DNA from: Glycomyces buryatensis
GTDB taxonomy: Bacteria; Actinomycetota; Actinomycetes; Mycobacteriales; Micromonosporaceae
Assembly: GCF_004912275.1 (NCBI RefSeq)
Contig: NZ_STGY01000001.1
Span: forward strand, 62,001 to 126,000
DNA length: 64,000 nt
Reading direction: 5' to 3'
Every line of letters begins with the position of its first letter. The stretch's first letter is position 1. Of this stretch, positions 1 through 64,000 are shown in pieces. A model generated the notes under the pieces. The model had not been told where the DNA came from and made no database searches. It was given only the letters and a program-made list of their open reading frames with translations. Both the position numbers and the translations under genes were made by a program.

Positions 1-467
1 GCTGGCAGACCTTCCCGGCCGAGTCCTCGCGCCGGTTCTGGGTGCGCAGGCAGGCCCATGAGACGACGATCCACCGCGTCGACGCCGAGCAGGCGAGGGG
101 CGACGAGATCTCCCCGATCAACCCCGCCTTCGCCACCGACGGCATCGACGAACTGCTGCTGGGCTTCCACGGGAGGCCCTCGAGCCGGGTGCGCGCGCTG
201 CACCCCTCGGTGCTCCACATCCACGCGACCGACCTGGCACCGGGTCGCGGGGACTGGTACGTGCACCCCACCGACACCGGGCCGCTGGTGACCTTCAGCG
301 AAGTCGAGTCCCCGCACTGCACGATCGAGGGACCGGTGGAGCTGCTGTACCTGGCGCTGTGGAATCGCTTGCCCTTCGACGACCTGTTGGTACACGGCGA
401 CCAAGCGCTACTTCAGTTGTGGCGCAACTACTCCGCCGTTCGATGGGTAGACCCTGTGGACGTTTAG
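1..467 (+). CDS. maleylpyruvate isomerase family mycothiol-dependent enzyme, C-terminal part
   Basis: The reading frame is open from base 3 and enters from outside the window; about 154 residues are visible before the TAG at 465-467. Residues near the left edge read RRQAHETTIHRVDAE, the metal-binding HETTIHRxDAE signature of the DinB-like fold shared by mycothiol-dependent maleylpyruvate isomerases and relatives. The rest is the family's C-terminal domain. Members use mycothiol, the actinobacterial thiol, as cofactor or nucleophile in the cytoplasm. The substrate cannot be told from sequence, so the family name is safer than the enzyme name. The start codon is missing because of the window edge. 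Confidence 0.8.
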   Translation, partial: WQTFPAESSRRFWVRRQAHETTIHRVDAEQARGDEISPINPAFATDGIDELLLGFHGRPSSRVRALHPSVLHIHATDLAPGRGDWYVHPTDTGPLVTFSEVESPHCTIEGPVELLYLALWNRLPFDDLLVHGDQALLQLWRNYSAVRWVDPVDV

Positions 468-614
468 CGACTAGAGCGCTACAGAATGAAGCCGCCGGTC
501 AAGGACGCGCTGCTCACAAGATCGTCCAAAATGCGCCGAAGCGGAGGTATCGGACCCGAAACGGCCGCAGTGCGGTGCCACCGTTCGGAGGTCCGGTGCC
601 CGTAAGCTCTCGGT

Positions 615-1877
615 GTGCATCGAGAACGACTCGCAGCCGCGGACTCCGTCCCCCGTGCGGCCCTTTGGATTCTCATCCCCGCTGCGCTCATCACCGCCCT
701 GGGCATGGTCCTGCTGTGGCCCTACGGACTCGACCGGGCCGAGGACGCCGGCTTCGGCGTGGAGGTCGACGGCCACGTCATCTCCGTCCACGAGACCGAG
801 TGCGACGAGAGCCAGGCGGAGCTGTCCGAGCAGCTCCAGGCCGACGTGTGCGGCGACGTGCTGGTGCGGCTCACCAGCGGCGACCAGGCGGGCGAGGAGA
901 TCCTGGTCGACATCCCGTCCGGCCCGGGCGCGCCCGAGGTCGCCGCCGGGGACGAGGTCATTCTCATCTACACGCCCGATTCGGTCTCGGGCCTGCAGTA
1001 CAGCATCATCGACCACGACCGGTCCAGTGCACTGTGGGCGCTGGTCATCGCGTTCGCGCTGGCCGTGGTCGCCTTCGGGCGCTGGAAGGGCGCGCGGTCG
1101 CTGGTGAGCCTGGGGCTGACGTTCGCGATCGTGCTGCTGTTCGTGGTTCCCGCCATCCTGGACGGTTCGTCGCCGATGTTGGTGGCGATCGTCGGCTCGG
1201 CCGCGATCATGCTCTTGTCCCTGTACATCTCGCACGGGTGGAACCGGACCACGACGGTGGCGGTGCTGGGGACGCTGGCGTCGCTGGTGCTCACGGGGAT
1301 ACTGGCGGGCGGCGCGGTGAACCTGGCGCAGCTCACCGGGGTGCTGGACGAGGAGACGACGACGCTGGCGATGCAGTACCCGATTGACATGTCGGGGCTG
1401 CTGCTGGCGGGGATCCTCATCGGCGCGCTCGGCGTGATCGACGACGTGACCGTCTCGCAGGCGGCCACTGTGGACGAATTGACGAAGGCGAACCCGAAGT
1501 GGGGGCCGGCGCGACTGTTCCGCTCGGGAATGCGCGTGGGGCGCGACCACCTGACGAGCGTGGTGAACACGCTGGTGCTGGCGTACGCGGGAGCGTCGCT
1601 GCCGCTGCTGGTGCTCATCGCGGCGGCGAACCGTCCGCTGGGGCAGGTGCTGACGAGCCAGACGATCGCGACCGAGATCGCGAGGTCGGTGGTCGGCACG
1701 CTCGGGTTGATCGCGGCGGTCCCGATCACGACCTGGATGGCGGCGGCGCTGGCGCACCGGAAGCCGCCGAGGGAGAAGGCCCCGAAGGAACCGAAGCGCC
1801 CCCGCCCGAAGCCTCCGACTTCGGGGGAGAGCTGGGACGAGGAAGACTCCCGTTTTCCGCCCTCGCAGTTGCGGTAG
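615..1877 (+). CDS. YibE/F family membrane protein
   Basis: A 420-residue integral membrane protein with a GTG start. One N-terminal membrane segment (about residues 15-35) is followed by a soluble, extracytoplasmic part of about 100 residues and then a cluster of about seven hydrophobic segments (about residues 140-380). The GWNRTTTVAVLGTLASL stretch and the GVIDDVTVSQ loop are typical of the YibE/F family, whose transport role is unproven. The C-terminus is a Pro/Lys/Glu-rich cytoplasmic tail. It stands alone on the + strand, and only a weak ribosome site is visible. Copies of a dispersed intergenic repeat follow it directly. Confidence 0.85.
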   Translation: MHRERLAAADSVPRAALWILIPAALITALGMVLLWPYGLDRAEDAGFGVEVDGHVISVHETECDESQAELSEQLQADVCGDVLVRLTSGDQAGEEILVDIPSGPGAPEVAAGDEVILIYTPDSVSGLQYSIIDHDRSSALWALVIAFALAVVAFGRWKGARSLVSLGLTFAIVLLFVVPAILDGSSPMLVAIVGSAAIMLLSLYISHGWNRTTTVAVLGTLASLVLTGILAGGAVNLAQLTGVLDEETTTLAMQYPIDMSGLLLAGILIGALGVIDDVTVSQAATVDELTKANPKWGPARLFRSGMRVGRDHLTSVVNTLVLAYAGASLPLLVLIAAANRPLGQVLTSQTIATEIARSVVGTLGLIAAVPITTWMAAALAHRKPPREKAPKEPKRPRPKPPTSGESWDEEDSRFPPSQLR

Positions 1878-1888
1878 CGGGGCCGATT

Positions 1889-1942
1889 GCGAGGGACTTT
1901 CGCATGCGGAGGCTCCCCCGCTTCGAACGTAGCGCGAGGGTC
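1889..1942 (+). repeat. intergenic two-hairpin repeat, copy A
   Basis: First of three related intergenic copies (see also 2000-2053 and 6852-6906). The shared layout is GCGAG, a short spacer, a TCGC arm, then a C-run CTCCCCCGCTTCGAA, about 10 bases and a G-run ending GGGT. In this copy the second stem is partly degraded. It lies just downstream of the YibE/F gene. Confidence 0.5.
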
Positions 1943-1999
1943 CGACGGCGACGGAATCGCCCGGTCATTGCCTTTGCCCTCCTTCGGGATTGCCCGATT

Positions 2000-2053
2000 G
2001 CGAGGAGAGCTCGCATGTTGTGCCTCCCCCGCTTCGAAGATAGCTCTGGGGTG
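2000..2053 (+). repeat. intergenic two-hairpin repeat, copy B
   Basis: Second copy, 111 bases downstream of copy A in the same orientation. GCGAG at 2000 pairs with CTCGC at 2010, and the CCCC run near 2026 pairs with GGGG near 2048. It shares CTCCCCCGCTTCGAA exactly with copy A. Confidence 0.55.
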
Positions 2054-2163
2054 GGACGGTTCCAGGGGTGCTTGAGCACCGCTAGAACTTCGACTCGTCA
2101 ACGACGTTGACAGTTTCCGGCGGGTGGGACGGTTCCAGGGGTTCTTACGGCGCGTCTAGAACT
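2048..2163. repeat. imperfect tandem duplication at the 3' end of the LysR gene
   Basis: The block GGGTGGGACGGTTCCAGGGG begins at about 2049 and again at 2122; each is followed by a CTAGAACT motif (2082 and 2156), giving an offset of 73-74 bases. The second copy spans the stop codon of the minus-strand LysR gene, so the first looks like a decayed duplicate of its 3' end or 3' untranslated region. Confidence 0.6.
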
Positions 2164-3076
2164 GCTCCGCGGCGACCATGAGCTTTCTTGCCGCCTGGTG
2201 GAGTGCCTGCAAAACTGTCATCACCGCCGGCCTTCCCGTCGATGCCGTCCGGTGGACCGCGTAGACGTCCCTCCCCGACAGCGGTTCCGCGATGCGGCGC
2301 ACCGCCACGTCCTTACGTTCCGCCGCCGCCATCCACGGCGCCACCGTCACCCCCAATCCCTTCGCCACCAGCGTCAGGATCGTGTCCAGTCCCTCGAATT
2401 CCGATACCGGGGCGCTGATGCCCTCGGCTCGCCACAGCCGGTCCAGGGCCATGCGCGAAGGCTCGCCCTCCGGCGAGGCAATCCACGGTTCCGTCGCGAG
2501 CACGTGCGCAGACAGCTCCGGTTCCCGCGCCAGCGGATGCTTCGCGGGGAGCACCGCCACGAGCGGGTCGCTCAGCAGGTGGTGATACGTCAACGGCCCC
2601 ACCGTCGCCGGGCGGCGGATGCCCGACCAGTTGTCGATGAGGGCCATGTCGATCTCCCCCGACCGCACGCGGCTCAGGCTCTCCGTCACGGTGTGCTGCT
2701 GGCGCAGCACCATCGTCAGCTCGGGGTGGCGCCGCAGCCGCCGCACGATCGGGCCCGCCAGCGCCACCGCCACCGTCGGGAACGCGGTGATGATGACCCT
2801 CCCCCTCGGTTCGACGGCTTCGGCGGCCATGTCGGTCTCGGCGGCGTCGATCGCGTCGAGGATGACCCCCGTGTGCTCGACCAGTCGCCGTCCCGCTTCG
2901 GTCAACTTGGCCGAGCGCGCGGTGCGTTCGAGGAGGGCCACGCCGGTCTCTTTCTCCAAGGCGGCCAATTGCTGTGAGACCGCCGAGGCGGTCTGGGCGG
3001 TGGCCACGGCAGTGGCGGCTATCGATCCGTGGGCGGCGAACTCGTAGAGGAGCCGCAGGCGGCGCACATCCAGCAT
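2156..3076 (-). CDS. LysR family transcriptional regulator
   Basis: A 306-residue protein of normal LysR length. The winged helix-turn-helix fills about residues 1-60 (recognition part TASAVSQQLAALEKETGVAL), followed by a linker helix and a periplasmic-binding-protein-like effector domain from about residue 90 to the end. The gene is divergent from the aminotransferase starting at 3177 with a 100-bp gap, the usual arrangement for a LysR protein and its target. The gap holds a short palindrome, GCATTGATGC at 3114-3123, which could be part of the operator. The effector is unknown; an amino acid related to the neighbour's substrate is an inference. Confidence 0.9.
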   Translation of the reverse strand: MLDVRRLRLLYEFAAHGSIAATAVATAQTASAVSQQLAALEKETGVALLERTARSAKLTEAGRRLVEHTGVILDAIDAAETDMAAEAVEPRGRVIITAFPTVAVALAGPIVRRLRRHPELTMVLRQQHTVTESLSRVRSGEIDMALIDNWSGIRRPATVGPLTYHHLLSDPLVAVLPAKHPLAREPELSAHVLATEPWIASPEGEPSRMALDRLWRAEGISAPVSEFEGLDTILTLVAKGLGVTVAPWMAAAERKDVAVRRIAEPLSGRDVYAVHRTASTGRPAVMTVLQALHQAARKLMVAAEQF

Positions 3077-3176
3077 AAGGAAATCTTACCCTCGGCGAAA
3101 GCTAGAGATACTTGCATTGATGCTCCGAAACGACCAGTCTTAGCCTTGTTAGCGATCATCCACGAAGGAGCGCTCC

Positions 3177-4454
3177 GTGACCGTCTCAGCCACTCTCGCT
3201 GCAAGCGAGACCATCGCCGCCCGTAGAGCCGCCGGCGAGGAGGTGCTCGCTCTCGCGTTCGGTGAGGCCGGAATCCCGGTGCACCCCTTGCTGGGACAGC
3301 GCCTCGCGCGGGCCGCGGGCCAGACCTCCTACGGACCGGTGGCCGGGATTTCGGCCGCCCGCGAGGCCGCCGCCGGGTACTGGACCCGGCGCGGGCTGAC
3401 CACCGACGCGGAGCAGGTCCTGCTCGGCCCCGGTTCGAAGCCGCTCCTGTTCGCGCTGCTGTCGGCGATCGGCGGCGACGTGGTCATTCCCCGCCCGGCG
3501 TGGGTCTCCTATGCGGCGCAGGCGAAGTTGATCGGCCGCGAACCGATCCGGGTGCCGATCCCGGTCGGCGAGGGCGGCGTCCCCGACGCCGAGAAGCTGG
3601 AGGCGGCCGTGGTGAACGCCCGCGCCGAGGGCCGAGACCCCCGCGTGGTGATCGCGACGCTGCCGGACAACCCGACCGGGCGATTGGCCTCGGAGGCTTC
3701 GGTGAAGGCCCTGTGCGAGGCCGCCCGCGAGCTCGACCTGGTGATCGTGGCCGATGAGATCTACCGCGACCTGGTCTTCGAGGACGGCCAGTTCCCGTCC
3801 CCGGCGGCCTGGGCGCCGGAGCGGACGGTGACGACGACGGCGTTGAGCAAGAACTACGCGCTGGGCGGTTGGCGCATCGGCGCGGCCCGCTTCCCTTCGC
3901 AGCATGGTCCGGATTCGGATCTCGGTGTGCGGCTGCGGGAGTCGGTGCGGGGCATCGCCTCCGAGGTGTGGTCCTCGACGCCCATGCCGATGCAGCACGC
4001 GGCGGTCTATGCCTGGTCGGACCCGGCCGAGCTGGTCGAGCGGCTCGCCTCGGCGCAGCGCCTGCACGGCGCGGTGGCCGGCGCGGTGGCCGAGATCTTC
4101 CGGAGCATCGGCTGCGACGTGAACGAGCCGCAGGGCGGGTTCTATGTGTGGCCGGACTTCGCTCCGCTGCGCGGGCTGCTCGCGGCGAAGTGGTCGGTGG
4201 GCAACAGCGCGGACCTGGCCCGGGTGCTCCTGGACGAGTTCGGGATCGGCGTGCTCGCCGGATCGGCGTTCGGAGACGACGGCGACGAAGGCGCAGAGAC
4301 GTTGACGTTGCGGGTGGCCGTTCCCGGAATCTATGGCGAGACCGACTCCGAGCGCCTGGCGGCGCTGGTCTCACGCGAGCCGCTGGAGATGCCGTGGATC
4401 GCCGACGCGCTCGCGTCGCTGCGCGGCAAGCTCGAAGCGCTCACGGCCGCATAG
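3177..4454 (+). CDS. class I/II PLP-dependent aminotransferase
   Basis: A 425-residue fold-type I aminotransferase with a GTG start. The PLP-binding lysine is visible in the SKNYALGGWRIG motif, the DNPTGR motif and the DEIYRDLVF motif carry the cofactor-contacting Asn, Asp and Tyr, and a conserved Arg near the C-terminus (TLRVAVPG) should bind the substrate carboxylate. These place it near aspartate/aromatic aminotransferases. The substrate is not determined. It is transcribed away from the LysR gene, which probably controls it. It ends shortly before a convergent small gene. Confidence 0.88.
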   Translation: MTVSATLAASETIAARRAAGEEVLALAFGEAGIPVHPLLGQRLARAAGQTSYGPVAGISAAREAAAGYWTRRGLTTDAEQVLLGPGSKPLLFALLSAIGGDVVIPRPAWVSYAAQAKLIGREPIRVPIPVGEGGVPDAEKLEAAVVNARAEGRDPRVVIATLPDNPTGRLASEASVKALCEAARELDLVIVADEIYRDLVFEDGQFPSPAAWAPERTVTTTALSKNYALGGWRIGAARFPSQHGPDSDLGVRLRESVRGIASEVWSSTPMPMQHAAVYAWSDPAELVERLASAQRLHGAVAGAVAEIFRSIGCDVNEPQGGFYVWPDFAPLRGLLAAKWSVGNSADLARVLLDEFGIGVLAGSAFGDDGDEGAETLTLRVAVPGIYGETDSERLAALVSREPLEMPWIADALASLRGKLEALTAA

Positions 4455-4496
4455 TCACCGGCGGGTGCCAAGGCAGTGGTACCCGCCGGACCAAAC

Positions 4497-4847
4497 TCAT
4501 TTGAGCCACACGTTGAACAGCACGATTCCCATGTAGACGAATCCCGCCGTCGCGACGAGCGACCCGATCAGGAACAGCACCCCGACGACGCGTTGGATCT
4601 CCAGTTCCCGACCGTCTCTGACGGAGCCCCGCCAGCGCCCGTAACGCCAGTGGTCGCGCCCGGGATTGTCGTTGGGAATGTCCCACAACAGTGTCTGGAG
4701 ATCCACGATGCTCTCGGCGCGCCGCACTTCCTGGCGGCGCCGCCGGTAGTCCCTGGAATCGATCCTGCCCTGGCGGCGGGCACTGGCGAGACGGCCGCGG
4801 GCGATGCGCCTGTCGGCATTGGATGCGCGAGCCGCATCGGCGTCCAT
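4497..4847 (-). CDS. DUF1707-type small membrane protein
   Basis: 116 residues. The ATG at 4847 is chosen because GGAGG lies 8 bases upstream, although the frame stays open further. The first 50 residues are charged and read like the actinobacterial DUF1707/SHOCT-like module (NADRRIARGRLASARRQGRI, then a DYRRRRQEVRRAESIVDLQ helix). The C-terminal 25 residues form one membrane helix. Such proteins are small membrane-associated factors of unknown function. It is convergent with the aminotransferase gene, and no terminator was seen in the 42-base gap. Confidence 0.7.
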   Translation of the reverse strand: MDADAARASNADRRIARGRLASARRQGRIDSRDYRRRRQEVRRAESIVDLQTLLWDIPNDNPGRDHWRYGRWRGSVRDGRELEIQRVVGVLFLIGSLVATAGFVYMGIVLFNVWLK

Positions 4848-4997
4848 GATGACCACCTCCCCACCTGCACTGTCATAATTGTGACAGAGTCCAAGGCACG
4901 TTGCATACCTCGTTTTCCCTGGCAGGGAAGCTAATTCAACATTCTGGACCCCAGTGGCACCACTGCGGAACTCCTGCCGCACCGGCCCCTCGCGGCG

Positions 4998-5288
4998 TCA
5001 GTCGAGCAGGGCCGAGACGGTGCCGGCGAGCTCGGTGTCCTTGGCGGTCACCTTGTTGCCGGCGGAGTGGGTGCTGGTCGAGACGGTCAGCTTGTTGTAG
5101 CGGATGGTCAGGTCCGCGTGGTGGTTGCGCTGCTCCTGGATCCATCCGACGGCGGAGGCGGCCGCGACGGCGGCGAGGTGGCCGCCGAAGGTCCAGGTGC
5201 GTTCGAGTTTGTCCCGGGTGTGGCTCCAGCCGGGCAGGTCCGACAAGGCCAGTTCGATTTCGGCTTCGGTCAACGGTTGATCGCTCAT
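4998..5288 (-). CDS. 4a-hydroxytetrahydrobiopterin dehydratase (pterin-4-alpha-carbinolamine dehydratase)
   Basis: 96 residues, the normal size of the family. The signature (E)QRNHHADLTIRYNKLTV around residues 52-69 contains the paired histidines and the Asp of the active site, and the STHSAGNKVTAKD segment closes the fold. The enzyme dehydrates 4a-hydroxytetrahydrobiopterin made by aromatic amino acid hydroxylases. No hydroxylase gene is in the window. It lies 12 bases downstream of the carbonic anhydrase gene on the same strand and is probably cotranscribed with it. Confidence 0.92.
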   Translation of the reverse strand: MSDQPLTEAEIELALSDLPGWSHTRDKLERTWTFGGHLAAVAAASAVGWIQEQRNHHADLTIRYNKLTVSTSTHSAGNKVTAKDTELAGTVSALLD

Positions 5289-5300
5289 GTTCCGATTCTG

Positions 5301-5912
5301 TCAGTTCTCGTCGATGAGCGAGACGACTCCGGTGTCCAAGTCGTAGACGGCGCCGACGACCAGGACGCCTTCGAGCGAGGAGCGCCGGCCCAGATCCGCG
5401 ACGGTGCGCCGCACCTGGAGCCGCATGGCGTGGGAGGCGGTGTCGGGTTCGGCGGAGGCTTCGGCGAGCGCCTGGGAGGCGGGCTGCCACAGCTGCTCGA
5501 CCAGGTAGTCGGTACGCGGGTCGTGGCTGTCGGACTCGACGGCGTGCAGCGCCGCGCCGATGGCGCCGCAGCGCTCGTGGCCGAGCACCACGATCAGGCT
5601 GATGCCGAGTTCGGCGGCGGCGAATTCGAGCGAACCGACGGCGGCGCGGTCGGGGACGTGCCCGGCGGTGCGCACGACCAGCAGCTGCCCGAAGTCGCAG
5701 TCGAAGGCGCTCTCCGCGGTGACCCGGGAGTCGATGCAGGTGAAGACGGCCGCACTGGGCTTCTGGTCGGGTGCGGCCTCTCGGGCGGCGACGATGTCGC
5801 GCTTGTAGCGCGGCTCTCCCGCGACGAAGCGGCCGTTGCCCTCGAGCATGCCGACCAGCGTCGTGGCGGCGCGGTGGTTCTGCATCAGCGATGCTGTGGT
5901 CAGTTCTGGCAC
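5301..5912 (-). CDS. beta-class carbonic anhydrase
   Basis: About 203 residues from the GTG at 5912; a TTG at 5948 is an alternative start. Zinc ligands are visible in CIDSRV (Cys, with the Asp-Arg dyad) and in HERCGAI (His and Cys), the two fixed motifs of beta carbonic anhydrases. The central VVRTAGHV motif is also present. It interconverts carbon dioxide and bicarbonate in the cytoplasm. It is the first gene of a likely two-gene unit with the pterin dehydratase; a metabolic link between them is not obvious. Confidence 0.92.
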   Translation of the reverse strand: MPELTTASLMQNHRAATTLVGMLEGNGRFVAGEPRYKRDIVAAREAAPDQKPSAAVFTCIDSRVTAESAFDCDFGQLLVVRTAGHVPDRAAVGSLEFAAAELGISLIVVLGHERCGAIGAALHAVESDSHDPRTDYLVEQLWQPASQALAEASAEPDTASHAMRLQVRRTVADLGRRSSLEGVLVVGAVYDLDTGVVSLIDEN

Positions 5913-6154
5913 GCCATGAATGATGCCGCCTCGAACACCCGACCGCAAGCGCTACGCGGTGTCGGACACGCACCTTTTACAGACCTTGCGTTATGCATTC
6001 GAGATCTGTTGGTTCGGAATTGCAACGAGGTAATATAGAAGTGGAATCTTATGATGGGATAGAACGACCGAAAGGCGTTCTTCCTGCGTCTTTACATTCG
6101 CTTCCCGGCTCGCCTCGGAGCGGGCCCTCCGTTCACCGCCCTTGGAGGAACCCG

Positions 6155-6835
6155 GTGCGCACCTATGGCGACGGCTGTCCGGCCGCCCACGCCCTCGATC
6201 TGGTCGGCGATCGCTGGTCGCTGTTGATCGTCCGCGAACTCCTGCTCGGCCCCAAGCGTTTCACCGATCTGCGCGGGGGGCTCCACGGGGCCAGCGCCAA
6301 TGTCATCTCGCAGCGGCTGCGGGATCTGGAGTCGCACGGCGTGGTCTCGAAGCGGCGCCTGCCGCCCCCGGCCGCCTCGCAGGTCTACGAGCTGACCGAG
6401 TGGGGACGGGAGCTGGAGGGCGTCATCGTGCAGCTGCTGCGCTGGGGCGCGCGGTCCGCGGCGATCCCGCTGGATGCGCCGATGGGGACCGACGCGCTCA
6501 TTCTGGCGATGCGGAGCCTGTTCATGCCGGTGGCCGCGCAGGGCTTCGACGCCGCATTCGAGCTATGGCTCGAGGAGCGGCCGTTCATGGCCGAGATCCT
6601 CGACTCGCAACTGCTGCTGGCGCCGGGGCGGCCGGAGCATCCGCATGCGGTCATCCGGACCGACGCCGAGACGCTCAAGCGCCTGACGCTCGGCGGACGA
6701 AGCCTGGACGTGTCGCTGCACGCCGGCCGCATCTCCGTCCAGGGGGATCAGGCGATGGCCGAGCGGTTCCTGGGCATGTTCCGCCTCCCCGAACCGGCCG
6801 CGTCCTCGCGGGTCGACGGCGACGGCGCCGTCTGA
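6155..6835 (+). CDS. HxlR family transcriptional regulator with C-terminal sterol-carrier-like domain
   Basis: 226 residues. The GTG at 6155 is chosen because GGAGG at 6144-6148 sits 6 bases upstream. The first 100 residues are a HxlR-type winged helix (CPAAHALDLVGDRWSLLIVR, then TDLRGGL and NVISQRLRDLESHGVV). Residues about 125-215 form a second alpha/beta domain ending in VSLHAGRISVQGD, resembling the SCP2-like C-terminal half seen in a subset of actinobacterial HxlR proteins. That half may bind a lipophilic ligand, which is inference. The 240 bases upstream are unusually AT-rich for this window and probably contain its promoter. Confidence 0.85.
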   Translation: MRTYGDGCPAAHALDLVGDRWSLLIVRELLLGPKRFTDLRGGLHGASANVISQRLRDLESHGVVSKRRLPPPAASQVYELTEWGRELEGVIVQLLRWGARSAAIPLDAPMGTDALILAMRSLFMPVAAQGFDAAFELWLEERPFMAEILDSQLLLAPGRPEHPHAVIRTDAETLKRLTLGGRSLDVSLHAGRISVQGDQAMAERFLGMFRLPEPAASSRVDGDGAV

Positions 6836-6851
6836 GACGGGTGCCGGGCGG

Positions 6852-6906
6852 ATGCGAGCGGGTCTCGCGTCGGCCAGGTCCCCCGTTTCAACAATGGCGC
6901 GGGGGT
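6852..6906 (+). repeat. intergenic two-hairpin repeat, copy C
   Basis: Third copy of the family seen at 1889 and 2000. GCGAG at 6854-6858 pairs with CTCGC at 6864-6868. CCCCCG at 6880-6885 pairs perfectly with CGGGGG at 6900-6905. It lies just downstream of the HxlR gene, again at the 3' end of a + strand gene. Confidence 0.5.
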
Positions 6907-6946
6907 ATGACCTTCGATGCGGACGCGGCACTGCGGGGGCGTCGGT

Positions 6947-7762
6947 TCAGAACACCATGGGGACCTCCGCGTTCACCGCGTGGCGGATGCGGCGGTCGGT
7001 GATGAGCATGTGGCCGGGCTCGTGGGTGATGGCGAAGGGGATCCTCGCTGCGACCACCGCCTCCTGCAATGTCACCCCGCAGGCCCAGAAGACCGGGACG
7101 TCTCCCGGGGCGAGTTCGACCGGGTCGCCGAAGTCGGGGCGGGACAGGTCGCGGATGCCGAGCGCGGCGGGGCGACCGACGTGCACCGGCGCGCCGTGCG
7201 CCCGCGGCAGGTCCATCGTGAGCGCTCCGGCCCGCCCCACCAGTCCCTCGGGGATGGGCCGCATCGACACCACCAGGCGCGAGCGGAACTTGCCCGAGCC
7301 CAGGCACTTCCAGTTCGTGCGGAACATCGACACATTGCGGCCCTGCTCCAAGTGCCGCAGCGGCACCCCGGCACGGGCCAGCACCGACTCGAAGGTGAAG
7401 CTGCAACCGAGCAGCAGCGTCACCAGGTCATCGCCCCACAGGTCGACGACATCGGTGCGGCGCGAGACGAGGCGTCCATCGCTCCACACGTTGTAGGCGG
7501 GCAGGTCGCGCCGCAGGTCGGCGCCCTCGGCCAGCCCGGTGGTGAACCGTCCCGGGCCCAGGACGTCGAGCAGCGGGCACGCCCGCGGATTGCGGACGGC
7601 GAAGCGGCGCAACGCGACCGCGTACCGCTTGGGCACGGAGATCAGGTTGGCCTGCACGTATCCGGCGGACCACCCGCTGGTGGGGGCGGCGAGTCCTCCC
7701 CGGAACCGGGCGCGCGCTTCGTGGGGACGGGCCTGGGCTTCGGGGCGCTGTATTGGGAACAT
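6947..7762 (-). CDS. DUF1445 family putative hydro-lyase
   Basis: 271 residues from the ATG at 7762, which has GGAGG 4 bases upstream; an in-frame ATG at 7783 is possible. The DLVTLLLGCSFTFE segment, the NVSMFRTNW motif and the C-terminal ITHEPGHMLITD segment are characteristic of the DUF1445/UPF0317 family, annotated as putative hydro-lyases and related to D-glutamate cyclase. The substrate here is unknown. It is divergent from the AfsR-type gene with 160 bases between them. Confidence 0.88.
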   Translation of the reverse strand: MFPIQRPEAQARPHEARARFRGGLAAPTSGWSAGYVQANLISVPKRYAVALRRFAVRNPRACPLLDVLGPGRFTTGLAEGADLRRDLPAYNVWSDGRLVSRRTDVVDLWGDDLVTLLLGCSFTFESVLARAGVPLRHLEQGRNVSMFRTNWKCLGSGKFRSRLVVSMRPIPEGLVGRAGALTMDLPRAHGAPVHVGRPAALGIRDLSRPDFGDPVELAPGDVPVFWACGVTLQEAVVAARIPFAITHEPGHMLITDRRIRHAVNAEVPMVF

Positions 7763-7922
7763 CTCTCCTCCTTCACGACTCATACGTCGAGCTAAGTGGG
7801 AGAACGGAGAAACGGCTCACGAGTTGTTCACGAGCTCCGGCGAATGCCCGTGCGGCCGTTCACCAATTGATCAAGGAGAGCCCATACACTAGGAAACCTC
7901 TCTACTTCTCCGGTTTTCGGAG

Positions 7923-10900
7923 GTGCCCTTGGAGTTCGGGATCCTCGGTCCCCTGCAACTCACCCGGGAGAACGCGCCCGTACGCCTCCCCGGGAAGGTC
8001 CTGCCGCGCCTGGTGGCGGTGCTGCTGCTCGACGCCGGGCACGTGGTGGCGCGGTCCAGGCTGATCGACGCGATCTGGGACGAGGCCCCGCCCGCGTCCG
8101 CCGGACGCCAGGTCCAGAACACCGTCGCGGTCGCCCGCAGCCTGCTGACCGGCGGCGCCGAGATCGAGACCGTCGGCGAGGGCGGGTACCGGCTGCGGCT
8201 CCGTCCCGAGCAGCTGGACTCGCTGCGGTTCCAGCGGGCGGTGCGCATCGCGCGCGAGCAGGTCGCCGCGTTCGAACCCGAAGCGGCCCTGGCGAGTCTG
8301 CGCGAGGCCCTCGACCTGTGGCGGGGGCCGGCGCTGGCGGGGATGACCGGCCGGATCATCGAGGCGGGGGCGCTGCGCTGGGACGAGGAGCGGGCCGCCG
8401 CCGCGGAGGACCGGGCCGAGCTCGAACTCGACCTGGGCACCGGCGAACCGGTCGTCGCCGATCTGCGCGGCGTCCTGGAGCGCCACCCGTATCGGCAGCG
8501 GGCGGCCGAGCTGGTCATGACCGCGCTGCACCGCACCGGGCGCGTCCCCGAGGCCCTGGAGATCTACCGGGCCATGCACGCCCGGCTCGACGACGAGTTG
8601 GGCATCGAACCGGGGCAGCGGTTGCGCGAGCTGCACACCGCGATCCTGCGCGACGACCCGGCGCTGTCGGCCACGCCTGCGGCTCCGGCGGCGGCCCCGC
8701 GGCCTGCGAGCCTGCCCGCGCCCGCGCAGCTGCCGGCCGACAGCGTCCACTTCACCGGCCGCGCAGGGCAACTCGCGACCCTGGACGCGCTGCTCGGGCC
8801 GGGCCCGCAGGTGGCGGTCCTTTCGGGGATCGGCGGTTCGGGCAAGACCACCCTCGCGCTGCATTGGGCACACCGCTGGCGCGAACGGTTCCCCGACGGG
8901 CAGCTGTACGTGAACCTGCGCGGCTTCGACCGGGCCCCGCCGCTCTCGCCGCTGGACGCGCTCGCGGGGTTCCTGCGGGCGCTGGGCGTCCCCACCGAGG
9001 CCATACCGTCCGATGTGGATGAGGCGGCGGCGCTGCTGCGCTCCCGCCTGGCCGACACGCAGACGCTGCTCATCCTCGACAATGCCAAGAACGCGGCCCA
9101 GGTCAAGCCGCTGCTGCCGGCCACGGCCGGGTGCGCGGCCGTGGTCACCAGCCGCTCCCGGCTGCCCGAACTGGCCGCCCTCCACGACGCCCTCCAGATC
9201 ACCGTCGCCTCCCTCGACCTGGCCGACTCGGTCGAACTGCTCGAACACCTCCTCGGCACCGATCGCCTGGAGGCCGAACCGGAGGCGGCCCTCAACCTGG
9301 CCGAGCTGTGCGCGGGACTGCCGCTGGCGCTGCGCATCGTCGGCACCAACCTCGCCTCGCAGGAGGGCACCACCCTCGCCGAGGCAGCCGCCGAACTGTC
9401 CGAACACGACCGGCTCGACCACCTCGCCGTCGAGGGCGACCCCACCACCACCGTCGCCGCCGCGTTCGACCTGTCGTTCCAGAGCCTCGAACCGGAGGAG
9501 GTGCTGCTGTACCTCAACCTGGCGTTCCTGCCCGGCACCGACTTCTCCCTGGCTCTGGCCGTCGCCCTCACCAAGTGGGAACCGGCTGCGGCCGAACGCA
9601 TCCTGGACCAGCTCGTGGCCTCCCACCGCGTCGAGGAGTACCGGCCCGGCCGCTACCGCTTCCACGACCTGGTGCGCGAATACGCCCGCCGCAAGACCGA
9701 GGAGGCCTTCGACGCCGCCGCCCTCCAACGCCTCCGCGAGCAGGTCGTGGAGTGGTACGCCAAGGGCACCAGTCCGCTCCCGGTCGACGAGTACCGCAAT
9801 ATCGTCGCCACGTTCCTCGAATGGAACGGCCACCCCACCGTCTCGCGCCTGCTCACCCGCCTCATCGCCTTCGCCGACGCCGGATACCGCGAGGACGCCG
9901 GCCACCGGGGCGTGCCCGCCGACGCCGTCTACGAACTGCCCGAACTCGCCCAGGTCGCCGAGCGGGGCATCGCCACCGGAGTGCGATCCGACGAACCCAT
10001 GGACGCCGTGCGCGCCTTCGCCTTGGCCGACGCCGTCGCCTTCGCCTCCGGCGACCTGCCCGCCTCCCTCGGCTACGCCCAGAAGACCCTCGAAGTGCTC
10101 TCGCGGACCCCGCACGGCGACCGGACCGGCAAGGCCCGCAACGACCTCGCCACCACCCTCACCCAGCTCGGCCGCTACCGGGAGGCCGTCTCGATCCTCC
10201 GCGAGGCCGTCGGCGCCGCCGAACGCTCCGGCAACCGCATCGTCCAGGTCGAGGTCCTGACCTCGCTCGGAACGGTGCTGCGGCGCATGGGCATCTTCGC
10301 CGAATCCGAGACGCTCCTGCTGCGCGCCGCCGAACTCGACGCCGCGGGCGAGGCCGGCGGCGGCACCGGACCCAAATCCGCCTACCCGCTGCTGTCGCTC
10401 GCCGAGCTCTATGTCGACACCGGCCGCGTCACCGCCGCCGAAGAGCTGTGCCAGACCATCGCCGACATGCTCCACGACCACCCCTCCAAGTACTACCGGG
10501 CGCGCCTGTACTTCCGTCAGTCGGCCGTTCACCGCGCCGACGAGGACTTCGTGCGCGCCGAGGCCGCCCTCCTGCGCGGCCTCGAACTCGTCCAGGAGGT
10601 CAACTCCTGGCGCCACCAGCTCGTCTACACCTACTGGCTGGCCGAGCTGTACGTCGACACCGGCCTCCTCGACCGCGCCCGCGAAGCCCTCGAAGCGGTC
10701 GCCGGGCTCGAGCGCTACCAGACCTCCGAGACCCTCGCCGTGCGCGCCAGGGTGCTGTGCAAACTCCACGCACGGCTCGGCGACCCCGCCCGCGCGATCC
10801 GCCTCGGGCACCAGGCCGCCGACGTCTTCGCCGCCATGCCCGACCCGCTGCGCCAGGCCCGCAGCCTGCTGGCGCTGGCCGACGCCTACGCCGCCGCGGG

Positions 10901-10997
10901 CCGGGGCGCCGAGTCCGCCTCGTCCCTCGGCCAGGCGCACGGACTGTTCTCCCGCTTGGGCATCGAACCGCCGCGCCCGTCAGGTTCAGTCGTCTGA
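7923..10997 (+). CDS. AfsR/SARP family transcriptional regulator with NB-ARC and TPR domains
   Basis: 1024 residues with a GTG start. Domains in order: an OmpR-like winged helix (about 1-95), the bacterial transcriptional activation domain (about 100-245), an NB-ARC STAND ATPase beginning with the Walker A motif GIGGSGKTT near residue 305, and a C-terminal superhelix of TPR-type repeats (about 590-1010). This is the architecture of AfsR, a global activator of antibiotic genes that binds direct repeats near -35 boxes. No biosynthetic cluster lies beside it, so its targets are not evident. It may act on distant genes. The next gene downstream is another small regulator 119 bases away. Confidence 0.93.
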   Translation: MPLEFGILGPLQLTRENAPVRLPGKVLPRLVAVLLLDAGHVVARSRLIDAIWDEAPPASAGRQVQNTVAVARSLLTGGAEIETVGEGGYRLRLRPEQLDSLRFQRAVRIAREQVAAFEPEAALASLREALDLWRGPALAGMTGRIIEAGALRWDEERAAAAEDRAELELDLGTGEPVVADLRGVLERHPYRQRAAELVMTALHRTGRVPEALEIYRAMHARLDDELGIEPGQRLRELHTAILRDDPALSATPAAPAAAPRPASLPAPAQLPADSVHFTGRAGQLATLDALLGPGPQVAVLSGIGGSGKTTLALHWAHRWRERFPDGQLYVNLRGFDRAPPLSPLDALAGFLRALGVPTEAIPSDVDEAAALLRSRLADTQTLLILDNAKNAAQVKPLLPATAGCAAVVTSRSRLPELAALHDALQITVASLDLADSVELLEHLLGTDRLEAEPEAALNLAELCAGLPLALRIVGTNLASQEGTTLAEAAAELSEHDRLDHLAVEGDPTTTVAAAFDLSFQSLEPEEVLLYLNLAFLPGTDFSLALAVALTKWEPAAAERILDQLVASHRVEEYRPGRYRFHDLVREYARRKTEEAFDAAALQRLREQVVEWYAKGTSPLPVDEYRNIVATFLEWNGHPTVSRLLTRLIAFADAGYREDAGHRGVPADAVYELPELAQVAERGIATGVRSDEPMDAVRAFALADAVAFASGDLPASLGYAQKTLEVLSRTPHGDRTGKARNDLATTLTQLGRYREAVSILREAVGAAERSGNRIVQVEVLTSLGTVLRRMGIFAESETLLLRAAELDAAGEAGGGTGPKSAYPLLSLAELYVDTGRVTAAEELCQTIADMLHDHPSKYYRARLYFRQSAVHRADEDFVRAEAALLRGLELVQEVNSWRHQLVYTYWLAELYVDTGLLDRAREALEAVAGLERYQTSETLAVRARVLCKLHARLGDPARAIRLGHQAADVFAAMPDPLRQARSLLALADAYAAAGRGAESASSLGQAHGLFSRLGIEPPRPSGSVV

Positions 10998-11115
10998 CCC
11001 GGGGCATTCAGCAGGGGATCACCAGATCGGGATGCCCGCGGGGGGATTTCCTACCGAGAATCCCGTAGTCGCGTTGACCTTCCGTAATGTCGCACCTACC
11101 CGTCATCATGAATCG

Positions 11116-11946
11116 ATGGCGAATGAAAAGTTCTTGCAGCGCGAACTCGCCCGGACTCTCATCAAATACCGAGAGTTGAAGGGCCTCAGCAAAGACGAGG
11201 CGATCTGGTTCCTCGGCACCTCGAAGGACATCCTCAACAGCTACGAGAGCGGCAAGCTCCAATTCGTGGAGCCCGCGATCATTGCGAGCTGGCTCGCCGA
11301 TTACGGTGCGCCGCAGGCGGTCGTCGACGACGCGAAGGCCAAGGCGAAGTGGATTCGCCAAGGAAACCCGTCCAACTGGCAGGAGTCGGCGCCGGAAGGC
11401 TTCGCGCAGTTCACGGAGATCGAGCTGCTGGCCGCGACCATCGACATCTACGAGGCCGCCTACGTGACCGGCATCCTCCAGACCTTCGCCTACGCCGCAG
11501 CGGTGCTGGCGACCAACCCGAACCTCACCGACGAGCAGCGCCGGACCGCTCTCAGCTTCCGAATGCAGCGTCAGGTAGCGGTGTTCGAGCGGCCCGGCGG
11601 ACCGCCGCGAATGCGGGTCATCCTCCCCGAAGACGCGCTCACGATCTTCAAGGGAACCGAGATCTACGACGAACAGCTCGCGCACCTCACGAAGCTGAAC
11701 CGACTCGCCCAGGTCGAGATCTTCATCGTGCCCAGTGGCCAGATCCATGCTTCGCGCGGAAGGTCATACGAGATCATGGCCTTCGTGGACGAGAAGGACC
11801 CCGAGGTGGTCTACCAGGAGGACATCTTCGGAGGGCGCTACGAGGCCAAACAGGGGAGGGTCGTCCAGTGTCGTAAGCTTTTCTCTGCCACACTCCCGGT
11901 GGTTCTCAGGTACGAAGAGTGGAGAGCATCAGATGCTGACCAGTGA
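11116..11946 (+). CDS. helix-turn-helix DUF5753 regulator (WhiJ-like)
   Basis: 276 residues from the ATG at 11116. An Xre-type helix-turn-helix occupies about residues 8-65 (LARTLIKYRELKGLSKDEA and SYESGKLQF). The rest is the DUF5753 ligand-like domain, recognised by YVTGILQTFAYA near residue 115 and the C-terminal RYEAKQGRVVQ region. In streptomycetes such proteins pair with small DUF397 proteins (the WhiJ and AbaA-like systems) and affect sporulation and antibiotic production. Here the DUF397 gene starts inside its last codons, overlapping by 14 bases, so the two are translated together. Confidence 0.9.
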   Translation: MANEKFLQRELARTLIKYRELKGLSKDEAIWFLGTSKDILNSYESGKLQFVEPAIIASWLADYGAPQAVVDDAKAKAKWIRQGNPSNWQESAPEGFAQFTEIELLAATIDIYEAAYVTGILQTFAYAAAVLATNPNLTDEQRRTALSFRMQRQVAVFERPGGPPRMRVILPEDALTIFKGTEIYDEQLAHLTKLNRLAQVEIFIVPSGQIHASRGRSYEIMAFVDEKDPEVVYQEDIFGGRYEAKQGRVVQCRKLFSATLPVVLRYEEWRASDADQ

Positions 11947-12319
11947 GTGGAAGAAGTCCTCCCGCAGCGGCAACGAGGGCGGCAACTGTGTCGAGGCGCG
12001 GTTCCTCTCAAGTGAGTGGAAGAAGTCCTCCCGCAGCGGCAACGAGGGCGGCAACTGTGTCGAGGCGCGGTTCCTCTCAAGTGAGTGGAAGAAGTCCTCC
12101 CGCAGCGGCAACGAGGGCGGCAACTGTGTCGAGGCGCGGTTCCTCTCAAGTGAGTGGAAGAAGTCCTCCCGCAGCGGCAACGAGGGCGGCCAGTGTGTCG
12201 AGGCGCGGGCGCTCGACAACGTGGTCCAGGTCCGGGACACGAAGCTCGGGAACGCCTCGCCGATCCTCGACGCCTCCCCCGCCGACTGGCGCAGCTTCCT
12301 CTCCGCCGCCGCGAAGTAG
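11933..12319 (+). CDS. DUF397 protein with fourfold tandem repeat of its N-terminal motif
   Basis: 128 residues from the ATG at 11933, about twice the usual DUF397 length of 60-70. The family core W-KSSRSGNEGGNCVEAR, normally present once, occurs four times with a 23-residue period. A single normal C-terminal half follows (VVQVRDTKLG, then SPADWRSFLSAA). The first three units are identical in DNA. The protein probably partners the DUF5753 regulator encoded just upstream. Whether the extra motifs are functional or a recent replication slip is not known. If the extra 207 bases were removed, a normal 59-residue DUF397 protein would remain. Confidence 0.9.
   Translation: MLTSEWKKSSRSGNEGGNCVEARFLSSEWKKSSRSGNEGGNCVEARFLSSEWKKSSRSGNEGGNCVEARFLSSEWKKSSRSGNEGGQCVEARALDNVVQVRDTKLGNASPILDASPADWRSFLSAAAK
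11942..12207 (+). repeat. 69-bp tandem repeat, four units, inside the DUF397 gene
   Basis: Units start at 11942, 12011, 12080 and 12149. Units 1-3 are identical over all 69 bases. Unit 4 matches for its first 42 bases, then changes AAC to CAG and diverges after about 58 bases. The period is a multiple of three, so the frame is kept. Confidence 0.97.
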
Positions 12320-12351
12320 CGACCTTCCATAACCTTCGGCGACCAACGCCG

Positions 12352-12380
12352 AAATGCCCCGGCCTGCGGCCGGGGCATTT
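12352..12380. terminator. bidirectional terminator between DUF397 and MFS genes
   Basis: A perfect 13-bp stem, AAATGCCCCGGCC at 12352-12364 against GGCCGGGGCATTT at 12368-12380, with loop TGC. It lies between two convergent genes and has A and T ends suited to both directions. Confidence 0.9.
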
Positions 12381-12392
12381 CCGTGCGCTGCA

Positions 12393-13577
12393 TCAGTGGG
12401 CTAGGACCAATTCACGGGGCGCCTCGACCGGGGCCTCGCGGACCGCCTTCGCCAACGAGAAGGACAGGACCAGACCGGCCAGCGCCAAAGCGGCGCCGAT
12501 CAGCATCGGCGCGGTCAGGCCGAAGCCGGCACCGAGGACGAGGCCGCCGAGCCAAGCGCCGTTCGCGTTGGCCAGGTTGAACGCCGAGTGGTGCAGCGAG
12601 GAGGCCAGCGACGGCGCGTCCTGGGCGCTGTCGAGCAGCATCCGGGCCAGGATCGGGCTGACCGCCGAGGACGCGAACGCCATCGCGAACACGCACAGCA
12701 CCGCCATGACCGGCGACGCCACCGTGAAGTACATGACCAGCAAGATCACCGCGATGGCCGCGAAGCAGGTGTACATACCGGAGACGGGGCGGCGGTCGGC
12801 GAGCTGGCCGCCCGCGCCGTTGCCCGCAGTCAGGCCGACGCCGAAGGCCACCAGGGCAATCGCGACACCGGCGGAGCCGAACCCGGTCACGCCCTCCAGC
12901 AGCGGCGTCAGGTAGGTGTAGCAGGCGAACATGCCGCCGAAGCCGACCATGCCGGTGACGAGGGTGAGGACGACCCGCTTGCTGTTGAGCGCCCGGACCT
13001 CCGCGGCCGGGTTCGACTGCGGGATCGCGCCGCGGGTGTCGGGGACGGTGGCCGCGACGGCGAGCATGGTGATCACGCCGATCACGGCGATGGCGACGAA
13101 CACCAGGCGCCAGCTGACCTGGTCGACCACGAAGGCGCTCAACGGGACCCCGACGACGGTGGCGACCGTGAGACCGAAGAACACGGTCGCGACCGCGCGG
13201 GCGCGCCGTTCGAACGGGACGAGGCTAGAACCGACCACCGCGGCGACCCCGAAATAGGCGCCGTGGGGGAGCCCGGCGATGAACCGGGAGGCCAGCAGCA
13301 CCTCGAAGTTCGGGGCGAGGGCGGTGGCCAGGTTCGCGGCCGCGAAGAAGGCCATGAAGCCGATCAGGAGCGGCTTGCGGGGGATCTTCGTGGTGGCGAG
13401 AGTGAGCAGCGGCGCGCCGACGACGACACCGACGGCGTAGAAGGTCACCAGGTGCCCGGCGGACTCCAGCGACACGCGTTCGGAGGCGGCGATGGTGGGG
13501 AGGATGCCCATGACGACGAATTCGGCCGTCCCGATGGCGAAGGCGCCGATGGACATGGCGAACAAAGGCAGACGCAT
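12393..13577 (-). CDS. MFS transporter, DHA1 drug-efflux type
   Basis: 394 residues with 12 hydrophobic segments, the normal MFS size. The N-terminus FAIGTAEFVVMGILP and the loop GAPLLTLATTKIPRK match the AraJ/YdhP/Cmx branch of the DHA1 group, proton-driven exporters of drugs or sugars. The substrate is unknown. It is encoded alone on the minus strand with a strong shared terminator just after its stop codon. No regulator lies adjacent. Confidence 0.88.
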   Translation of the reverse strand: MRLPLFAMSIGAFAIGTAEFVVMGILPTIAASERVSLESAGHLVTFYAVGVVVGAPLLTLATTKIPRKPLLIGFMAFFAAANLATALAPNFEVLLASRFIAGLPHGAYFGVAAVVGSSLVPFERRARAVATVFFGLTVATVVGVPLSAFVVDQVSWRLVFVAIAVIGVITMLAVAATVPDTRGAIPQSNPAAEVRALNSKRVVLTLVTGMVGFGGMFACYTYLTPLLEGVTGFGSAGVAIALVAFGVGLTAGNGAGGQLADRRPVSGMYTCFAAIAVILLVMYFTVASPVMAVLCVFAMAFASSAVSPILARMLLDSAQDAPSLASSLHHSAFNLANANGAWLGGLVLGAGFGLTAPMLIGAALALAGLVLSFSLAKAVREAPVEAPRELVLAH

Positions 13578-13764
13578 AGCGACTCCAGGTCCAGATGAAG
13601 GTGCGAGGTGAGAACTGTGAGGCTGTCACCGGCAGCTTCATTGCCCGGCCGGTCGCTATTTCCAAGGCGGGGCCGTTCATGCGCCCGCAGGTTCAAGGGT
13701 ACGAACCAACCCGGCCCGATCGGAAGTCGATTCCGTGAAATCCTGAGGTGATGTCTGTCGCGCG

Positions 13765-13959
13765 TTAGTTAACGCTGTGTGACCGCGTGATCGGCGCGTC
13801 GCCGAGCCGTTCGGAGAACAGCTCGGCACAGGCGGGAGCGCACGGGGCGCGGGCGGCGTCCAGGTCCTCGCGCAGTGCCGACATCGCATGGGCGGTAGAC
13901 GAAGCCGGTTCGGGCACGTAGATGATGAGCCGCAGTCCCTCTCCGGTCACCTCCAGCAC
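13765..13959 (-). CDS. possible small protein of unknown function
   Basis: An unrecognised open frame of 64 codons from a GTG at 13959 (another GTG at 13950) to the TAA at 13765. It has high GC at third codon positions like true genes here and a plausible mix of residues (GLRLIIYVPEP, then two Cys in APCAPACAELF). No family was recognised and the ribosome site is weak. A hairpin lies 30 bases upstream. The remainder of the 496-base gap between the MFS and GNAT genes shows nothing else. Confidence 0.35.
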   Translation of the reverse strand: MLEVTGEGLRLIIYVPEPASSTAHAMSALREDLDAARAPCAPACAELFSERLGDAPITRSHSVN

Positions 13960-13991
13960 CTGGCAGGCGAAACCGCGACCGACCTCAAAGA

Positions 13992-14019
13992 GACGGCCCC
14001 GCCGATCGGCGGGGCCGTC
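13992..14019. terminator. GC-rich hairpin upstream of the possible small gene
   Basis: A perfect 12-bp stem, GACGGCCCCGCC at 13992-14003 against GGCGGGGCCGTC at 14008-14019, loop GATC. On the minus strand it is followed by TCTTT, so it could be a leader attenuator or terminator in that direction. Confidence 0.5.
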
Positions 14020-14073
14020 CTCTCTGGTGGAAACCGTCTTGTCCCGCAACGAGAAGGTCCCTATGCTCCGGTC

Positions 14074-14541
14074 ATGACCGAGCCCATTATCGCCGCGGCC
14101 GAGGCCGGGGACGCCGGCGAGCTCTTGACACTGCAACGGGCCGCCTACGTGAGCGAGGCGCAGATCTACGGCGACCCGCTCCTGCCGCCGCTGGTCGAGA
14201 CCATCGCCGCGCTCGACGCCGAAATCGCCGCGGGCGGCGTGCTGAAGGCGGTGCTCGGCAACCGGATCGTGGGGACCGGCCGGGCCCGCCTGGAAGGCGA
14301 CACCTGGCACCTGGGCCGCATCGCGGTCGCCCCGGACATGCAGGGCCGGGGCATCGGCACGCTCATCCTCACCGCCCTCGAGGCCCGCGCGCCGGAAGCG
14401 GCGGCGCACTGCGCGCTCTTCACGGGCTTCAAGAGCGAGGCGAACCTGCGCCTGTACGAACGCAACGGCTACCAGGAGACCCACCGCGGCCCGGGCCGTC
14501 CCGGCGTGGAACTCGTCCACCTCGCAAAGCCCGCCGCCTGA
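14074..14541 (+). CDS. GNAT family N-acetyltransferase
   Basis: 155 residues, one complete GNAT domain. The acetyl-CoA pyrophosphate loop is visible as MQGRGIGTLIL around residues 90-100, preceded by the WHLGRIAVAPD strand and followed by the NLRLYERNGYQE motif typical of the C-terminal helix and strand. The acceptor substrate cannot be predicted. It is a single gene, convergent with tRNA-Met, with a hairpin between them. Confidence 0.88.
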   Translation: MTEPIIAAAEAGDAGELLTLQRAAYVSEAQIYGDPLLPPLVETIAALDAEIAAGGVLKAVLGNRIVGTGRARLEGDTWHLGRIAVAPDMQGRGIGTLILTALEARAPEAAAHCALFTGFKSEANLRLYERNGYQETHRGPGRPGVELVHLAKPAA

Positions 14542-14569
14542 TCCGAACGCCCCGACGGGGACGGCAAAA

Positions 14570-14592
14570 GAGGCCCTGCGTCGCAGGGCCTC
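14570..14592 (-). terminator. terminator of tRNA-Met
   Basis: A perfect 10-bp stem, GAGGCCCTGC at 14570-14579 against GCAGGGCCTC at 14583-14592. In the minus direction the hairpin is followed by TTTT, so it is a standard intrinsic terminator for the tRNA. It may also stop GNAT transcripts from the other side. Confidence 0.8.
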
Positions 14593-14597
14593 GGCAG

Positions 14598-14671
14598 TAG
14601 GGTGGGCGGGACTTGAACCCGCGACCAATCGATTATGAGTCGACGGCTCTAACCAGCTGAGCTACCACCCC
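14598..14671 (-). tRNA. tRNA-Met (CAT), elongator type
   Basis: Read on the minus strand, a 74-base cloverleaf: acceptor GGGGTGG with CCACCCT (one G-T pair), D arm GCTC-GAGC, anticodon stem GTCGA/TCGAT around loop CTCATAA, and T arm GCGGG-TTCAAGT-CCCGC. The anticodon CAT and the A at the end of the loop match elongator Met tRNAs. The acceptor starts with a G-T pair rather than the C-A mismatch of initiators. CCA is not encoded. Confidence 0.92.
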
Positions 14672-15051
14672 AGGCGGGCAATATCCTCTCACACCCGTTA
14701 CCTCGCCGGTGTTCTTAGGGGCGCGGGACGCCCCGCGAAGCCGGGCCCGGGGTCGCGGCGCACCCCTGCGACCGGCCGACCCTCGGGCGCGCGGCCGGGG
14801 CGGGCGAGACGGGCGGGGCAGGTCGTTCAGAAGTCGTGACACCGTAGGTATCGGGCTGAAACACGACGATGAGATGGCGCAAGCGATTTTCCCGTCATCT
14901 CCCATAACATCTGAGCCACATTCGCATCGGTTTAGTAACGACGCCAGCATCAGTGGTCGACGCCTCCATAAGATCCGAATCACTCACCCAGTTCCGTGTT
15001 TCTCGAACGTTGCACGGACCACTTCGATGCCCGAACCTCCGAGGGGGCCCC
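14672..15051. other. intergenic region between tRNA-Met and livH
   Basis: 380 bases with no supported gene. The first half is extremely GC-rich and holds a small hairpin, GGGGCG with CGCCCC, at 14718-14734. The second half, from about 14830, is less GC-rich and most likely holds the promoter of the ABC importer operon and of the tRNA. No specific operator could be recognised. Confidence 0.5.
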
Positions 15052-16437
15052 TTGAGACGAGCAGTACTGATGTTGTCGACCGCCTTGGTCGGCCTGATCG
15101 CCGTATTGGGGGTGAGTGGCAGCGCCCAGGCGCAGGCGGACCTCGGTGTCCACGGCACCCTCGAAAACCAGCAGGACGAACCGATCGCCGGCGCCGAGAT
15201 CACCGTGACCGACGCATCGGGCAGCGAGATCGCCACCGCCACCAGCGGCGAGGACGGGACCTGGCAGGTCCCGCTCGAGGCCGAGGGCACGTACACCGTC
15301 ACGCTCGACGAGTCCACCCTCCCCGACGGCCTGCTGGTGCGCAACGGCCGCCCGCAGCTCGAAGTCGAGGTCGTCGACTCCGACCGAACCGTCCTGTTCC
15401 CCCTGGACACCCAACTCGCCCCCGGCGTCACACCCCAAGACCCCGCCGAGGACCCGACCGGCACCACCGAGGAACCGGCCGAGGAAGCCACCCCGGACAC
15501 GGAGGCCGACGCGGACGCCGAAGCCGACGCGGCCCCCGAACTCGAAGGCGAAGGCGGCGCCACCCGCGCCGTCAGCCTCCTCTTCTCGGGCCTGCACTTC
15601 GGGCTCATGATCGCCCTCGCCGCCGTCGGCCTCTCCATGGTCTTCGGCACCACCGGCCTCACCAACTTCGCCCACGGCGACCTCGTCACCTTCGGCGGCG
15701 TCATGGCGCTGCTGGTCAACGTCATCATCGGCCTCCCCGTCTGGGCAGCCGTCATCGGCGCCGTCGTCGCCGGGGCGCTGTTCGGCTGGATCCAGGACTG
15801 GGGACTGTGGGGCCCCTTGCGCCGCAAAGGCACCGGCCTGATCACGATGATGATCATCTCCATCGGCGTGGCCATGCTCATCCGCTTCGCCACCCTCTTC
15901 TTCGTCGGCGGCGAGCGGCGCCTCTACACCCAGTACGTCGGCCAGGACCCCTGGGACTTCGGCTGGCTCGTCATCACGCCCAAGGAGGTCTACACCGGCC
16001 TGTTCGCCCTCGCCGTGTGCATCGCCGTCGGACTGGGCCTGGTCTACACCAGGCTCGGCAAGGCGACCCGCGCCGTGGCCGACAACCCGTCCCTGGCCGA
16101 ATCCACCGGCATCGACGTCAACCAGGTGATCCGCCTGGTGTGGACCATCGGCGGCGCGCTCGCCGCCCTCTCCGGGGTGTTCCTGTCCATCAACGACGGC
16201 GTCAAGTTCGACATGGGCCAGCACCTGCTGCTGCTGGTGTTCGCCTCGGTCGTCCTCGGCGGGCTCGGCACCGCCTTCGGCGCCTTCGTCGGCTCGATCA
16301 TCATCGGGGTCTTCGTCCAGATGTCGACCCTGGTGATCTCGCCCGAACTCAAGTACGTCGGCGCGCTGGCCGTGCTCATCGTCATCATGCTCACCCGGCC
16401 ACAGGGCATCCTGGGCCGCCGAGAGCGGATCGGATAG
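15052..16437 (+). CDS. LivH-type branched-chain amino acid ABC permease with secreted N-terminal domain
   Basis: 461 residues from the TTG at 15052, chosen because GAGGGGG lies 4 bases upstream and a clean signal peptide follows (hydrophobic run to about residue 22, then GSAQAQA). Residues about 30-125 form an Ig-like/CNA-B-type beta domain (GTLENQQDEPIAGAEITVTD), followed by an acidic Thr/Glu/Asp/Ala linker of about 50 residues. Residues about 175-460 are a complete LivH permease with SMVFGTTGLTNFAHGD and GGLGTAFGAFVGS. Ordinary LivH lacks the first 170 residues. It is the first gene of an operon with livM, livG and livF. The substrate could be branched-chain amino acids, amides or urea. Confidence 0.88.
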   Translation: MRRAVLMLSTALVGLIAVLGVSGSAQAQADLGVHGTLENQQDEPIAGAEITVTDASGSEIATATSGEDGTWQVPLEAEGTYTVTLDESTLPDGLLVRNGRPQLEVEVVDSDRTVLFPLDTQLAPGVTPQDPAEDPTGTTEEPAEEATPDTEADADAEADAAPELEGEGGATRAVSLLFSGLHFGLMIALAAVGLSMVFGTTGLTNFAHGDLVTFGGVMALLVNVIIGLPVWAAVIGAVVAGALFGWIQDWGLWGPLRRKGTGLITMMIISIGVAMLIRFATLFFVGGERRLYTQYVGQDPWDFGWLVITPKEVYTGLFALAVCIAVGLGLVYTRLGKATRAVADNPSLAESTGIDVNQVIRLVWTIGGALAALSGVFLSINDGVKFDMGQHLLLLVFASVVLGGLGTAFGAFVGSIIIGVFVQMSTLVISPELKYVGALAVLIVIMLTRPQGILGRRERIG

Positions 16438-16450
16438 GGGTGAACACGTA

Positions 16451-17494
16451 ATGGATTGGCACTTCGTCTTCAGCCAAGCGCTGACTCAGGCCATCGGCCC
16501 CACCATGCTCGTCTACGCGCTCGGCGCGATCGGACTGAACCTCCAGTTCGGTTACACCGGCCTGCTCAACTTCGGTCAGGCGGCGTTCGCGGCCGCCGGC
16601 GCCTACGGCCTGGCGCTCGGCGTCGTGGCCTTCGACCTGCCCTTCTGGTTGAGCATCCTCATCGGGCTCGGCGCCGCGATGGTCCTGGCGCTCCTGCTCG
16701 GCATCCCGACGCTGCGGCTGCGCGCCGACTACCTCGCCATCGTCACCATCGCCGCCGCCGAGATCGTGCGACGTCTCGCCCGCTCGACCGTCTGGGCCGA
16801 ATGGACCGGCGGCTCGGACGGCATGCGCGGCTTCTCGGAGACGTTCTTCGAGTTGAGCCCCTTTCCCAAGGACGCGACCTGGTCGCTCGGCTTCGTCTCC
16901 ATGGAGAACGGGCGGCTGACCGTCGACCTGTGGCTGGTCGACTTCCAGTACTCCAACCGCGACCTGTGGATCATGACCGTCGGCTGGATCCTGGTCGCGA
17001 TCTTCCTGGTCATCCTCAGGTTGCTCGTCCACAGCCCCTGGGGACGCATCCTGCGGGGCATCAGGGAGGACGAGGAGGCACTGCGCAGCCTCGGCAAGAA
17101 CGTCTTCGCCTACAAGATGCAGGCCCTCGTCATCGGTGGTCTCATCGGCGCGGTCGCCGGCTTCGTGTTCGCGCTCAGCCGCGCCAACGTCCAACCCGAC
17201 ACCTTCACCACCGACCTCACGTTCTACTTCTACGTGGTCCTGATCCTCGGTGGCGCGGCCCGGCTGTTCGGGCCGCTGCTGGGTGCGGCGATTTTCTGGT
17301 TCCTCTACAACCTGCTCTCGCAGACGCTGAACCAGGCCGTCCGGGCCGACCTCATCCCCGACGCGATGCTCTCGACCACCCAGATCGGACCGCTGGTGTT
17401 CTTCCTGCTGGGTCTCGGGATGGTCCTGCTGCTCATCTACCGGCCGCAGGGAATCCTCGGCAATAAAAGGGAGCTGATGCTCGATGTCCGATAG
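16451..17494 (+). CDS. LivM-type branched-chain amino acid ABC permease
   Basis: 347 residues, normal LivM length, with about 9-10 membrane segments. LNLQFGYTGLLNFGQAAFAA near residue 30 and PTLRLRADYLAIVTIAAAEI near residue 78 are LivM signatures, and the coupling EDEEALRSLGKN loop is present. It starts 13 bases after livH and its last 11 bases overlap livG. Residues about 120-165 form an enlarged extracytoplasmic loop compared with short LivM proteins. It forms the inner-membrane channel with the LivH-type protein. Confidence 0.9.
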   Translation: MDWHFVFSQALTQAIGPTMLVYALGAIGLNLQFGYTGLLNFGQAAFAAAGAYGLALGVVAFDLPFWLSILIGLGAAMVLALLLGIPTLRLRADYLAIVTIAAAEIVRRLARSTVWAEWTGGSDGMRGFSETFFELSPFPKDATWSLGFVSMENGRLTVDLWLVDFQYSNRDLWIMTVGWILVAIFLVILRLLVHSPWGRILRGIREDEEALRSLGKNVFAYKMQALVIGGLIGAVAGFVFALSRANVQPDTFTTDLTFYFYVVLILGGAARLFGPLLGAAIFWFLYNLLSQTLNQAVRADLIPDAMLSTTQIGPLVFFLLGLGMVLLLIYRPQGILGNKRELMLDVR

Positions 17495-18383
17495 CGAAAC
17501 CGAGCAGACCGCGGCGGGGACCGAACCGGTGCTCGACGGGCGGGAACAGCACCGGGCGGCGGTGGCGGCTCTGTTGAACGTCGCGCCCGAACCGGGTGTG
17601 GCCAAACCGGATCCGATCCTCACCGCGACCGGCGTCAGGCGCGCCTTTGGCGGCCTGGTGGCCGTGGACGTGGAGCGCCTGGAGGTCCAGCGCGGCACCA
17701 TCACCGCGCTCATCGGCCCCAACGGAGCGGGGAAGACGACCTTCTTCAACCTCCTCACCGGCTTCGACCAGCCCAGCCGCGGCGCGTGGGAGTTCAACGG
17801 CCGCTCAGGGGCGCGCCTGCGCTCGTACCAGGTGGCGCGGGCCGGAATGGTGCGGACCTTCCAGCTGACGAAGGCCCTCAGCCGCATGACGGTCCTCGAC
17901 AATATGCTCATCGCCGCGCCGAACCAGATCGGCGAGCGGCTGTGGGCGGGACTGATGCCGTGGCTGTGGCAGGGTCAGGAGGCCGCCGTCAAGCGGAAGG
18001 CCCTGGAACTGCTGGAGCGTTTCCAGTTGTTGAGCAAGAAGGACGACTACGCCGCCGAGCTCTCGGGCGGCCAGCGCAAGCTGCTGGAGATGGCGCGGGC
18101 GCTCATGCTCGATCCATTGATGGTGATGTTGGACGAGCCGATGGCCGGGGTGAACCCCGCGTTGAAGCAGTCGCTGCTGGAGCACATCAAGGGGCTGCGC
18201 GAGGAGGGCATGACGGTGCTGTTCGTCGAGCACGACATGGACATGGTCCACGAGATCGCCGACTGGGTGGCGGTGATGGCGGCCGGAAGCCTCATCACCG
18301 AGGGCACCCCGGAGCAGATCTCGGCCGACACGCGGGTGATCGACGCCTATCTGGGCGCGCACCACGATGCGGCGCAGCACTAA
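17484..18383 (+). CDS. LivG-type ABC importer ATP-binding protein
   Basis: 299 residues. Walker A GPNGAGKTT near residue 78, signature LSGGQRKLLEMARAL, Walker B MVMLDEPMAGVNP, and the switch His in VEHDMD are all present, so the ATPase should be active. An N-terminal extension of about 45 mostly acidic residues precedes the usual LivG start. It overlaps livM by 11 bases and is followed 12 bases later by livF, which argues for translational coupling across the operon. Confidence 0.92.
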   Translation: MSDSETEQTAAGTEPVLDGREQHRAAVAALLNVAPEPGVAKPDPILTATGVRRAFGGLVAVDVERLEVQRGTITALIGPNGAGKTTFFNLLTGFDQPSRGAWEFNGRSGARLRSYQVARAGMVRTFQLTKALSRMTVLDNMLIAAPNQIGERLWAGLMPWLWQGQEAAVKRKALELLERFQLLSKKDDYAAELSGGQRKLLEMARALMLDPLMVMLDEPMAGVNPALKQSLLEHIKGLREEGMTVLFVEHDMDMVHEIADWVAVMAAGSLITEGTPEQISADTRVIDAYLGAHHDAAQH

Positions 18384-18395
18384 GGAGGGCGTGCG

Positions 18396-19331
18396 ATGTC
18401 TGAGAATGAGAACGTGGACGGCGGCAACGGGACCGAAGAGGTCGAGGGCGGCGGAGTCGGCAATGGCGCGGCCGCCGAGGCCGAGAACGGCGGGACCGAC
18501 AACGGCGACATCGAGCTGCCGGTGTTCGTGACCGATCCGGATGCCGAGGTCGAGGACGAATCGGACCTGGAGGTGTGGGACCGCGAGGAGCACTTGGCGT
18601 CCTCGGAGGCGGCGCTGCTGCGGGCCGACAACGTGGTGGCCGGGTACGTGCCCGGCGTTTCCATCCTCAATGGCGCCGACCTGTATGCGAACGAGGGCGA
18701 GCTGGTCGGGATCATCGGCCCGAACGGGGCGGGCAAGTCCACGCTCCTCAAGGCGATGTTCGGGCTGGTCTCGATCACCTCCGGTTCGGTGGTGCTGCGG
18801 GGCGAGAAGATCACGAACCGGAAGGCGCACGAGCTGGTGCCGCTGGGGGTCGGGTTCGTGCCGCAGACGAACAACGTGTTCGCCGGTCTGACGGTGCGCG
18901 AGAACCTCGAAATGGGGGTGTTCTTGCGGCCGAAGAAGTTCCGGGAGCGGTTCGATTTCGTGGCCGACCTGTTCCCGATGCTGGGCGACCGGCACGGGCA
19001 GCGGGCGGGTTCGCTGTCGGGCGGCGAGCGCCAGATGGTGGCGATGGGCCGGGCGCTCATGATGGAGCCTTCGGTGCTGCTGCTCGACGAGCCGTCCGCG
19101 GGTCTGTCGCCGGCGATGCAGGACGAGGTCTTCTTCAATACCAAGCAGATCAACTCGACCGGGGTGACGGTGGTGATGGTGGAGCAGAACGCGCGGCGGT
19201 GCCTCCAGATCTGCGACCGGGGCTATGTCCTGGAGCAGGGCCGCAGTGCGTACACCGGGCCGGGCGAGGGCCTGATCGACGACCCGAAGGTGGTCGAGCT
19301 GTATCTGGGAACGCTGGGCCGGACGCGATAG
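18396..19331 (+). CDS. LivF-type ABC importer ATP-binding protein with acidic N-terminal extension
   Basis: 311 residues, about 70 longer than usual LivF. The first 70 residues are Glu/Asp/Gly/Asn-rich and probably unstructured. A normal LivF ATPase follows: Walker A GPNGAGKST, signature LSGGERQMVAMGRAL, Walker B LLLDEPSAGLSP, and the C-terminal RGYVLEQGR region. The start has a strong AAGGAGG 7 bases upstream, so the long form is real. It closes the + strand part of the importer operon and is followed by a strong terminator. Confidence 0.92.
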   Translation: MSENENVDGGNGTEEVEGGGVGNGAAAEAENGGTDNGDIELPVFVTDPDAEVEDESDLEVWDREEHLASSEAALLRADNVVAGYVPGVSILNGADLYANEGELVGIIGPNGAGKSTLLKAMFGLVSITSGSVVLRGEKITNRKAHELVPLGVGFVPQTNNVFAGLTVRENLEMGVFLRPKKFRERFDFVADLFPMLGDRHGQRAGSLSGGERQMVAMGRALMMEPSVLLLDEPSAGLSPAMQDEVFFNTKQINSTGVTVVMVEQNARRCLQICDRGYVLEQGRSAYTGPGEGLIDDPKVVELYLGTLGRTR

Positions 19332-19433
19332 GAGCGGCGGGATGAAGGGGCAAATCGCTGTGCATCCCGCTATCTCACGATAAATCCGCCCTAAGGGACC
19401 CCTGGCGCAACAGTAGCGCGGAGGTACGACGAG

Positions 19434-19467
19434 AATCGGCCCCGGATCTTTCGATCCGGGGCCGATT
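19434..19467. terminator. bidirectional terminator between livF and the binding protein gene
   Basis: A perfect 15-bp stem, AATCGGCCCCGGATC at 19434-19448 against GATCCGGGGCCGATT at 19453-19467, with loop TTTC. It separates two convergent transcripts. Confidence 0.92.
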
Positions 19468-19477
19468 GCTTTGTCTC

Positions 19478-19521
19478 CCTAAGGCAGTGCTCCTCAAGGC
19501 GGTGCCCCTCAAGACAGCGCC
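19478..19521. repeat. three 15-bp imperfect direct repeats in the 3' region of the binding protein gene
   Basis: Units near 19478, 19492 and 19507 follow the pattern CCT(C)AAGGC(A/G)GTGC(C/T). They lie between the terminator hairpin and the stop codon of the minus-strand gene, and the last unit ends two bases from that stop. Confidence 0.6.
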
Positions 19522-19522
19522 C

Positions 19523-20767
19523 CTACTCGAGGGACTGCTCGTTGTAGCTGACGTTCGTGTAGGTGTTGTCGGCGCCGTATTCGTAGACGCCGATCGTGGC
19601 GGCGGAGACGTCGCCTTCGGCCGAGAACTCGATCGGGCCCGAGGCCCCGTTGTAGTCGATGTCCTCGCCGGCGTCGAGCAGCTCGACGCACGAGGCGTAG
19701 TCCGTGCACTCGGTGCCGTCGCGGCTGACGGCGATCATGTTCTCCTTGATCGTCTCCGAGTCGTAGGCGCCACCCGCGGCCGCGGCGAGCGCGAGCAAGG
19801 TGGTCGCGTCGTAGGACTCGGCCGCGTAGGAGTAGTCCTCCAGTTCAGGATCGACCTCGAGGAGGCGCTCCTCCAGGGACGACGGGTCGGCGCCCGGCAG
19901 CGTGCCCTTGGTGCCCTCGAGCATGCCCTCCGGGAACTCGTCGCCATAGTTGGACAGGTTGCCGTCGACGAAGTACCAGCCCAGATCCTGCGGGCCCAGG
20001 TTGCCCTGGACGAGCTCGGGTGCGAGGTTGGTGATCTCGTTGAAGGTGATGAGGACGACCGCGTCGGCGTCGGCCTCGGCCAGCTCGGAGACCTCGGCGG
20101 AGAACTCGGTGGCGTTCGGGTCGTAGATGGTCTTCATGACCACCTCGCCGCCGAACTCGAGGATGTTCTCCTCGACCGCGTCGGCGAGCCCGGTGCCGTA
20201 GGAGTCCTGCAACGCCAGAATCGCGACCGACTCATGGCCGTCCGCGATCACCTGGTCGGCGAGGACGCGGCCCTGGAGCACGTCCGAAGGAGCGGTGCGG
20301 AAGTAGTAGTCGCCGCGCTCGTACGTAGTGAAATCGGGCGAAGTGTTCGCCGGCGAGATCTGGACGATGCCCTCTTCATAGAGTTTGTCGATGAATTGGA
20401 ACGAAACGCCGGAAGAGGCCGCGCCGACGACCGCGTCGACGTCCTGCGCGATGAGCGAGTCGGCCGATTGGCTGGCGATATCGGTGGAAGTGTCGCCGGA
20501 GTCCTCATGGATGGCTTCGACGCATTCGTCCAGCACACCGCCGGCCGCGTTGATTTCCTCAATGGCGAGGTCGACACCGGCGAATTCGGGCGGGCCTAGG
20601 AAGGCGAGCGAACCGGTCTGCGGCAGGATCGTTCCGACGGTCATGCCGGTGCCCTCGCAATCACCGCCACCGCCACCTGAGTCTTCATCGCTGCCGCAAG
20701 CTGCGACCGCGAAGGTGAGGGTACCCGCCGTCGCTGCCGCTAGCAGCGTTCTGGGAAAGCGAGACAT
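19523..20767 (-). CDS. branched-chain amino acid-type ABC transporter substrate-binding lipoprotein
   Basis: 414 residues. A lipoprotein signal peptide ends in the lipobox TFAVAACG (Cys about residue 24), followed by a Gly/Ser/Asp linker. The rest is a two-lobed type I periplasmic-binding fold of the LivJ/UrtA group: TVGTILPQTGSLAFLGPPE near the start, GAASSGVSFQ, and VLADQVIADGHESVAIL. It should deliver ligand to the LivHMGF importer encoded convergently next door. Its placement on the opposite strand means separate regulation from the permease operon. The ligand is uncertain. Confidence 0.92.
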   Translation of the reverse strand: MSRFPRTLLAAATAGTLTFAVAACGSDEDSGGGGGDCEGTGMTVGTILPQTGSLAFLGPPEFAGVDLAIEEINAAGGVLDECVEAIHEDSGDTSTDIASQSADSLIAQDVDAVVGAASSGVSFQFIDKLYEEGIVQISPANTSPDFTTYERGDYYFRTAPSDVLQGRVLADQVIADGHESVAILALQDSYGTGLADAVEENILEFGGEVVMKTIYDPNATEFSAEVSELAEADADAVVLITFNEITNLAPELVQGNLGPQDLGWYFVDGNLSNYGDEFPEGMLEGTKGTLPGADPSSLEERLLEVDPELEDYSYAAESYDATTLLALAAAAGGAYDSETIKENMIAVSRDGTECTDYASCVELLDAGEDIDYNGASGPIEFSAEGDVSAATIGVYEYGADNTYTNVSYNEQSLE

Positions 20768-23499
<2,732 letters not shown>

Positions 23500-23514
23500 C
23501 ACAGGACGCAAGGC

Positions 23515-23542
23515 GGCCCCCGGCGAAGGTTCGCCGGGGGCC
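23515..23542. terminator. terminator between katG and the GH51 gene
   Basis: A perfect 13-bp stem, GGCCCCCGGCGAA at 23515-23527 against TTCGCCGGGGGCC at 23530-23542, with a two-base loop. It serves two convergent genes. Confidence 0.85.
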
Positions 23543-23592
23543 TCGCGGCGTCATGGCCCCGGCCCGAGCCGAATGCGGCTTGGGCCGGCGGC

Positions 23593-25869
23593 TCACCCGG
23601 CCTTGAGCACCGCGACGGTGAGGGACCACGGCGGGAGGTCGAGTTCGACGCCGCCCTCGCCGTGGACCTTCGAATCCTCGGGGACCACCGGGGACGGCGC
23701 GTGCGGGGCGCCCTCGTCCGGGCCCGCTCCCGCGAGCGTGCGGACCACCGCCGTCACCGGGCCGCCCGGACCGGGCAGGGCCACCGCCGCGGTGCGGCGC
23801 TCCCGCTGCGCATTGACCACCCGCACCACGTACTCCTGCGAACCGTCCGCTGCGGTCCGGGACGCCGCTCCCGCGACGACGCGCTCCTCGGGGCGCAGGT
23901 CCTGCTCGAAGTCGTGCCGCAGTTGGCCGTCGACCCACAGCCGGACGCGGGGACCGTCGAGGCGCACCGCAATGCGCACCGGCTCGCCCGTGCGCACCCC
24001 GCTCCACGGGATACCGCCGTGGATGTCGCAGGAGACGCCGTCGTCGGAACGGACGACGGTGGTGGACTTGTTCTGCCACGCGCCGATGTGCATCTCCAGG
24101 AAGCTCTGCGGCGCTTCGGGTCCGAGGACCATCGTGAACCCCTCCTCCCCCGCGCGCCGGGTCGCGGTGAAGGCCAGCTCGCACGAGGACGGGTCGATGC
24201 CGCCGAGCGGGACGCCCTCGTCGCCGGGGCCGGTGCGCGCGTCCGGCAGCGGCCGCCCGTCGAGCACCATGTCGGCGTACTCGACCTCCGAGCCGCCGGA
24301 TCGCAGCTTGACCGTCCCCGCGGCGGGAATCGCCACCGGGACGAGCGGGGCCCCCTCGACCGCGACGGGGTGGAGCCGGGTGCCGCGCTCCTCCGCGAAC
24401 ATCCGCTGCACGAAGTAGGACGCGCTGGGCAGCACCTCGTCGGCGGTGAAGTAGATGAGGTCCGGGACCCACTGGGTGTGGCCGACGCGGGCCAGCAGCG
24501 GGGCGTAGGAGGCGAGGCGGACCACGTCGGGGCGGCGTTCGAGGCCGACCATGTACGCCGCCTCGGCCAGCGCGGAGCGGACCGTGTTCGAGCGGGCGGC
24601 ATACTCGCCGATGTAGACCTTGGATTCCGTCGGGTCGTAGGCGGCGTAGCGGTCGAGGTTCTGGTGGAACCAGCGGGGATTCATGTATCCGTGCTCGTCG
24701 ACCATGTCAGTGCCGCGTTCGCGGGCGTAGGCCCAGCCGGCCTCGTAGTCGGGGCCGGCCGGCTGCGGGCCGGTCGTGCCGATGACGGTGATCTCGGGGT
24801 GCGCGGCGCGGAGGGCGTCCTCGATGCGGGCGTAGCGGTCCCGGAAGTCGTCGGTGATCTGGTCCTCGTTGCCGACGCCGAGGTAGCGCAGGCCGAACGG
24901 CTCGGGGTGGCCGAGTTCGGCTCGTCTGGCGCCCCAGGTTGTGTCGGTGTCGCCGTTCGCGAATTCGACGAGGTCGAGCACGTCATGGACGTACTGGTCC
25001 ATCTCGGCGTCGGGAATCGGGACCGCCCCGCCGGGGTAATTCTGGCAGCAGACACCGGCGGCGACGATGGGGACCGGGGTCGCGCCGGTGGCCTGGCACA
25101 GTTCGAAGTATTCGACGTAGCCGATCTGCCGCGACTGGTGGTAGCCCCACACGTTCGGGATCTGCGCTCGTTCGTGGCGGGGCCCGATCGTGTCCTTCCA
25201 GTGGTACAGGTTCTCCAGGCCGAGGCCGTGGGCGACGCAGCCGCCGGGGAAGCGGATGAAGCTGGGGGCGAGGTCCTTCAGGGACTGGAGCAGGTCGGGG
25301 CGGAAGGTCAGGGCCCGGCCGTCGGTTCCGATGGGCCGCAGGGAGACGCAGTCGAGGTCGATCACGGACCCGGCGGGGATCTCGAGGCGCAGCGCCTGGC
25401 GGCCCTCCCCCGCCGCGTCGAGGTCGGCCTCGATCGGGTGCCAGTCGCCCGGTGCGACGTCGAGCTCGGCGGGCTCGCCACCGAGCGCAGCGACCAGTCG
25501 GGCCCCTTCCCCCGAGGTCCGGGCGAAGCACGAGAATCGCAGGCGCTCACCGGGATCGGCCGCAGCGTCGTAGCCCTCGTTGACGAGGGTCACGGGCCCG
25601 GTCAGGCGCACATGGTGGGTGTTGTTGCGGTGGACGGGGGCGTCCTCGCGGATCGCGGCGCGGTCAGCCGGCGTGGCGGTCCAGCCGGTGAGAGCGTGCC
25701 AGGATTCGCGGTCGGCGGCGTTGAACTCGAAGTCGCCGTTGCGGACGCGTTCGGCGTTGAGGCCGCCGTCGAGGGCGTCGTTCAGGTCCTCGATGAACAG
25801 GCCCCACAGGTCCGGCGCCACCTCGGCGCCTTCGTGGGTGCCGATCTGAACGGTGATGCGTTCGGCCAT
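23593..25869 (-). CDS. alpha-L-arabinofuranosidase, glycoside hydrolase family 51
   Basis: 758 residues from the ATG at 25869. Residues about 60-175 form a carbohydrate-binding-like jelly-roll insert. A TIM barrel follows with FIRFPGGC, the predicted acid/base Glu335 in GVGNED and nucleophile Glu422 in VYIGEYAA. The C-terminal half carries the alpha-L-AF-C beta domain and, around residues 570-670, a second beta-sandwich (LEMHIGAWQNKS). No signal peptide is present, so it probably acts on imported arabinose-containing oligosaccharides in the cytoplasm. Natural alternatives are GH51 enzymes with endoglucanase activity. A candidate operator lies upstream, but no sugar regulator is adjacent. Confidence 0.88.
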   Translation of the reverse strand: MAERITVQIGTHEGAEVAPDLWGLFIEDLNDALDGGLNAERVRNGDFEFNAADRESWHALTGWTATPADRAAIREDAPVHRNNTHHVRLTGPVTLVNEGYDAAADPGERLRFSCFARTSGEGARLVAALGGEPAELDVAPGDWHPIEADLDAAGEGRQALRLEIPAGSVIDLDCVSLRPIGTDGRALTFRPDLLQSLKDLAPSFIRFPGGCVAHGLGLENLYHWKDTIGPRHERAQIPNVWGYHQSRQIGYVEYFELCQATGATPVPIVAAGVCCQNYPGGAVPIPDAEMDQYVHDVLDLVEFANGDTDTTWGARRAELGHPEPFGLRYLGVGNEDQITDDFRDRYARIEDALRAAHPEITVIGTTGPQPAGPDYEAGWAYARERGTDMVDEHGYMNPRWFHQNLDRYAAYDPTESKVYIGEYAARSNTVRSALAEAAYMVGLERRPDVVRLASYAPLLARVGHTQWVPDLIYFTADEVLPSASYFVQRMFAEERGTRLHPVAVEGAPLVPVAIPAAGTVKLRSGGSEVEYADMVLDGRPLPDARTGPGDEGVPLGGIDPSSCELAFTATRRAGEEGFTMVLGPEAPQSFLEMHIGAWQNKSTTVVRSDDGVSCDIHGGIPWSGVRTGEPVRIAVRLDGPRVRLWVDGQLRHDFEQDLRPEERVVAGAASRTAADGSQEYVVRVVNAQRERRTAAVALPGPGGPVTAVVRTLAGAGPDEGAPHAPSPVVPEDSKVHGEGGVELDLPPWSLTVAVLKAG

Positions 25870-25934
25870 CGCTCGGGAATCTCCTGGGGGTCGGGGGTGG
25901 CGGCCACGGGGCCGGCCTTGCATCGATTGCTTTA

Positions 25935-25961
25935 TCGGTAAATTTCGATCGATCTTACCGA
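25935..25961. promoter_or_regulatory. inverted repeat upstream of the GH51 gene
   Basis: TCGGTAA at 25935-25941 and TTACCGA at 25955-25961 form a perfect inverted repeat with a 13-base AT-rich spacer, about 70 bases upstream of the arabinofuranosidase start. Its length and position suit a LacI- or GntR-type sugar operator. The regulator is unknown. Confidence 0.45.
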
Positions 25962-26014
25962 CGGATCCAATGCTGTCAAGCGTCCCGACCGAGCGACTCC
26001 GGCGCCGTCCCCGA

Positions 26015-26614
26015 TCACCGGCCCGCGAACCTGCGGGCGATGGCGACCACCCGCTTGGTCTGGATGGCCACGGCCACCCGGTTCTTCTCTCCCACCGGTC
26101 CGTTCGAGCTGATGTGGCTGGCGCCGTAGGGGTTGCCGATCTCGGAGTCGTACTGGAGCGGGTCGGTGTATCCGGGGCCGACGATGATGCCGCCCCAGTG
26201 GTAGAAGGTGTTGTTCAGCGCCAGGATCGTCGACTCCTGGCCGCCGTGGCTGGTCTGCGTCGAGGTGAAGGACGACATGATCCTGTCCTCGAGTCTGCCC
26301 TGGGCCCACAGCTGACCGGTGGTGTCGATGAACTGCTTGAGCTGCGAGGTGGGCAGCCCGTAGCGGGTGGGGGTGCCGAACATGAGCGCGTCGGCCCACT
26401 CAAGATCGTCCAGCGAGGCCTCCCGGACATCGGCCATCGCCTCCGCGGTCTTCGCCCAGTGCTCGTTCGAGGCGACGACCTCCGGCGGGGCGAGCTCGCC
26501 GCATTTGCGGAGGCGCACCTCGGCCCCGGCGTCCTCGCCCTCGCGGGCCGCGGTCTTCGCCATCTCGTAGACGTTGCCGGTCTGGGAGTAGAAGATGACC
26601 GCCAATTTCACCAT
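26015..26614 (-). CDS. wrbA: NAD(P)H:quinone oxidoreductase, WrbA family
   Basis: 199 residues, the standard WrbA size. The ATG at 26614 is chosen for the AAAGGGG six bases upstream and because MVKLAVIFYSQTGNVYEMAK is the family's FMN-binding N-terminus. FGTPTRYGLPTSQLKQF and the TSTQTSHGGQE and HWGGIIVGPGYT segments complete the flavodoxin-like fold. It performs two-electron reduction of quinones, which limits radical formation. It lies on the minus strand, divergent from the sugar kinase at 26735. Confidence 0.92.
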   Translation of the reverse strand: MVKLAVIFYSQTGNVYEMAKTAAREGEDAGAEVRLRKCGELAPPEVVASNEHWAKTAEAMADVREASLDDLEWADALMFGTPTRYGLPTSQLKQFIDTTGQLWAQGRLEDRIMSSFTSTQTSHGGQESTILALNNTFYHWGGIIVGPGYTDPLQYDSEIGNPYGASHISSNGPVGEKNRVAVAIQTKRVVAIARRFAGR

Positions 26615-26734
26615 GTCGAACCCCTTTGCCTGGCCGTAGAATTCGGTCTTGACCCTGCCACAGCCCTGGCCGTAGGGTGATCTCCTGCAAGGAATTCCAG
26701 AGAACCGCAATACTCACGCAGAGGGAGCAAATCC

Positions 26735-27667
26735 ATGCTCGATATTCTGGTGGTCGGCGGCGCCGGCGTGGACACCATCGTCCGAGTTCCCGAGATCGCG
26801 ATCGGCGAGGGCGACAACCTCGGTGTCGAGCCGATCTACGACTACGTGGCCCATACCGGCAACGGCGTCTCGCTCGGCTGCCTCCATCTGGGGCTCGCCA
26901 CCCGGTTCATCGACTACATCGGCGACGACGCCCAGGGCGCGCTGATCCGCGAGCGGTATGCGGCCGAGGGGCTGGACTTCCACTGCCTCATCTCCCCGAA
27001 CGGCACCCCCCGCTCCGTCAACCTCGTCGACCGCGAGGGGCGGCGCTACTCCTTCTACGACGGGCGCCACTCCCCCGATCTGCGGATCGCCCGCGAGGAC
27101 TACCTGGGCGACATCGAGCGCGCCGCCCACGTCCACCTGTCCATCACGAACATCAACCGCGACATGTTCGACGACCTGGAGCGCCTCGGCGTGCCCGTAT
27201 CGACCGACCTTCACGCCTGGGACGGCGAGTCCGAGCACCACAAGGAGTACGCCCGCCGCGCCGACCTGGTGTTCCTCTCGGCGGCCAAACTGGAGGGCCG
27301 GATCGAGAAGGCCATGCGCTGGATCCTCGACAACGGCCGGGCGACGCTGGTGGTCGCCACCGACGGCGAGCGGGGCGGCTACCTGCTCGAACGCGGCACA
27401 GAGCTGCGGCGGTACACGGCGCTCGACCCCGTAGCCGAGCTCAGCGCCGACCTCTCCGAGTGGGCGACGTGGCGGCCGATCGACTCCAACGGGGCCGGCG
27501 ACGCCTTCGTCTCAGGCTTCCTGTGGGCCCGGCGGCGCGGCGACCACACCGATGCCGCCGTGGACGCCGGCCGGATCGCCGGAGCGTTCGCCTGCCGCAA
27601 GGAAGGCACCCACTCCGAGTTCATCTCAGAGAAACTACTGTCCGATTCCCTGGCGGTCCTTCGGTAA
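26735..27667 (+). CDS. PfkB family carbohydrate kinase
   Basis: 310 residues, the usual ribokinase-like size. The catalytic motif DSNGAGDAFVSGFL near residue 250 replaces the common DTxGAGD; the Gly-Ala-Gly-Asp anion hole and catalytic Asp are intact. The N-terminal GGAGVDTIVRVPE and the HTGNGVSLGCLHLGL segment match the first PfkB signature. It phosphorylates a sugar or nucleoside, which cannot be told. GGGAG precedes the ATG. It is convergent with the following membrane protein gene and has only 14 bases between the stops, without a hairpin. Confidence 0.88.
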   Translation: MLDILVVGGAGVDTIVRVPEIAIGEGDNLGVEPIYDYVAHTGNGVSLGCLHLGLATRFIDYIGDDAQGALIRERYAAEGLDFHCLISPNGTPRSVNLVDREGRRYSFYDGRHSPDLRIAREDYLGDIERAAHVHLSITNINRDMFDDLERLGVPVSTDLHAWDGESEHHKEYARRADLVFLSAAKLEGRIEKAMRWILDNGRATLVVATDGERGGYLLERGTELRRYTALDPVAELSADLSEWATWRPIDSNGAGDAFVSGFLWARRRGDHTDAAVDAGRIAGAFACRKEGTHSEFISEKLLSDSLAVLR

Positions 27668-27681
27668 CGACCACTCGTCGA

Positions 27682-28851
27682 TTACTGATCGACGCTCTCG
27701 CCCCGGTTCTCGGTCATGGCCTTGGCGCGGGCGATCACGTCATCGAACGGAGAGGGCTCCGCCGGGACCGGCGGGTCCTCCTCGCGGCGCTGCGGCTGGA
27801 CCACCAGCATGAACGCGGCACCCGCCAGCGCGGCCACCACCGGTACGCCCGTGGCGATCTCGGCGGCCGGCCACACGTCCGTCACCGCCCCGGTCACGAT
27901 CATGAACGCCACCCACACCGGCACCGCCCAGGCCCCGGCGAAGATCAGCAGGTCGCGGCGGCGGCGCAGTTCGGGGCGGATGAGCCACACCAGGAAGTCG
28001 GTCCAGGCGCCGGCGAGCAGGAACAGCCACACGTAGCCGCCGTTCTCGAAGCCGGTGTTCGCTCCGGCCATGATGGACGGATAGGCGAAGGCGACGGTGA
28101 AGAATCCCAGAGGCAGCCGGAAGCGGCCGCTGGCGAGGACCACCAGGGCCAGCACCATGACGGTGGTGAACCCGAAGCCCGCGATCGGGAACGCGGAGAC
28201 ATCCGATCCCAGGAGGGTCCGGGCAGCCGCGAAGGGCGAATCGGTGAACGGGACGGCGTAGTTGAGGAACAGCACCGCGGCGCTGACGGCGAAGCCGAGG
28301 GACAGCGCCGGGGCGGCCAGGCGGGCCTCGATCGGGAGCGGTTCCGCTTGGGCGCCAAGGGCTTCCCGGCGCCAGGCCGAAAGCCACGGGGCGAGGACCA
28401 TGAGCACGCCGCCGACGGCCAGGCCGAGGTGCGAGGGGCTGAAGAAGATGAGCAGGCCCTCTTCGACTCCCAGTACCTGGTGCCAGATCAGTTCGGCGAT
28501 GCCGGAGACCAGGAACAGCGGCGCGCCGATCACCGCGGGCCCGTAGCCGTGTGGAACGGCGGCCAGTCCGGTGCGCCCGTCGGCGCGGTGCCCGCGCACG
28601 AACAGGTAGGCCATCCACAGCGCCGTAGCGAGGAAGCCGGTGTAGAACACCAGGTGCCACCAGGTGAAGGGGTCTTCGACCCAGTCTCGCGAGTGGGCAT
28701 TGACATCGAGGATGAGCCCGCCGAAGAACCACGCGGAGAACGCGGCGGTCGTCAGGTCCTGCCACCAGGTCGCGAAGAGACGGGGGTGGCCGGAATCGGA
28801 GAGGAGTCGCATCTTGTATTCCAGCATTCGGTCTAGGGGTGTTATTGCCAT
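27682..28851 (-). CDS. multi-pass membrane protein of unknown function
   Basis: 389 residues with about nine hydrophobic segments. A short amphipathic N-terminus (LDRMLEYKMRLLSDSGHPRL) precedes the first membrane helix, and several loops contain His and Trp (FTWWHLVFYTG, IWHQVLGVEE, SPSHLGLAVGG). The histidines at membrane edges could bind metal or haem, which is only inference. I do not recognise a named family. No operon partner is evident; the upstream region has an 8-bp inverted repeat. Confidence 0.75.
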   Translation of the reverse strand: MAITPLDRMLEYKMRLLSDSGHPRLFATWWQDLTTAAFSAWFFGGLILDVNAHSRDWVEDPFTWWHLVFYTGFLATALWMAYLFVRGHRADGRTGLAAVPHGYGPAVIGAPLFLVSGIAELIWHQVLGVEEGLLIFFSPSHLGLAVGGVLMVLAPWLSAWRREALGAQAEPLPIEARLAAPALSLGFAVSAAVLFLNYAVPFTDSPFAAARTLLGSDVSAFPIAGFGFTTVMVLALVVLASGRFRLPLGFFTVAFAYPSIMAGANTGFENGGYVWLFLLAGAWTDFLVWLIRPELRRRRDLLIFAGAWAVPVWVAFMIVTGAVTDVWPAAEIATGVPVVAALAGAAFMLVVQPQRREEDPPVPAEPSPFDDVIARAKAMTENRGESVDQ

Positions 28852-28901
28852 GAGCTCATCATGGCGTACACGAACAAGCCGCGCAATTCAGCTTTCCCTC
28901 A

Positions 28902-28937
28902 GAACTCACCTGACTTGAGGTGGCTCCAAGTGAGTTC
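28902..28937. promoter_or_regulatory. inverted repeat upstream of the membrane protein gene
   Basis: GAACTCAC at 28902-28909 and GTGAGTTC at 28930-28937 are a perfect 8-bp inverted repeat with a 20-base spacer, 50 bases upstream of the start at 28851. It could bind a dimeric regulator. The rest of the gap from 28852 to 29026 holds nothing recognisable. Confidence 0.35.
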
Positions 28938-29026
28938 AGTGGACGAAGCGACCGCGCGGCTCCGGTTCGGCGCCCGCGAAGGCGCCTCTCCGAATATGAC
29001 GAGATGCATGTGGGGCCAGAGTTTCC

Positions 29027-29536
29027 CTATGGGTGCTGTTTCCACAGCGTCAGGACGCGGGTGACGTGGCCATCGTCGTTCGGCCTGTCACGGACATGCT
29101 GGAAGCCGAGCTTGGCCAGGACCGCGAGAGAGGCGGTGTTCTCCGCCGCGACCGTGGCATGGATTTCAGAGAGTCCCAGATTGTCGAAGCCGTAGGCGAC
29201 GATCGTGCTCGCCAGTTCGGTGCCGAGGCTGCGGCCCCATGCCGCATGGGCCAGAGCGTAGATGAGCTCATGGCCTCCGGAGACCCCCGTCGGCTTGATC
29301 TCGGCATGCCCGACCAGGGCACCGTTCTCGCGGACCGCCCACACGTCGAAGGCGTTCCTGTCGTAGACGTTGGGGAAGATCCGCCCGAACAGTGCGCGGT
29401 CCGCCGCTTCGGTGGAGGGGCCGTCGCCTATCCACCGCGTCACCCTGGCGTCCTGGAAGAGCGCGACGAAGTCCTCTTCGTCTCCGGGTATGTACGGTTC
29501 GAGCACGAGTCGTTCGGAACGCAGCACGGGTGTCAT
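29027..29536 (-). CDS. GNAT family N-acetyltransferase, RimJ/RimL type
   Basis: 169 residues from the ATG at 29536. The N-terminus LRSERLVLEPYIPGDEEDF is the typical opening of RimJ/RimL-like acetyltransferases. The acetyl-CoA loop is somewhat degenerate (AWGRSLGTELAS, where Arg/Gln-x-x-Gly-x-Gly is expected) but the position fits. VAAENTASLAVLAKLGFQHV is the usual C-terminal helix. The acceptor may be a protein N-terminus or a small molecule. It is followed on the same strand at a distance by no partner gene. Confidence 0.85.
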   Translation of the reverse strand: MTPVLRSERLVLEPYIPGDEEDFVALFQDARVTRWIGDGPSTEAADRALFGRIFPNVYDRNAFDVWAVRENGALVGHAEIKPTGVSGGHELIYALAHAAWGRSLGTELASTIVAYGFDNLGLSEIHATVAAENTASLAVLAKLGFQHVRDRPNDDGHVTRVLTLWKQHP

Positions 29537-29585
29537 GGCTCGCAACGTTGCCACGGGCCAAGGTGGTCGGCAAATGGTTTTGCCG

Positions 29586-30434
29586 CTACGAGGCCGGGTC
29601 GAAGGAGACCAGGAACAGCTTCGGCCAGCGCTTCCCGGTGATGTAGAAGGTGCCCTCTTCCTCGGCCGCGGCGATGCCGTTGAGGACGTCGGCGGTGGCG
29701 GCTTCGTCCTCTGTGAGCAGTCCGGCGGCGTCGACCACGGCGCCGACCTCCCCGGTGGCCGGGTCGATGCGGACGATCTGGTCGGTCTGCCAGACGTTCG
29801 CCCAGACCTGGCCGTCGACGCATTCAAGCTCGTTGATCTGGTCGAGGGGTTCGCCGTCCAGGGTGACTCGGGCCGTGCCGGTCTCCTCGAAGGTCTCGGG
29901 GTCGCGGAAGGTGAGTGTGGACGATCCGTCGCTCATGACCAGCTGCGTCCCGTCGGAGCAGATCCCCCAGCCCTCGCCCTCGTAGGAGGCGGTCTCGACC
30001 ACTTCGAGGGTGGTGAGGTCGCGCTGGTAGGCGACGCCTTCCTTCCAGGTGATCTGCCATAGGGAGTCCTCGGTGAGGGTGAGTCCCTCGGCGAATTCGT
30101 CCTCGGGGAGCGCGACGGTTTCGATGACCTCGCCGGTGCCGGGTTCGACGAGGCGGACATCGGATTCGCCGTAGAGGCCGGCGCTCTCATAGAAGACGCC
30201 GTCGCGCAGTTCGAGTCCCTGCGTGAAGGAGTCGGGGTCGTGGTCGAAGGTGTCGAGGACGGTCACGCCGAGCTGCTCGACGGCGGCGTCCTCGGGCGTC
30301 GGCACGGACTCGTCGGCCTCGGCGTTGCGGGTGCCGCAGGCCGCGGTGGCCGCCAGCGCGGCCAGCCCGAGTGCGGCGCCGCAGAGTCTTGTACGGCGGA
30401 GTCTGATGGGGCGGGAGGGATTCTGATCGAACAC
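29586..30434 (-). CDS. glutamine cyclotransferase (glutaminyl-peptide cyclotransferase) lipoprotein
   Basis: About 282 residues from the GTG at 30434, which has GGAG nine bases upstream; an ATG at 30443 is the alternative. An N-terminal signal ends in a lipobox (ALAATAACG). The rest is the five-bladed propeller of the plant/bacterial glutamine cyclotransferase family, recognised by DPDSFTQGLELRDGVFYES near the start, then LTEDSLWQITWKEGVAY and the INELECVDGQVWANVW segment. It converts N-terminal glutamine to pyroglutamate on exported peptides or proteins at the outer face of the membrane. Confidence 0.9.
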   Translation of the reverse strand: MFDQNPSRPIRLRRTRLCGAALGLAALAATAACGTRNAEADESVPTPEDAAVEQLGVTVLDTFDHDPDSFTQGLELRDGVFYESAGLYGESDVRLVEPGTGEVIETVALPEDEFAEGLTLTEDSLWQITWKEGVAYQRDLTTLEVVETASYEGEGWGICSDGTQLVMSDGSSTLTFRDPETFEETGTARVTLDGEPLDQINELECVDGQVWANVWQTDQIVRIDPATGEVGAVVDAAGLLTEDEAATADVLNGIAAAEEEGTFYITGKRWPKLFLVSFDPAS

Positions 30435-30509
30435 TGATCTCATCTCCAGGAGGTTTGCGGTGTCGCTTCGTACCGTAGCGGCTATGACAAACGAGGACAA
30501 GAGCCGCGG

Positions 30510-30527
30510 CCGCCAGCCCCCTGGCGG
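30510..30527. terminator. short hairpin downstream of the methyltransferase gene
   Basis: CCGCCAG at 30510-30516 pairs with CTGGCGG at 30521-30527 across a CCCC loop, 11 bases after the minus-strand stop at 30538. No T-run follows, so it is a weak terminator at best. Confidence 0.4.
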
Positions 30528-30537
30528 GTGAGCGGCG

Positions 30538-31473
30538 TCAGCCGGAGTGCTTTGGGAGCCAGCGGGTCACGGTGGCCGAGACGGTCACGTCGACCTGCTC
30601 GGGCAACCGGGCGAGGGCGGCGGTGAATTCGGCGGAGTCCAGGTGCCTGGCGCTGGGGCCCATGCCGACCAGGTGCGCGATGTCCTCGTGTGAAAGCTCA
30701 ATCGAATAGTGAAGCTCGTCGGTCCGCTCGGCCGTGAAGGCAGCCGAGAGTTGATCGACGGTCCGCTGCGGTTTCGCAGGGTCGACGCTCAACAGTTCCA
30801 AGGCGTCGACGAGTTCGCGCAGGTGGTCTTGCCGGGGGGTCAGCACCACTAGTACGCCTCGTGGGTGGAGGATTCGCGAAATCTCGTCGGCGTTGCGGGG
30901 AGCGAAGACGTTGAGAACCGCCGCAGCGGAGCCGCCTTGGATCGGCATTCGGGTCCAAGCGTCGGCGAGTACTGCGGCGAGTCGTCCTTGAGTTCCGGCG
31001 GCTCGCCGCAGTGGTCTGCCGGCCTCTGGCCGCGTGAGGCGCCGTGAGGTGCGGCGGAGCGCGAATTTGGAGGTGTCGAGGCCGATGCCGTCCCTTTCGG
31101 GGGCGGCGTCGAGGGCGGCGGCGAGGTAGTGGCCGGTGCCGCAGCCGGGTTCGACGATGACGCCGGGAGCGTCGGTGAGGCTCGCCGCGGCGACGGCGTC
31201 CAGGAGCGGGTCGTAGCGTCCGCTGCCGAGGAATTCCTCGCGGGCGGCGACCTGGTCGGCGGTGTCGCCGGTGGTGGCGTTGGAGCCCGGGGCCAGGAGC
31301 GGGGCGTAGCCCTGCTTGGCGAGGTCGAAGGAGTGCCCTGCGGCGCAATGGAGTCGGCGCTCGGTCTGGGCGAGCGGCTGGGCGCAGTTGGGGCAGGCGA
31401 GCGCGTCGAGCGCGGGGAAGGTCGCCTGCCCGTCGCCGTCCGCGGCCCGGACCGGAGTGGACTCTGTATTCAT
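30538..31473 (-). CDS. RlmA-type 23S rRNA guanine-N1 methyltransferase
   Basis: 311 residues from the ATG at 31473. A zinc-binding N-terminus CPNCAQ, then LHCAAGHSFD, matches the Cys/His cluster of RlmA(I)/RlmA(II) enzymes, and KQGYAPLL follows as in that family. The SAM-binding fold begins at VIVEPGCGTGHYL near residue 110 and includes VLNVFAPRNADE. Relatives methylate G745 or G748 in 23S rRNA, and the G748 enzymes (TlrB type) give tylosin resistance. Its ATG overlaps the TGA of the TetR gene (ATGA), so expression is coupled to a repressor, which suits an inducible resistance gene. The exact target base is not known. Confidence 0.88.
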   Translation of the reverse strand: MNTESTPVRAADGDGQATFPALDALACPNCAQPLAQTERRLHCAAGHSFDLAKQGYAPLLAPGSNATTGDTADQVAAREEFLGSGRYDPLLDAVAAASLTDAPGVIVEPGCGTGHYLAAALDAAPERDGIGLDTSKFALRRTSRRLTRPEAGRPLRRAAGTQGRLAAVLADAWTRMPIQGGSAAAVLNVFAPRNADEISRILHPRGVLVVLTPRQDHLRELVDALELLSVDPAKPQRTVDQLSAAFTAERTDELHYSIELSHEDIAHLVGMGPSARHLDSAEFTAALARLPEQVDVTVSATVTRWLPKHSG

Positions 31474-32054
31474 CGGGCCGCTTTCGGGTCGAGGAGGCTC
31501 ACGAACGCGCGAAATGCGGCGGGCATGTCGATCGCTTCGGGATCGTGGAGCCATTGGAACTGGAGCCCGTCCATGATGGCGATGACGAGTGGCGCGGCCT
31601 CTTCCGGGGCGAGTCCGGATGGGAGTCGGTCACCCCATTCCTGGCGGAGCGTGGCGGCAACGCTCCTTCGCACACGGCGGTAGCGCTCCCTGAAGAATTC
31701 GCCGGCGGGGTGGTCCTCGGTGACGGATTCGCCGAGGAGGGCGGAGAAGGTGCGGACGATCGCGGGCCGGTGGGCATTGGCCTCGACGACGGCGGCGGTC
31801 TGGGCGACGGTCAGCGGTTCGGCGAGGGTGTCGCGGCCGCCGGTATCCCAGCGTTCGCGGAGCTGGAGGACGCCGATGAGCAGGGCTTCCTTGCTGGGGA
31901 AGTAGTGCAGGAGGCCCTGCTGGGTGAGTCCGACCTTCTCGGCGACGGCGGCGAGGCTGGCGCCGCGGTAGCCGCGTTCGGCGATGACCGAAATGGCGGC
32001 GAGGACGATCTCCTCGCGGCGGATCTGTCCGCGGGCGCCGTGCTGGGTGGGCAT
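31470..32054 (-). CDS. TetR family transcriptional regulator
   Basis: 194 residues from the ATG at 32054 with GAGAGG 5 bases upstream. The helix-turn-helix is at about residues 12-58 (GYRGASLAAVAEKVGLTQQG, then LHYFPSKEALL). The C-terminal half is a ligand-binding helical domain (AefR-like). It is the first gene of a two-gene unit with the rRNA methyltransferase and is divergent from the GH3 gene. A matching palindrome in the 131-base gap is a likely operator for both directions. Confidence 0.92.
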   Translation of the reverse strand: MPTQHGARGQIRREEIVLAAISVIAERGYRGASLAAVAEKVGLTQQGLLHYFPSKEALLIGVLQLRERWDTGGRDTLAEPLTVAQTAAVVEANAHRPAIVRTFSALLGESVTEDHPAGEFFRERYRRVRRSVAATLRQEWGDRLPSGLAPEEAAPLVIAIMDGLQFQWLHDPEAIDMPAAFRAFVSLLDPKAAR

Positions 32055-32108
32055 GGGTGCCTCTCGAATCGGTGCGGAACTGCCTCGGTTGCCCAGGATA
32101 GTTGGTCT

Positions 32109-32135
32109 CAATACGGTAACTAAACCTACCGATTG
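32109..32135. promoter_or_regulatory. candidate TetR operator between tetR-like and GH3 genes
   Basis: CAATACGGTA at 32109-32118 and TACCGATTG at 32127-32135 form an inverted repeat (one extra base in the left arm) in the divergent gap. A second small inverted repeat, ATTG with CAAT, lies at 32132-32144. The position suits autoregulation and control of the GH3 gene. Confidence 0.55.
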
Positions 32136-32185
32136 CTCGGCAATGGTGCCACACTCCATGTGACAACCGAGAGAAGGGCAAGGCC

Positions 32186-34672
32186 GTGAGCGACGCCGAA
32201 TGGACGGTCCCGCAGGACCGTCCGGAATACGACACCGCCGTCGAGGAACGCTTGGCGAAACTCGACCTCGACACCAAGGCCCGGCTGCTGGCGGGCATGG
32301 ACATGTGGCGCATCATCGCGATCGAGGAGATCGGGCTGCGCTCGATGACCGTCTCCGACGGGCCCATCGGGGTGCGCGGCCGCTTCTGGACCGCCGCCGA
32401 CCCGTCCCTGGCCCTGCCCAGCCCCACCGCGCAGGCCGCCTCCTGGGACCCCGCCCTGGTCCGCCGCATCGGCCACCTCCTCGCCGGCGAGGCCCGCCGC
32501 AAGGACGTCGACGTGCTCTTGGCCCCCACCATCAACCTGCACCGCTCCCCCTTGGGCGGCAGGCACTTCGAGGCGTTCAGCGAGGACCCGTACCTGACCG
32601 GGCGCATCGGCACCGCCTACGTCGCGGGCGTCCAGGAACGCGGCGTCGGCACCACCATGAAGCACTACGTCGCCAACGACGCCGAGACCGACCGGTTCAC
32701 CGTCGACAACATCATCGACGAGCGGACCCTGCGCGAGCTGTACCTGCGGCCCTTCGAGATGATCGCCGCCGACGTGCGCCCCTGGGGCGTCATGACCGCC
32801 TACAACTCCGTCAACGGGCCCTCCATGACCGCCCACCGCGAACTCATGGCCCTGCTGCGCGGCGAGTTCGGCTTCGACGGGTTCAACGTCTCCGACTGGG
32901 GCGCCGCCCGCGACTCCGTCGCCGACGTCGAAGCCGGGCTGGACCTGGCTATGCCCGGGCCGCTCACCGTCTACGGCCCCGCACTGGCGCAGGCCGTGCG
33001 CGAGGGCCGCACCGATGAGTCGCATGTGGATGATGCGGTGCGCCGCCTCCTCCAGCTCGCCGCGAGGGTCGGCGCGCTCGAGGGCGTCCGGGCCGCCGTG
33101 GACGAGCCCGACGCCCACGCCGTCGCCGACGCCCCCGAGCTGCTGCGCGAGATCGCCCGCCGCTCCTTCGTGCTCGCCAAGAACGCCCCGCCCGCCGGTG
33201 GGGAGGCCCCGATCCTGCCGCTGCACGGCGACGCCGTCCACCGGCTCGCGCTCATCGGGCCCGCCGCGGCCGAGGCCCGCATCCTCGGCGGCGGCTCCGC
33301 CACCGTCTTCCCCGAGCGCGTCGTCTCGCCGCTCGACGGGCTCCGCGAGGTGCTCGGCGATCGCGTCGAGTACGCGCAGGGCGTCGACCTGTTCGAACAG
33401 ATCCAGGCCGCCGGGCGCGGCTTCGACCTGACCGTCCGGCCCGTGAAGAACGACGGCACCGAACTGCCCGCCGAGCCGCTGGCCTCCGGTGACGTCAAGT
33501 GGATGGGCTACATCCCCGGCGACGTCCCCTCCGGCGAGTTCCACCACGCGGTCGTCGAAGGCACCTTCACCGTGCCCGTCACCGGCGAGCACACCTTCGG
33601 CACCCGCGGGACCGGCCACCACCGGCTCGTCATCGACGGCGAGGTCTACTTCGAGGGCGACCAGACCTTCGCCGGCGACGACCCGTTCGAGGCGTTCTTC
33701 GGCCCCGGCGTCGAGCGCGCCACCATCCGCCTCGAGGCCGGGCAGGTGGTCGCGGTGCGGCACGAGCACACGCCGTTCGCGTTCCCGCCCGGGTTCCCGC
33801 CCTCGGTCCTGTTCGGGCTCATGCACACCGAGCCGCGCCCCGACGAGGGCCGGCTCATCGCCGAGGCCGTCGCCGCCGCGCGCACCTCCGAGGCCGCCGT
33901 GGTCGTCGTCTCCACCACCGCCCTCACCGAATCCGAGGGCTCCGACCGCAAGAACCTGCGCCTGCCCGGACGCCAGGACGAACTCGTCGCGGCGGTCGCC
34001 GCAGCCAACCCGAACACGATCGTCGTCGTCAACTCCGGCTCCCCGGTGGAGATGCCCTGGGCCGACGACGTCGCCGCGATCCTCCTCACCTGGTTCCCGG
34101 GCCAAGAGGGCGGCCACGCGCTCGCCGACGTGCTGCTCGGCGCCGAGCCCGGCGGACGGCTCACGACCACCTGGCCCCGGACCCTCGACGAGGCGCCGGT
34201 GTCGCAGGTCGCACCGAACGACGAGGGCGAACTGCACTACGACGAGGGCATCTTCATCGGCTACCGCGCCTGGGAACGACGGGGCGGCGCCGCCCCGGCA
34301 TTCTGGTTCGGCCACGGACTCTCCTACACCACTTGGGAATACGAGGCTTTGGCCGTCGAGGGCGACAACGTCAGGGTGCGGGTGCGAAACTCCGGCGAGC
34401 GGGCCGGACGCGAGGTCGTCCAGGTCTACCTCTCCCCCGAATCCGGCGCCGAAGTCGACGGCGGCATCGAAGCCCACCGCCTGGCCGGCTTCGCCGCGAT
34501 CAGCGCGGGCGCCGGCGAGGCCGTCGAAGTGACGATCCCGCTGGAGGAGCGGTCCTTCCAGGTCTGGGACTCAGGCCTGGCCGCCTGGCGGACCGTGCCG
34601 GGGACCTGGACGGTCGAGACGGGCCGCTCGGTCGGCGATCTCAGAAGAAGCGCGCCACTCAAAAAGGCCTGA
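32186..34672 (+). CDS. beta-glucosidase-type glycoside hydrolase family 3 with PA14 domain
   Basis: 828 residues with a GTG start. The GH3 barrel domain spans about residues 20-280, with VSDGPIG, the KHYVAND substrate-binding segment and predicted nucleophile Asp237 in FNVSDWGA. The second alpha/beta domain is interrupted by a PA14-type insert at about residues 420-545 (HHAVVEGTFTVPVTGEHTFG), as in KdgluI-like beta-glucosidases. A fibronectin III-like domain ends the protein (REVVQVYLSPE). No signal peptide is seen, so it probably works on imported oligosaccharides. It is divergent from the TetR gene, which may regulate it. Confidence 0.92.
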   Translation: MSDAEWTVPQDRPEYDTAVEERLAKLDLDTKARLLAGMDMWRIIAIEEIGLRSMTVSDGPIGVRGRFWTAADPSLALPSPTAQAASWDPALVRRIGHLLAGEARRKDVDVLLAPTINLHRSPLGGRHFEAFSEDPYLTGRIGTAYVAGVQERGVGTTMKHYVANDAETDRFTVDNIIDERTLRELYLRPFEMIAADVRPWGVMTAYNSVNGPSMTAHRELMALLRGEFGFDGFNVSDWGAARDSVADVEAGLDLAMPGPLTVYGPALAQAVREGRTDESHVDDAVRRLLQLAARVGALEGVRAAVDEPDAHAVADAPELLREIARRSFVLAKNAPPAGGEAPILPLHGDAVHRLALIGPAAAEARILGGGSATVFPERVVSPLDGLREVLGDRVEYAQGVDLFEQIQAAGRGFDLTVRPVKNDGTELPAEPLASGDVKWMGYIPGDVPSGEFHHAVVEGTFTVPVTGEHTFGTRGTGHHRLVIDGEVYFEGDQTFAGDDPFEAFFGPGVERATIRLEAGQVVAVRHEHTPFAFPPGFPPSVLFGLMHTEPRPDEGRLIAEAVAAARTSEAAVVVVSTTALTESEGSDRKNLRLPGRQDELVAAVAAANPNTIVVVNSGSPVEMPWADDVAAILLTWFPGQEGGHALADVLLGAEPGGRLTTTWPRTLDEAPVSQVAPNDEGELHYDEGIFIGYRAWERRGGAAPAFWFGHGLSYTTWEYEALAVEGDNVRVRVRNSGERAGREVVQVYLSPESGAEVDGGIEAHRLAGFAAISAGAGEAVEVTIPLEERSFQVWDSGLAAWRTVPGTWTVETGRSVGDLRRSAPLKKA

Positions 34673-34680
34673 ACAACACG

Positions 34681-34714
34681 AAGGGCGGGCGAGGCCGATG
34701 CCTCGCCCGCCCTT
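34681..34714. terminator. bidirectional terminator between GH3 and the YtxH-like gene
   Basis: A perfect 15-bp stem, AAGGGCGGGCGAGGC at 34681-34695 against GCCTCGCCCGCCCTT at 34700-34714, loop CGAT, between two convergent genes. Confidence 0.9.
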
Positions 34715-34723
34715 TCGATGCCG

Positions 34724-35056
34724 TCAGAAACCCGAGGAGTCCCCGCGCATCTCCCGGTCGCTGCGGGCCGGCGTGGTGACCCCGGCCGAATCCCACGGCT
34801 CGGCCTTCGGGTCGTCCTCCGTTCCCGCGGTGAAGTTCTCAACGATGTCGCCGAACTTGGTGCCCTTGATCTTGTCCTGCGCCGCATTCGCGGCCTTGCC
34901 CGCCTGAGACCGCACCGAGCTGGCGACCTGCTGGACAGTGTCGTTGCCCGTAACACGGCGCGCGCAGTCGACGATCTGGTCGTAACGTTCCGTCCCCGCC
35001 TTCGCCCCCAGGACATAGCCGATCGCGATCCCTGCCACGAAATACCATTTGCGCAT
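34724..35056 (-). CDS. small YtxH-like membrane protein
   Basis: 110 residues from the ATG at 35056, with GGGAGG upstream. The N-terminus (RKWYFVAGIAIGYVLGAKAG) is a single membrane helix with the Gly-rich YVLGAKAGxERY motif seen in actinobacterial YtxH-domain proteins. It is followed by a charged helical stretch with VRSQAGKAANAAQDK and a disordered acidic tail. Such proteins are often linked to stress or cell envelope, but the function is unknown. The 264 bases upstream to tRNA-Asn hold no other gene. Confidence 0.75.
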   Translation of the reverse strand: MRKWYFVAGIAIGYVLGAKAGTERYDQIVDCARRVTGNDTVQQVASSVRSQAGKAANAAQDKIKGTKFGDIVENFTAGTEDDPKAEPWDSAGVTTPARSDREMRGDSSGF

Positions 35057-35320
35057 GGATGCCTCCCGTGATGTAGCGCTCCCCCATATAGCGGCCATTG
35101 TGCCCGAGATCGGGGTTCCCCGACAGTCCATGCCGGAAACGCCACGAAGGTGAAACACCACGTCCGATCCAAATCCGATGCCGCCTCGCCCTAGGACCCG
35201 GATCAGGCGCCCCGGCCCCCGGATCGGACGCACGCCACACCGACCCCGTTGGCACACGCAGCCGGTGGTCATGTACTCTCGTATCCGGTTCGCCCGGCGC
35301 CCAGCCGATGTCGATCCTCT

Positions 35321-35393
35321 TCCCCAATAGCTCAATTGGCAGAGCAGCCGACTGTTAATCGGCAGGTTCTTGGTTCGAGTCCAAGTTGGGGAG
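35321..35393 (+). tRNA. tRNA-Asn (GTT), integration target
   Basis: A 73-base cloverleaf: acceptor TCCCCAA with TTGGGGA, D arm GCTC-GAGC, anticodon stem around CTGTTAA with anticodon GTT, and T arm CTTGG-TTCGAGT-CCAAG. CCA is not encoded. Its last 34 bases and the terminator after it are repeated exactly at 39614-39710, so this tRNA is the attachment site of the element that follows, and it remains intact after integration. Confidence 0.97.
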
Positions 35394-35456
35394 CTTTCAC
35401 TTTGAGACAGTGGAGCGCCCGGCCAGCGGAAACGCTGAGCCGGGCAATTTTTTTGC
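35360..35456 (+). repeat. attachment site repeat at the tRNA side (attL)
   Basis: 97 bases identical to 39614-39710, an offset of 4254. The repeat covers the 3' part of tRNA-Asn from the anticodon stem onward, the spacer and the full tRNA terminator. Outside these limits the two sequences differ at once on both sides. Confidence 0.95.
35417..35454 (+). terminator. terminator of tRNA-Asn, inside the att repeat
   Basis: GCCCGGC and CAGCG pair with CGCTG and GCCGGGC around a GAAA tetraloop, with one bulged A, then AATTTTTTT. An identical copy lies at 39671-39708 in attR. Integration therefore keeps both the tRNA and its terminator intact. Confidence 0.92.
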
Positions 35457-35492
35457 TGTCGGGAACTGCTCATTCGAGATGCCGCAGTGCAC

Positions 35493-35505
35493 ATTCAGTA
35501 CACAC
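35493..35505 (+). repeat. candidate integrase arm site near attL
   Basis: ATTCAGTACACAC, 36 bases inside the element from the att repeat. The same 13 bases occur at 39458-39470 near the other end, in the same orientation. Its placement suits an arm-type integrase binding site. Confidence 0.45.
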
Positions 35506-35507
35506 GG

Positions 35508-36767
35508 TCAGGCATTCTCATCCTCCAAACCGAGAGCCGCGGCACGCTTGGCGCTCATGGCATCGGCGACCTCGTCAAGGCGGTCGGGGAACAGGTGCCC
35601 GTATACGTCGAGGGTCATGGTGGCACTCGCATGTCCGAGCATCTGTTGGACGACCTTGATGTCGGCGCCAGCGGCGATCGCAGGCGAGGCGGCGGTGTGC
35701 CGCAGCTTGTGAATGGTCATCGCACCCGACAGTTTGGCTTCCCCGACAGCCCGGTCGAACACCCGCGTTCGGAAGTTCGCAGCCCGCATCACTCCCCCGT
35801 TGGGCGAGGTGAACACCAGCCGGTCCGCTTCGGTACCTGCCTGCGGCAGCAGCGGGGCCAACTCGGCGACTAGGAACTCCGGGATCGGCACCGAGCGTGA
35901 TTCGTGACTCTTCGGCGTCGACAGGTAGAGCTTCCCTCCCTTCGGCTCGGAGTAGGCCTCTACAACGTGGATGCGCCGCCGCTCGAGGTCGACGCGCCCG
36001 GTTCGCAAGGCGCTGACTTCGCCCCATCGCAGGCCCGTATAGGCCAGCAACAGCAGCAGCACCCGGTACTCGGGAGCCTTCTGTCGCGAGGCCGTCAGGC
36101 GATAGTTCAGGCTGAGTACCGTGTCGGCAAGCTGGTCCACCTCGGCGTGGCTCAGGTAGATGTGCGCCGACGGCGGGCGCCGCGGCAGCGGGACTCCGAC
36201 CGCGGGATTCGCGGCAAGCCGCTTGGTCATCACTGCCCAGTCGAGCACCATGCTCAGGACGCGGTGGACCGTCCGCAGGTGCGAAGCACCGACTTTGCCC
36301 TCCTTCGCTCGTGGGCGCTTCCCATCGTTGTCCTCGTCGGGCTGGTCGGCATCCGGGTCGTGGATTTCACTGAGCCAGTCGGTGATCCGCTCGAAGGTCA
36401 GCGCGTCGAGCGGTGTCAATCCCCAGGCCGGAATGAGGTGCTTTTCCATTGCAGCGCTGTAGGACTTGCGCGATGAGTCCTTGATGTCTCGGCGGTTCTC
36501 AAACCACTTCGCGGCGGCGTCGCCGAAGCTCATCTTCTCGGCCTTGGGGTCGCGGTAAGTGCCCTCATCAAGGCGGGCTTCGAGCTGAACTTGTTCGACC
36601 TCGGCCTGGGACTTCTTCTTGAAGGTCAGGGCCTTGGCTTTCCCGCTGGGGTCATACCAGCGGAGCCTCCATCTGCCGGGCGGGATGCGTCCGGCCGCCT
36701 TTGCCTCCGCGACCTGCTTGCGATAGACGGCGTGCTTGGTGCGATCTTCGATCCAGGTGCGAGCCAT
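35508..36767 (-). CDS. int: tyrosine-type site-specific integrase
   Basis: 419 residues from the ATG at 36767 (GGAAGGA is 6 bases upstream; an in-frame ATG lies at 36782). An N-terminal arm-binding part (about 1-65) is followed by a SAM-like core-binding domain (about 70-190, SFGDAAAKWFENRRD). The catalytic domain shows Arg in TGLRWGEVSAL, Lys in TPKSHESRSVP, the HKLRHTAAS box, His in LGHASATMT and the nucleophile Tyr in TLDVYGHLF. It catalyses recombination between the tRNA-Asn site and the element. It is transcribed toward the tRNA, downstream of the excisionase gene. Confidence 0.96.
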   Translation of the reverse strand: MARTWIEDRTKHAVYRKQVAEAKAAGRIPPGRWRLRWYDPSGKAKALTFKKKSQAEVEQVQLEARLDEGTYRDPKAEKMSFGDAAAKWFENRRDIKDSSRKSYSAAMEKHLIPAWGLTPLDALTFERITDWLSEIHDPDADQPDEDNDGKRPRAKEGKVGASHLRTVHRVLSMVLDWAVMTKRLAANPAVGVPLPRRPPSAHIYLSHAEVDQLADTVLSLNYRLTASRQKAPEYRVLLLLLAYTGLRWGEVSALRTGRVDLERRRIHVVEAYSEPKGGKLYLSTPKSHESRSVPIPEFLVAELAPLLPQAGTEADRLVFTSPNGGVMRAANFRTRVFDRAVGEAKLSGAMTIHKLRHTAASPAIAAGADIKVVQQMLGHASATMTLDVYGHLFPDRLDEVADAMSAKRAAALGLEDENA

Positions 36768-36791
36768 CGGGATTCCTTCCATTCAAGGTGG

Positions 36792-36823
36792 CGGGGAGGG
36801 GCGCTGCGCTGCGCCCCTCCCCG
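36792..36823. terminator. strong hairpin between excisionase and integrase genes
   Basis: A perfect 13-bp stem, CGGGGAGGGGCGC at 36792-36804 against GCGCCCCTCCCCG at 36811-36823, loop TGCGCT. It sits between xis stop and int start on the same strand. No T-run follows, so it may attenuate or stabilise rather than fully terminate. Confidence 0.7.
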
Positions 36824-36831
36824 GTATCGGG

Positions 36832-37017
36832 TTATCGGGCGGTGACGGTCATGGAGGTGATGAAGCGTTCGAGCTCGCTGCGGCGGTACCGGCAGCGGCG
36901 GGCGCCGAGCTTCACCCAGGAGGGACCTTTTCCTTGCGAACGCCAGTTCGCGAGTGTCTGTGTGGCAACCTTGAGGACCTCGGAGGTCTCCTCCGGAGTC
37001 AGGAGCATGTCTTCCAC
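36832..37017 (-). CDS. xis: excisionase-type helix-turn-helix protein
   Basis: 61 residues from the GTG at 37017, chosen because AAGGA lies 6 bases upstream. It is a single MerR-like winged helix: LLTPEETSEVLKVATQTLAN, then WVKLGARRCRYRRSELERFI. This is the usual form of actinobacterial recombination directionality factors encoded beside tyrosine integrases. It should bend DNA near the att sites and favour excision. It lies just upstream of int on the same strand, with a hairpin between. Confidence 0.88.
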   Translation of the reverse strand: MEDMLLTPEETSEVLKVATQTLANWRSQGKGPSWVKLGARRCRYRRSELERFITSMTVTAR

Positions 37018-37037
37018 GGCAGTTCCTTTTCGTCTCG

Positions 37038-37068
37038 GCCCCACCGCTGTCGTTACCAGCGGTGGGGC
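37038..37068 (+). terminator. hairpin with T-run just upstream of xis
   Basis: A perfect 12-bp stem, GCCCCACCGCTG at 37038-37049 against CAGCGGTGGGGC at 37057-37068. On the + strand TTTTGTGTT follows, but no + strand gene precedes it. On the minus strand it lies in the xis leader and has no T-run. Confidence 0.7.
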
Positions 37069-37148
37069 TTTTGTGTTGTGCGGGAAAGTTTCAGCGCGAG
37101 CTTGTGACCAGGGAAGGTTTCAAGTTTCAGAGTTTGCCGACCAGTCGT

Positions 37149-37427
37149 TCAACCCAGAAGCCGGAAACTTGTAGGGACCCTCCAGGGACCAGCCCGTAAG
37201 AACATCTCGTCGGCTTCATAGGCGACTTTTGCGGCGGCCCACCGGCCGCGGCCGGTCTGGACGGCGCGCCCTTCCTCGGCGGCGCGGCGGGCAGCTTCGG
37301 AGAACGTGGCGGTACGGATGGTGCGGGCGACCCAGGCGGACATACTCATGCCGGCGGAGGCGGCCTGTTGCTTCGCCATCGTGATCACTACGGGATCAAG
37401 GGAGACTGTGCCGTTTGCTGTGGCCAT
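37149..37427 (-). CDS. orphan ribbon-helix-helix antitoxin-like protein
   Basis: 92 residues. The first half (SLDPVVITMAKQQAASAG, then MSMSAWVARTIRTATF) resembles ribbon-helix-helix DNA-binding antitoxins. The second half is charged and could be a toxin-binding tail (AAEEGRAVQTGRGRW). No toxin gene follows it: the next gene in that direction is the excisionase. It may regulate element genes or protect against a toxin encoded elsewhere. The call rests on general pattern and not on a firm family match. The following 298 bases up to 37725 contain no supported gene. Confidence 0.6.
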   Translation of the reverse strand: MATANGTVSLDPVVITMAKQQAASAGMSMSAWVARTIRTATFSEAARRAAEEGRAVQTGRGRWAAAKVAYEADEMFLRAGPWRVPTSFRLLG

Positions 37428-37725
37428 AACAGTGATGGCATCCGCGACCGAACCTCACCACAAGACCCGAGCGCCCCACTGCTCGAACGGCTGAAACATA
37501 GGTGTCCCGTCTCGTTGCAGTCGGGGCAAATCGGCAAGGCCGGCGATGGGGAGTTGATCGACGGCTTCGCAGTCTCAAACGCTGTGGCGTGCGCCGCGCA
37601 GCTGCCAGCGCCTGAAGGAACTGCTCGAGAACGAGGACTGATCCGCGGCTCGGGCCCGTCCTCCTGTTCTCCCGCACTTTCCCGATCGGGGCCTGGGCCG
37701 CCGACGACATGCATACGCTCGCTCC

Positions 37726-38898
37726 GTGAAGTGGAGGGCAAGGCGCGCCGACGGCCACACGCAGGGGCACATCAGGTCCTACGTCCTGCCTGAGAACCTG
37801 TGGGACCGCGTCACCAGCGGACACCCCGTCTCGGTGCTGTGGCTGCGGCTGCTCCCGCTCAGTCTGCTGGCCGTGACCATGGCGGTGGCGTTCTTCATCC
37901 CCCCGATGGTGCCCTACGCCGACGTCGCGATCGTCCTGCTGCCGGCCATGACCGCGCTGGTCAACGGGCCGATCGCCACCGCGGCCGCCACCGCGGTCAC
38001 GGTCGGGCTGGTGAGCGCCGGGACCGGAGCGCTGGGGCTCCTCCCCTACCCCGCGAGCGAATGGGGCCATGTGGCGCCGATCGCGATCATGAGCCTGCTG
38101 TGCACCGGCCTCGCCTGGCTCCGCAACCGGGTCGTCTCGCGGTTGCTGGACATGACGCTGGTGGCCGAGACGGCCCAAGGCGCCATCCTGCGGCGACTGC
38201 CCGCACGGATCGGCGACCTATCGGTCGCCTCCGGCTACAACACCGCTGAGGGCAGCCCGAGCCTGGTCGGCGGCGACTTCTACGACGTGCTGGAAACCGA
38301 ATTCGGCGTACGGGCGGTCGTCGGCGACGTCCAGGGCCATGACCTCACCTCGGTGCAGCTCACCGAGGCGCTCCTGGGTACCTTCCGAGAGCGAGCGCTC
38401 GACGAACCGGACCTGCTCAGACTGGCCGCCCGCATGGAGCGCCGCGTCCGCATCGACAACCGGGCCCGCGACGAATGGGGACAGACCTTCGCCACCGCCG
38501 TGCTCATCGAGATCCCGCCCGGCCAGGGCCTCGTGCGGTTCATCCTCTTCGGACATCCCGCCCCGCTGCTCGTGCGCATGCGGGCCGAGCCGCTGTCGGT
38601 CCCGCCCATGCCGCCGCTGGGCCTGACCGACTTCGGGCTCCATGACGCCGAGGTCCGCGAGGCGGAGCTGATGCCGGACGACCTCATCATCGCCTACACG
38701 GACGGGCTGGTCGATGCCCGCGACTCGGCCGGGCGAACATACCCGCTGATCCCGCTGGTCGACGCCAACATCGTGTCCGGCGTGCGCGACCCGGAGGAGC
38801 TGCGCAGGAGCCTCAGGGCGAGCTTCTTCGGCGGCGGCTACTCACGCGCCGACGATCTCACCATCCTCATCATCCGGATCCCGCCAGACTCGGACTGA
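37726..38898 (+). CDS. membrane-anchored SpoIIE/RsbU-type PP2C phosphatase
   Basis: 390 residues with a GTG start. Four hydrophobic segments occupy about residues 38-135. The SpoIIE phosphatase domain spans about residues 155-385, with metal-binding GGDFYDV, GDVQGHD and the closing YTDGLVDA and DDLTILIIR motifs; all predicted metal-binding Asp residues are present. Relatives dephosphorylate anti-anti-sigma factors and so switch sigma factors in stress and development. It is the only accessory gene of the tRNA-Asn element and points away from int. No kinase, anti-sigma or anti-anti-sigma gene is nearby, so it must act on host partners if functional. Confidence 0.93.
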   Translation: MKWRARRADGHTQGHIRSYVLPENLWDRVTSGHPVSVLWLRLLPLSLLAVTMAVAFFIPPMVPYADVAIVLLPAMTALVNGPIATAAATAVTVGLVSAGTGALGLLPYPASEWGHVAPIAIMSLLCTGLAWLRNRVVSRLLDMTLVAETAQGAILRRLPARIGDLSVASGYNTAEGSPSLVGGDFYDVLETEFGVRAVVGDVQGHDLTSVQLTEALLGTFRERALDEPDLLRLAARMERRVRIDNRARDEWGQTFATAVLIEIPPGQGLVRFILFGHPAPLLVRMRAEPLSVPPMPPLGLTDFGLHDAEVREAELMPDDLIIAYTDGLVDARDSAGRTYPLIPLVDANIVSGVRDPEELRRSLRASFFGGGYSRADDLTILIIRIPPDSD

Positions 38899-38944
38899 GC
38901 GGCCGAGTTCCCGAACCCCTGCCGCCGACCGGGGTCAGTACCCG

Positions 38945-38975
38945 CCGGCACCCTCCTCTCCTTCGGGGGTGCCGG
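38945..38975. terminator. hairpin downstream of the SpoIIE phosphatase gene
   Basis: CCGGCACCC at 38945-38953 pairs with GGGTGCCGG at 38967-38975 around a pyrimidine-rich loop, 46 bases after the stop. No T-run follows. Confidence 0.6.
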
Positions 38976-39457
38976 TCGCTTCGCCGCCGGGCGTTCGCAG
39001 AAGTGGACTGTTCGGAGCCCTGGGTCACGTAGGCCGCATTCTCGATCGTCTCTGTCTGGCGAGCGAGGCGCTGAAGAAGCGGGGCTCGTCGGCGCCGCTC
39101 CGCAGGACGCACCAACACAAGACCGACTCAGGACGGGTGCCCCACCTGAACTGAGACAACCCTCAATTGCCTCCGCTAGATCGAGACGGGACAATAGGGG
39201 GTGAATATGTCTCTGAGCTGCGGAAACACAACCCGCTGAGCGCCACGGAGAGCGACTTTCGGGGCCTGCTCCTAGGTTGGGGTAGGCCCTGAAACCTTGG
39301 GAGAGTGAGAGATAGTGGTTAGAGAGAGTGAGTTTGTGGGATCCCCACAACGACCTCGAGGCTTGGTTGTCCAACTGGTTGCAAAAAACTGAAACTTCGA
39401 AACTTGAACCCCTGCCCCCTCTGTTTCAGCTTCTTCAGTCCCTCGGCGGTGGTACGG

Positions 39458-39470
39458 ATTCAGTACACAC
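39458..39470 (+). repeat. candidate integrase arm site near attR
   Basis: ATTCAGTACACAC, identical to 35493-35505 and in the same orientation, 143 bases inside the attR repeat. Confidence 0.45.
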
Positions 39471-39613
39471 AGACCCGAGAAGACCCGGTAAAACCCCACT
39501 AAAAGCGGGATGTGTCTTGGACAGAGCGCCAGGCAAAGACACCCAGCATCGAAATACGGCACAGCTGGTCGCGGCGGGTGCCGATGAGGCTCTCAGGAAT
39601 TGCGATCAGGAAA

Positions 39614-39710
39614 CGGCAGGTTCTTGGTTCGAGTCCAAGTTGGGGAGCTTTCACTTTGAGACAGTGGAGCGCCCGGCCAGCGGAAACGCTGAGCCGGGCA
39701 ATTTTTTTGC
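39614..39710 (+). repeat. attachment site repeat at the far end (attR)
   Basis: A perfect 97-base copy of 35360-35456, comprising the 3' part of tRNA-Asn and its terminator. It has no 5' half, so it is not a second tRNA gene. It marks the right edge of the integrated element. Confidence 0.95.
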
Positions 39711-39955
39711 CCCCAGAATCCCCGGTCAGCCCCACCGGTCGCAACATTTGCCACACCACGGACCTCGCACCGTTTTAGCTCGGACGGGCGAAGGGCCGCG
39801 TGGGTCGGGGCCGGGGTTTGCTCTTGAGACTTGTTGCGCCACTTGGGCGCCAGTGGCATCTCCTGATTGTCTGGTATGCGACCCGAGTCGGTTGAATTTG
39901 CTTTGTGCCGGTTTAATGGGTCTCTCATATTTCATGGAGTTTGGCAGGAGGACCC

Positions 39956-40618
39956 ATGGCATGGCGATTGGCGAAGAGTCTGGTCGTATTGCGCAGCGAG
40001 ATCAATGCGGCCGCTCCTGGGCGGTCGACCGCCTCGGACGGGACCATCGGCGACGACGCGCATCAGGGCACGGCCTCTGACCACAATCCGAACGGCTCGA
40101 ACGTCGTCTGCGCGGCCGACTTCACCCACCATCCCGGCAGCGGCGCCGACATGCACCAGTTCGCCGAGCACCTCAGACGCGCCAATCACCGGGACATCAA
40201 ATACATCATCTGGAACAAGCGGATCTGGTCCAAGTCCCGGGCCGGCGAGGGGTGGCGCTCCTACGGCGGGTCCAACCCACACACCAGGCACATGCACGTC
40301 TCCGTCGGGGTCGGCTCCGACGGGCAGAGCAGGCAGCCCTACGACGACACCAGTTCCTGGGGCATCCAAGCGAAATTCGGAGGAGGAGAGTTGATCGGTC
40401 TCAAGCGTGGTGACACCGGCGATCGCGTCAAGGGATTGCAGGGCACCCTCAGGTTCGCGGGGTACGACCCCGGGAGCGTCGACGGCAACTACGGCTCCAA
40501 GACCGCGGCCGCGGTGCTCAAGATGCGCAGGGCCGAAGGCTCGGACACAGCCGACGGCAACAACTTCACCGGTTGGGCCTACGCCCAGCTCATGCGCGCC
40601 ATGGCCAAGAAGTACTGA
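39956..40618 (+). CDS. peptidoglycan-active protein with C-terminal peptidoglycan-binding domain
   Basis: 220 residues from the ATG at 39956, with AGGAGG 4 bases upstream. Residues about 1-125 resemble an endolysin-type metallopeptidase fold: ASDHNPNGSNVVCAADFTHH supplies a His and Asp pair and PHTRHMHVSVG supplies a second His cluster, as in D,D- or L,D-peptidase-like lysins of actinobacteria and their phages. Residues about 145-215 form a PG_binding_1 repeat (RGDTGDRVKGLQGTLRFAGY). No signal peptide is visible, which suits a phage-type lysin or an unusual export route. It lies 245 bases outside the attR repeat, so it is not part of the element as bounded here. Confidence 0.8.
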   Translation: MAWRLAKSLVVLRSEINAAAPGRSTASDGTIGDDAHQGTASDHNPNGSNVVCAADFTHHPGSGADMHQFAEHLRRANHRDIKYIIWNKRIWSKSRAGEGWRSYGGSNPHTRHMHVSVGVGSDGQSRQPYDDTSSWGIQAKFGGGELIGLKRGDTGDRVKGLQGTLRFAGYDPGSVDGNYGSKTAAAVLKMRRAEGSDTADGNNFTGWAYAQLMRAMAKKY

Positions 40619-40688
40619 ACAAGCCGCTTGTCGATGGCGCGCCTGGGCGCTTAGGGTTCGGGGCATCCACTGTTACAGAAGGGATGCC

Positions 40689-42365
40689 ATGTCAGACCCA
40701 CGGCTCTCGGCGCTCGCGGCGCGCCACTTCGACCTCTACCTGGCCGACAGTCCCATCACGGCCACCCAGTACGGCATCGTGGGCTATGACGACCTGATGC
40801 CCGACCCCAGCCGGGCGGGATCCGCCCAGCGGCTCGAACATCTGACGGAGGTCGGCGAGGACCTCGCCGGCATCGACCCCGAGGCGCTCGAAGGCCAGGA
40901 CCGCATCACCCATTCGATGCTCTCGCGGCTCGTCCGCGACGAGTCCGCCGTCATCGACGCGGCGCTCGACGAGGTCGCCATGAGCAACACCATCATCGGC
41001 ACCATCTCCGGGCTGCTCTCCACCATTCCCCGCGTCACGCTCGACACCGGCGCCCGCAGCCGCGACTACCTCGCCCGGCTCGGCCGGATCGAGGCCTACC
41101 TCGACGCCGTCCTCGAACGCCACCGGCAGGCCGGTGCCGAAGGGCGCCACCAGGTCCGGCACGGGGTGCTGGCCCTGATCGAGCAGATCGACGACTACCT
41201 CGCCGGCCCGATCGAGTTCGACCCGCTCCTGGGGCCTAATCCGTCCGAAGTGGATGAAGAGGCGTGGAGGGCCGAGGCCACCGCGATCGTCCGGAAGCAG
41301 GTCCGCCCGGCCATCGAGCGCTGGCGCACCGCCCTCGCCGAGGAGTTCCTGCCCGCCGCCCGTGACGACGACCACGTCGGCATCTGCCACGTGCCCGGCG
41401 GCGACGTCGGCTACCGCAGCGCCGCCCGCCGGTTCACCACCACCGACCTCACTCCCGAGGAGATCCACCAGATCGGACTGGACGCGATCGCGCGCCTGCG
41501 CGAGGAGTTCGCCGAGATCGGCGCGAAAGCCCTCGGCACGGCGGACACCGACGAGGTCATCGCGAAGCTCCGCACCGACCCCGAGCTGCGCTACGAGCGG
41601 GCCGAGGACATCCTCGCCGACGTCACCACCGCCCTGCGCAAGGCCGAGGCCGCGCTCCCGGAGGCCTTCGGGGAATACGACCTCGGGCCCTGCGACGTCC
41701 AGGTCATCCCCGAGTCCTCCGCCAAGGGCTCCACCCTCGCCTACTACTCGCTTCCCGCGCTCGACGGCTCCAGGCCCGGCACCCACTGGGTCAACACCTA
41801 TGAGCCGCACACGAGGACGCGCTTCGAATACGAGGCGCTGGCCTTCCACGAGTCCGTGCCCGGCCACCACCTCCAGTTCGCGCTCGGCCAGACCCTGGAC
41901 GACCTGCCGCTGTTCCGCCGCTTCGGCTACATCACCGCCTTCGGTGAGGGCTGGGGCCTCTACACCGAGCGGCTGTGCGACGAACTCGGGCTATACAGCG
42001 GCGACCTGGCGCGGCTCGGCATGGTGTCGTTCGACGCCTGGCGGGCCTGCCGCCTGGTGGTGGACACCGGAATGCACGCCTTCGGGTGGTCGCGCGGCAG
42101 GGCGATCGAGTTCATGCTGGCCAATACCGCACTGTCCGAAGTGAACATCGCCAACGAGGTCGACCGGTACATCGCCTGGCCGGGACAGGCGCTGGCGTAC
42201 ATGATCGGACGCAGGCACATCGACTCGCTGCGCGTGCGCGCCGAGCGGGAGCTCGGCGCGGCGTTCGACCTGCGGGTCTTCCACGACAAGGTGCTCATGT
42301 CCGGTTCGATCCCGCTGGAGACGATGACCGGCATCATCGAGGACTGGATCGCCGAAGCGCGGTGA
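40689..42365 (+). CDS. DUF885 family metallohydrolase
   Basis: 558 residues, the normal family length. The zinc motif HESVPGHH around residue 395 and the distal GEGWGLYTERL segment define DUF885, a group of gluzincin-like proteins predicted to be carboxypeptidases or aminopeptidases. No signal peptide is seen, so it is probably cytoplasmic. It begins 70 bases after the peptidoglycan protein gene on the same strand and could be cotranscribed. Substrate unknown. Confidence 0.9.
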   Translation: MSDPRLSALAARHFDLYLADSPITATQYGIVGYDDLMPDPSRAGSAQRLEHLTEVGEDLAGIDPEALEGQDRITHSMLSRLVRDESAVIDAALDEVAMSNTIIGTISGLLSTIPRVTLDTGARSRDYLARLGRIEAYLDAVLERHRQAGAEGRHQVRHGVLALIEQIDDYLAGPIEFDPLLGPNPSEVDEEAWRAEATAIVRKQVRPAIERWRTALAEEFLPAARDDDHVGICHVPGGDVGYRSAARRFTTTDLTPEEIHQIGLDAIARLREEFAEIGAKALGTADTDEVIAKLRTDPELRYERAEDILADVTTALRKAEAALPEAFGEYDLGPCDVQVIPESSAKGSTLAYYSLPALDGSRPGTHWVNTYEPHTRTRFEYEALAFHESVPGHHLQFALGQTLDDLPLFRRFGYITAFGEGWGLYTERLCDELGLYSGDLARLGMVSFDAWRACRLVVDTGMHAFGWSRGRAIEFMLANTALSEVNIANEVDRYIAWPGQALAYMIGRRHIDSLRVRAERELGAAFDLRVFHDKVLMSGSIPLETMTGIIEDWIAEAR

Positions 42366-42437
42366 CACCTGCGCCGCCGGCCCGGACTTGCAGCGGCCCG
42401 GGCCAGCGCGGCGACCGCATAACAAATTGATATACGT

Positions 42438-42466
42438 CGAAACCATTACGACCGAAACCACGGTCG
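42438..42466. promoter_or_regulatory. direct and inverted repeats upstream of the dicarboxylate transporter
   Basis: CGAAACCA occurs at 42438-42445 and 42453-42460, 15 bases apart. CGACCG and CGGTCG form an inverted repeat around the second copy. They lie about 80-100 bases upstream of the transporter start in an AT-rich stretch, a plausible binding site for the response regulator encoded downstream. Confidence 0.45.
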
Positions 42467-42540
42467 GCCATGTGACTGCTGACACGCTTCGAGAACGGCC
42501 TCTTACGGCCGGCTGAACTCGAGGTTTCAAAGGAGAAATC

Positions 42541-44124
42541 ATGGCCGTGCCCTCGGCTCGTGTCGCGGAGAAGATCCGCGAATCGGCGGGCCCCCGCCCC
42601 GGCGCTGACAAGCAGCACCTGCCCACCACCCGCATCTGGGTCGGCCGCGCCCTCGGCCCGGCCCTCGCCCTGCTCGCGTACTTCCTCATCCCGGCCGACC
42701 CGGCCCTGACTCAACAGGGCCGCGCCACCGCCGCGATCGTGATCCTCGTGGCCATCTGGTGGATGACCGAGGCGCTGCCGCTGTCGGCGACCGCGCTCAT
42801 CCCGATCGTCGCGCTGCCGCTGGCGGGCGTCCTGGCGCTCGACGAGGCGACCGCGGCCTACGCCAACCCGACTGTATTCCTGTTCATGGGCGGGTTCATG
42901 ATCGCGCTGGCGATGCAGAAGTGGAACCTCCACCTGCGCATCGCGCTGTTGACGATGCGGATGATCGGCACCAAGCCTCGCCGCCTCATCCTCGGCGTCA
43001 TGATCGCCACCGCGTTCCTGAGCATGTGGGTCTCCAACACCGCGACCACCATGATGATGCTGCCGATCGGCCTGAGCGTCATTGCGATGGCATCCAAGGG
43101 CGTGCCCGGTGAGGACGGCGAGGAGGGCGAGGACAAGGCGTCGAACCCGGCCGTCAAGCAGTTCAGCGTCACCCTCATGCTCTCGATCGCGTTCGCCGCC
43201 ACCATCGGCGGCCTCTCCACGCTCATCGGCAGCCCGCCCAACCTCATCCTGGCCGGCTTCGTGGAGGAGACGTACGGGATCAGCATCAGCTTCGCCGACT
43301 GGATGTTCGTCGGTGTCCCGCTCGCGGCGGTCTTCCTGGTCATCGCCTGGGTCCTGATGACTCGCGTGATCTTCCCGGTCAAGCTCGACCAGATCGCCGG
43401 CGGCAAGTCCGTCATCCACGACCGCCTCAAGGATCTCGGCAAGATGTCCCGCGGCGAGTGGATCGTGCTGGTCGTCTTCGCCTGCACCGCGCTGCTGTGG
43501 ATCTTCAAGGCCCAGATCACCTCGGAGGCGGTCACCTCGGTGCTGCCGTGGGTGGCGGGCCTGGACGACGCGAATATCGCGATCGGCGCGGCCATCATCC
43601 TGTTCCTGATCCCGACCGACGCCAAGAAGGGCGAGTTCGCGCTCGACTGGAAGACCGTGCAGACCGGCATCCCGTGGGGCGTGCTGCTGCTCTTCGGCGG
43701 TGGCCTGTCGATCGCCGCGGCGGTCTCGGCGACCGGACTGAGCGAGTACATCGGCACGCAGGTCAGCGGCCTCGGCGTCCTGCCGACGGTCCTGCTGGTC
43801 GCGGCGGTCTGCCTGATCGTGCTCCTGCTGACCGAGCTGACCAGCAATACCGCCACCGCAGCGACGTTCCTGCCGGTGCTCGGCGGCGTCGCGATCGGCA
43901 TCGGCGTCGACCCGCTGCTGCTGCTGATCCCGGCCGCCTTCGCCGCGACCTGCTCGTTCATGTTCCCGGTCGGCACGCCGCCCAACGCGATCGTGTTCGG
44001 CTCGGGCCAGGTCACCATCGGCCAGATGGTGAAGGCCGGCATCTGGCTCAACCTCATCGGCGTCGTCCTCATCACGGCCGCCGTCTACCTCATCGGCGGG
44101 CCGGTGTTCGGCCTCCAGTTCTAG
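42541..44124 (+). CDS. DASS/SLC13 family sodium:dicarboxylate symporter
   Basis: 527 residues with about 11-13 hydrophobic segments. Both SNT sodium-binding motifs of the family are visible: SNTATTMMMLP at about residue 165 and TSNTATAATFLP near residue 437. GGLSTLIGSPPN is the matching half-site loop. Members import succinate, malate, fumarate or citrate with sodium. A strong AAAGGAG precedes the ATG. A CitA/CitB-type two-component system follows directly and probably controls it, which supports a C4-dicarboxylate or citrate substrate. Confidence 0.93.
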   Translation: MAVPSARVAEKIRESAGPRPGADKQHLPTTRIWVGRALGPALALLAYFLIPADPALTQQGRATAAIVILVAIWWMTEALPLSATALIPIVALPLAGVLALDEATAAYANPTVFLFMGGFMIALAMQKWNLHLRIALLTMRMIGTKPRRLILGVMIATAFLSMWVSNTATTMMMLPIGLSVIAMASKGVPGEDGEEGEDKASNPAVKQFSVTLMLSIAFAATIGGLSTLIGSPPNLILAGFVEETYGISISFADWMFVGVPLAAVFLVIAWVLMTRVIFPVKLDQIAGGKSVIHDRLKDLGKMSRGEWIVLVVFACTALLWIFKAQITSEAVTSVLPWVAGLDDANIAIGAAIILFLIPTDAKKGEFALDWKTVQTGIPWGVLLLFGGGLSIAAAVSATGLSEYIGTQVSGLGVLPTVLLVAAVCLIVLLLTELTSNTATAATFLPVLGGVAIGIGVDPLLLLIPAAFAATCSFMFPVGTPPNAIVFGSGQVTIGQMVKAGIWLNLIGVVLITAAVYLIGGPVFGLQF

Positions 44125-44135
44125 CCCCGGGAGCG

Positions 44136-44172
44136 GCTCATGGGTGCGGCCGCCACGGTCGCACCCATGAGC
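44136..44172. promoter_or_regulatory. 13-bp inverted repeat between transporter and sensor kinase genes
   Basis: GCTCATGGGTGCG at 44136-44148 and CGCACCCATGAGC at 44160-44172 pair perfectly with an 11-base loop. It starts 11 bases after the transporter stop and ends 9 bases before the chosen kinase ATG. It has no T-run and may be an attenuator or mRNA processing/stability hairpin that sets the kinase level below that of the transporter. Confidence 0.7.
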
Positions 44173-44181
44173 TGCGAGAAT

Positions 44182-45783
44182 ATGACTGTGAAGCGGAAGC
44201 CGAAACGGGGGTCGGTGGCCCGGCAGATCCTCGCGTTGCAGGCGGGCGCGGTCGCGGTGCTGCTGCTCCTCGGCGGCGCCCTGATCTATCTGGAGGCCAA
44301 GCGCGGCACCGAGGCCAAGGCCACCGCCGAGGTCACCGACCTGGCGCTGTCCCTGGCGGCCCTTCCCCAGGTGCACGACGCGACCCGGGCCGAGGATCCC
44401 GGCCCGAAGTTGCGCGGCATCGCCGACGCGGTCGACGAGGCCACCGGGGTCGACTTCATCGTCTTCATGGACACCGACCGCACCCGCTACACCCACCCCA
44501 ACCCCGAGGTCATCGGCGAGGCTTACATCGGCACCATCGATCCCGCCCTGGACGGCGAGGTCTACACCGAGACGTACACCGGCACCCTCGGCCCGTCGGT
44601 GCGGGCCATCGCCCCGATCGAGGACGACGGCGAGGTCGTCGCCCTGGTCGCCGTCGGCATCCTGCAGGAGAACATCGGCGGCGAACTGCAAAGGCGCCTA
44701 CCGCAACTGCTGGGCCTGGCCGCCCTGGTGCTGCTGGTCTCGGCGGCCGGGACCTGGGCCATCGGCAGTCGGCTGCATCGCCAGACCCTCGGCCTCGGCC
44801 CCGAAGAGCTCACCCGCATGTACGAGCACCACGACGCCGTCCTCCACTCGGTGCGCTCGGGGCTGGTCGTCATCGACGGGGGCGCCATCGTGCTCGCCAA
44901 TGACGAGGCGGTCCGGCTGCTCGGACTCCCCGAGGACTACGAGGGCAGGCCGATCGCCGAGCTCGGTCTGTCCGGTTCCCTGGCGGACCTGCTGTCCTCC
45001 GGGCGGTTCGCGGAGGACGAACTGCACGTCCACGGCGATGCCGTCATGGTCGTCAACCAGCGGCCGGCCGAACGGGACGGGCGCACCCTCGGCGTCTTCG
45101 CGACCTTCCGCGACCAGACCGACTTCCAGGCGCTCACCGGCGAGCTCGACTCGGTGCGCGGCTTCGCCGAGGCCCTGCGGGCCCAGGCGCACGAGTCGGC
45201 GAATCGGATGCACGCCATGGTCACCATGATCGAGCTCGGCCGCGCCGACCAGGCCGTCGCGTTCGCCACCACCGAGCTGGAGACCTCGCAGCGGCTGGTG
45301 GACCGCATCGTCGCCCGCGTCACCGAGCCGGCGCTGGCCGCGCTGCTGCTCGGCAAGTCCTACCAGGCCCACGAGAAGGGCATCGACCTCGTGATCACCG
45401 ACGAGACCGCCGCCGACGGGGCCGGCATCGAGCCGCGGGACCTGATCACCTTGGCGGGCAACCTGATCGACAATGCGATGGACGCGGCGTTGAGTGGTGA
45501 GCCGCCGCGGCGCGTCGAGGTGTCGATCGCGCAGGACGAACAGGGCCTGACGTTGACCGTCGGCGATTCGGGGCCGGGCCTGGCCACCGACCGGCCCGAG
45601 GAGATCTGGACTCGCGACTGGTCGACCAAGACCGACTCCCGGCCCCACGGCCGCGGCCTGGGGCTGGCGCTGGTCCGGCAGGTCATCGACCGCTACGGCG
45701 GGTCCGTCACGGTCGACCGGGGTCCGGGCGCGGTCTTCACCGTGTGGCTGCCCCGGCCGGAGGGACGGGAGGAGCGGTCGTGA
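44182..45783 (+). CDS. CitA/DcuS-type sensor histidine kinase
   Basis: 533 residues from the ATG at 44182; an in-frame ATG lies at 44167 inside the hairpin. Two membrane helices (about 15-36 and 174-194) enclose an extracytoplasmic PAS-like sensor domain with MDTDRTRYTHPNPEVIG, the typical citrate/dicarboxylate-sensing fold. A cytoplasmic PAS follows, then the dimerisation helix with RAQAHESANRMH, whose His is the likely phosphorylation site. The ATPase domain has NLIDNAMDAAL and GRGLGLALVRQ. It should sense external dicarboxylates or citrate and phosphorylate the next protein. Its stop overlaps the regulator's start. Confidence 0.92.
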   Translation: MTVKRKPKRGSVARQILALQAGAVAVLLLLGGALIYLEAKRGTEAKATAEVTDLALSLAALPQVHDATRAEDPGPKLRGIADAVDEATGVDFIVFMDTDRTRYTHPNPEVIGEAYIGTIDPALDGEVYTETYTGTLGPSVRAIAPIEDDGEVVALVAVGILQENIGGELQRRLPQLLGLAALVLLVSAAGTWAIGSRLHRQTLGLGPEELTRMYEHHDAVLHSVRSGLVVIDGGAIVLANDEAVRLLGLPEDYEGRPIAELGLSGSLADLLSSGRFAEDELHVHGDAVMVVNQRPAERDGRTLGVFATFRDQTDFQALTGELDSVRGFAEALRAQAHESANRMHAMVTMIELGRADQAVAFATTELETSQRLVDRIVARVTEPALAALLLGKSYQAHEKGIDLVITDETAADGAGIEPRDLITLAGNLIDNAMDAALSGEPPRRVEVSIAQDEQGLTLTVGDSGPGLATDRPEEIWTRDWSTKTDSRPHGRGLGLALVRQVIDRYGGSVTVDRGPGAVFTVWLPRPEGREERS

Positions 45784-46454
45784 TCGAGACCCTCATCGTC
45801 GAGGACGATCCGCGTCTGGCGGAGGCGCATGTCCTGTACACCGACCGGGTGCCGGGGTTCCACGCCGCCGGGTCGGTCCACAGCGGACGGGAGGCGATGG
45901 AGTTCCTGCGGCGCGAGCGGGTCGACCTGGTGCTCTTGGACTTCTACCTGCCCGACATGGGCGGGCTGGAGGTGTGCCGGGCGCTGCGGGCGGCCGGACT
46001 CGACGTCGACGTCATCGCCGTGACCTCGGCGGCCGATACCCAGACGGTGCGGGCGGCGGTGGCGCACGGCGTGGTCCAGTACCTGATCAAGCCGTTCACG
46101 TTCGCCTCGTTCCGCGACAAGCTCGAACGGTACGCCGAGTACCGGGACCGCTTGGCCCCCACCGGGGGTGAGACGGCCCAGCACGAGGTCGACCGGGCGT
46201 TCTCGGCCCTGCGCACCTCCACGGGCGGCCCGCTTCCCAAGGGCTTCAGCCCGGACACTCTCGCGATCGTGGTGGGCGCGTTGGAGTCCGCGTCCGGGCC
46301 GCGGTCGGCCAGCGAGATCGCCGCGGCGGCCGGGATGGCTCGGGTGACCGCGCGGCGGTATCTGGAGCTGCTGGCCGATCGGGGCACGGTGGAGCGCCAG
46401 CCCCGCTACGGCGGGACCGGCCGCCCCGAGCACGGCTACCGGCTGCGCGGCTGA
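45780..46454 (+). CDS. CitB/DcuR-type response regulator
   Basis: 224 residues from the GTG at 45780, overlapping the kinase stop by four bases (GTGA) with GGGAGGAG upstream. The receiver domain (about 1-120) has the acidic pair in VEDDPR, the phosphorylated Asp in LVLLDFYLPD and the Lys in YLIKPF. The C-terminal part carries a helix-turn-helix (SASEIAAAAGMARVTARRYL) of the CitB type. It probably activates the dicarboxylate transporter gene upstream. Confidence 0.93.
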   Translation: MIETLIVEDDPRLAEAHVLYTDRVPGFHAAGSVHSGREAMEFLRRERVDLVLLDFYLPDMGGLEVCRALRAAGLDVDVIAVTSAADTQTVRAAVAHGVVQYLIKPFTFASFRDKLERYAEYRDRLAPTGGETAQHEVDRAFSALRTSTGGPLPKGFSPDTLAIVVGALESASGPRSASEIAAAAGMARVTARRYLELLADRGTVERQPRYGGTGRPEHGYRLRG

Positions 46455-46464
46455 GGCGCCTGAC

Positions 46465-47367
46465 CTAGACCGGCCCCTGGTGGAGCCACTCGTTGATCTC
46501 GGGGTTGGCGAGGGAGGCGACGCGCTCGCGGTAGCGGTCGAGGTCGGACTCGTCGAAGAACTCCCGCCACTGGCCGTTCGCCCCCTTGTGGAAGAACTCG
46601 GCCTTGTCGTGCCACATCGAGCGCTCCGGCGCCAGGGTTTCGGCTCGGCTCTTGACCTGGTCGAAGGTGGCGGCGCGGACGAGCTCGGGCCAGACCTCCT
46701 CGGGGACGGCGATGCCGAGGGAGCCTGCGAGAAGCCGCATCTGGCCTTCGAGGTCGGCCTTGAGGTCGGCGTAGTGGAGCAGGACGATGTTGGGATCGTC
46801 CCGGCGCGCCCAGAAGCCCTCGATGTGGCGGAACATGCCCGCCATGCCGAGCACCGGGTCGTCGTTCTCGGCCCAGTTCCAGAAGCGTTCCTTGGCGGTC
46901 GGGGCGGGTGGGGGCATCGCGTCGGTCATATCGGCGCCCTCGGGGCCGAGCGTGTCCGCCCTGAGCGCCATCACCTTCTCCATGTCCATGTTGGCCAGGT
47001 GGTGGTCCATCGAGACGCCCGCGTCGCGGGGGTCGCGGCCGACGCAGATGTAGGTGACGCGCTCGTCGAACGGGAGGCCGTCGAGCGGGGTGTGGGACTT
47101 CATGAACCGGCGGTGGCCTTGGGCCGCAAGGTGGGCGGCGGTGTCGGCCTCGGTGCGGAAGAAGGCGTCGACCCACAGCGAGAGGTCGTCGAGCGGCGCG
47201 GGGAGCTCGGGGCGCCCGAACACCAGCAGGCCGCAGATGATCTGCGTCCAGGTGGTGCCGCACTTGGCGGGGGTGGAGACGATGATGTCGCCTTCGCGGA
47301 GATTGATCGAGTCCCAGCGGGCGGAGTCCATCAGCAGGGTCTGGTAGCGGACGGGTGTGGTTCCCAA
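46465..47367 (-). CDS. sulfotransferase family protein
   Basis: 300 residues from the TTG at 47367, chosen because AAGGAG lies 8 bases upstream and no better start exists. The 5'-phosphosulfate loop is STPAKCGTTWTQ near residue 30 and the 3'-phosphate loop is VGRDPRDAGVSMDHH near residue 115. Both are needed for PAPS binding in cytosolic-type sulfotransferases (Sulfotransfer_1). The acceptor is unknown and may be a small alcohol, amine or lipid. It is convergent with the response regulator and has a gap of 10 bases. No sulfate-activation gene is nearby. Confidence 0.88.
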   Translation of the reverse strand: MGTTPVRYQTLLMDSARWDSINLREGDIIVSTPAKCGTTWTQIICGLLVFGRPELPAPLDDLSLWVDAFFRTEADTAAHLAAQGHRRFMKSHTPLDGLPFDERVTYICVGRDPRDAGVSMDHHLANMDMEKVMALRADTLGPEGADMTDAMPPPAPTAKERFWNWAENDDPVLGMAGMFRHIEGFWARRDDPNIVLLHYADLKADLEGQMRLLAGSLGIAVPEEVWPELVRAATFDQVKSRAETLAPERSMWHDKAEFFHKGANGQWREFFDESDLDRYRERVASLANPEINEWLHQGPV

Positions 47368-47546
47368 GGTGTTTCTCCTTGCGGGAGAGGGTGGTCGGTG
47401 GGGTGCCAGCATTGTGGAGTTCGAATGTCTCGATCCACGCTACGAGCAAGGAGCCCCGAACGCCAGGAAATGATCTTGGGCGGTTTTGCGGGGATTCGCG
47501 TGGAGAGCGTCACCTTCTGGGATCAGCCCTGTCTCAGGCATGAGAA

Positions 47547-47565
47547 TTAGGTTAGGCTAACCTCC
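47547..47565. promoter_or_regulatory. DtxR/IdeR-type iron box 1 upstream of desA
   Basis: TTAGGTTAGGCTAACCTCC matches the 19-base iron-box consensus TTAGGTTAGSCTAACCTAA at 17 positions. It lies 78 bases upstream of the chosen desA start and should bind the iron-loaded DtxR/IdeR/DmdR repressor. Confidence 0.92.
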
Positions 47566-47575
47566 TCCTGCCTGA

Positions 47576-47594
47576 TTAGGCAAGGCTAACTTCC
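47576..47594. promoter_or_regulatory. DtxR/IdeR-type iron box 2 upstream of desA
   Basis: TTAGGCAAGGCTAACTTCC, a weaker match (about 14 of 19) placed 29 bases after box 1, start to start. Two boxes suggest cooperative or two-stage repression by iron. Confidence 0.75.
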
Positions 47595-47642
47595 ATACGT
47601 CCCGGCACCGCAAGACGTCCCTCCGTGAAAGGACTCCGCTCC

Positions 47643-49151
47643 GTGCTGACAAGCGCCGCAGACCTCCGCCCCGCCCCCGCTTCACCGCCCGACCCGACCG
47701 GAGCGCCGGCGCTGCTGGGCCGCGACTCAGCCGACGCCTATCAAGCGCTCGTATCCCAAGTGTCACAGAGCATTTCGGAGCGTTTCGCGACGGTCGACCG
47801 GCCCTGGACCGGCATCACTCCGGGCGAGCTCGGACCGGCCGTCGCCGCCGTCGACCTGGACCGGCCGCTGCCGTCCTTCTCGGACGCGTTCGACGAGATC
47901 GGCGACCTGTACCTGCGGGACGCGGTCTGGTTCCACCACCCGACCTACCTCGCCCACCTCAACTGCCCCGTCGCACTGCCGGCCGTCGCCGCCGAGACCG
48001 TCCTCGCCTCCGTCAACACCTCCGTCGACACCTGGGACCAGAGCGCCGGCGGCACCCTCATCGAGCAGCGCCTCATCGCCTGGACCTGCGAGCGGATCGG
48101 ACTCGGGCCCGACGCCGACGGCGTCTTCACCTCCGGTGGGACGCAATCGAACCTGCACGCGCTGCTGCTCGCCCGCGACGAGGCCGTCGAGCAGGTGCTC
48201 AAGAACAGCGAGGAACCGATGCGCGGCGTCGAAGTCCTCCCCCGCCTGCGCCTCTTCGCCTCCCCCCACTCCCACTTCTCCGTCGTCAAGGCCGCGCGCC
48301 TGCTCGGGCTGGGCGAGGACGCCGTCATCACCGTGCCCGCCGACGACCGCTTCCGCATGAACCCGGCCGCCCTCGACGCGGCCATCGAGACCTGCCGCGC
48401 CGCCGGACTCGTCCCCGCCGGGGCCGTCGCCACCGCCGGGACCACCGACTTCGGCTCCATCGACCCCCTCGATTCGATCGCCGAAGTCTGTGCGGCGCAC
48501 CGGGTCTGGTTCCACGTCGACGCCGCCTACGGGTGCGGCCTCCTCGTCTCGCCCGACCGGCGCGAACTGCTCTGGGGCATCGAGCACGCCGACTCCGTCA
48601 CCGTCGACTTCCACAAGTCGTTCTTCCAACCCGTCAGCTCCTCGGCCGTGCTGGTGCGCGACCGCGCCAGCCTGCGCCACGTCACCCACCACGCCGACTA
48701 CCTCAATCCCGTCGAAGCCCTGTCCCCCAACCAGGTCGACAAGAGCCTCCAGACCACCCGGCGCCTCGACGCGCTCAAACTGTGGATGACGCTGCGCACC
48801 CTCGGCCCCGCCCAGATCGGCACCATGTTCGACCGTGCGTGCGAACTCGCCGGTGAGGCCTGGGAGTATCTAGACGCGGACCCCCGTTTCGAGACGGCCG
48901 CGCCGGTCTCGCAGCTGTCCACGGTCCTGTTCCGGCTCGCCGGGGCCGACGACGACGTCCACCGCGCCGCCCGCGAGGCCATCGCGGCGGCCGGGGAGGG
49001 CATGGTCGCATCGACCCGGGTGGAGGGCCGCATCGCGCTCAAGCTGACCCTGCTCAACCCCGAGACCACCCTCGGCGACATCGTCCCCGTCCTCGACGCG
49101 CTGGCCCGCCACGGCGCTCGCCTCCAGCAGATCGGCAAGGAGTCAGCATGA
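47643..49151 (+). CDS. desA: lysine decarboxylase of desferrioxamine biosynthesis, DesA-like
   Basis: 502 residues from the GTG at 47643 with AAAGGA 9 bases upstream; another GTG at 47625 is possible. It is a group II PLP decarboxylase: FTSGGTQSNLHALLLARD near residue 170, HVDAAYGCGLL, and the PLP lysine in VTVDFHKSFFQPV. In the desferrioxamine pathway this enzyme makes cadaverine from lysine. The three following des genes and iron boxes support that role over glutamate or diaminobutyrate decarboxylase. Its stop overlaps the next start. Confidence 0.92.
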   Translation: MLTSAADLRPAPASPPDPTGAPALLGRDSADAYQALVSQVSQSISERFATVDRPWTGITPGELGPAVAAVDLDRPLPSFSDAFDEIGDLYLRDAVWFHHPTYLAHLNCPVALPAVAAETVLASVNTSVDTWDQSAGGTLIEQRLIAWTCERIGLGPDADGVFTSGGTQSNLHALLLARDEAVEQVLKNSEEPMRGVEVLPRLRLFASPHSHFSVVKAARLLGLGEDAVITVPADDRFRMNPAALDAAIETCRAAGLVPAGAVATAGTTDFGSIDPLDSIAEVCAAHRVWFHVDAAYGCGLLVSPDRRELLWGIEHADSVTVDFHKSFFQPVSSSAVLVRDRASLRHVTHHADYLNPVEALSPNQVDKSLQTTRRLDALKLWMTLRTLGPAQIGTMFDRACELAGEAWEYLDADPRFETAAPVSQLSTVLFRLAGADDDVHRAAREAIAAAGEGMVASTRVEGRIALKLTLLNPETTLGDIVPVLDALARHGARLQQIGKESA

Positions 49152-50449
49152 GCACCGACCGCATTCACGATTTCCTCGGGATCGGCGTGGGGCCGTTCAA
49201 TCTCGGGCTGGCCTGCCTGACGGCGCCGATCGAGGGTCTCGACGGGGTCTTCCTGGAACGCAAGGCCGACGTCGACTGGCACCCGGGGATGCTCATCGAG
49301 GGCACCACGATGCAGGTGCCGTTCATGGCGGACCTGGTGACGCTCGCCGACCCGACCTCGCCCTTCTCGTTCCTCAACTACCTCAAGCAGCAGGGCCGGA
49401 TCTACCCGTTCTACATCCGCGAGTCGTTCTTCCAGCTGCGCGCCGAGTTCCAGGACTATCTGCGCTGGGCCGCCGCCCGGCTGGACAACCTGCGCTTCGA
49501 GACCGAGGTGACGTCGGTGGAGTGGGATTCGGGCCGCGGCGTCTACGCCGTGCACTCGGTCTCCCCCGGCGGCGCCAACGTCGACTTCGCCCGCCGCCTG
49601 GTGCTCGGCACCGGGACGCCGCCGTGGCTGCCGCTGGCGGTCCAGGGCCTGGAGGGCGAGACGGTCGTCCACGCCTCGCAGTACCTGGCCAGCCGCGACC
49701 GGCTCAAGGAGTGCGGCTCGATCACCGTCGTCGGCTCCGGCCAGAGCGCCGCCGAGATCTACCGGGACCTGTTGGAGGACATCGGAACCGGCTACCGGCT
49801 CAACTGGGTGACGCGCTCGCCACGGTTCTTCCCGCTGGAGTACACCAAGCTGACGCTGGAGATGACCAGCCCCGACTACGTCGACTACTTCAATGCGCTG
49901 CCGGCCGCGAGGCGCGACGAGCTCAATGCCGGCCACAAGGGCCTGTACAAGGGCATCAACGCCGACGACATCAATGAGATCTACGACCTCTTGTACCGCA
50001 AGAAGTTCGAGCTGGGCGAGGTCCCGACGCGGCTGTTCACGAACTGCACGGTTGAAAAGGCGGCCGCGGGCGAGCGATTGACGCTGGGTATCAGGCAGCA
50101 CGAGCAGGACCGCGAGTTCGAGCTGGACACCGAGGGCCTGGTGCTGGCAACCGGCTACAGCCACCGCCCGCCGGCGTTCCTGGACGGCATTCGCGACCGG
50201 CTCCGCTTCGACGCGACCGGGCGGCTGGCGGCGCGGCGGGACTACAGTGTCGATGCCGCGGCCGACGGCGAGGTGTTCGTCCAGAACGCCGAACTGGCCA
50301 CCCACGGCTTCGTCACCCCGGACCTGGGCATGGCCGCCTACCGCAACTCGTGGATCATCCGCTCCCTCACCGGGCGCGAGGTCTACCCGATCGAGCGGCG
50401 CATCGCCTTCCAGGAATTCGCCGCCCCAGATGAGGATGCTGCCACATGA
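49148..50449 (+). CDS. desB: cadaverine/lysine N-monooxygenase, DesB-like
   Basis: 433 residues. FAD binding is at FLGIGVGPFNLGLACL near the start, NADPH binding at VVGSGQSAAEIYRDLL near residue 195, and the ATGY motif of N-hydroxylating monooxygenases near residue 335. It adds the hydroxyl group to cadaverine that later forms the hydroxamate iron ligand. The ATG overlaps desA stop by four bases, and its own stop overlaps the next gene, so the operon is translationally coupled. Confidence 0.93.
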   Translation: MSTDRIHDFLGIGVGPFNLGLACLTAPIEGLDGVFLERKADVDWHPGMLIEGTTMQVPFMADLVTLADPTSPFSFLNYLKQQGRIYPFYIRESFFQLRAEFQDYLRWAAARLDNLRFETEVTSVEWDSGRGVYAVHSVSPGGANVDFARRLVLGTGTPPWLPLAVQGLEGETVVHASQYLASRDRLKECGSITVVGSGQSAAEIYRDLLEDIGTGYRLNWVTRSPRFFPLEYTKLTLEMTSPDYVDYFNALPAARRDELNAGHKGLYKGINADDINEIYDLLYRKKFELGEVPTRLFTNCTVEKAAAGERLTLGIRQHEQDREFELDTEGLVLATGYSHRPPAFLDGIRDRLRFDATGRLAARRDYSVDAAADGEVFVQNAELATHGFVTPDLGMAAYRNSWIIRSLTGREVYPIERRIAFQEFAAPDEDAAT

Positions 50450-51018
50450 AGGCGCCCAACAGCTTCTATTACATGCACCCCGAGCTCGGCGACTTCGGTC
50501 TGCGCCTGGTCGACCCGCCGACCGACGCGCCGCTGCTCCACGAGTGGGTGACCGACCCCAAGGCGAAGTACTGGATGATGCAGGAGGCGGGCCTCACCGA
50601 CGTCCTCCACGAGCACGAACTGATCGAGCTCTCCGAGCACCACTTCGCCTATGTCGGGCTGTTCCACTACCGGGCCCGGTTCCTCGTCGAGGTCTACGAC
50701 CCCGCCCACTCCGAACTGGCCGACGTCTACTCGCCCGCGGCGGGCGACATCGGCATGCACGTGCTCACCGCCCCGACCGACACGCCCGTCCCGGGTTTCA
50801 CCAGGGCCGTCATGACCGCCGTCATGCACCTGCTGTTCGAGGGCTTCGGCGCCGAGCGCGTCGTGGTCGAGCCCGACGCCGAGAACACCCCGATCCACCG
50901 GCTCAACGAATACGTCGGCTTCCGTCCCAAGCGGACCGTCCAGCTGAAGGACAAGCGGGCCCTCCTCAGCTTCTGCACCCGATCCGACTTCCACTCCGCG
51001 AAAGAAGCACTGCTATGA
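50446..51018 (+). CDS. desC: N-hydroxycadaverine acyltransferase, DesC-like GNAT
   Basis: 190 residues of the siderophore acyltransferase type (IucB/AlcB/RhbD-like). Recognisable parts are LRLVDPPTDAPLLHEWVTDP, the DVYSPAAGDIGMHVL core strand and the EYVGFRPKRTVQLKDK end, with an acetyl-CoA-type fold between. It attaches succinyl (or acetyl) CoA units to N-hydroxycadaverine. It overlaps both neighbours by four bases. Confidence 0.9.
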   Translation: MKAPNSFYYMHPELGDFGLRLVDPPTDAPLLHEWVTDPKAKYWMMQEAGLTDVLHEHELIELSEHHFAYVGLFHYRARFLVEVYDPAHSELADVYSPAAGDIGMHVLTAPTDTPVPGFTRAVMTAVMHLLFEGFGAERVVVEPDAENTPIHRLNEYVGFRPKRTVQLKDKRALLSFCTRSDFHSAKEALL

Positions 51019-52775
51019 GCGCGACCGAGCACCTCACCCCCGAGCTGTGGCAGCAGGCCACGAGGACGTTGCTGGCCAAGGCCATCGGCGAGTTCGCGCA
51101 CGAGCGGCTGCTGATTCCCGTGCTGGAGGGCGAGCGGTACGTCCTGACCGGGCCGGGCGAGCGGTACCGCTTCGCGGCGAAGCGGCTGGGGCTCGACCAC
51201 TGGGCCGTCGACGCCCACTCGCTGGTCCGCGAGGCCCACGACGGGACCGAGCTCGGTCTCGACGCCGCCGAGTTCTTCATCGCCTTCCGGGCGGAACTGG
51301 GCATCGGCGACGACGTCCTGCCGGTCTACCTGGAGGAGCTGGCCAGCACCATCAACCGCGGCGCGTTCCAGCTCAGCGAGGACCAGCTCACCGCGGCGAA
51401 GCTCGTCGACGCCGACTTCCAGGTGATCGAGGCGGCCATGACCGGCGGCCACCCGTGCTTCGTGGCCGGCTCCGGGCGGCTCGGGTTCAGTTCCAGTGAC
51501 TACCTGGCGTACGCGCCCGAGACCGCGTCGGGCGTCCGGCTGCTGTGGCTGGCCGCCCGGCGCGAGCACGCGATGTTCACGGCCGCTGAGGAACTGGACT
51601 TCCAGTGGCTGCTGGACACCCAGCTCGACGCCGACTCCCGGGACTACTTCGCGTCGCTCTTGACCGACCGCGGCCTGGGCTTCGAGGACGTCTACCTCAT
51701 CCCGGTGCACCCGTGGCAGTGGCACCACAAGATCTCCACGACCTTCGCCGCCGAGGTCGCCGCCGGGCGGCTGATCCTGCTCGGCGAGGGCCACGACGAG
51801 TTCCAGGCCCAGCAGTCGATCCGGACGTTCTTCAACCGCACCGATCCGACCGCCGACTACGTCAAGACCGCGCTGTCGGTGCTGAACATGGGGTTCATGC
51901 GGGGACTGTCCACCGAGTACATGTCGGTGACGCCGCAGATCAATACGTTCGTGGCCGAGCTCGTCCACGGCGACCCGGCGCTGAAGAAGACGGGCGTGAC
52001 CGTCCTGCGCGAGCGGGCGGCCGTCGGCTACCGGCACCCCGCCTATTCCGCGAGCGCGCCGAAGGGCTCGCCGTACCGGAAGATGCTGGCGGCGCTGTGG
52101 CGCGAGAGCCCCGTCCCGTACTTGGGCCAGGGCGAGAAGGTCGCGACGATGGCCTCGCTGCTGCACGTCGACGGCGAGGGGAAGCCGTTCGCGTCGGCGC
52201 TCATCGAACGCTCGGGCCTTCGCGCGGCGGACTGGCTGCGCGGCTACCTCGACGCCTACCTGGTGCCGCTGGTGCACTGCCTGTACCGGTACGGGCTGGT
52301 GTTCATGCCCCACGGCGAGAACGTGATCCTGGTCCTCAAGGACGGGGCGGTGCAGCGGGTGTTCATGAAGGACATCGGCGAGGAGTGCGCGGTCCTGGAG
52401 ACGGCGACGCCGGTCCCCGAGGAGATCGAGCGCATCCGCGCCGAGGTCCCGGACGACGTGCGGGCGCTGTCGATCCTGACCGACGTCTTCGACTGCTTCC
52501 TGCGGTTCCTGGCCGCGAACCTGCACCTCGACGGGGTGCTGAGCGAGGACGAGTTCTGGAGGGTCGCCGCGGAGGCGCTCCGGGATTACCAGTCCGAGCA
52601 CCCGGAACTGGCCGAGGCGTTCGCGCGCTTCCCGCTGTTCGAGGACTCGTTCCCTCTCTCGTGCCTGAACCGCTTGCAGCTCAAGAACAATCAGCAGATG
52701 GTGAACATCGAGAACCAGGAGGAGAGCCTGATCTACGCGGGCAGGCTCGACAACCCGCTGGCCCCCTGGCGCTAA
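51015..52775 (+). CDS. desD: NIS siderophore synthetase, DesD-like (IucA/IucC family)
   Basis: 586 residues, full length for the family. Key motifs are HPCFVAGSGRLGFSSSDYL near residue 140, IPVHPWQWHHKI near residue 230, STEYMSVTPQINTFV near residue 300, and LPLVHCLYRYGLVFMPHGEN-like text near residue 430. The C-terminal FhuF-like region is complete. It uses ATP to join the hydroxamate units and cyclise or release the desferrioxamine. It is the last gene of the operon, followed by an odd palindrome and a terminator. Uptake genes are not in this window. Confidence 0.94.
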   Translation: MSATEHLTPELWQQATRTLLAKAIGEFAHERLLIPVLEGERYVLTGPGERYRFAAKRLGLDHWAVDAHSLVREAHDGTELGLDAAEFFIAFRAELGIGDDVLPVYLEELASTINRGAFQLSEDQLTAAKLVDADFQVIEAAMTGGHPCFVAGSGRLGFSSSDYLAYAPETASGVRLLWLAARREHAMFTAAEELDFQWLLDTQLDADSRDYFASLLTDRGLGFEDVYLIPVHPWQWHHKISTTFAAEVAAGRLILLGEGHDEFQAQQSIRTFFNRTDPTADYVKTALSVLNMGFMRGLSTEYMSVTPQINTFVAELVHGDPALKKTGVTVLRERAAVGYRHPAYSASAPKGSPYRKMLAALWRESPVPYLGQGEKVATMASLLHVDGEGKPFASALIERSGLRAADWLRGYLDAYLVPLVHCLYRYGLVFMPHGENVILVLKDGAVQRVFMKDIGEECAVLETATPVPEEIERIRAEVPDDVRALSILTDVFDCFLRFLAANLHLDGVLSEDEFWRVAAEALRDYQSEHPELAEAFARFPLFEDSFPLSCLNRLQLKNNQQMVNIENQEESLIYAGRLDNPLAPWR

Positions 52776-52776
52776 T

Positions 52777-52798
52777 CCTATAGGATATATCCTGTAGG
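52777..52798. promoter_or_regulatory. AT-rich palindrome just after desD
   Basis: CCTATAGGATATATCCTGTAGG reads nearly the same on both strands (one mismatched pair) and begins two bases after the desD stop. It stands out in very GC-rich DNA. It resembles an operator, but a terminator at 52822-52855 separates it from the next gene. Confidence 0.6.
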
Positions 52799-52821
52799 GG
52801 TTTCGGTCGAAGGCGTCGGGC

Positions 52822-52855
52822 AGGCCCGGCCGGTGTACAGGCTCCGGCCGGGCCT
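52822..52855 (+). terminator. terminator of the des operon
   Basis: AGGCCCGGCCGG at 52822-52833 pairs perfectly with CCGGCCGGGCCT at 52844-52855 around a 10-base loop, followed by TT. Confidence 0.85.
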
Positions 52856-52958
52856 TTCGCGTTCAGGTCGGGTCGTGGCACTCGATTCCTGAGGTGAAGT
52901 GGCAAGGCGCGCTTATGATCCGGTGGTCCCCTTTTGTCCACTCGAATTGGAAGAGATC

Positions 52959-53417
52959 TTGCCGGTTTTGAACAACCCCCTCCGTATTGTTGCCGCCGCC
53001 GCGGGCGTCGCCTTCCTGGCGATCGGCCTGACCGGATGTACGGCGGACGAGCCCGAAGCCCCTCCCGCGGAAGCGGACGAGCCGTCGTCGGCCGCCGAGG
53101 AGTCGCCGAGCGCCCCGGCCGATCCGCTGGAGACGCTGGCGGACACTTGGATGTGGGTACCCGAAGAGGGCACCGACATGGCGACCCTGACGCTCGTGAT
53201 CGATGCGGACGGCAATGTCGAGTACACCGGGGTAGGCAGCAGCGAAGGCACCCTGGTGCCCGGAGACGATGACACCCACCAGATCGAGATCGCCGAGAAC
53301 ATGCAGGGTGAACCCGAAACCTGGGAGGCCGTATACGACCCGGAGACCGACACGCTGGAGGTCGACTTGACCTACGCGGTCGAGCCCTTCACCGCCGAAT
53401 TCTCCCGCGAGGCATAG
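52959..53417 (+). CDS. secreted lipoprotein of unknown function
   Basis: About 152 residues from a TTG at 52959 (a TTG at 52968 is also possible). A signal peptide ends in the lipobox AIGLTGC, followed by a disordered Glu/Pro/Ala/Ser linker of about 35 residues. The remaining 90 residues look like a small beta-rich domain (DTWMWVPEEGTDMATLTLVI, then DLTYAVEPFTAEF), similar in style to lipocalin-like or META-type domains, but no family can be named. It is a single gene closed by a strong hairpin. Confidence 0.72.
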   Translation: MPVLNNPLRIVAAAAGVAFLAIGLTGCTADEPEAPPAEADEPSSAAEESPSAPADPLETLADTWMWVPEEGTDMATLTLVIDADGNVEYTGVGSSEGTLVPGDDDTHQIEIAENMQGEPETWEAVYDPETDTLEVDLTYAVEPFTAEFSREA

Positions 53418-53424
53418 GACGCGG

Positions 53425-53457
53425 TCGGCCGCCGCCCTCTGCGAGGGCGGCGGCCGA
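53425..53457. terminator. bidirectional terminator between the lipoprotein and vapC genes
   Basis: A perfect 15-bp stem, TCGGCCGCCGCCCTC at 53425-53439 against GAGGGCGGCGGCCGA at 53443-53457, loop TGC, between convergent genes. Confidence 0.88.
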
Positions 53458-53501
53458 TCGTATACGGGGAGCGACCGGGCCACCGCGCGTGCGGCGCGAT
53501 C

Positions 53502-53924
53502 TCATTCGCCCCAAGGGTTAATCCATTCGACTCCGGTGTGCTTGAAATGCTTGACGTTCCGGGTGGCGAGCACGTCACCGCGGACGAGACAGGTAGCGGC
53601 GATCTGCACATCCGCCAGTCCGATTTCGATTCCGCGCTTCTCCAGCTCCGCGTTGAGAACCCCCGCCCGATATCCGGCCGCCGCATCGAGCGCGGCGCAT
53701 CTGCCCCGGAAGACCTCGTTGACCAGAATGTCGATCCTAGAAAGCAGCGCTGTCTTGCGTTTGCCGTCGTCAAGCCTGGAAACGCCGTAGACCACCTCCC
53801 CGATCGCGACGGCGCTGATCCAGACCTCATCCTCCGGAAGTCCGTCGAACCAGGCGAGCACACCCGCATCCGGCTCGGATCTCATCAACTCGGACACGAC
53901 GTTCGAATCGACGATCACTCCCAT
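53502..53924 (-). CDS. vapC: PIN domain ribonuclease toxin, VapC/FitB type
   Basis: 140 residues, one PIN domain. Acidic residues expected to bind magnesium are visible in VDSNVVSELMR (Asp6), AIGEVVYG (Glu) and IGLADVQIAATCL (Asp), followed by TRNVKHF near the end, as in FitB-like toxins. It should cleave a specific RNA, often a tRNA, when free of its antitoxin. Its start overlaps the antitoxin stop by 10 bases. Confidence 0.92.
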   Translation of the reverse strand: MGVIVDSNVVSELMRSEPDAGVLAWFDGLPEDEVWISAVAIGEVVYGVSRLDDGKRKTALLSRIDILVNEVFRGRCAALDAAAGYRAGVLNAELEKRGIEIGLADVQIAATCLVRGDVLATRNVKHFKHTGVEWINPWGE

Positions 53925-54163
53925 TCCGAGAAGTCCACCTCGCGCATCTTCTCGGTTCGGGCCGGAGGCTCGAATTCATCGAAGCCGCCGACATCGGCGA
54001 ACAATCGGTGGATGCGGGTCCCGAGTCCACCTTTCGGACCTGCCTGAGTGCGTGTACCCCTTTCGAGAAGGTCACGCGCCTCGGCCTCCATGGAGGTGCG
54101 ATGCAGCGCGGCCTGTACGCGGAGACGCTCGTAGACCTCGGAGGGGATGCCTCGAATGGACAT
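53915..54163 (-). CDS. vapB: antitoxin, FitA/VapB ribbon-helix-helix type
   Basis: 82 residues from the ATG at 54163; earlier in-frame starts near 54208-54217 are possible because the local ribosome site is weak. IRGIPSEVYERLRVQAALHR, then TSMEAEARDLLERG, is the FitA-type ribbon-helix-helix domain. The acidic and aromatic C-terminal part (FDEFEPPARTEKMREVDF) should wrap the toxin active site. It normally neutralises the PIN toxin encoded just downstream and represses the operon. Confidence 0.88.
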   Translation of the reverse strand: MSIRGIPSEVYERLRVQAALHRTSMEAEARDLLERGTRTQAGPKGGLGTRIHRLFADVGGFDEFEPPARTEKMREVDFSEWE

Positions 54164-54303
54164 CGCCCGCTCGCTGGGTTCGGCGCCGGATTGCCTTGTG
54201 CCTGTCAATGTGACCACCCCCTGACGGTACCAATGCTAGCACCGGAAACCAGACATGAACACACCGAAAAGACATGTTCACTATTGGGCGGAACCAACCG
54301 GGA

Positions 54304-55581
54304 TCAGGCGGCTTCCTCGGCGGCGTCGGGGCTGGCGATCTTGCCGAGGAGGAGCGGGAGGACGGCCAGCGCGACCACGGCGCAGAAGACGTTGAGCATG
54401 CCGTAGCTCAGGTACTCCACGATCGGACCCGAGGCGAGCCCGGCCCCCATCGCGGCCAGGCCCATGGCCAGGTCGGAGAAGCCCTGCGTGGACGGGCGTT
54501 CGGCCGGGGTGACCGCGCCGGTGACCATCAGAGCGGCCGAGACGGTCATGGCCGACCAGCCGATGCCGAGGAGCACCAGGCCGATCGAGATCTGCACGTG
54601 GTTGTCCACCGCGGATGATCCGGCTACGGTGCAGGCGGCCACGAGGATCGCGGTGCCCGCGATGAGGACCGGGCGCGGGCCGTAGCGGTCGGCGAGGCGG
54701 CCGATGATCGGCGAGAGGGCGTACATGCCGCCGATGTGAAGGCCGAGGATGACGCCGACGGCCGTCAGGGCCGACTCGGGGTCGTCCATGCCGTGCCTGA
54801 CGTGGATCGCGGTCATCGCCATGACGCCGACCATGACGAAGTGGCCGAGCGCGGCGGCGATGACGCCCGTGCGCACCGTGGCATTGGCGCGGGCCATGCG
54901 GAAACCGTCGGCGATCGAGCGCTTCGGGGCCTTGGTCTCACCGGAAAGTTCGCGGGCCAGCAGGAGCGGGTCGGGGCGCAGCAGGGCGGGCAGGATGACG
55001 GCCGTGATCAGGCAGAGGAGGCCCATCGCGACGAAGGAGCCGACGTAGTCGGGGCCGCCGGTCCAGCCCTTCCAGGCGCGCTCGGCCAGCGCGGCGATCG
55101 ACGGCCCCGCGACCGATCCGATCGTGGCAGCCCACACCACTATGGACAAATGAGTGCCGCGCTTCTCGACCGGTGACAGGTCGGCCGCGGCGTAGCGAGA
55201 CTGGAGGCCGGAGAAGGAGGCGGCGCCGAGGAGGAAGTAGCCGGATACGGCGAGCGCGGCGAGATCGAGGTAGATCGCGGTGATCACGGTCGCGGAGCCG
55301 ATCACGGCGCAGCCGTAGCCGAAGGCGAGACCGCCGCGGCGGCCGAAGCGTTCGGTGATGCGGATGGCGGGGATGACGACGAGCGCGGAGCCGCCCACGA
55401 ACAGGCTCTGGCCGAGCCCGGCGTACGCGCTGGAGCCGGTCATGTCCTCGATGAGCAGGGCTCCGACCGCGATCCCGATGCCGACGGCGAGGCCGCCGAG
55501 GATCTGGGTGCAGAAGAGCACGGAGAGCGCCCGTTTCTGTATTGCGGCCGTGTCGTTGGCCGTATGAAGGGAGGTGGTCAT
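54304..55581 (-). CDS. MFS transporter
   Basis: 425 residues with 12 hydrophobic segments. GRRGGLAFGYGCAVIGS in the loop after helix 2-3 and RLADRYGPRPVLIAG in the second half are the paired MFS loop motifs. It is a drug/metabolite exporter-type protein without a predictable substrate. AAAGGA precedes the ATG. It lies downstream of and on the same strand as the MocR-type regulator, with a 62-base gap, so both may respond to the same vitamin B6- or amine-related signal. Confidence 0.9.
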   Translation of the reverse strand: MTTSLHTANDTAAIQKRALSVLFCTQILGGLAVGIGIAVGALLIEDMTGSSAYAGLGQSLFVGGSALVVIPAIRITERFGRRGGLAFGYGCAVIGSATVITAIYLDLAALAVSGYFLLGAASFSGLQSRYAAADLSPVEKRGTHLSIVVWAATIGSVAGPSIAALAERAWKGWTGGPDYVGSFVAMGLLCLITAVILPALLRPDPLLLARELSGETKAPKRSIADGFRMARANATVRTGVIAAALGHFVMVGVMAMTAIHVRHGMDDPESALTAVGVILGLHIGGMYALSPIIGRLADRYGPRPVLIAGTAILVAACTVAGSSAVDNHVQISIGLVLLGIGWSAMTVSAALMVTGAVTPAERPSTQGFSDLAMGLAAMGAGLASGPIVEYLSYGMLNVFCAVVALAVLPLLLGKIASPDAAEEAA

Positions 55582-55637
55582 TCGGGGGGTCCTTTCTGGA
55601 GTTGTCAGACCGGCGGGGTGCGGCGGTCGGGGCACGT

Positions 55638-55650
55638 GGTCTGTCAGACC
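55638..55650. repeat. perfect 13-bp palindrome at the stop of the MocR gene
   Basis: GGTCTG and CAGACC flank a central T. The site overlaps the stop codon of the regulator gene and lies in the short gap before the MFS gene. A related TGTCAGACCGG block occurs about 40 bases away at 55604. It could act in MFS expression or be a weak hairpin. Confidence 0.4.
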
Positions 55651-56954
55651 GGTGGGACTGACGGCCGGGCGGCGGAGGCGATGGCCGCCGCCACGGCGGG
55701 GGCGTCCTTCGGGTCGAGGCGGGCGGTGCTCACACGGATGCCCTGGTCGCCGTGGAAGGAGAACGATCGGCCGGGGGTGACGGCGTAGCCGGCGTCCCGC
55801 AGGGCGATGACGGCGCCGGTCTCGTCGGCGACCGGCACCCACAGGTTGAGTCCGGAGCGGCCGAAGACGTCGATGCCGTGCCCGGCGAGGGCCTCGCGCA
55901 GGGCCGTCTGGCGTTCGGCGTACGTGCGCCCGGCGCGGTCGACCAGGGCGGTGACGCCCTCGTCTTGCCATGCGGCGATGACGAAGTGCTGCAGAATGCA
56001 CGAGACCCAGCCGTGCGAGACGACCATGCGCCCCTGGACGCGGGCCTTGGTGTCGTGGTCGGCGGCGACGACGGCGCAGCGCAGGTCGGGGCCGTAGGCC
56101 TTGGAGACGGAGCGGACGAACATCCACTGCTTGGCGACGTCGGCGACGAAGTGGAGCGGGATCCGGGAGAGGTCGCCCCAGTGATCGTCCTCGATGACGA
56201 ACACGCCGGGGTGGGCGGCGATGACGTCGCGGAGCGCGGCGGCCCGGTCGGCGGAGACCGCCGAGCCGGTGGGGTTCTGGCCGCGGGCGGTGAAGATGAA
56301 CGCCCGGGCCCCGGCCGCCAGGGCGCGGTCCAGTTCCGCCGGGAGCGGGCCGTCGGCGTCGATGGCGACGGGCGTGACCTGGTATCCGGCGGCGAGCAGG
56401 AGGTCGCGTCCGTTGGCCCAGGTGGGCTCCTCCACTGCCACGGTGTCGCCCGGTTCGAGCCGGGCGGCGAGGCCTCGTTCGAAGGCGTCGAGCGCCCCGG
56501 AGGTGACGGTGAGTTCGCCCCGCACTCCGTCGGCGGCGAGGCGCTCGCGGGCGAGGTCGAGCAGGTCGGGGCACGGCCCGCCATTGCGGTAGTTCCCGCC
56601 GCTCACCTCGACGTGCGGTTTGAGGGCGGCCAGGTCGGGCAGGAGCTCGGGGTCGGGTTCGCCGCTGACGAGGTCGAGGACTCCCTTGGGGATGGTGAGG
56701 GTGCCCGCGGGGGTGAAGGCGGAGCGCGAGCGCACGAAGGTACCCGAGCGGCCGCCGGTCTCGACGGCGCCGCGCTCGCGCAGGCGCCGGTAGGCGGCCG
56801 CGACGGTGCCGGGGGCGACGCCGAGGTCGGCGGCGAGCTTGCGGACGGAGGGCAGGGTCCGGCCGGGACTGAGGTGTCCGTCGCGCACGCCGACTTCGAC
56901 ACTCGCGGCAATCTCGCTCGCCGAGCCACCCGTGATCTGGTACTGTACCGACAT
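55644..56954 (-). CDS. MocR/PdxR family regulator (GntR helix-turn-helix fused to aminotransferase fold)
   Basis: 436 residues. A GntR-type winged helix at about residues 1-75 (LPSVRKLAADLGVAPGTVAA) is joined to a class I aminotransferase-like domain. The PLP lysine position is in VRSVSKAYGPDLR and TARGQNPTGSAVS is the cofactor-contacting motif. Such proteins sense PLP or amine derivatives and control vitamin B6, GABA or related genes. It is divergent from a pyridoxamine oxidase-like gene 48 bases away, with repeated half-sites in the gap. That strongly suggests they are regulator and target. Confidence 0.92.
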   Translation of the reverse strand: MSVQYQITGGSASEIAASVEVGVRDGHLSPGRTLPSVRKLAADLGVAPGTVAAAYRRLRERGAVETGGRSGTFVRSRSAFTPAGTLTIPKGVLDLVSGEPDPELLPDLAALKPHVEVSGGNYRNGGPCPDLLDLARERLAADGVRGELTVTSGALDAFERGLAARLEPGDTVAVEEPTWANGRDLLLAAGYQVTPVAIDADGPLPAELDRALAAGARAFIFTARGQNPTGSAVSADRAAALRDVIAAHPGVFVIEDDHWGDLSRIPLHFVADVAKQWMFVRSVSKAYGPDLRCAVVAADHDTKARVQGRMVVSHGWVSCILQHFVIAAWQDEGVTALVDRAGRTYAERQTALREALAGHGIDVFGRSGLNLWVPVADETGAVIALRDAGYAVTPGRSFSFHGDQGIRVSTARLDPKDAPAVAAAIASAARPSVPPV

Positions 56955-56979
56955 AATAAAATAACTGTACCAGTACATA
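56937..56979. promoter_or_regulatory. candidate MocR operator with repeated ACTGTACC
   Basis: ACTGTACC occurs at 56942-56949 and 56964-56971, 22 bases apart (two helical turns), separated by an AT-rich stretch. The same bases also form inverted repeats with GGTAC and GTACC. MocR-type regulators such as GabR and PdxR bind direct repeats in divergent promoters, which fits. Confidence 0.6.
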
Positions 56980-57002
56980 AATTGCAGACAGGAGTCCCCC
57001 CG

Positions 57003-57605
57003 ATGGCTGCCATCTTCACTCAGACCGACCGCACCACCCCGATGCGATCCAAAGAGAAGATCGACTACACCAAAGCCCCGGCGTACCAGGTGCTCGACGA
57101 GGCCCTCTTCTGCGATGTGGCCTTCGTCGGCCGCGACGGCGCCCCCCGGGTCCTGCCGACCTTCCCGGTGCGCGTGGGCAATACGGTCTACTTCCACGGC
57201 TCGACCGGATCGAGCCTCGGGCTCGGCGCCGCCGGCGACGGCCTGCCCGTGTGCCTGACGGCCACCATCGTCGACGGACTGGTCTTCTCGAAGTCGTGGT
57301 TCCACCACTCGATGAACTACCGCAGCGTGGTCGTCCACGGCGAGGCGCGGGTGGTCACGGACGAGGACGAACGCTGGAACGCGATGCGCGCCCTGATCGA
57401 GCGGATGTCGCTCGGGCGCTCCGAGAGGTCGAGGGAGCCCAGTGCCAAGGAGCTCTCGGCGGTGGCGATCATGGTGCTGTCGCTGGAGGAGGTCTCGGTC
57501 AAGGCCCGCTCCGGCCCCCCGGTGGAGGAGCCCGACGACGAGCCCATCACCCACTTCAACAATGGCGTCGCCGAGGTCAAGACGGTCATCACCGGGCGCC
57601 TGTAA
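57003..57605 (+). CDS. pyridoxamine 5'-phosphate oxidase-like flavoprotein
   Basis: 200 residues, a single FMN-binding split barrel of the Pyridox_ox_2 type (FVGRDGAPRVLPTFPVRVGN, then HSMNYRSVVVHGEA). True PdxH enzymes make PLP, while this broader group includes nitro- and haem-related flavoenzymes, so the exact activity is unsure. The divergent MocR-type gene and its likely operator suggest PLP-linked metabolism. A GGAG lies near the ATG. Confidence 0.88.
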   Translation: MAAIFTQTDRTTPMRSKEKIDYTKAPAYQVLDEALFCDVAFVGRDGAPRVLPTFPVRVGNTVYFHGSTGSSLGLGAAGDGLPVCLTATIVDGLVFSKSWFHHSMNYRSVVVHGEARVVTDEDERWNAMRALIERMSLGRSERSREPSAKELSAVAIMVLSLEEVSVKARSGPPVEEPDDEPITHFNNGVAEVKTVITGRL

Positions 57606-57639
57606 CCGGCGGCAGGCGCTCGGCGCGAACGGCGAACGG

Positions 57640-58503
57640 CTACCCGGCGTCGGCGGTCCGGATTCGCTCGGCCTTGTCCAAGCGCCACACCGCGATCGAT
57701 CCGCCCCCGGCGACGGCCAGCACGAACAGGGCGAAGGTCCACGTGTACGGCCACGCCGGGGCGGCACTGTCGGAGTTCTGCACCATCTCACCGTCCTCGC
57801 CTGCGGCCCACCAGATCCCCTGGCGGATGAGCTGCAGGAAGTCACGCTCGGTCCAGGTGTCGGCGGCCCCGCCGGGAACGGCGTAGAAGGCCTGGTACTC
57901 ATCGCTTCTCCAGGCCGCGGGGTCGCCGGAGTCCAACTGCGCCAGGATGACCGATTCGGGCTCGGCCGGCTCGGGGTCGAAGTAGTACCAGAGGTCGGTC
58001 AGCTCCAGCTCATCGTCCAGGCCGTCGGTGATCGGCGAGCCCGAGTTGAAGGTGACGGTCTCCTTGGCGTCGTCCACCGGCGCCGACAGGGCGGTCGCGC
58101 CGAGCAGCTGCCGGTACCAGTCCCAGTCGGGTTCGCTCGCGGCCGCCGAGTTGGTGGCGACCAGGCCGCCGCCGCCCTCCACGAAGGCCTGCAACGCTTC
58201 CCGCTGGCCGGGGTCGAGGACGTCCGCGCCGGTATTGAGGAGCATGACCACGTCGACGCCGCCGGCGCCGACGGTGGCGAGCGGCTGGTCCAGGCTGGAC
58301 GCGTCTCCTTCGATCAAGGTGAAGCCCCAGCGCCGCGCCTCCATCTCCAGGCGCTCGATCGCGTACCGGACGACCTCGCCGTCGCCATTGCCGTCGGTGA
58401 CGATCAGGACGGTCGGGCCGCCCGAGGCCTGGGCCGCCGTCGGCACCAGGGTGGACGCGCAGGCCAGCATGGCTACCAAGAGGAGTCGCAGCACGGTTCT
58501 CAC
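57640..58503 (-). CDS. ThuA-like membrane-anchored protein
   Basis: 287 residues from the GTG at 58503; a GTG at 58512 is an alternative. A signal peptide (hydrophobic to about residue 20, then TAAQASGG) precedes a ThuA/GATase-like domain (about 25-235): VLIVTDGNGDGEVVRYAIE, then GVDVVMLLNTGADVLDPGQR, GGGLVATNSAA and GSPITDGLDD. One C-terminal membrane helix follows with a short basic tail, so the domain faces outside. ThuA-like domains are linked to sugar metabolism, but the export and anchoring seen here are uncommon. Function unknown. Confidence 0.8.
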   Translation of the reverse strand: MRTVLRLLLVAMLACASTLVPTAAQASGGPTVLIVTDGNGDGEVVRYAIERLEMEARRWGFTLIEGDASSLDQPLATVGAGGVDVVMLLNTGADVLDPGQREALQAFVEGGGGLVATNSAAASEPDWDWYRQLLGATALSAPVDDAKETVTFNSGSPITDGLDDELELTDLWYYFDPEPAEPESVILAQLDSGDPAAWRSDEYQAFYAVPGGAADTWTERDFLQLIRQGIWWAAGEDGEMVQNSDSAAPAWPYTWTFALFVLAVAGGGSIAVWRLDKAERIRTADAG

Positions 58504-58562
58504 GGGCCCCACCCTATCGGGCCGGGTCGGGCGGAGGATCCCCCCGCCCGACCCGGCTCTGC

Positions 58563-59453
58563 TCAGCCGCAGTGACTCCATGCACTGGTCCAGGAGCTCG
58601 ATCCCACCGAGCCGCCCCACTTCACGCAAGTCGACCCGGCCGATTTCCGGATCGGCCCGGCGTAATAGGCGAAGTTGCCCGAGTCGGTCGTGACGGTGCC
58701 GCCCTCCACTTGCAGTGAGGCCGAGACCGCCGAGGCCGTGCCGAGGCTCGTGCTCTTCAACGTGACCACGCAGTTGTAGCCGTTGGAGGCGTTGTAGGTC
58801 AGGTAGATGAAGCCGCCGGTGACGGCGTGCGAGTTGATGACGCTGTAGCCCGAACCGCACACCTCCGTCGCCGTGTAAGGGTTGCCGCCGCAGGCGTTGG
58901 TGCTCTTGACGGCCTTCTTGGTGCCCAGGGGAACCGTGACGCCGTCGACTGTCGGGGTCACGACGGTGCCCGAGGAGTTACGCTGCTCGTAGTGCAGGTG
59001 CGGGGCGTTGGAGCCGCCGGTGGAGCCGACGGTGCCGATCTTGGTGCCCTGGCTGACGGCCATGCTGGAGCCGACCGAGCCGCTCATCGTCGCCAGATGG
59101 GCGTAGCGGGTGCGCGAACCGTCTGAGTGGACGATCTGCACCCACTGGCCGTAGCTCGTATTGCCCTCGTTGTAGAAGTAGGCGGTACCGCCGGCGGTGG
59201 CCCGCACGGTCTCGCCTCCGATGGCGTCGCCGCCGTAGTTCTGCCAGTCGATCGTGTTGCTCGGGTTGTGACCGCCGGTCCAGTTGTTGGCGTAGAACGT
59301 CTTGTTGCAGTTGAACGGACTCTTGTGGGTGACCGCCTGCGCAGAGACCTCGTCAGCGCCCGCCACCATCGCGGGGGCGAAGGCCCCGGCGATGGCAAGC
59401 GCGAACGCCGCGATGAGGACGATAAGGCGACGGGAGGGTTTGCCTCGTGTCAT
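58563..59453 (-). CDS. secreted M23 family metallopeptidase
   Basis: 296 residues. A signal peptide with a basic start (TRGKPSRRL) and a hydrophobic run to about residue 30 ends near ADEVSAQA. The peptidase M23/LytM domain spans about residues 50-180, with IDWQNYGGDAIGG giving the Asp ligand and APHLHYEQR the paired His. The usual first His of HxGxD is replaced by Thr in SNTIDW, so zinc binding may be altered. A C-terminal beta domain of about 90 residues contains several cysteines and could bind cell wall. It probably cuts peptidoglycan cross-links outside the cell. Confidence 0.88.
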   Translation of the reverse strand: MTRGKPSRRLIVLIAAFALAIAGAFAPAMVAGADEVSAQAVTHKSPFNCNKTFYANNWTGGHNPSNTIDWQNYGGDAIGGETVRATAGGTAYFYNEGNTSYGQWVQIVHSDGSRTRYAHLATMSGSVGSSMAVSQGTKIGTVGSTGGSNAPHLHYEQRNSSGTVVTPTVDGVTVPLGTKKAVKSTNACGGNPYTATEVCGSGYSVINSHAVTGGFIYLTYNASNGYNCVVTLKSTSLGTASAVSASLQVEGGTVTTDSGNFAYYAGPIRKSAGSTCVKWGGSVGSSSWTSAWSHCG

Positions 59454-59522
59454 AACGGGACGATATCGAAGAAATACTTCGTTGTGAAGGTCACATTTGA
59501 AGAATTTCTTCTTAGTTTCGTC

Positions 59523-60320
59523 CTACTTGTAGAGCGCCTTCGAGAGTCGGCGCTGCGCGATCCAGGTGCCGCCGATCGCCAAGGCGCACAGGTAGGCGAC
59601 GTGGACGAGCATCATGGGCCCGAACTGCCCCAGGCTGATCCCCCGCACCAGTTCGATGCCGTGGAACAGCGGCATGACGTACACGATCGGCTGCACGAAT
59701 TCGGGGTAGGCCTCCACCGGGGTGAAGGTGCCGCCGAACAGGAACATGACGAACACGAAGGCCATCATCAGGTCGAAGTCGGGCCAGTCGCGGAACAGGG
59801 TGGCCAGCGTCAGTCCGATCCCGGCGAAGGCCAGGGAGATGAACACGCAGGCCGGGACGGCCAGGATCGCCCACCACGAGTCGAGCAGGCCGAAGGCGCC
59901 CATGACGGCGACGAACATGGCCACGTAAATGCCGCCGCGGATGAGCGCCCACCACACCTCGCCGAGCGCGACCTCCCAGGGCCGCAAGGGGGTGTTGAGG
60001 ATGCCGTCGTAGAGCTTCATCCATTTGAACTTGGCGAAGACGTTGATGGAGGTCTCGGCGAGCACGCCCATCATGGCGGCGTTGGCGAGGATCGCGGGGG
60101 CGACGTAGGCGGTGTAGGAGATGGTCTCGCCGCCGGGCAGGGTGATGTCGCCGACCAGGGCGCCGACGCCGAAGCCGAAGGCGAATAGGAACAGCAGCGA
60201 TTCGAAGGCGCCGGAGACGATCAGGACCCAGGCGCGGCGCATGGCGATCCAGTTGCGGTGCAGCAGGGAACCGGACCGCTTGAAACTGGTGCGGGCGGCG
60301 GCATAGGCGATGACGGACAC
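59523..60320 (-). CDS. ABC-2 type exporter permease
   Basis: 265 residues with six hydrophobic segments, the normal size of ABC-2 (NodJ-like) permeases. The N-terminal amphipathic helix (YAAARTSFKRSGSLLHRNW), the GDITLPGGETISYTAYVAPA loop and LFGGTFTPVEAYPEFVQP are typical. It follows the second permease gene by 9 bases and belongs to a three-gene exporter unit. NodIJ-like exporters move lipo-oligosaccharides, polyketides or other drugs. Confidence 0.9.
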   Translation of the reverse strand: MSVIAYAAARTSFKRSGSLLHRNWIAMRRAWVLIVSGAFESLLFLFAFGFGVGALVGDITLPGGETISYTAYVAPAILANAAMMGVLAETSINVFAKFKWMKLYDGILNTPLRPWEVALGEVWWALIRGGIYVAMFVAVMGAFGLLDSWWAILAVPACVFISLAFAGIGLTLATLFRDWPDFDLMMAFVFVMFLFGGTFTPVEAYPEFVQPIVYVMPLFHGIELVRGISLGQFGPMMLVHVAYLCALAIGGTWIAQRRLSKALYK

Positions 60321-60329
60321 TGGGCGCTC

Positions 60330-61154
60330 CTAGAACGACAGTCGGCGGGCGATGACGCGGCGGGCGAGGAACCAGCCGCCGATCGCGAGCGCGACGAGGT
60401 AGGCGAGGTGGGCGACCGGCGGCAGCGCGGTGGCCGCCCCGGCGGTGGCGGCGCGGGCCAGTTCGGTGCCGTGCCACAGCGGCGAGATCCACACCAGCGG
60501 CTGGAGGAAGCCCGGCATCTGCTCGGCGGGGAAGAACACGCCGGAGAACAGGCTGATCGGCATGATCGCGAAGCGGTAGACCGAGTTGAGCATCGCGTCG
60601 TTCTTCAGGCTGGAGCACCAGGCGTGCAGCCAGGGGGCGAGCGCGGCCGAGACTCCGAACGCGGCGATGACCGCCAGCGCCGCCCACCACGAGGTGTAGA
60701 CGCCGAAGAACGCCAGGACGATCGCGACCACGGTGCAGGAGGTGAAGGGCCGGAAGATCACCGCGTAGGCGAGGTGGCCGTTGAGGATGTCGACCGGGCG
60801 CAGCGGGGTCGAGCGCTGGTGGAGGTAGCCGCCGCCCCATTCGTGGTAGCCGCCGAAGACGGGGTAGACCATGTCGTTGCCGAGCATCATGACCGCGACC
60901 GAGCAGATCAGGCCGGGGGCGATGAACTCGGCGTAGGTGAGGCCGCCGGTGGCGCCGGGGTCGATGTAGGAGCCGACCCCGATGCCGATCGAGATCATGT
61001 AGAGGATCGGCAGGAACACCGAGGTGAAGACGGTGCCGTTCCAGATGTGGCGGTACAGGGCCCATTGGAGGCCGAAGGCGCGCCAGGCCCCGACGAGGTA
61101 GGACAGTTCGGCCGCCTTCGCCTGCGGCGCCTCGGTTTCGGCGAGCGTGGCCAT
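60330..61154 (-). CDS. ABC-2 type exporter permease
   Basis: 274 residues with about six hydrophobic segments. It is homologous in plan to the next gene: IGIGVGSYIDPGATGGLTYA, GPL-like HEWGGGYLHQRSTPLRP, and FSGVFFPAEQMPGFLQPLVW mirror the partner's motifs. The pair probably forms a heterodimeric channel. Its ATG overlaps the ATPase stop by one base (TAATG), so it is translationally coupled. Confidence 0.9.
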   Translation of the reverse strand: MATLAETEAPQAKAAELSYLVGAWRAFGLQWALYRHIWNGTVFTSVFLPILYMISIGIGVGSYIDPGATGGLTYAEFIAPGLICSVAVMMLGNDMVYPVFGGYHEWGGGYLHQRSTPLRPVDILNGHLAYAVIFRPFTSCTVVAIVLAFFGVYTSWWAALAVIAAFGVSAALAPWLHAWCSSLKNDAMLNSVYRFAIMPISLFSGVFFPAEQMPGFLQPLVWISPLWHGTELARAATAGAATALPPVAHLAYLVALAIGGWFLARRVIARRLSF

Positions 61155-62104
61155 TACTCGTCCTCCACCAGGGCCCGGCCGGTCAGGCGCAGGAAGACGT
61201 CTTCGAGGGTGGCGCGGCGGGCCAGCTGGGAGGTGGGGTGGATCCCGCGGGCCTCGATCGCGATGGCGGTGGCGTCGGCGTCGTCGGTGTAGACCAGGAT
61301 GCGGTCGGGCAGCGGCTCGATCTGGGCGCCGATGCCTTCGAGCTTCTCGGCGATGTCGTGGAGGTCGGTGGTGTGGATGCCGGAGAAGCGCACCTCCACC
61401 ACCTCCTTGGTGACGTGGGTGTCGATGAGCTCGCGCGGGGAGCCAGAGGCGATGATGAGGCCCTCGTCCATGACGACGAGGCGATCGCACAACTGTTCGG
61501 CTTCGTCCATGTAATGGGTGGTGAGCAGAATCGAGGTGCCCTGCTCCTTGAGTTGGAACAGCCGCTCCCAGACGAGGTGGCGCGCCTGGGGGTCGAGGCC
61601 CGTGGTGGGCTCGTCGAGGATCACCAGATCGGGCTCGTTGATGAGCGAGCGGGCGATGGCGAGGCGACGCTGCATGCCCCCGGAGAGGTCGGAGACCTGG
61701 TCCTCGGAACGGGCCGTGAGCTGCACGAACTCCAGCAGCTCGGCGGCTTTCGCCTTGGCCTGCTTGCGTTTGATGCCGAAGTACCCGGCGTAGACGGTCA
61801 TGTTCTCGACCACGGTCAGCATGCCGTCGAGGGTGTTGTCCTGCGGGACGACGCCGAGGCGGGACCGGATGGCGGGGCCGTCGGTGTGCGGGTCGAGGCC
61901 GAAGACCTCCATAGTGCCGCCGCTGGGCTGCGAGACGCAGCCGATCATGCGCATCGTCGTGGACTTGCCGGCTCCATTGGCGCCGAGGAAGCCGAAGGCC
62001 TCACCCCGCTTGATCTCGAAGTCGACCCCCTTGACCGCTTCGTACTCGCCATAGCTCTTGCGCAGATCGCGCGCGCGGATCAAGATCTCGTCACGAATGG
62101 GCAT
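61154..62104 (-). CDS. ABC exporter ATP-binding protein, NodI/DrrA type
   Basis: 316 residues. Walker A GANGAGKSTTMRMIG, signature LSGGMQRRLAIARSL, Walker B LVILDEPTTGLDP and switch His in LLTTHYMDEAE are intact. A C-terminal DrrA-like domain of about 80 residues ends with ATLEDVFLRLTGR. It powers the two permeases encoded immediately downstream. The substrate is unknown; a DrrAB- or NodIJ-like role in lipid or drug export is inference. It is divergent from the desaturase gene. Confidence 0.93.
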   Translation of the reverse strand: MPIRDEILIRARDLRKSYGEYEAVKGVDFEIKRGEAFGFLGANGAGKSTTMRMIGCVSQPSGGTMEVFGLDPHTDGPAIRSRLGVVPQDNTLDGMLTVVENMTVYAGYFGIKRKQAKAKAAELLEFVQLTARSEDQVSDLSGGMQRRLAIARSLINEPDLVILDEPTTGLDPQARHLVWERLFQLKEQGTSILLTTHYMDEAEQLCDRLVVMDEGLIIASGSPRELIDTHVTKEVVEVRFSGIHTTDLHDIAEKLEGIGAQIEPLPDRILVYTDDADATAIAIEARGIHPTSQLARRATLEDVFLRLTGRALVEDE

Positions 62105-62182
62105 GCTGTGAAGGATAGACGCCGCCGCCGACATGGGGTCAAACCCTTTTCGAACACCAGGCCCAGAAAGAGGGGGGTTAAC

Positions 62183-62211
62183 ACTACCCCCATTGGCGGG
62201 GTGGCAGTAGT
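62183..62211. promoter_or_regulatory. imperfect inverted repeat in the exporter/desaturase gap
   Basis: ACTAC followed by CCCC at 62183-62190 pairs with GGGG at 62198-62201 and GTAGT at 62207-62211, with a five-base bulge in the right arm. It lies between the divergent ABC and desaturase genes and could be an operator for either. Confidence 0.4.
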
Positions 62212-62276
62212 TACTTCTGAGCCCGAACGCGGCAGGCTTAGAGGTGGACCACCGACATCGACAGAACGGACGATCC

Positions 62277-63344
62277 ATGGCAATCGCCGAACCAGTTGCA
62301 CCAGCCGCACCCCCGGCCCCCGCACGCGCGGGCAGCGACTTCGCCGAACTCAACCGACGCATCAGCGACGCCGGCCTGATGAAGCGACGTCCCGGGTACT
62401 ACGCGGTCCGGTTCACGATCATGGGTCTGATCTTCGCCGGCAGCTGGGTTGCCTTCGCCGTCATCGGGAACACCTGGTTCCAGATGCTCATGGCCGTGTT
62501 CATGGCCGTCGTCTCCGCGCAGGTGGCGCTGCTGGGCCACGACCTCGCGCACCGTCAGGTCTTCCGCTCCCGCAACGCCTCGCAGCGGATCGGCTTCTTC
62601 ACCGGCAACTTCGCCAACGGCATGGGCTACGGCTGGTGGAACGACAAGCACAACCGCCACCACGCCAACCCCAACCACGAGGAGCTCGACCCCGACGTGC
62701 AGCCGGGTGTCCTCGTCTGGTCGAAGGACCAGGCGATGGGCCAGCGCATGGCGCACTCGGTGATCCGCTTCATCAACAAGTACCAGGCGTACCTGTTCTT
62801 CCCCCTCATCACCCTCGAAGGCTTCAACCTCCACGTCTCGGGTGTCAAGTCGGTCGTCAAGCCCGGGCTCAAGCAGCGCGGCACTGAGGCGGCGCTGCTG
62901 TTCCTGCACTTCGCGCTTTACCTCACCGCCGTGTTCATGGTGCTCTCTCCCGGCAAGGCCGTCGTGTTCATCCTGATCCACAAGATGGTGTGGGGCCTGT
63001 ACATGGGTTCGATCTTCGCCCCCAACCACAAGGGCATGCCGACCTTCACCGGCAAGACCGAGCTGGACTTCCTGCGCAAGCAGGTCCTGACCTCGCGGAA
63101 CGTCAAGGGCGGCGTCGTCATCGACCTCGCGCTGGGCGGCCTGAACTACCAGATCGAGCACCACCTCTTCCCGGGCATGCCGTCGGTCAACCTGGGCAAG
63201 GCCCAGCCGATCGTCGAGGAGTTCTGCAAGGAAAAGGACATTCCCTACCACGCGACCGGCCTGATCGAGTCCTGGAAGGAAGCCCTCGGCGAGCTCCACC
63301 GCAACGGTGAGCCGCTGCGCAACCCGCAGCTGTCCAAGGTCTGA
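62277..63344 (+). CDS. membrane fatty acid desaturase
   Basis: 355 residues from the ATG at 62277. Three histidine boxes are visible: HDLAHR near residue 90, HNRHHANPNHEE near residue 127, and QIEHHLF near residue 295; the last has Gln before the pair, as in front-end and linoleoyl-CoA-type desaturases. Four membrane segments lie between and around them. It introduces a double bond in membrane acyl chains and needs an electron donor such as ferredoxin, which is not encoded nearby. It may adjust membrane fluidity in the cold. Confidence 0.93.
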   Translation: MAIAEPVAPAAPPAPARAGSDFAELNRRISDAGLMKRRPGYYAVRFTIMGLIFAGSWVAFAVIGNTWFQMLMAVFMAVVSAQVALLGHDLAHRQVFRSRNASQRIGFFTGNFANGMGYGWWNDKHNRHHANPNHEELDPDVQPGVLVWSKDQAMGQRMAHSVIRFINKYQAYLFFPLITLEGFNLHVSGVKSVVKPGLKQRGTEAALLFLHFALYLTAVFMVLSPGKAVVFILIHKMVWGLYMGSIFAPNHKGMPTFTGKTELDFLRKQVLTSRNVKGGVVIDLALGGLNYQIEHHLFPGMPSVNLGKAQPIVEEFCKEKDIPYHATGLIESWKEALGELHRNGEPLRNPQLSKV

Positions 63345-63357
63345 GCATCTGAACGAA

Positions 63358-63396
63358 ACGAAGGGTCCCGACCGCACAGCGGTCGGGACCCTTCGT
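63358..63396. terminator. bidirectional terminator after the desaturase
   Basis: An 18-bp perfect stem whose arms begin ACGAAGGGTCCCG at 63358 and end CGGGACCCTTCGT at 63396, with loop ACA. It separates two convergent genes. Confidence 0.92.
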
Positions 63397-63438
63397 CTTG
63401 CCTGCGTCACTGCCGCTCGAAGGCGAACTCGTAGTCCT

Positions 63439-64000
63439 TTACGCGGTCCGGTCGTCTTGATGAGTGACGTCCAGGGAGTAGTACTGCCCGTCCAGCTCGA
63501 CCGACTCGGTGACGACCCGGCCCGGGCCGGAGAAGAAGTAGCCGCCCTCCCCTGGGTCGTTGTCGCCCGTGTCCGAGTAGCCGGGTGTGTTGATGTCCTC
63601 CAGGTCGTCCTTGAAGTCGTCGGCGAACTGGCCGGAGATGGCGCAGGAGATGATGCCGCCGACCACGGCCAGCGCGATGCCGATGATCGACATGATCCGG
63701 TGCGACTTGATGATGCCGATGATGCCGAGCACGATCGCGGCGATGCCGAAGAGGCCGCCGATGAAGAGCCCGGCGACCGGGATGAGCCCGAGCAGCAGCG
63801 CGAGGGCGCCGAAGATCAGCGCGAGCAGCCCGATCGTCCTGGGTTTATCGCCGCCGGCGGGCGGCTGGCCGACCGGGGGTGGAGGGGGCGGCGCGGGCGG
63901 CCAGTTCGGATTCGACGTCGGCGGCGGATACGCGGGCGGGTCGCTCGACGGGGGCGGCTGGTACGCGGGGGGCTGGTCCGACGCCGGTGGCTGATGGGCG
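63439..64000 (-). CDS. proline-rich DUF4190-like membrane protein, partial
   Basis: The frame is open to the right edge of the window, so the N-terminus is missing; about 186 residues are visible. The visible N-terminal part is a disordered repeat-like stretch rich in Pro, Tyr and Gln (for example QPPAYQPPPSSDPPAYPPP). It is followed by three hydrophobic segments (IGLLALIFGALALLLGLIPV, then GGLFGIAAIVLGIIGI, and MSIIGIALAVVGGIISC), as in DUF4190 proteins. The end is a short acidic extracytoplasmic tail with Tyr and Phe. Function unknown; such proteins are common single genes in actinomycetes. Confidence 0.8.
   Translation of the reverse strand, partial: AHQPPASDQPPAYQPPPSSDPPAYPPPTSNPNWPPAPPPPPPVGQPPAGGDKPRTIGLLALIFGALALLLGLIPVAGLFIGGLFGIAAIVLGIIGIIKSHRIMSIIGIALAVVGGIISCAISGQFADDFKDDLEDINTPGYSDTGDNDPGEGGYFFSGPGRVVTESVELDGQYYSLDVTHQDDRTA

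Follow-up and report, generated by a model that had tools for sequence, protein, structure and literature searches.

A DUF397 gene of Glycomyces buryatensis with an in-frame array of N-terminal half-domain units in front of its complete domain

The closest described relatives of the protein considered here are BldB and its paralogues, which make up the DUF397/BldB family (PF04149). In passages of PMC10294661, BldB is reported not to bind DNA, and a two-hybrid assay is said to show hetero-oligomers of BldB with most of its paralogues; most of these paralogues, including the 11 of S. venezuelae, are said to consist of the DUF397 domain alone and to have 100 aa or less. Passages of two further papers describe DUF397 genes placed in tandem behind a single regulator and propose that their products form multimers (PMC8269248, PMC7159879), and in the latter a CxE motif in strand 2 and an RDS motif at strand 3 serve as criteria for DUF397. 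Tandem DUF397 genes are described in the full-text passages of the DUF397/BldB literature, and no half-domain repeats within one protein were found in those passages. A legend in PMC4239341 mentions internally duplicated bldB genes, which from its wording we take to mean local gene duplication.

The window, i.e. the whole stretch of 64,000 nucleotides of contig NZ_STGY01000001.1 that was analysed, contains a regulator gene and a DUF397 gene with the following features (window coordinates).

11116 to 11946, forward strand: upstream partner regulator of 276 aa with a weak match to an XRE-type HTH (HTH_31) and a DUF5753 domain (PF19054)
11933 to 12319, forward strand: DUF397 gene of 128 aa, its complete domain preceded by three extra half-domains of the N-terminal kind; four stretches match PF04149 (123.6 bits)
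11942 to 12010, forward strand: half-domain unit 1, 69 bp, from Tandem Repeats Finder and unit comparison
12011 to 12079, forward strand: half-domain unit 2, 69/69 identical to unit 1
12080 to 12148, forward strand: half-domain unit 3, 69/69 identical to unit 1
12149 to 12217, forward strand: unit 4, the first half of the complete DUF397 domain, 61/69 against units 1-3
12152 to 12310, forward strand: the sole complete DUF397 domain, residues 74-126, PF04149 profile positions 2-54
12351 to 12381, no strand assigned: possible two-way terminator, a perfect inverted repeat with 14-bp arms and a loop of 3 nt, located between the DUF397 gene and a convergent MFS-like gene

The window protein resembles the DUF397/BldB family in its complete domain, its CVE and RDTK motifs, its small size and the position of its gene directly behind a regulator, but it has 128 aa and carries three extra N-terminal half-domains. 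With the Streptomyces XRE-DUF397 pairs (Scr1/Scr2 and WhiJ9/BldB9) it shares the order of a regulator gene followed by a DUF397 gene and the presence of DUF5753 in the partner; whereas the passages of PMC8269248 describe tandem DUF397 genes, here units are amplified inside the protein. The frame is open from the ATG at 11933 to the stop codon at 12317-12319, and its PF04149 score is far above the curated cut-off of 24 bits. A DUF5753 partner had been proposed in the first-pass annotation, and the upstream gene indeed matches PF19054 with 98.3 bits against a cut-off of 23.4, while its HTH_31 match (24.3 bits) is under the cut-off of 27. The two genes overlap by 14 bp and the stop codon of the partner (11944-11946) sits within repeat unit 1, in a different frame.

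Around the pair, a frame that looks like a SARP/AfsR-like regulator (7923-10997, 1024 aa) lies immediately upstream and, downstream, a convergent frame at 12393-13577 was assigned as MFS-like, also by its look. The inverted repeat at 12351-12381 has a short A run on its left and a T run on its right, and a consensus terminator scan did not call it; bidirectional ends are reported for 10 of 24 XRE-DUF397 pairs of S. clavuligerus in the passages of PMC8269248. Upstream of the regulator start, at 11080-11118, the block TTCCGT..TGTC.CACC and the bases up to the ATG are kept in four of six regulator relatives, these four being the ones whose start was locatable by motif. This conserved block is a candidate promoter or operator.

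The 5' end of the DUF397 gene is an in-frame array (11942-12217) of three identical 69-bp units and a fourth unit. When run on the whole window, Tandem Repeats Finder reported the array at 11942-12208 with period 69, 3.9 copies and a score of 520, the runner-up among its nine rows scoring 86. At an offset of 69 bp the longest exact self-match is 180 nt, against a maximum of 21 nt in the rest of the window at offsets of 20-499. The fourth unit differs from units 1-3 in 8 of 69 bases, six of which fall within the last nine, and is 52/54 identical to them in the conserved core. The expansion is therefore really present in the sequence and in frame and, because the DNA of units 1-3 is identical, it looks recent. 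In these respects the initial description, of three identical in-frame units of very recent origin, is supported. The fourth unit that it noted also exists and is in frame, but it is not partial, being the first half of the sole complete DUF397 domain of the protein.

What has been amplified is not the whole DUF397 core, as was first thought, but the N-terminal half alone: the extra units match PF04149 profile positions 2-23. Duplication of the whole domain is ruled out, since the repeat is limited to profile positions of about 2-23 and the C-terminal half is single. Nor are the units separate small genes, as the frame is continuous and the start codon at 11933 and the GGAGAG preceding it lie outside the unit. 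CVE is present in all four units, whereas RDTK occurs a single time, with Thr replacing Ser. A DUF397 domain is expected to have four strands and a C-terminal helix. The predicted model of the last domain shows strands at 89-94, 97-102 and 111-114, another of just two residues (76-77) and a helix covering 116-127, with a block pLDDT of 59-78; the whole model has 49.3, and residues 1-71 have a pLDDT below 50 in both structure predictions. A sequence search of PDB chains with the window protein, at E up to 1, gave no match.

Extra half-units are common in this genome, which has 49 matches to PF04149, 14 of them half-domains (3 in the window protein and 11 elsewhere). Among the best 30 of the 49 matches there are 30 distinct DUF397 frames, 17 with one unit, 12 with two and one, that of the window, with four. 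The claim that ordinary DUF397 proteins carry the motif once is thus wrong as a rule, as 13 of these 30 frames have more than one unit. A wider sample, whose selection favoured multi-unit proteins, gave 152 distinct frames, of which 97 were multi-unit: 68 had two units, 27 three and 2 four, against 55 with a single one. This sample was drawn from overlapping sets of genomes of the genus (22), family (300), class (394) and order (397), together with named genomes and viral contigs. In the multi-genome searches 12-16 first-look candidates were scored per genome and at most 30 loci were taken per search; hit lists were limited by E-value and loci were chosen by their score to a three- or four-unit query. 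The unit frequencies outside this genome are therefore not population frequencies, and four-unit proteins may be missed. Units were counted by HMM, which replaced a regular-expression count (18 proteins) that missed many proteins; the HMM count can itself miss a degenerate unit, as in L185, which it scored as two units and which looks like three by eye.

The two- and three-unit proteins, such as L004 of this genome and L087 and L125 of another genus, have the same plan of half-units followed by a full domain, although the DNA of their units is less similar than in the window. Ranked by DNA identity of adjacent units, the window's array comes first with 54/54, followed by frames with 52, 52, 51 and 50 (median 43), among the 92 of 97 multi-unit frames that could be ranked, the unit expression not fitting the other five. 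Viral loci gave 38 distinct DUF397 frames, 8 with two units, 2 with three and 1 with four. The window protein itself had no match in plasmids and phages at 1e-5, where low-complexity filtering may hide matches. Judging from these comparisons, the window array looks less like a novel type of system than like the extreme of a common repeat whose number of units changes. At another locus of the genus (L069), three DUF397 genes, one with a single unit and two with two units each, stand behind one regulator. The six loci with species names that the protein recovered are all from Glycomyces, and that of G. amatae (L078) codes for a DUF397 protein also encoded by genome G003 of the genus.

The same survey bears on whether the copy number is an assembly error and the real gene has two or three units. 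The genome is a draft of 87 contigs, and an exact self-match of 180 nt means that reads of about 250 bp or more would be needed to count the copies. Exact copies are usually collapsed by assemblers and not added, which counts against such an error. Moreover, three-unit DUF397 proteins were found in other genera and in genomes whose listing gives one or two contigs (G069, G110, G529, G675 and G135), and a second four-unit protein, with diverged units, lies on a 117-kb viral contig (L169, 1513-1833). We regard an assembly error as quite unlikely.

Across the family the half-units show signs of turnover. In 45 of 50 non-redundant proteins the last two units agree in the length of the loop before the conserved Cys, where shuffling gave 22.8 (sd 2.7) such proteins; none of 5000 shuffles, which treat proteins as independent, reached 45, and 5 of 81 multi-unit proteins had been dropped because the unit expression did not fit them. 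Loop identity between units was likewise 0.66 against 0.37. Such resemblance of the units in one protein is explained equally well by repeated new duplications and by exchange between units. Another genus of the same family offers a comparison of one DUF397 gene between species: the two-unit form is present in G079, G097 and G121 (loci L127, L128 and L129) and the three-unit form in G110 and G135 (L087 and L125), with a clean 60-bp gap at the gene between the two- and three-unit species. From upstream into the gene, the four other species match the DNA of G110 at 88-92% identity over 1.5-1.9 kb; on the far downstream side of the gene a good match to G110 is seen in G121 alone. Since the same gene has two or three units in different species, the number of half-units does, on these alignments, change in evolution between species, and both gain and loss are compatible with the data.

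Constraint on the units was compared in the two-unit relatives (13 proteins of 12 loci, picked out by a motif expression). The pN/pS value, uncorrected and summed over related pairs, is 0.25 for the extra half, 0.21 for the first half of the full domain and 0.29 for the tail. Since constraint on the extra half-unit is similar to that on the remainder of the domain, the single extra half-unit of these relatives is probably not a passenger.

The four-unit form itself is probably derived. In a tree of 17 partner regulators of the genus, that of the window clades with five others (support 1.00), all of which adjoin two-unit proteins, and it is from these five closest regulators that the derived state is argued. 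The next branch is also two-unit, its placement having a support of just 0.62. Overall the neighbours of the 17 regulators are two-unit proteins in 11 cases, one-unit in 4, a mixture in 1 and the four-unit protein in the window. In 11 hand-picked two-unit relatives, which exclude L055 and L089 (two-unit, other spacing), the units are spaced by 69 bp in three (L004, L032 and L054) and by 54 bp in eight; L004 is a paralogue in the same genome. As 69 bp is already the unit spacing in some two-unit relatives, the frame would be inherited: the spacing of the ancestral units already came to whole codons, so that the new units stay in frame. The period that is a multiple of three, to which attention had been drawn in the first-pass annotation, does keep the array in frame, but it needs no special explanation. 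Compared with the two half-units of each relative, the last half-unit of the window is nearer to the first in 9 of these 11, by a margin of 1-7 bases of 54, and the other two run against this pattern of overwriting. No close sister strain was found: the neighbouring MFS protein had matches in 19 of 21 other genomes of the genus (E up to 1e-120), at most 76% identical, and the partner regulator was at most 66% identical among matches at E up to 1e-40.

These results can be read in different ways. The added units might be a recent and nearly neutral slippage polymorphism, in which the function lies with the full C-terminal domain, the two newest units being tolerated as passengers and due to disappear again. 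Units 1-3 are identical and so give no sign of shaping by selection, the five nearest relatives are two-unit and the extra units have no confident predicted fold, all of which agree with this explanation. It accounts less well for the single extra half-unit of the relatives, whose pN/pS is as low as that of the full domain, and for the wide distribution of extra units, by which the first extra unit at least looks functional. We consider neutral slippage a real possibility, though not a probable one.

A further explanation is that the array is a contingency locus for tuning, with a unit number that shifts frequently from cell to cell and determines how strongly the protein pairs with the regulator. 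Contingency loci can have exact in-frame coding repeats that are able to gain or lose units, and the window array resembles them in its exact in-frame DNA repeats, which could change in number; it differs in its few and long units and in its period, since 69 bp is a multiple of three and does not allow on/off switching through frame shifts. Besides the perfect repeats, the unequal unit number of one gene in congeneric species and the family-wide signs of unit turnover speak for a contingency locus, but the difference seen is between species only, and a high-rate locus would be expected to have more than four copies of a 69-bp unit. Such a locus seems very improbable here. It is doubtful, too, that the half-domains in general form a fast-turnover valency array, by which actinomycetes would tune many XRE-DUF397 circuits through adding and removing units, and that the copy number in the window may still vary between cells.

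The reading that we favour, and to which we give an even chance, is that the protein is the DUF397 partner of a WhiJ-like XRE-DUF5753 regulator and has itself grown from two to four units, the half-units being a valency module. By parsimony on the tree, the ancestor would have been a two-unit protein with one extra N-terminal half-domain and one full domain. Unequal exchange or replication slippage between half-units 69 bp apart may have raised the number from two to four, and the first half of the full domain may have been overwritten during the exchange that made the new copies. Each half-unit would correspond to the first two strands of a DUF397 domain, with the conserved Trp, Lys-Ser-Ser and Cys-Val-Glu. 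With extra half-units, one edge or interface could then be presented several times, either to the regulator or to other DUF397 chains, and this larger number of interfaces per chain might alter both how the protein oligomerizes and how strongly the regulator is controlled. Half-domain repeats in one chain would in this respect be a parallel to tandem DUF397 genes behind one regulator. That the N-terminal half occurs in one to four copies, alike within proteins and differing in number between species, suggests that it makes contacts of its own.

Actinomycetes have many DUF397 proteins, which regulate development and antibiotic production and are poorly understood. The natural variants with one, two, three and four units provide a ready test of whether DUF397 works by multimers.
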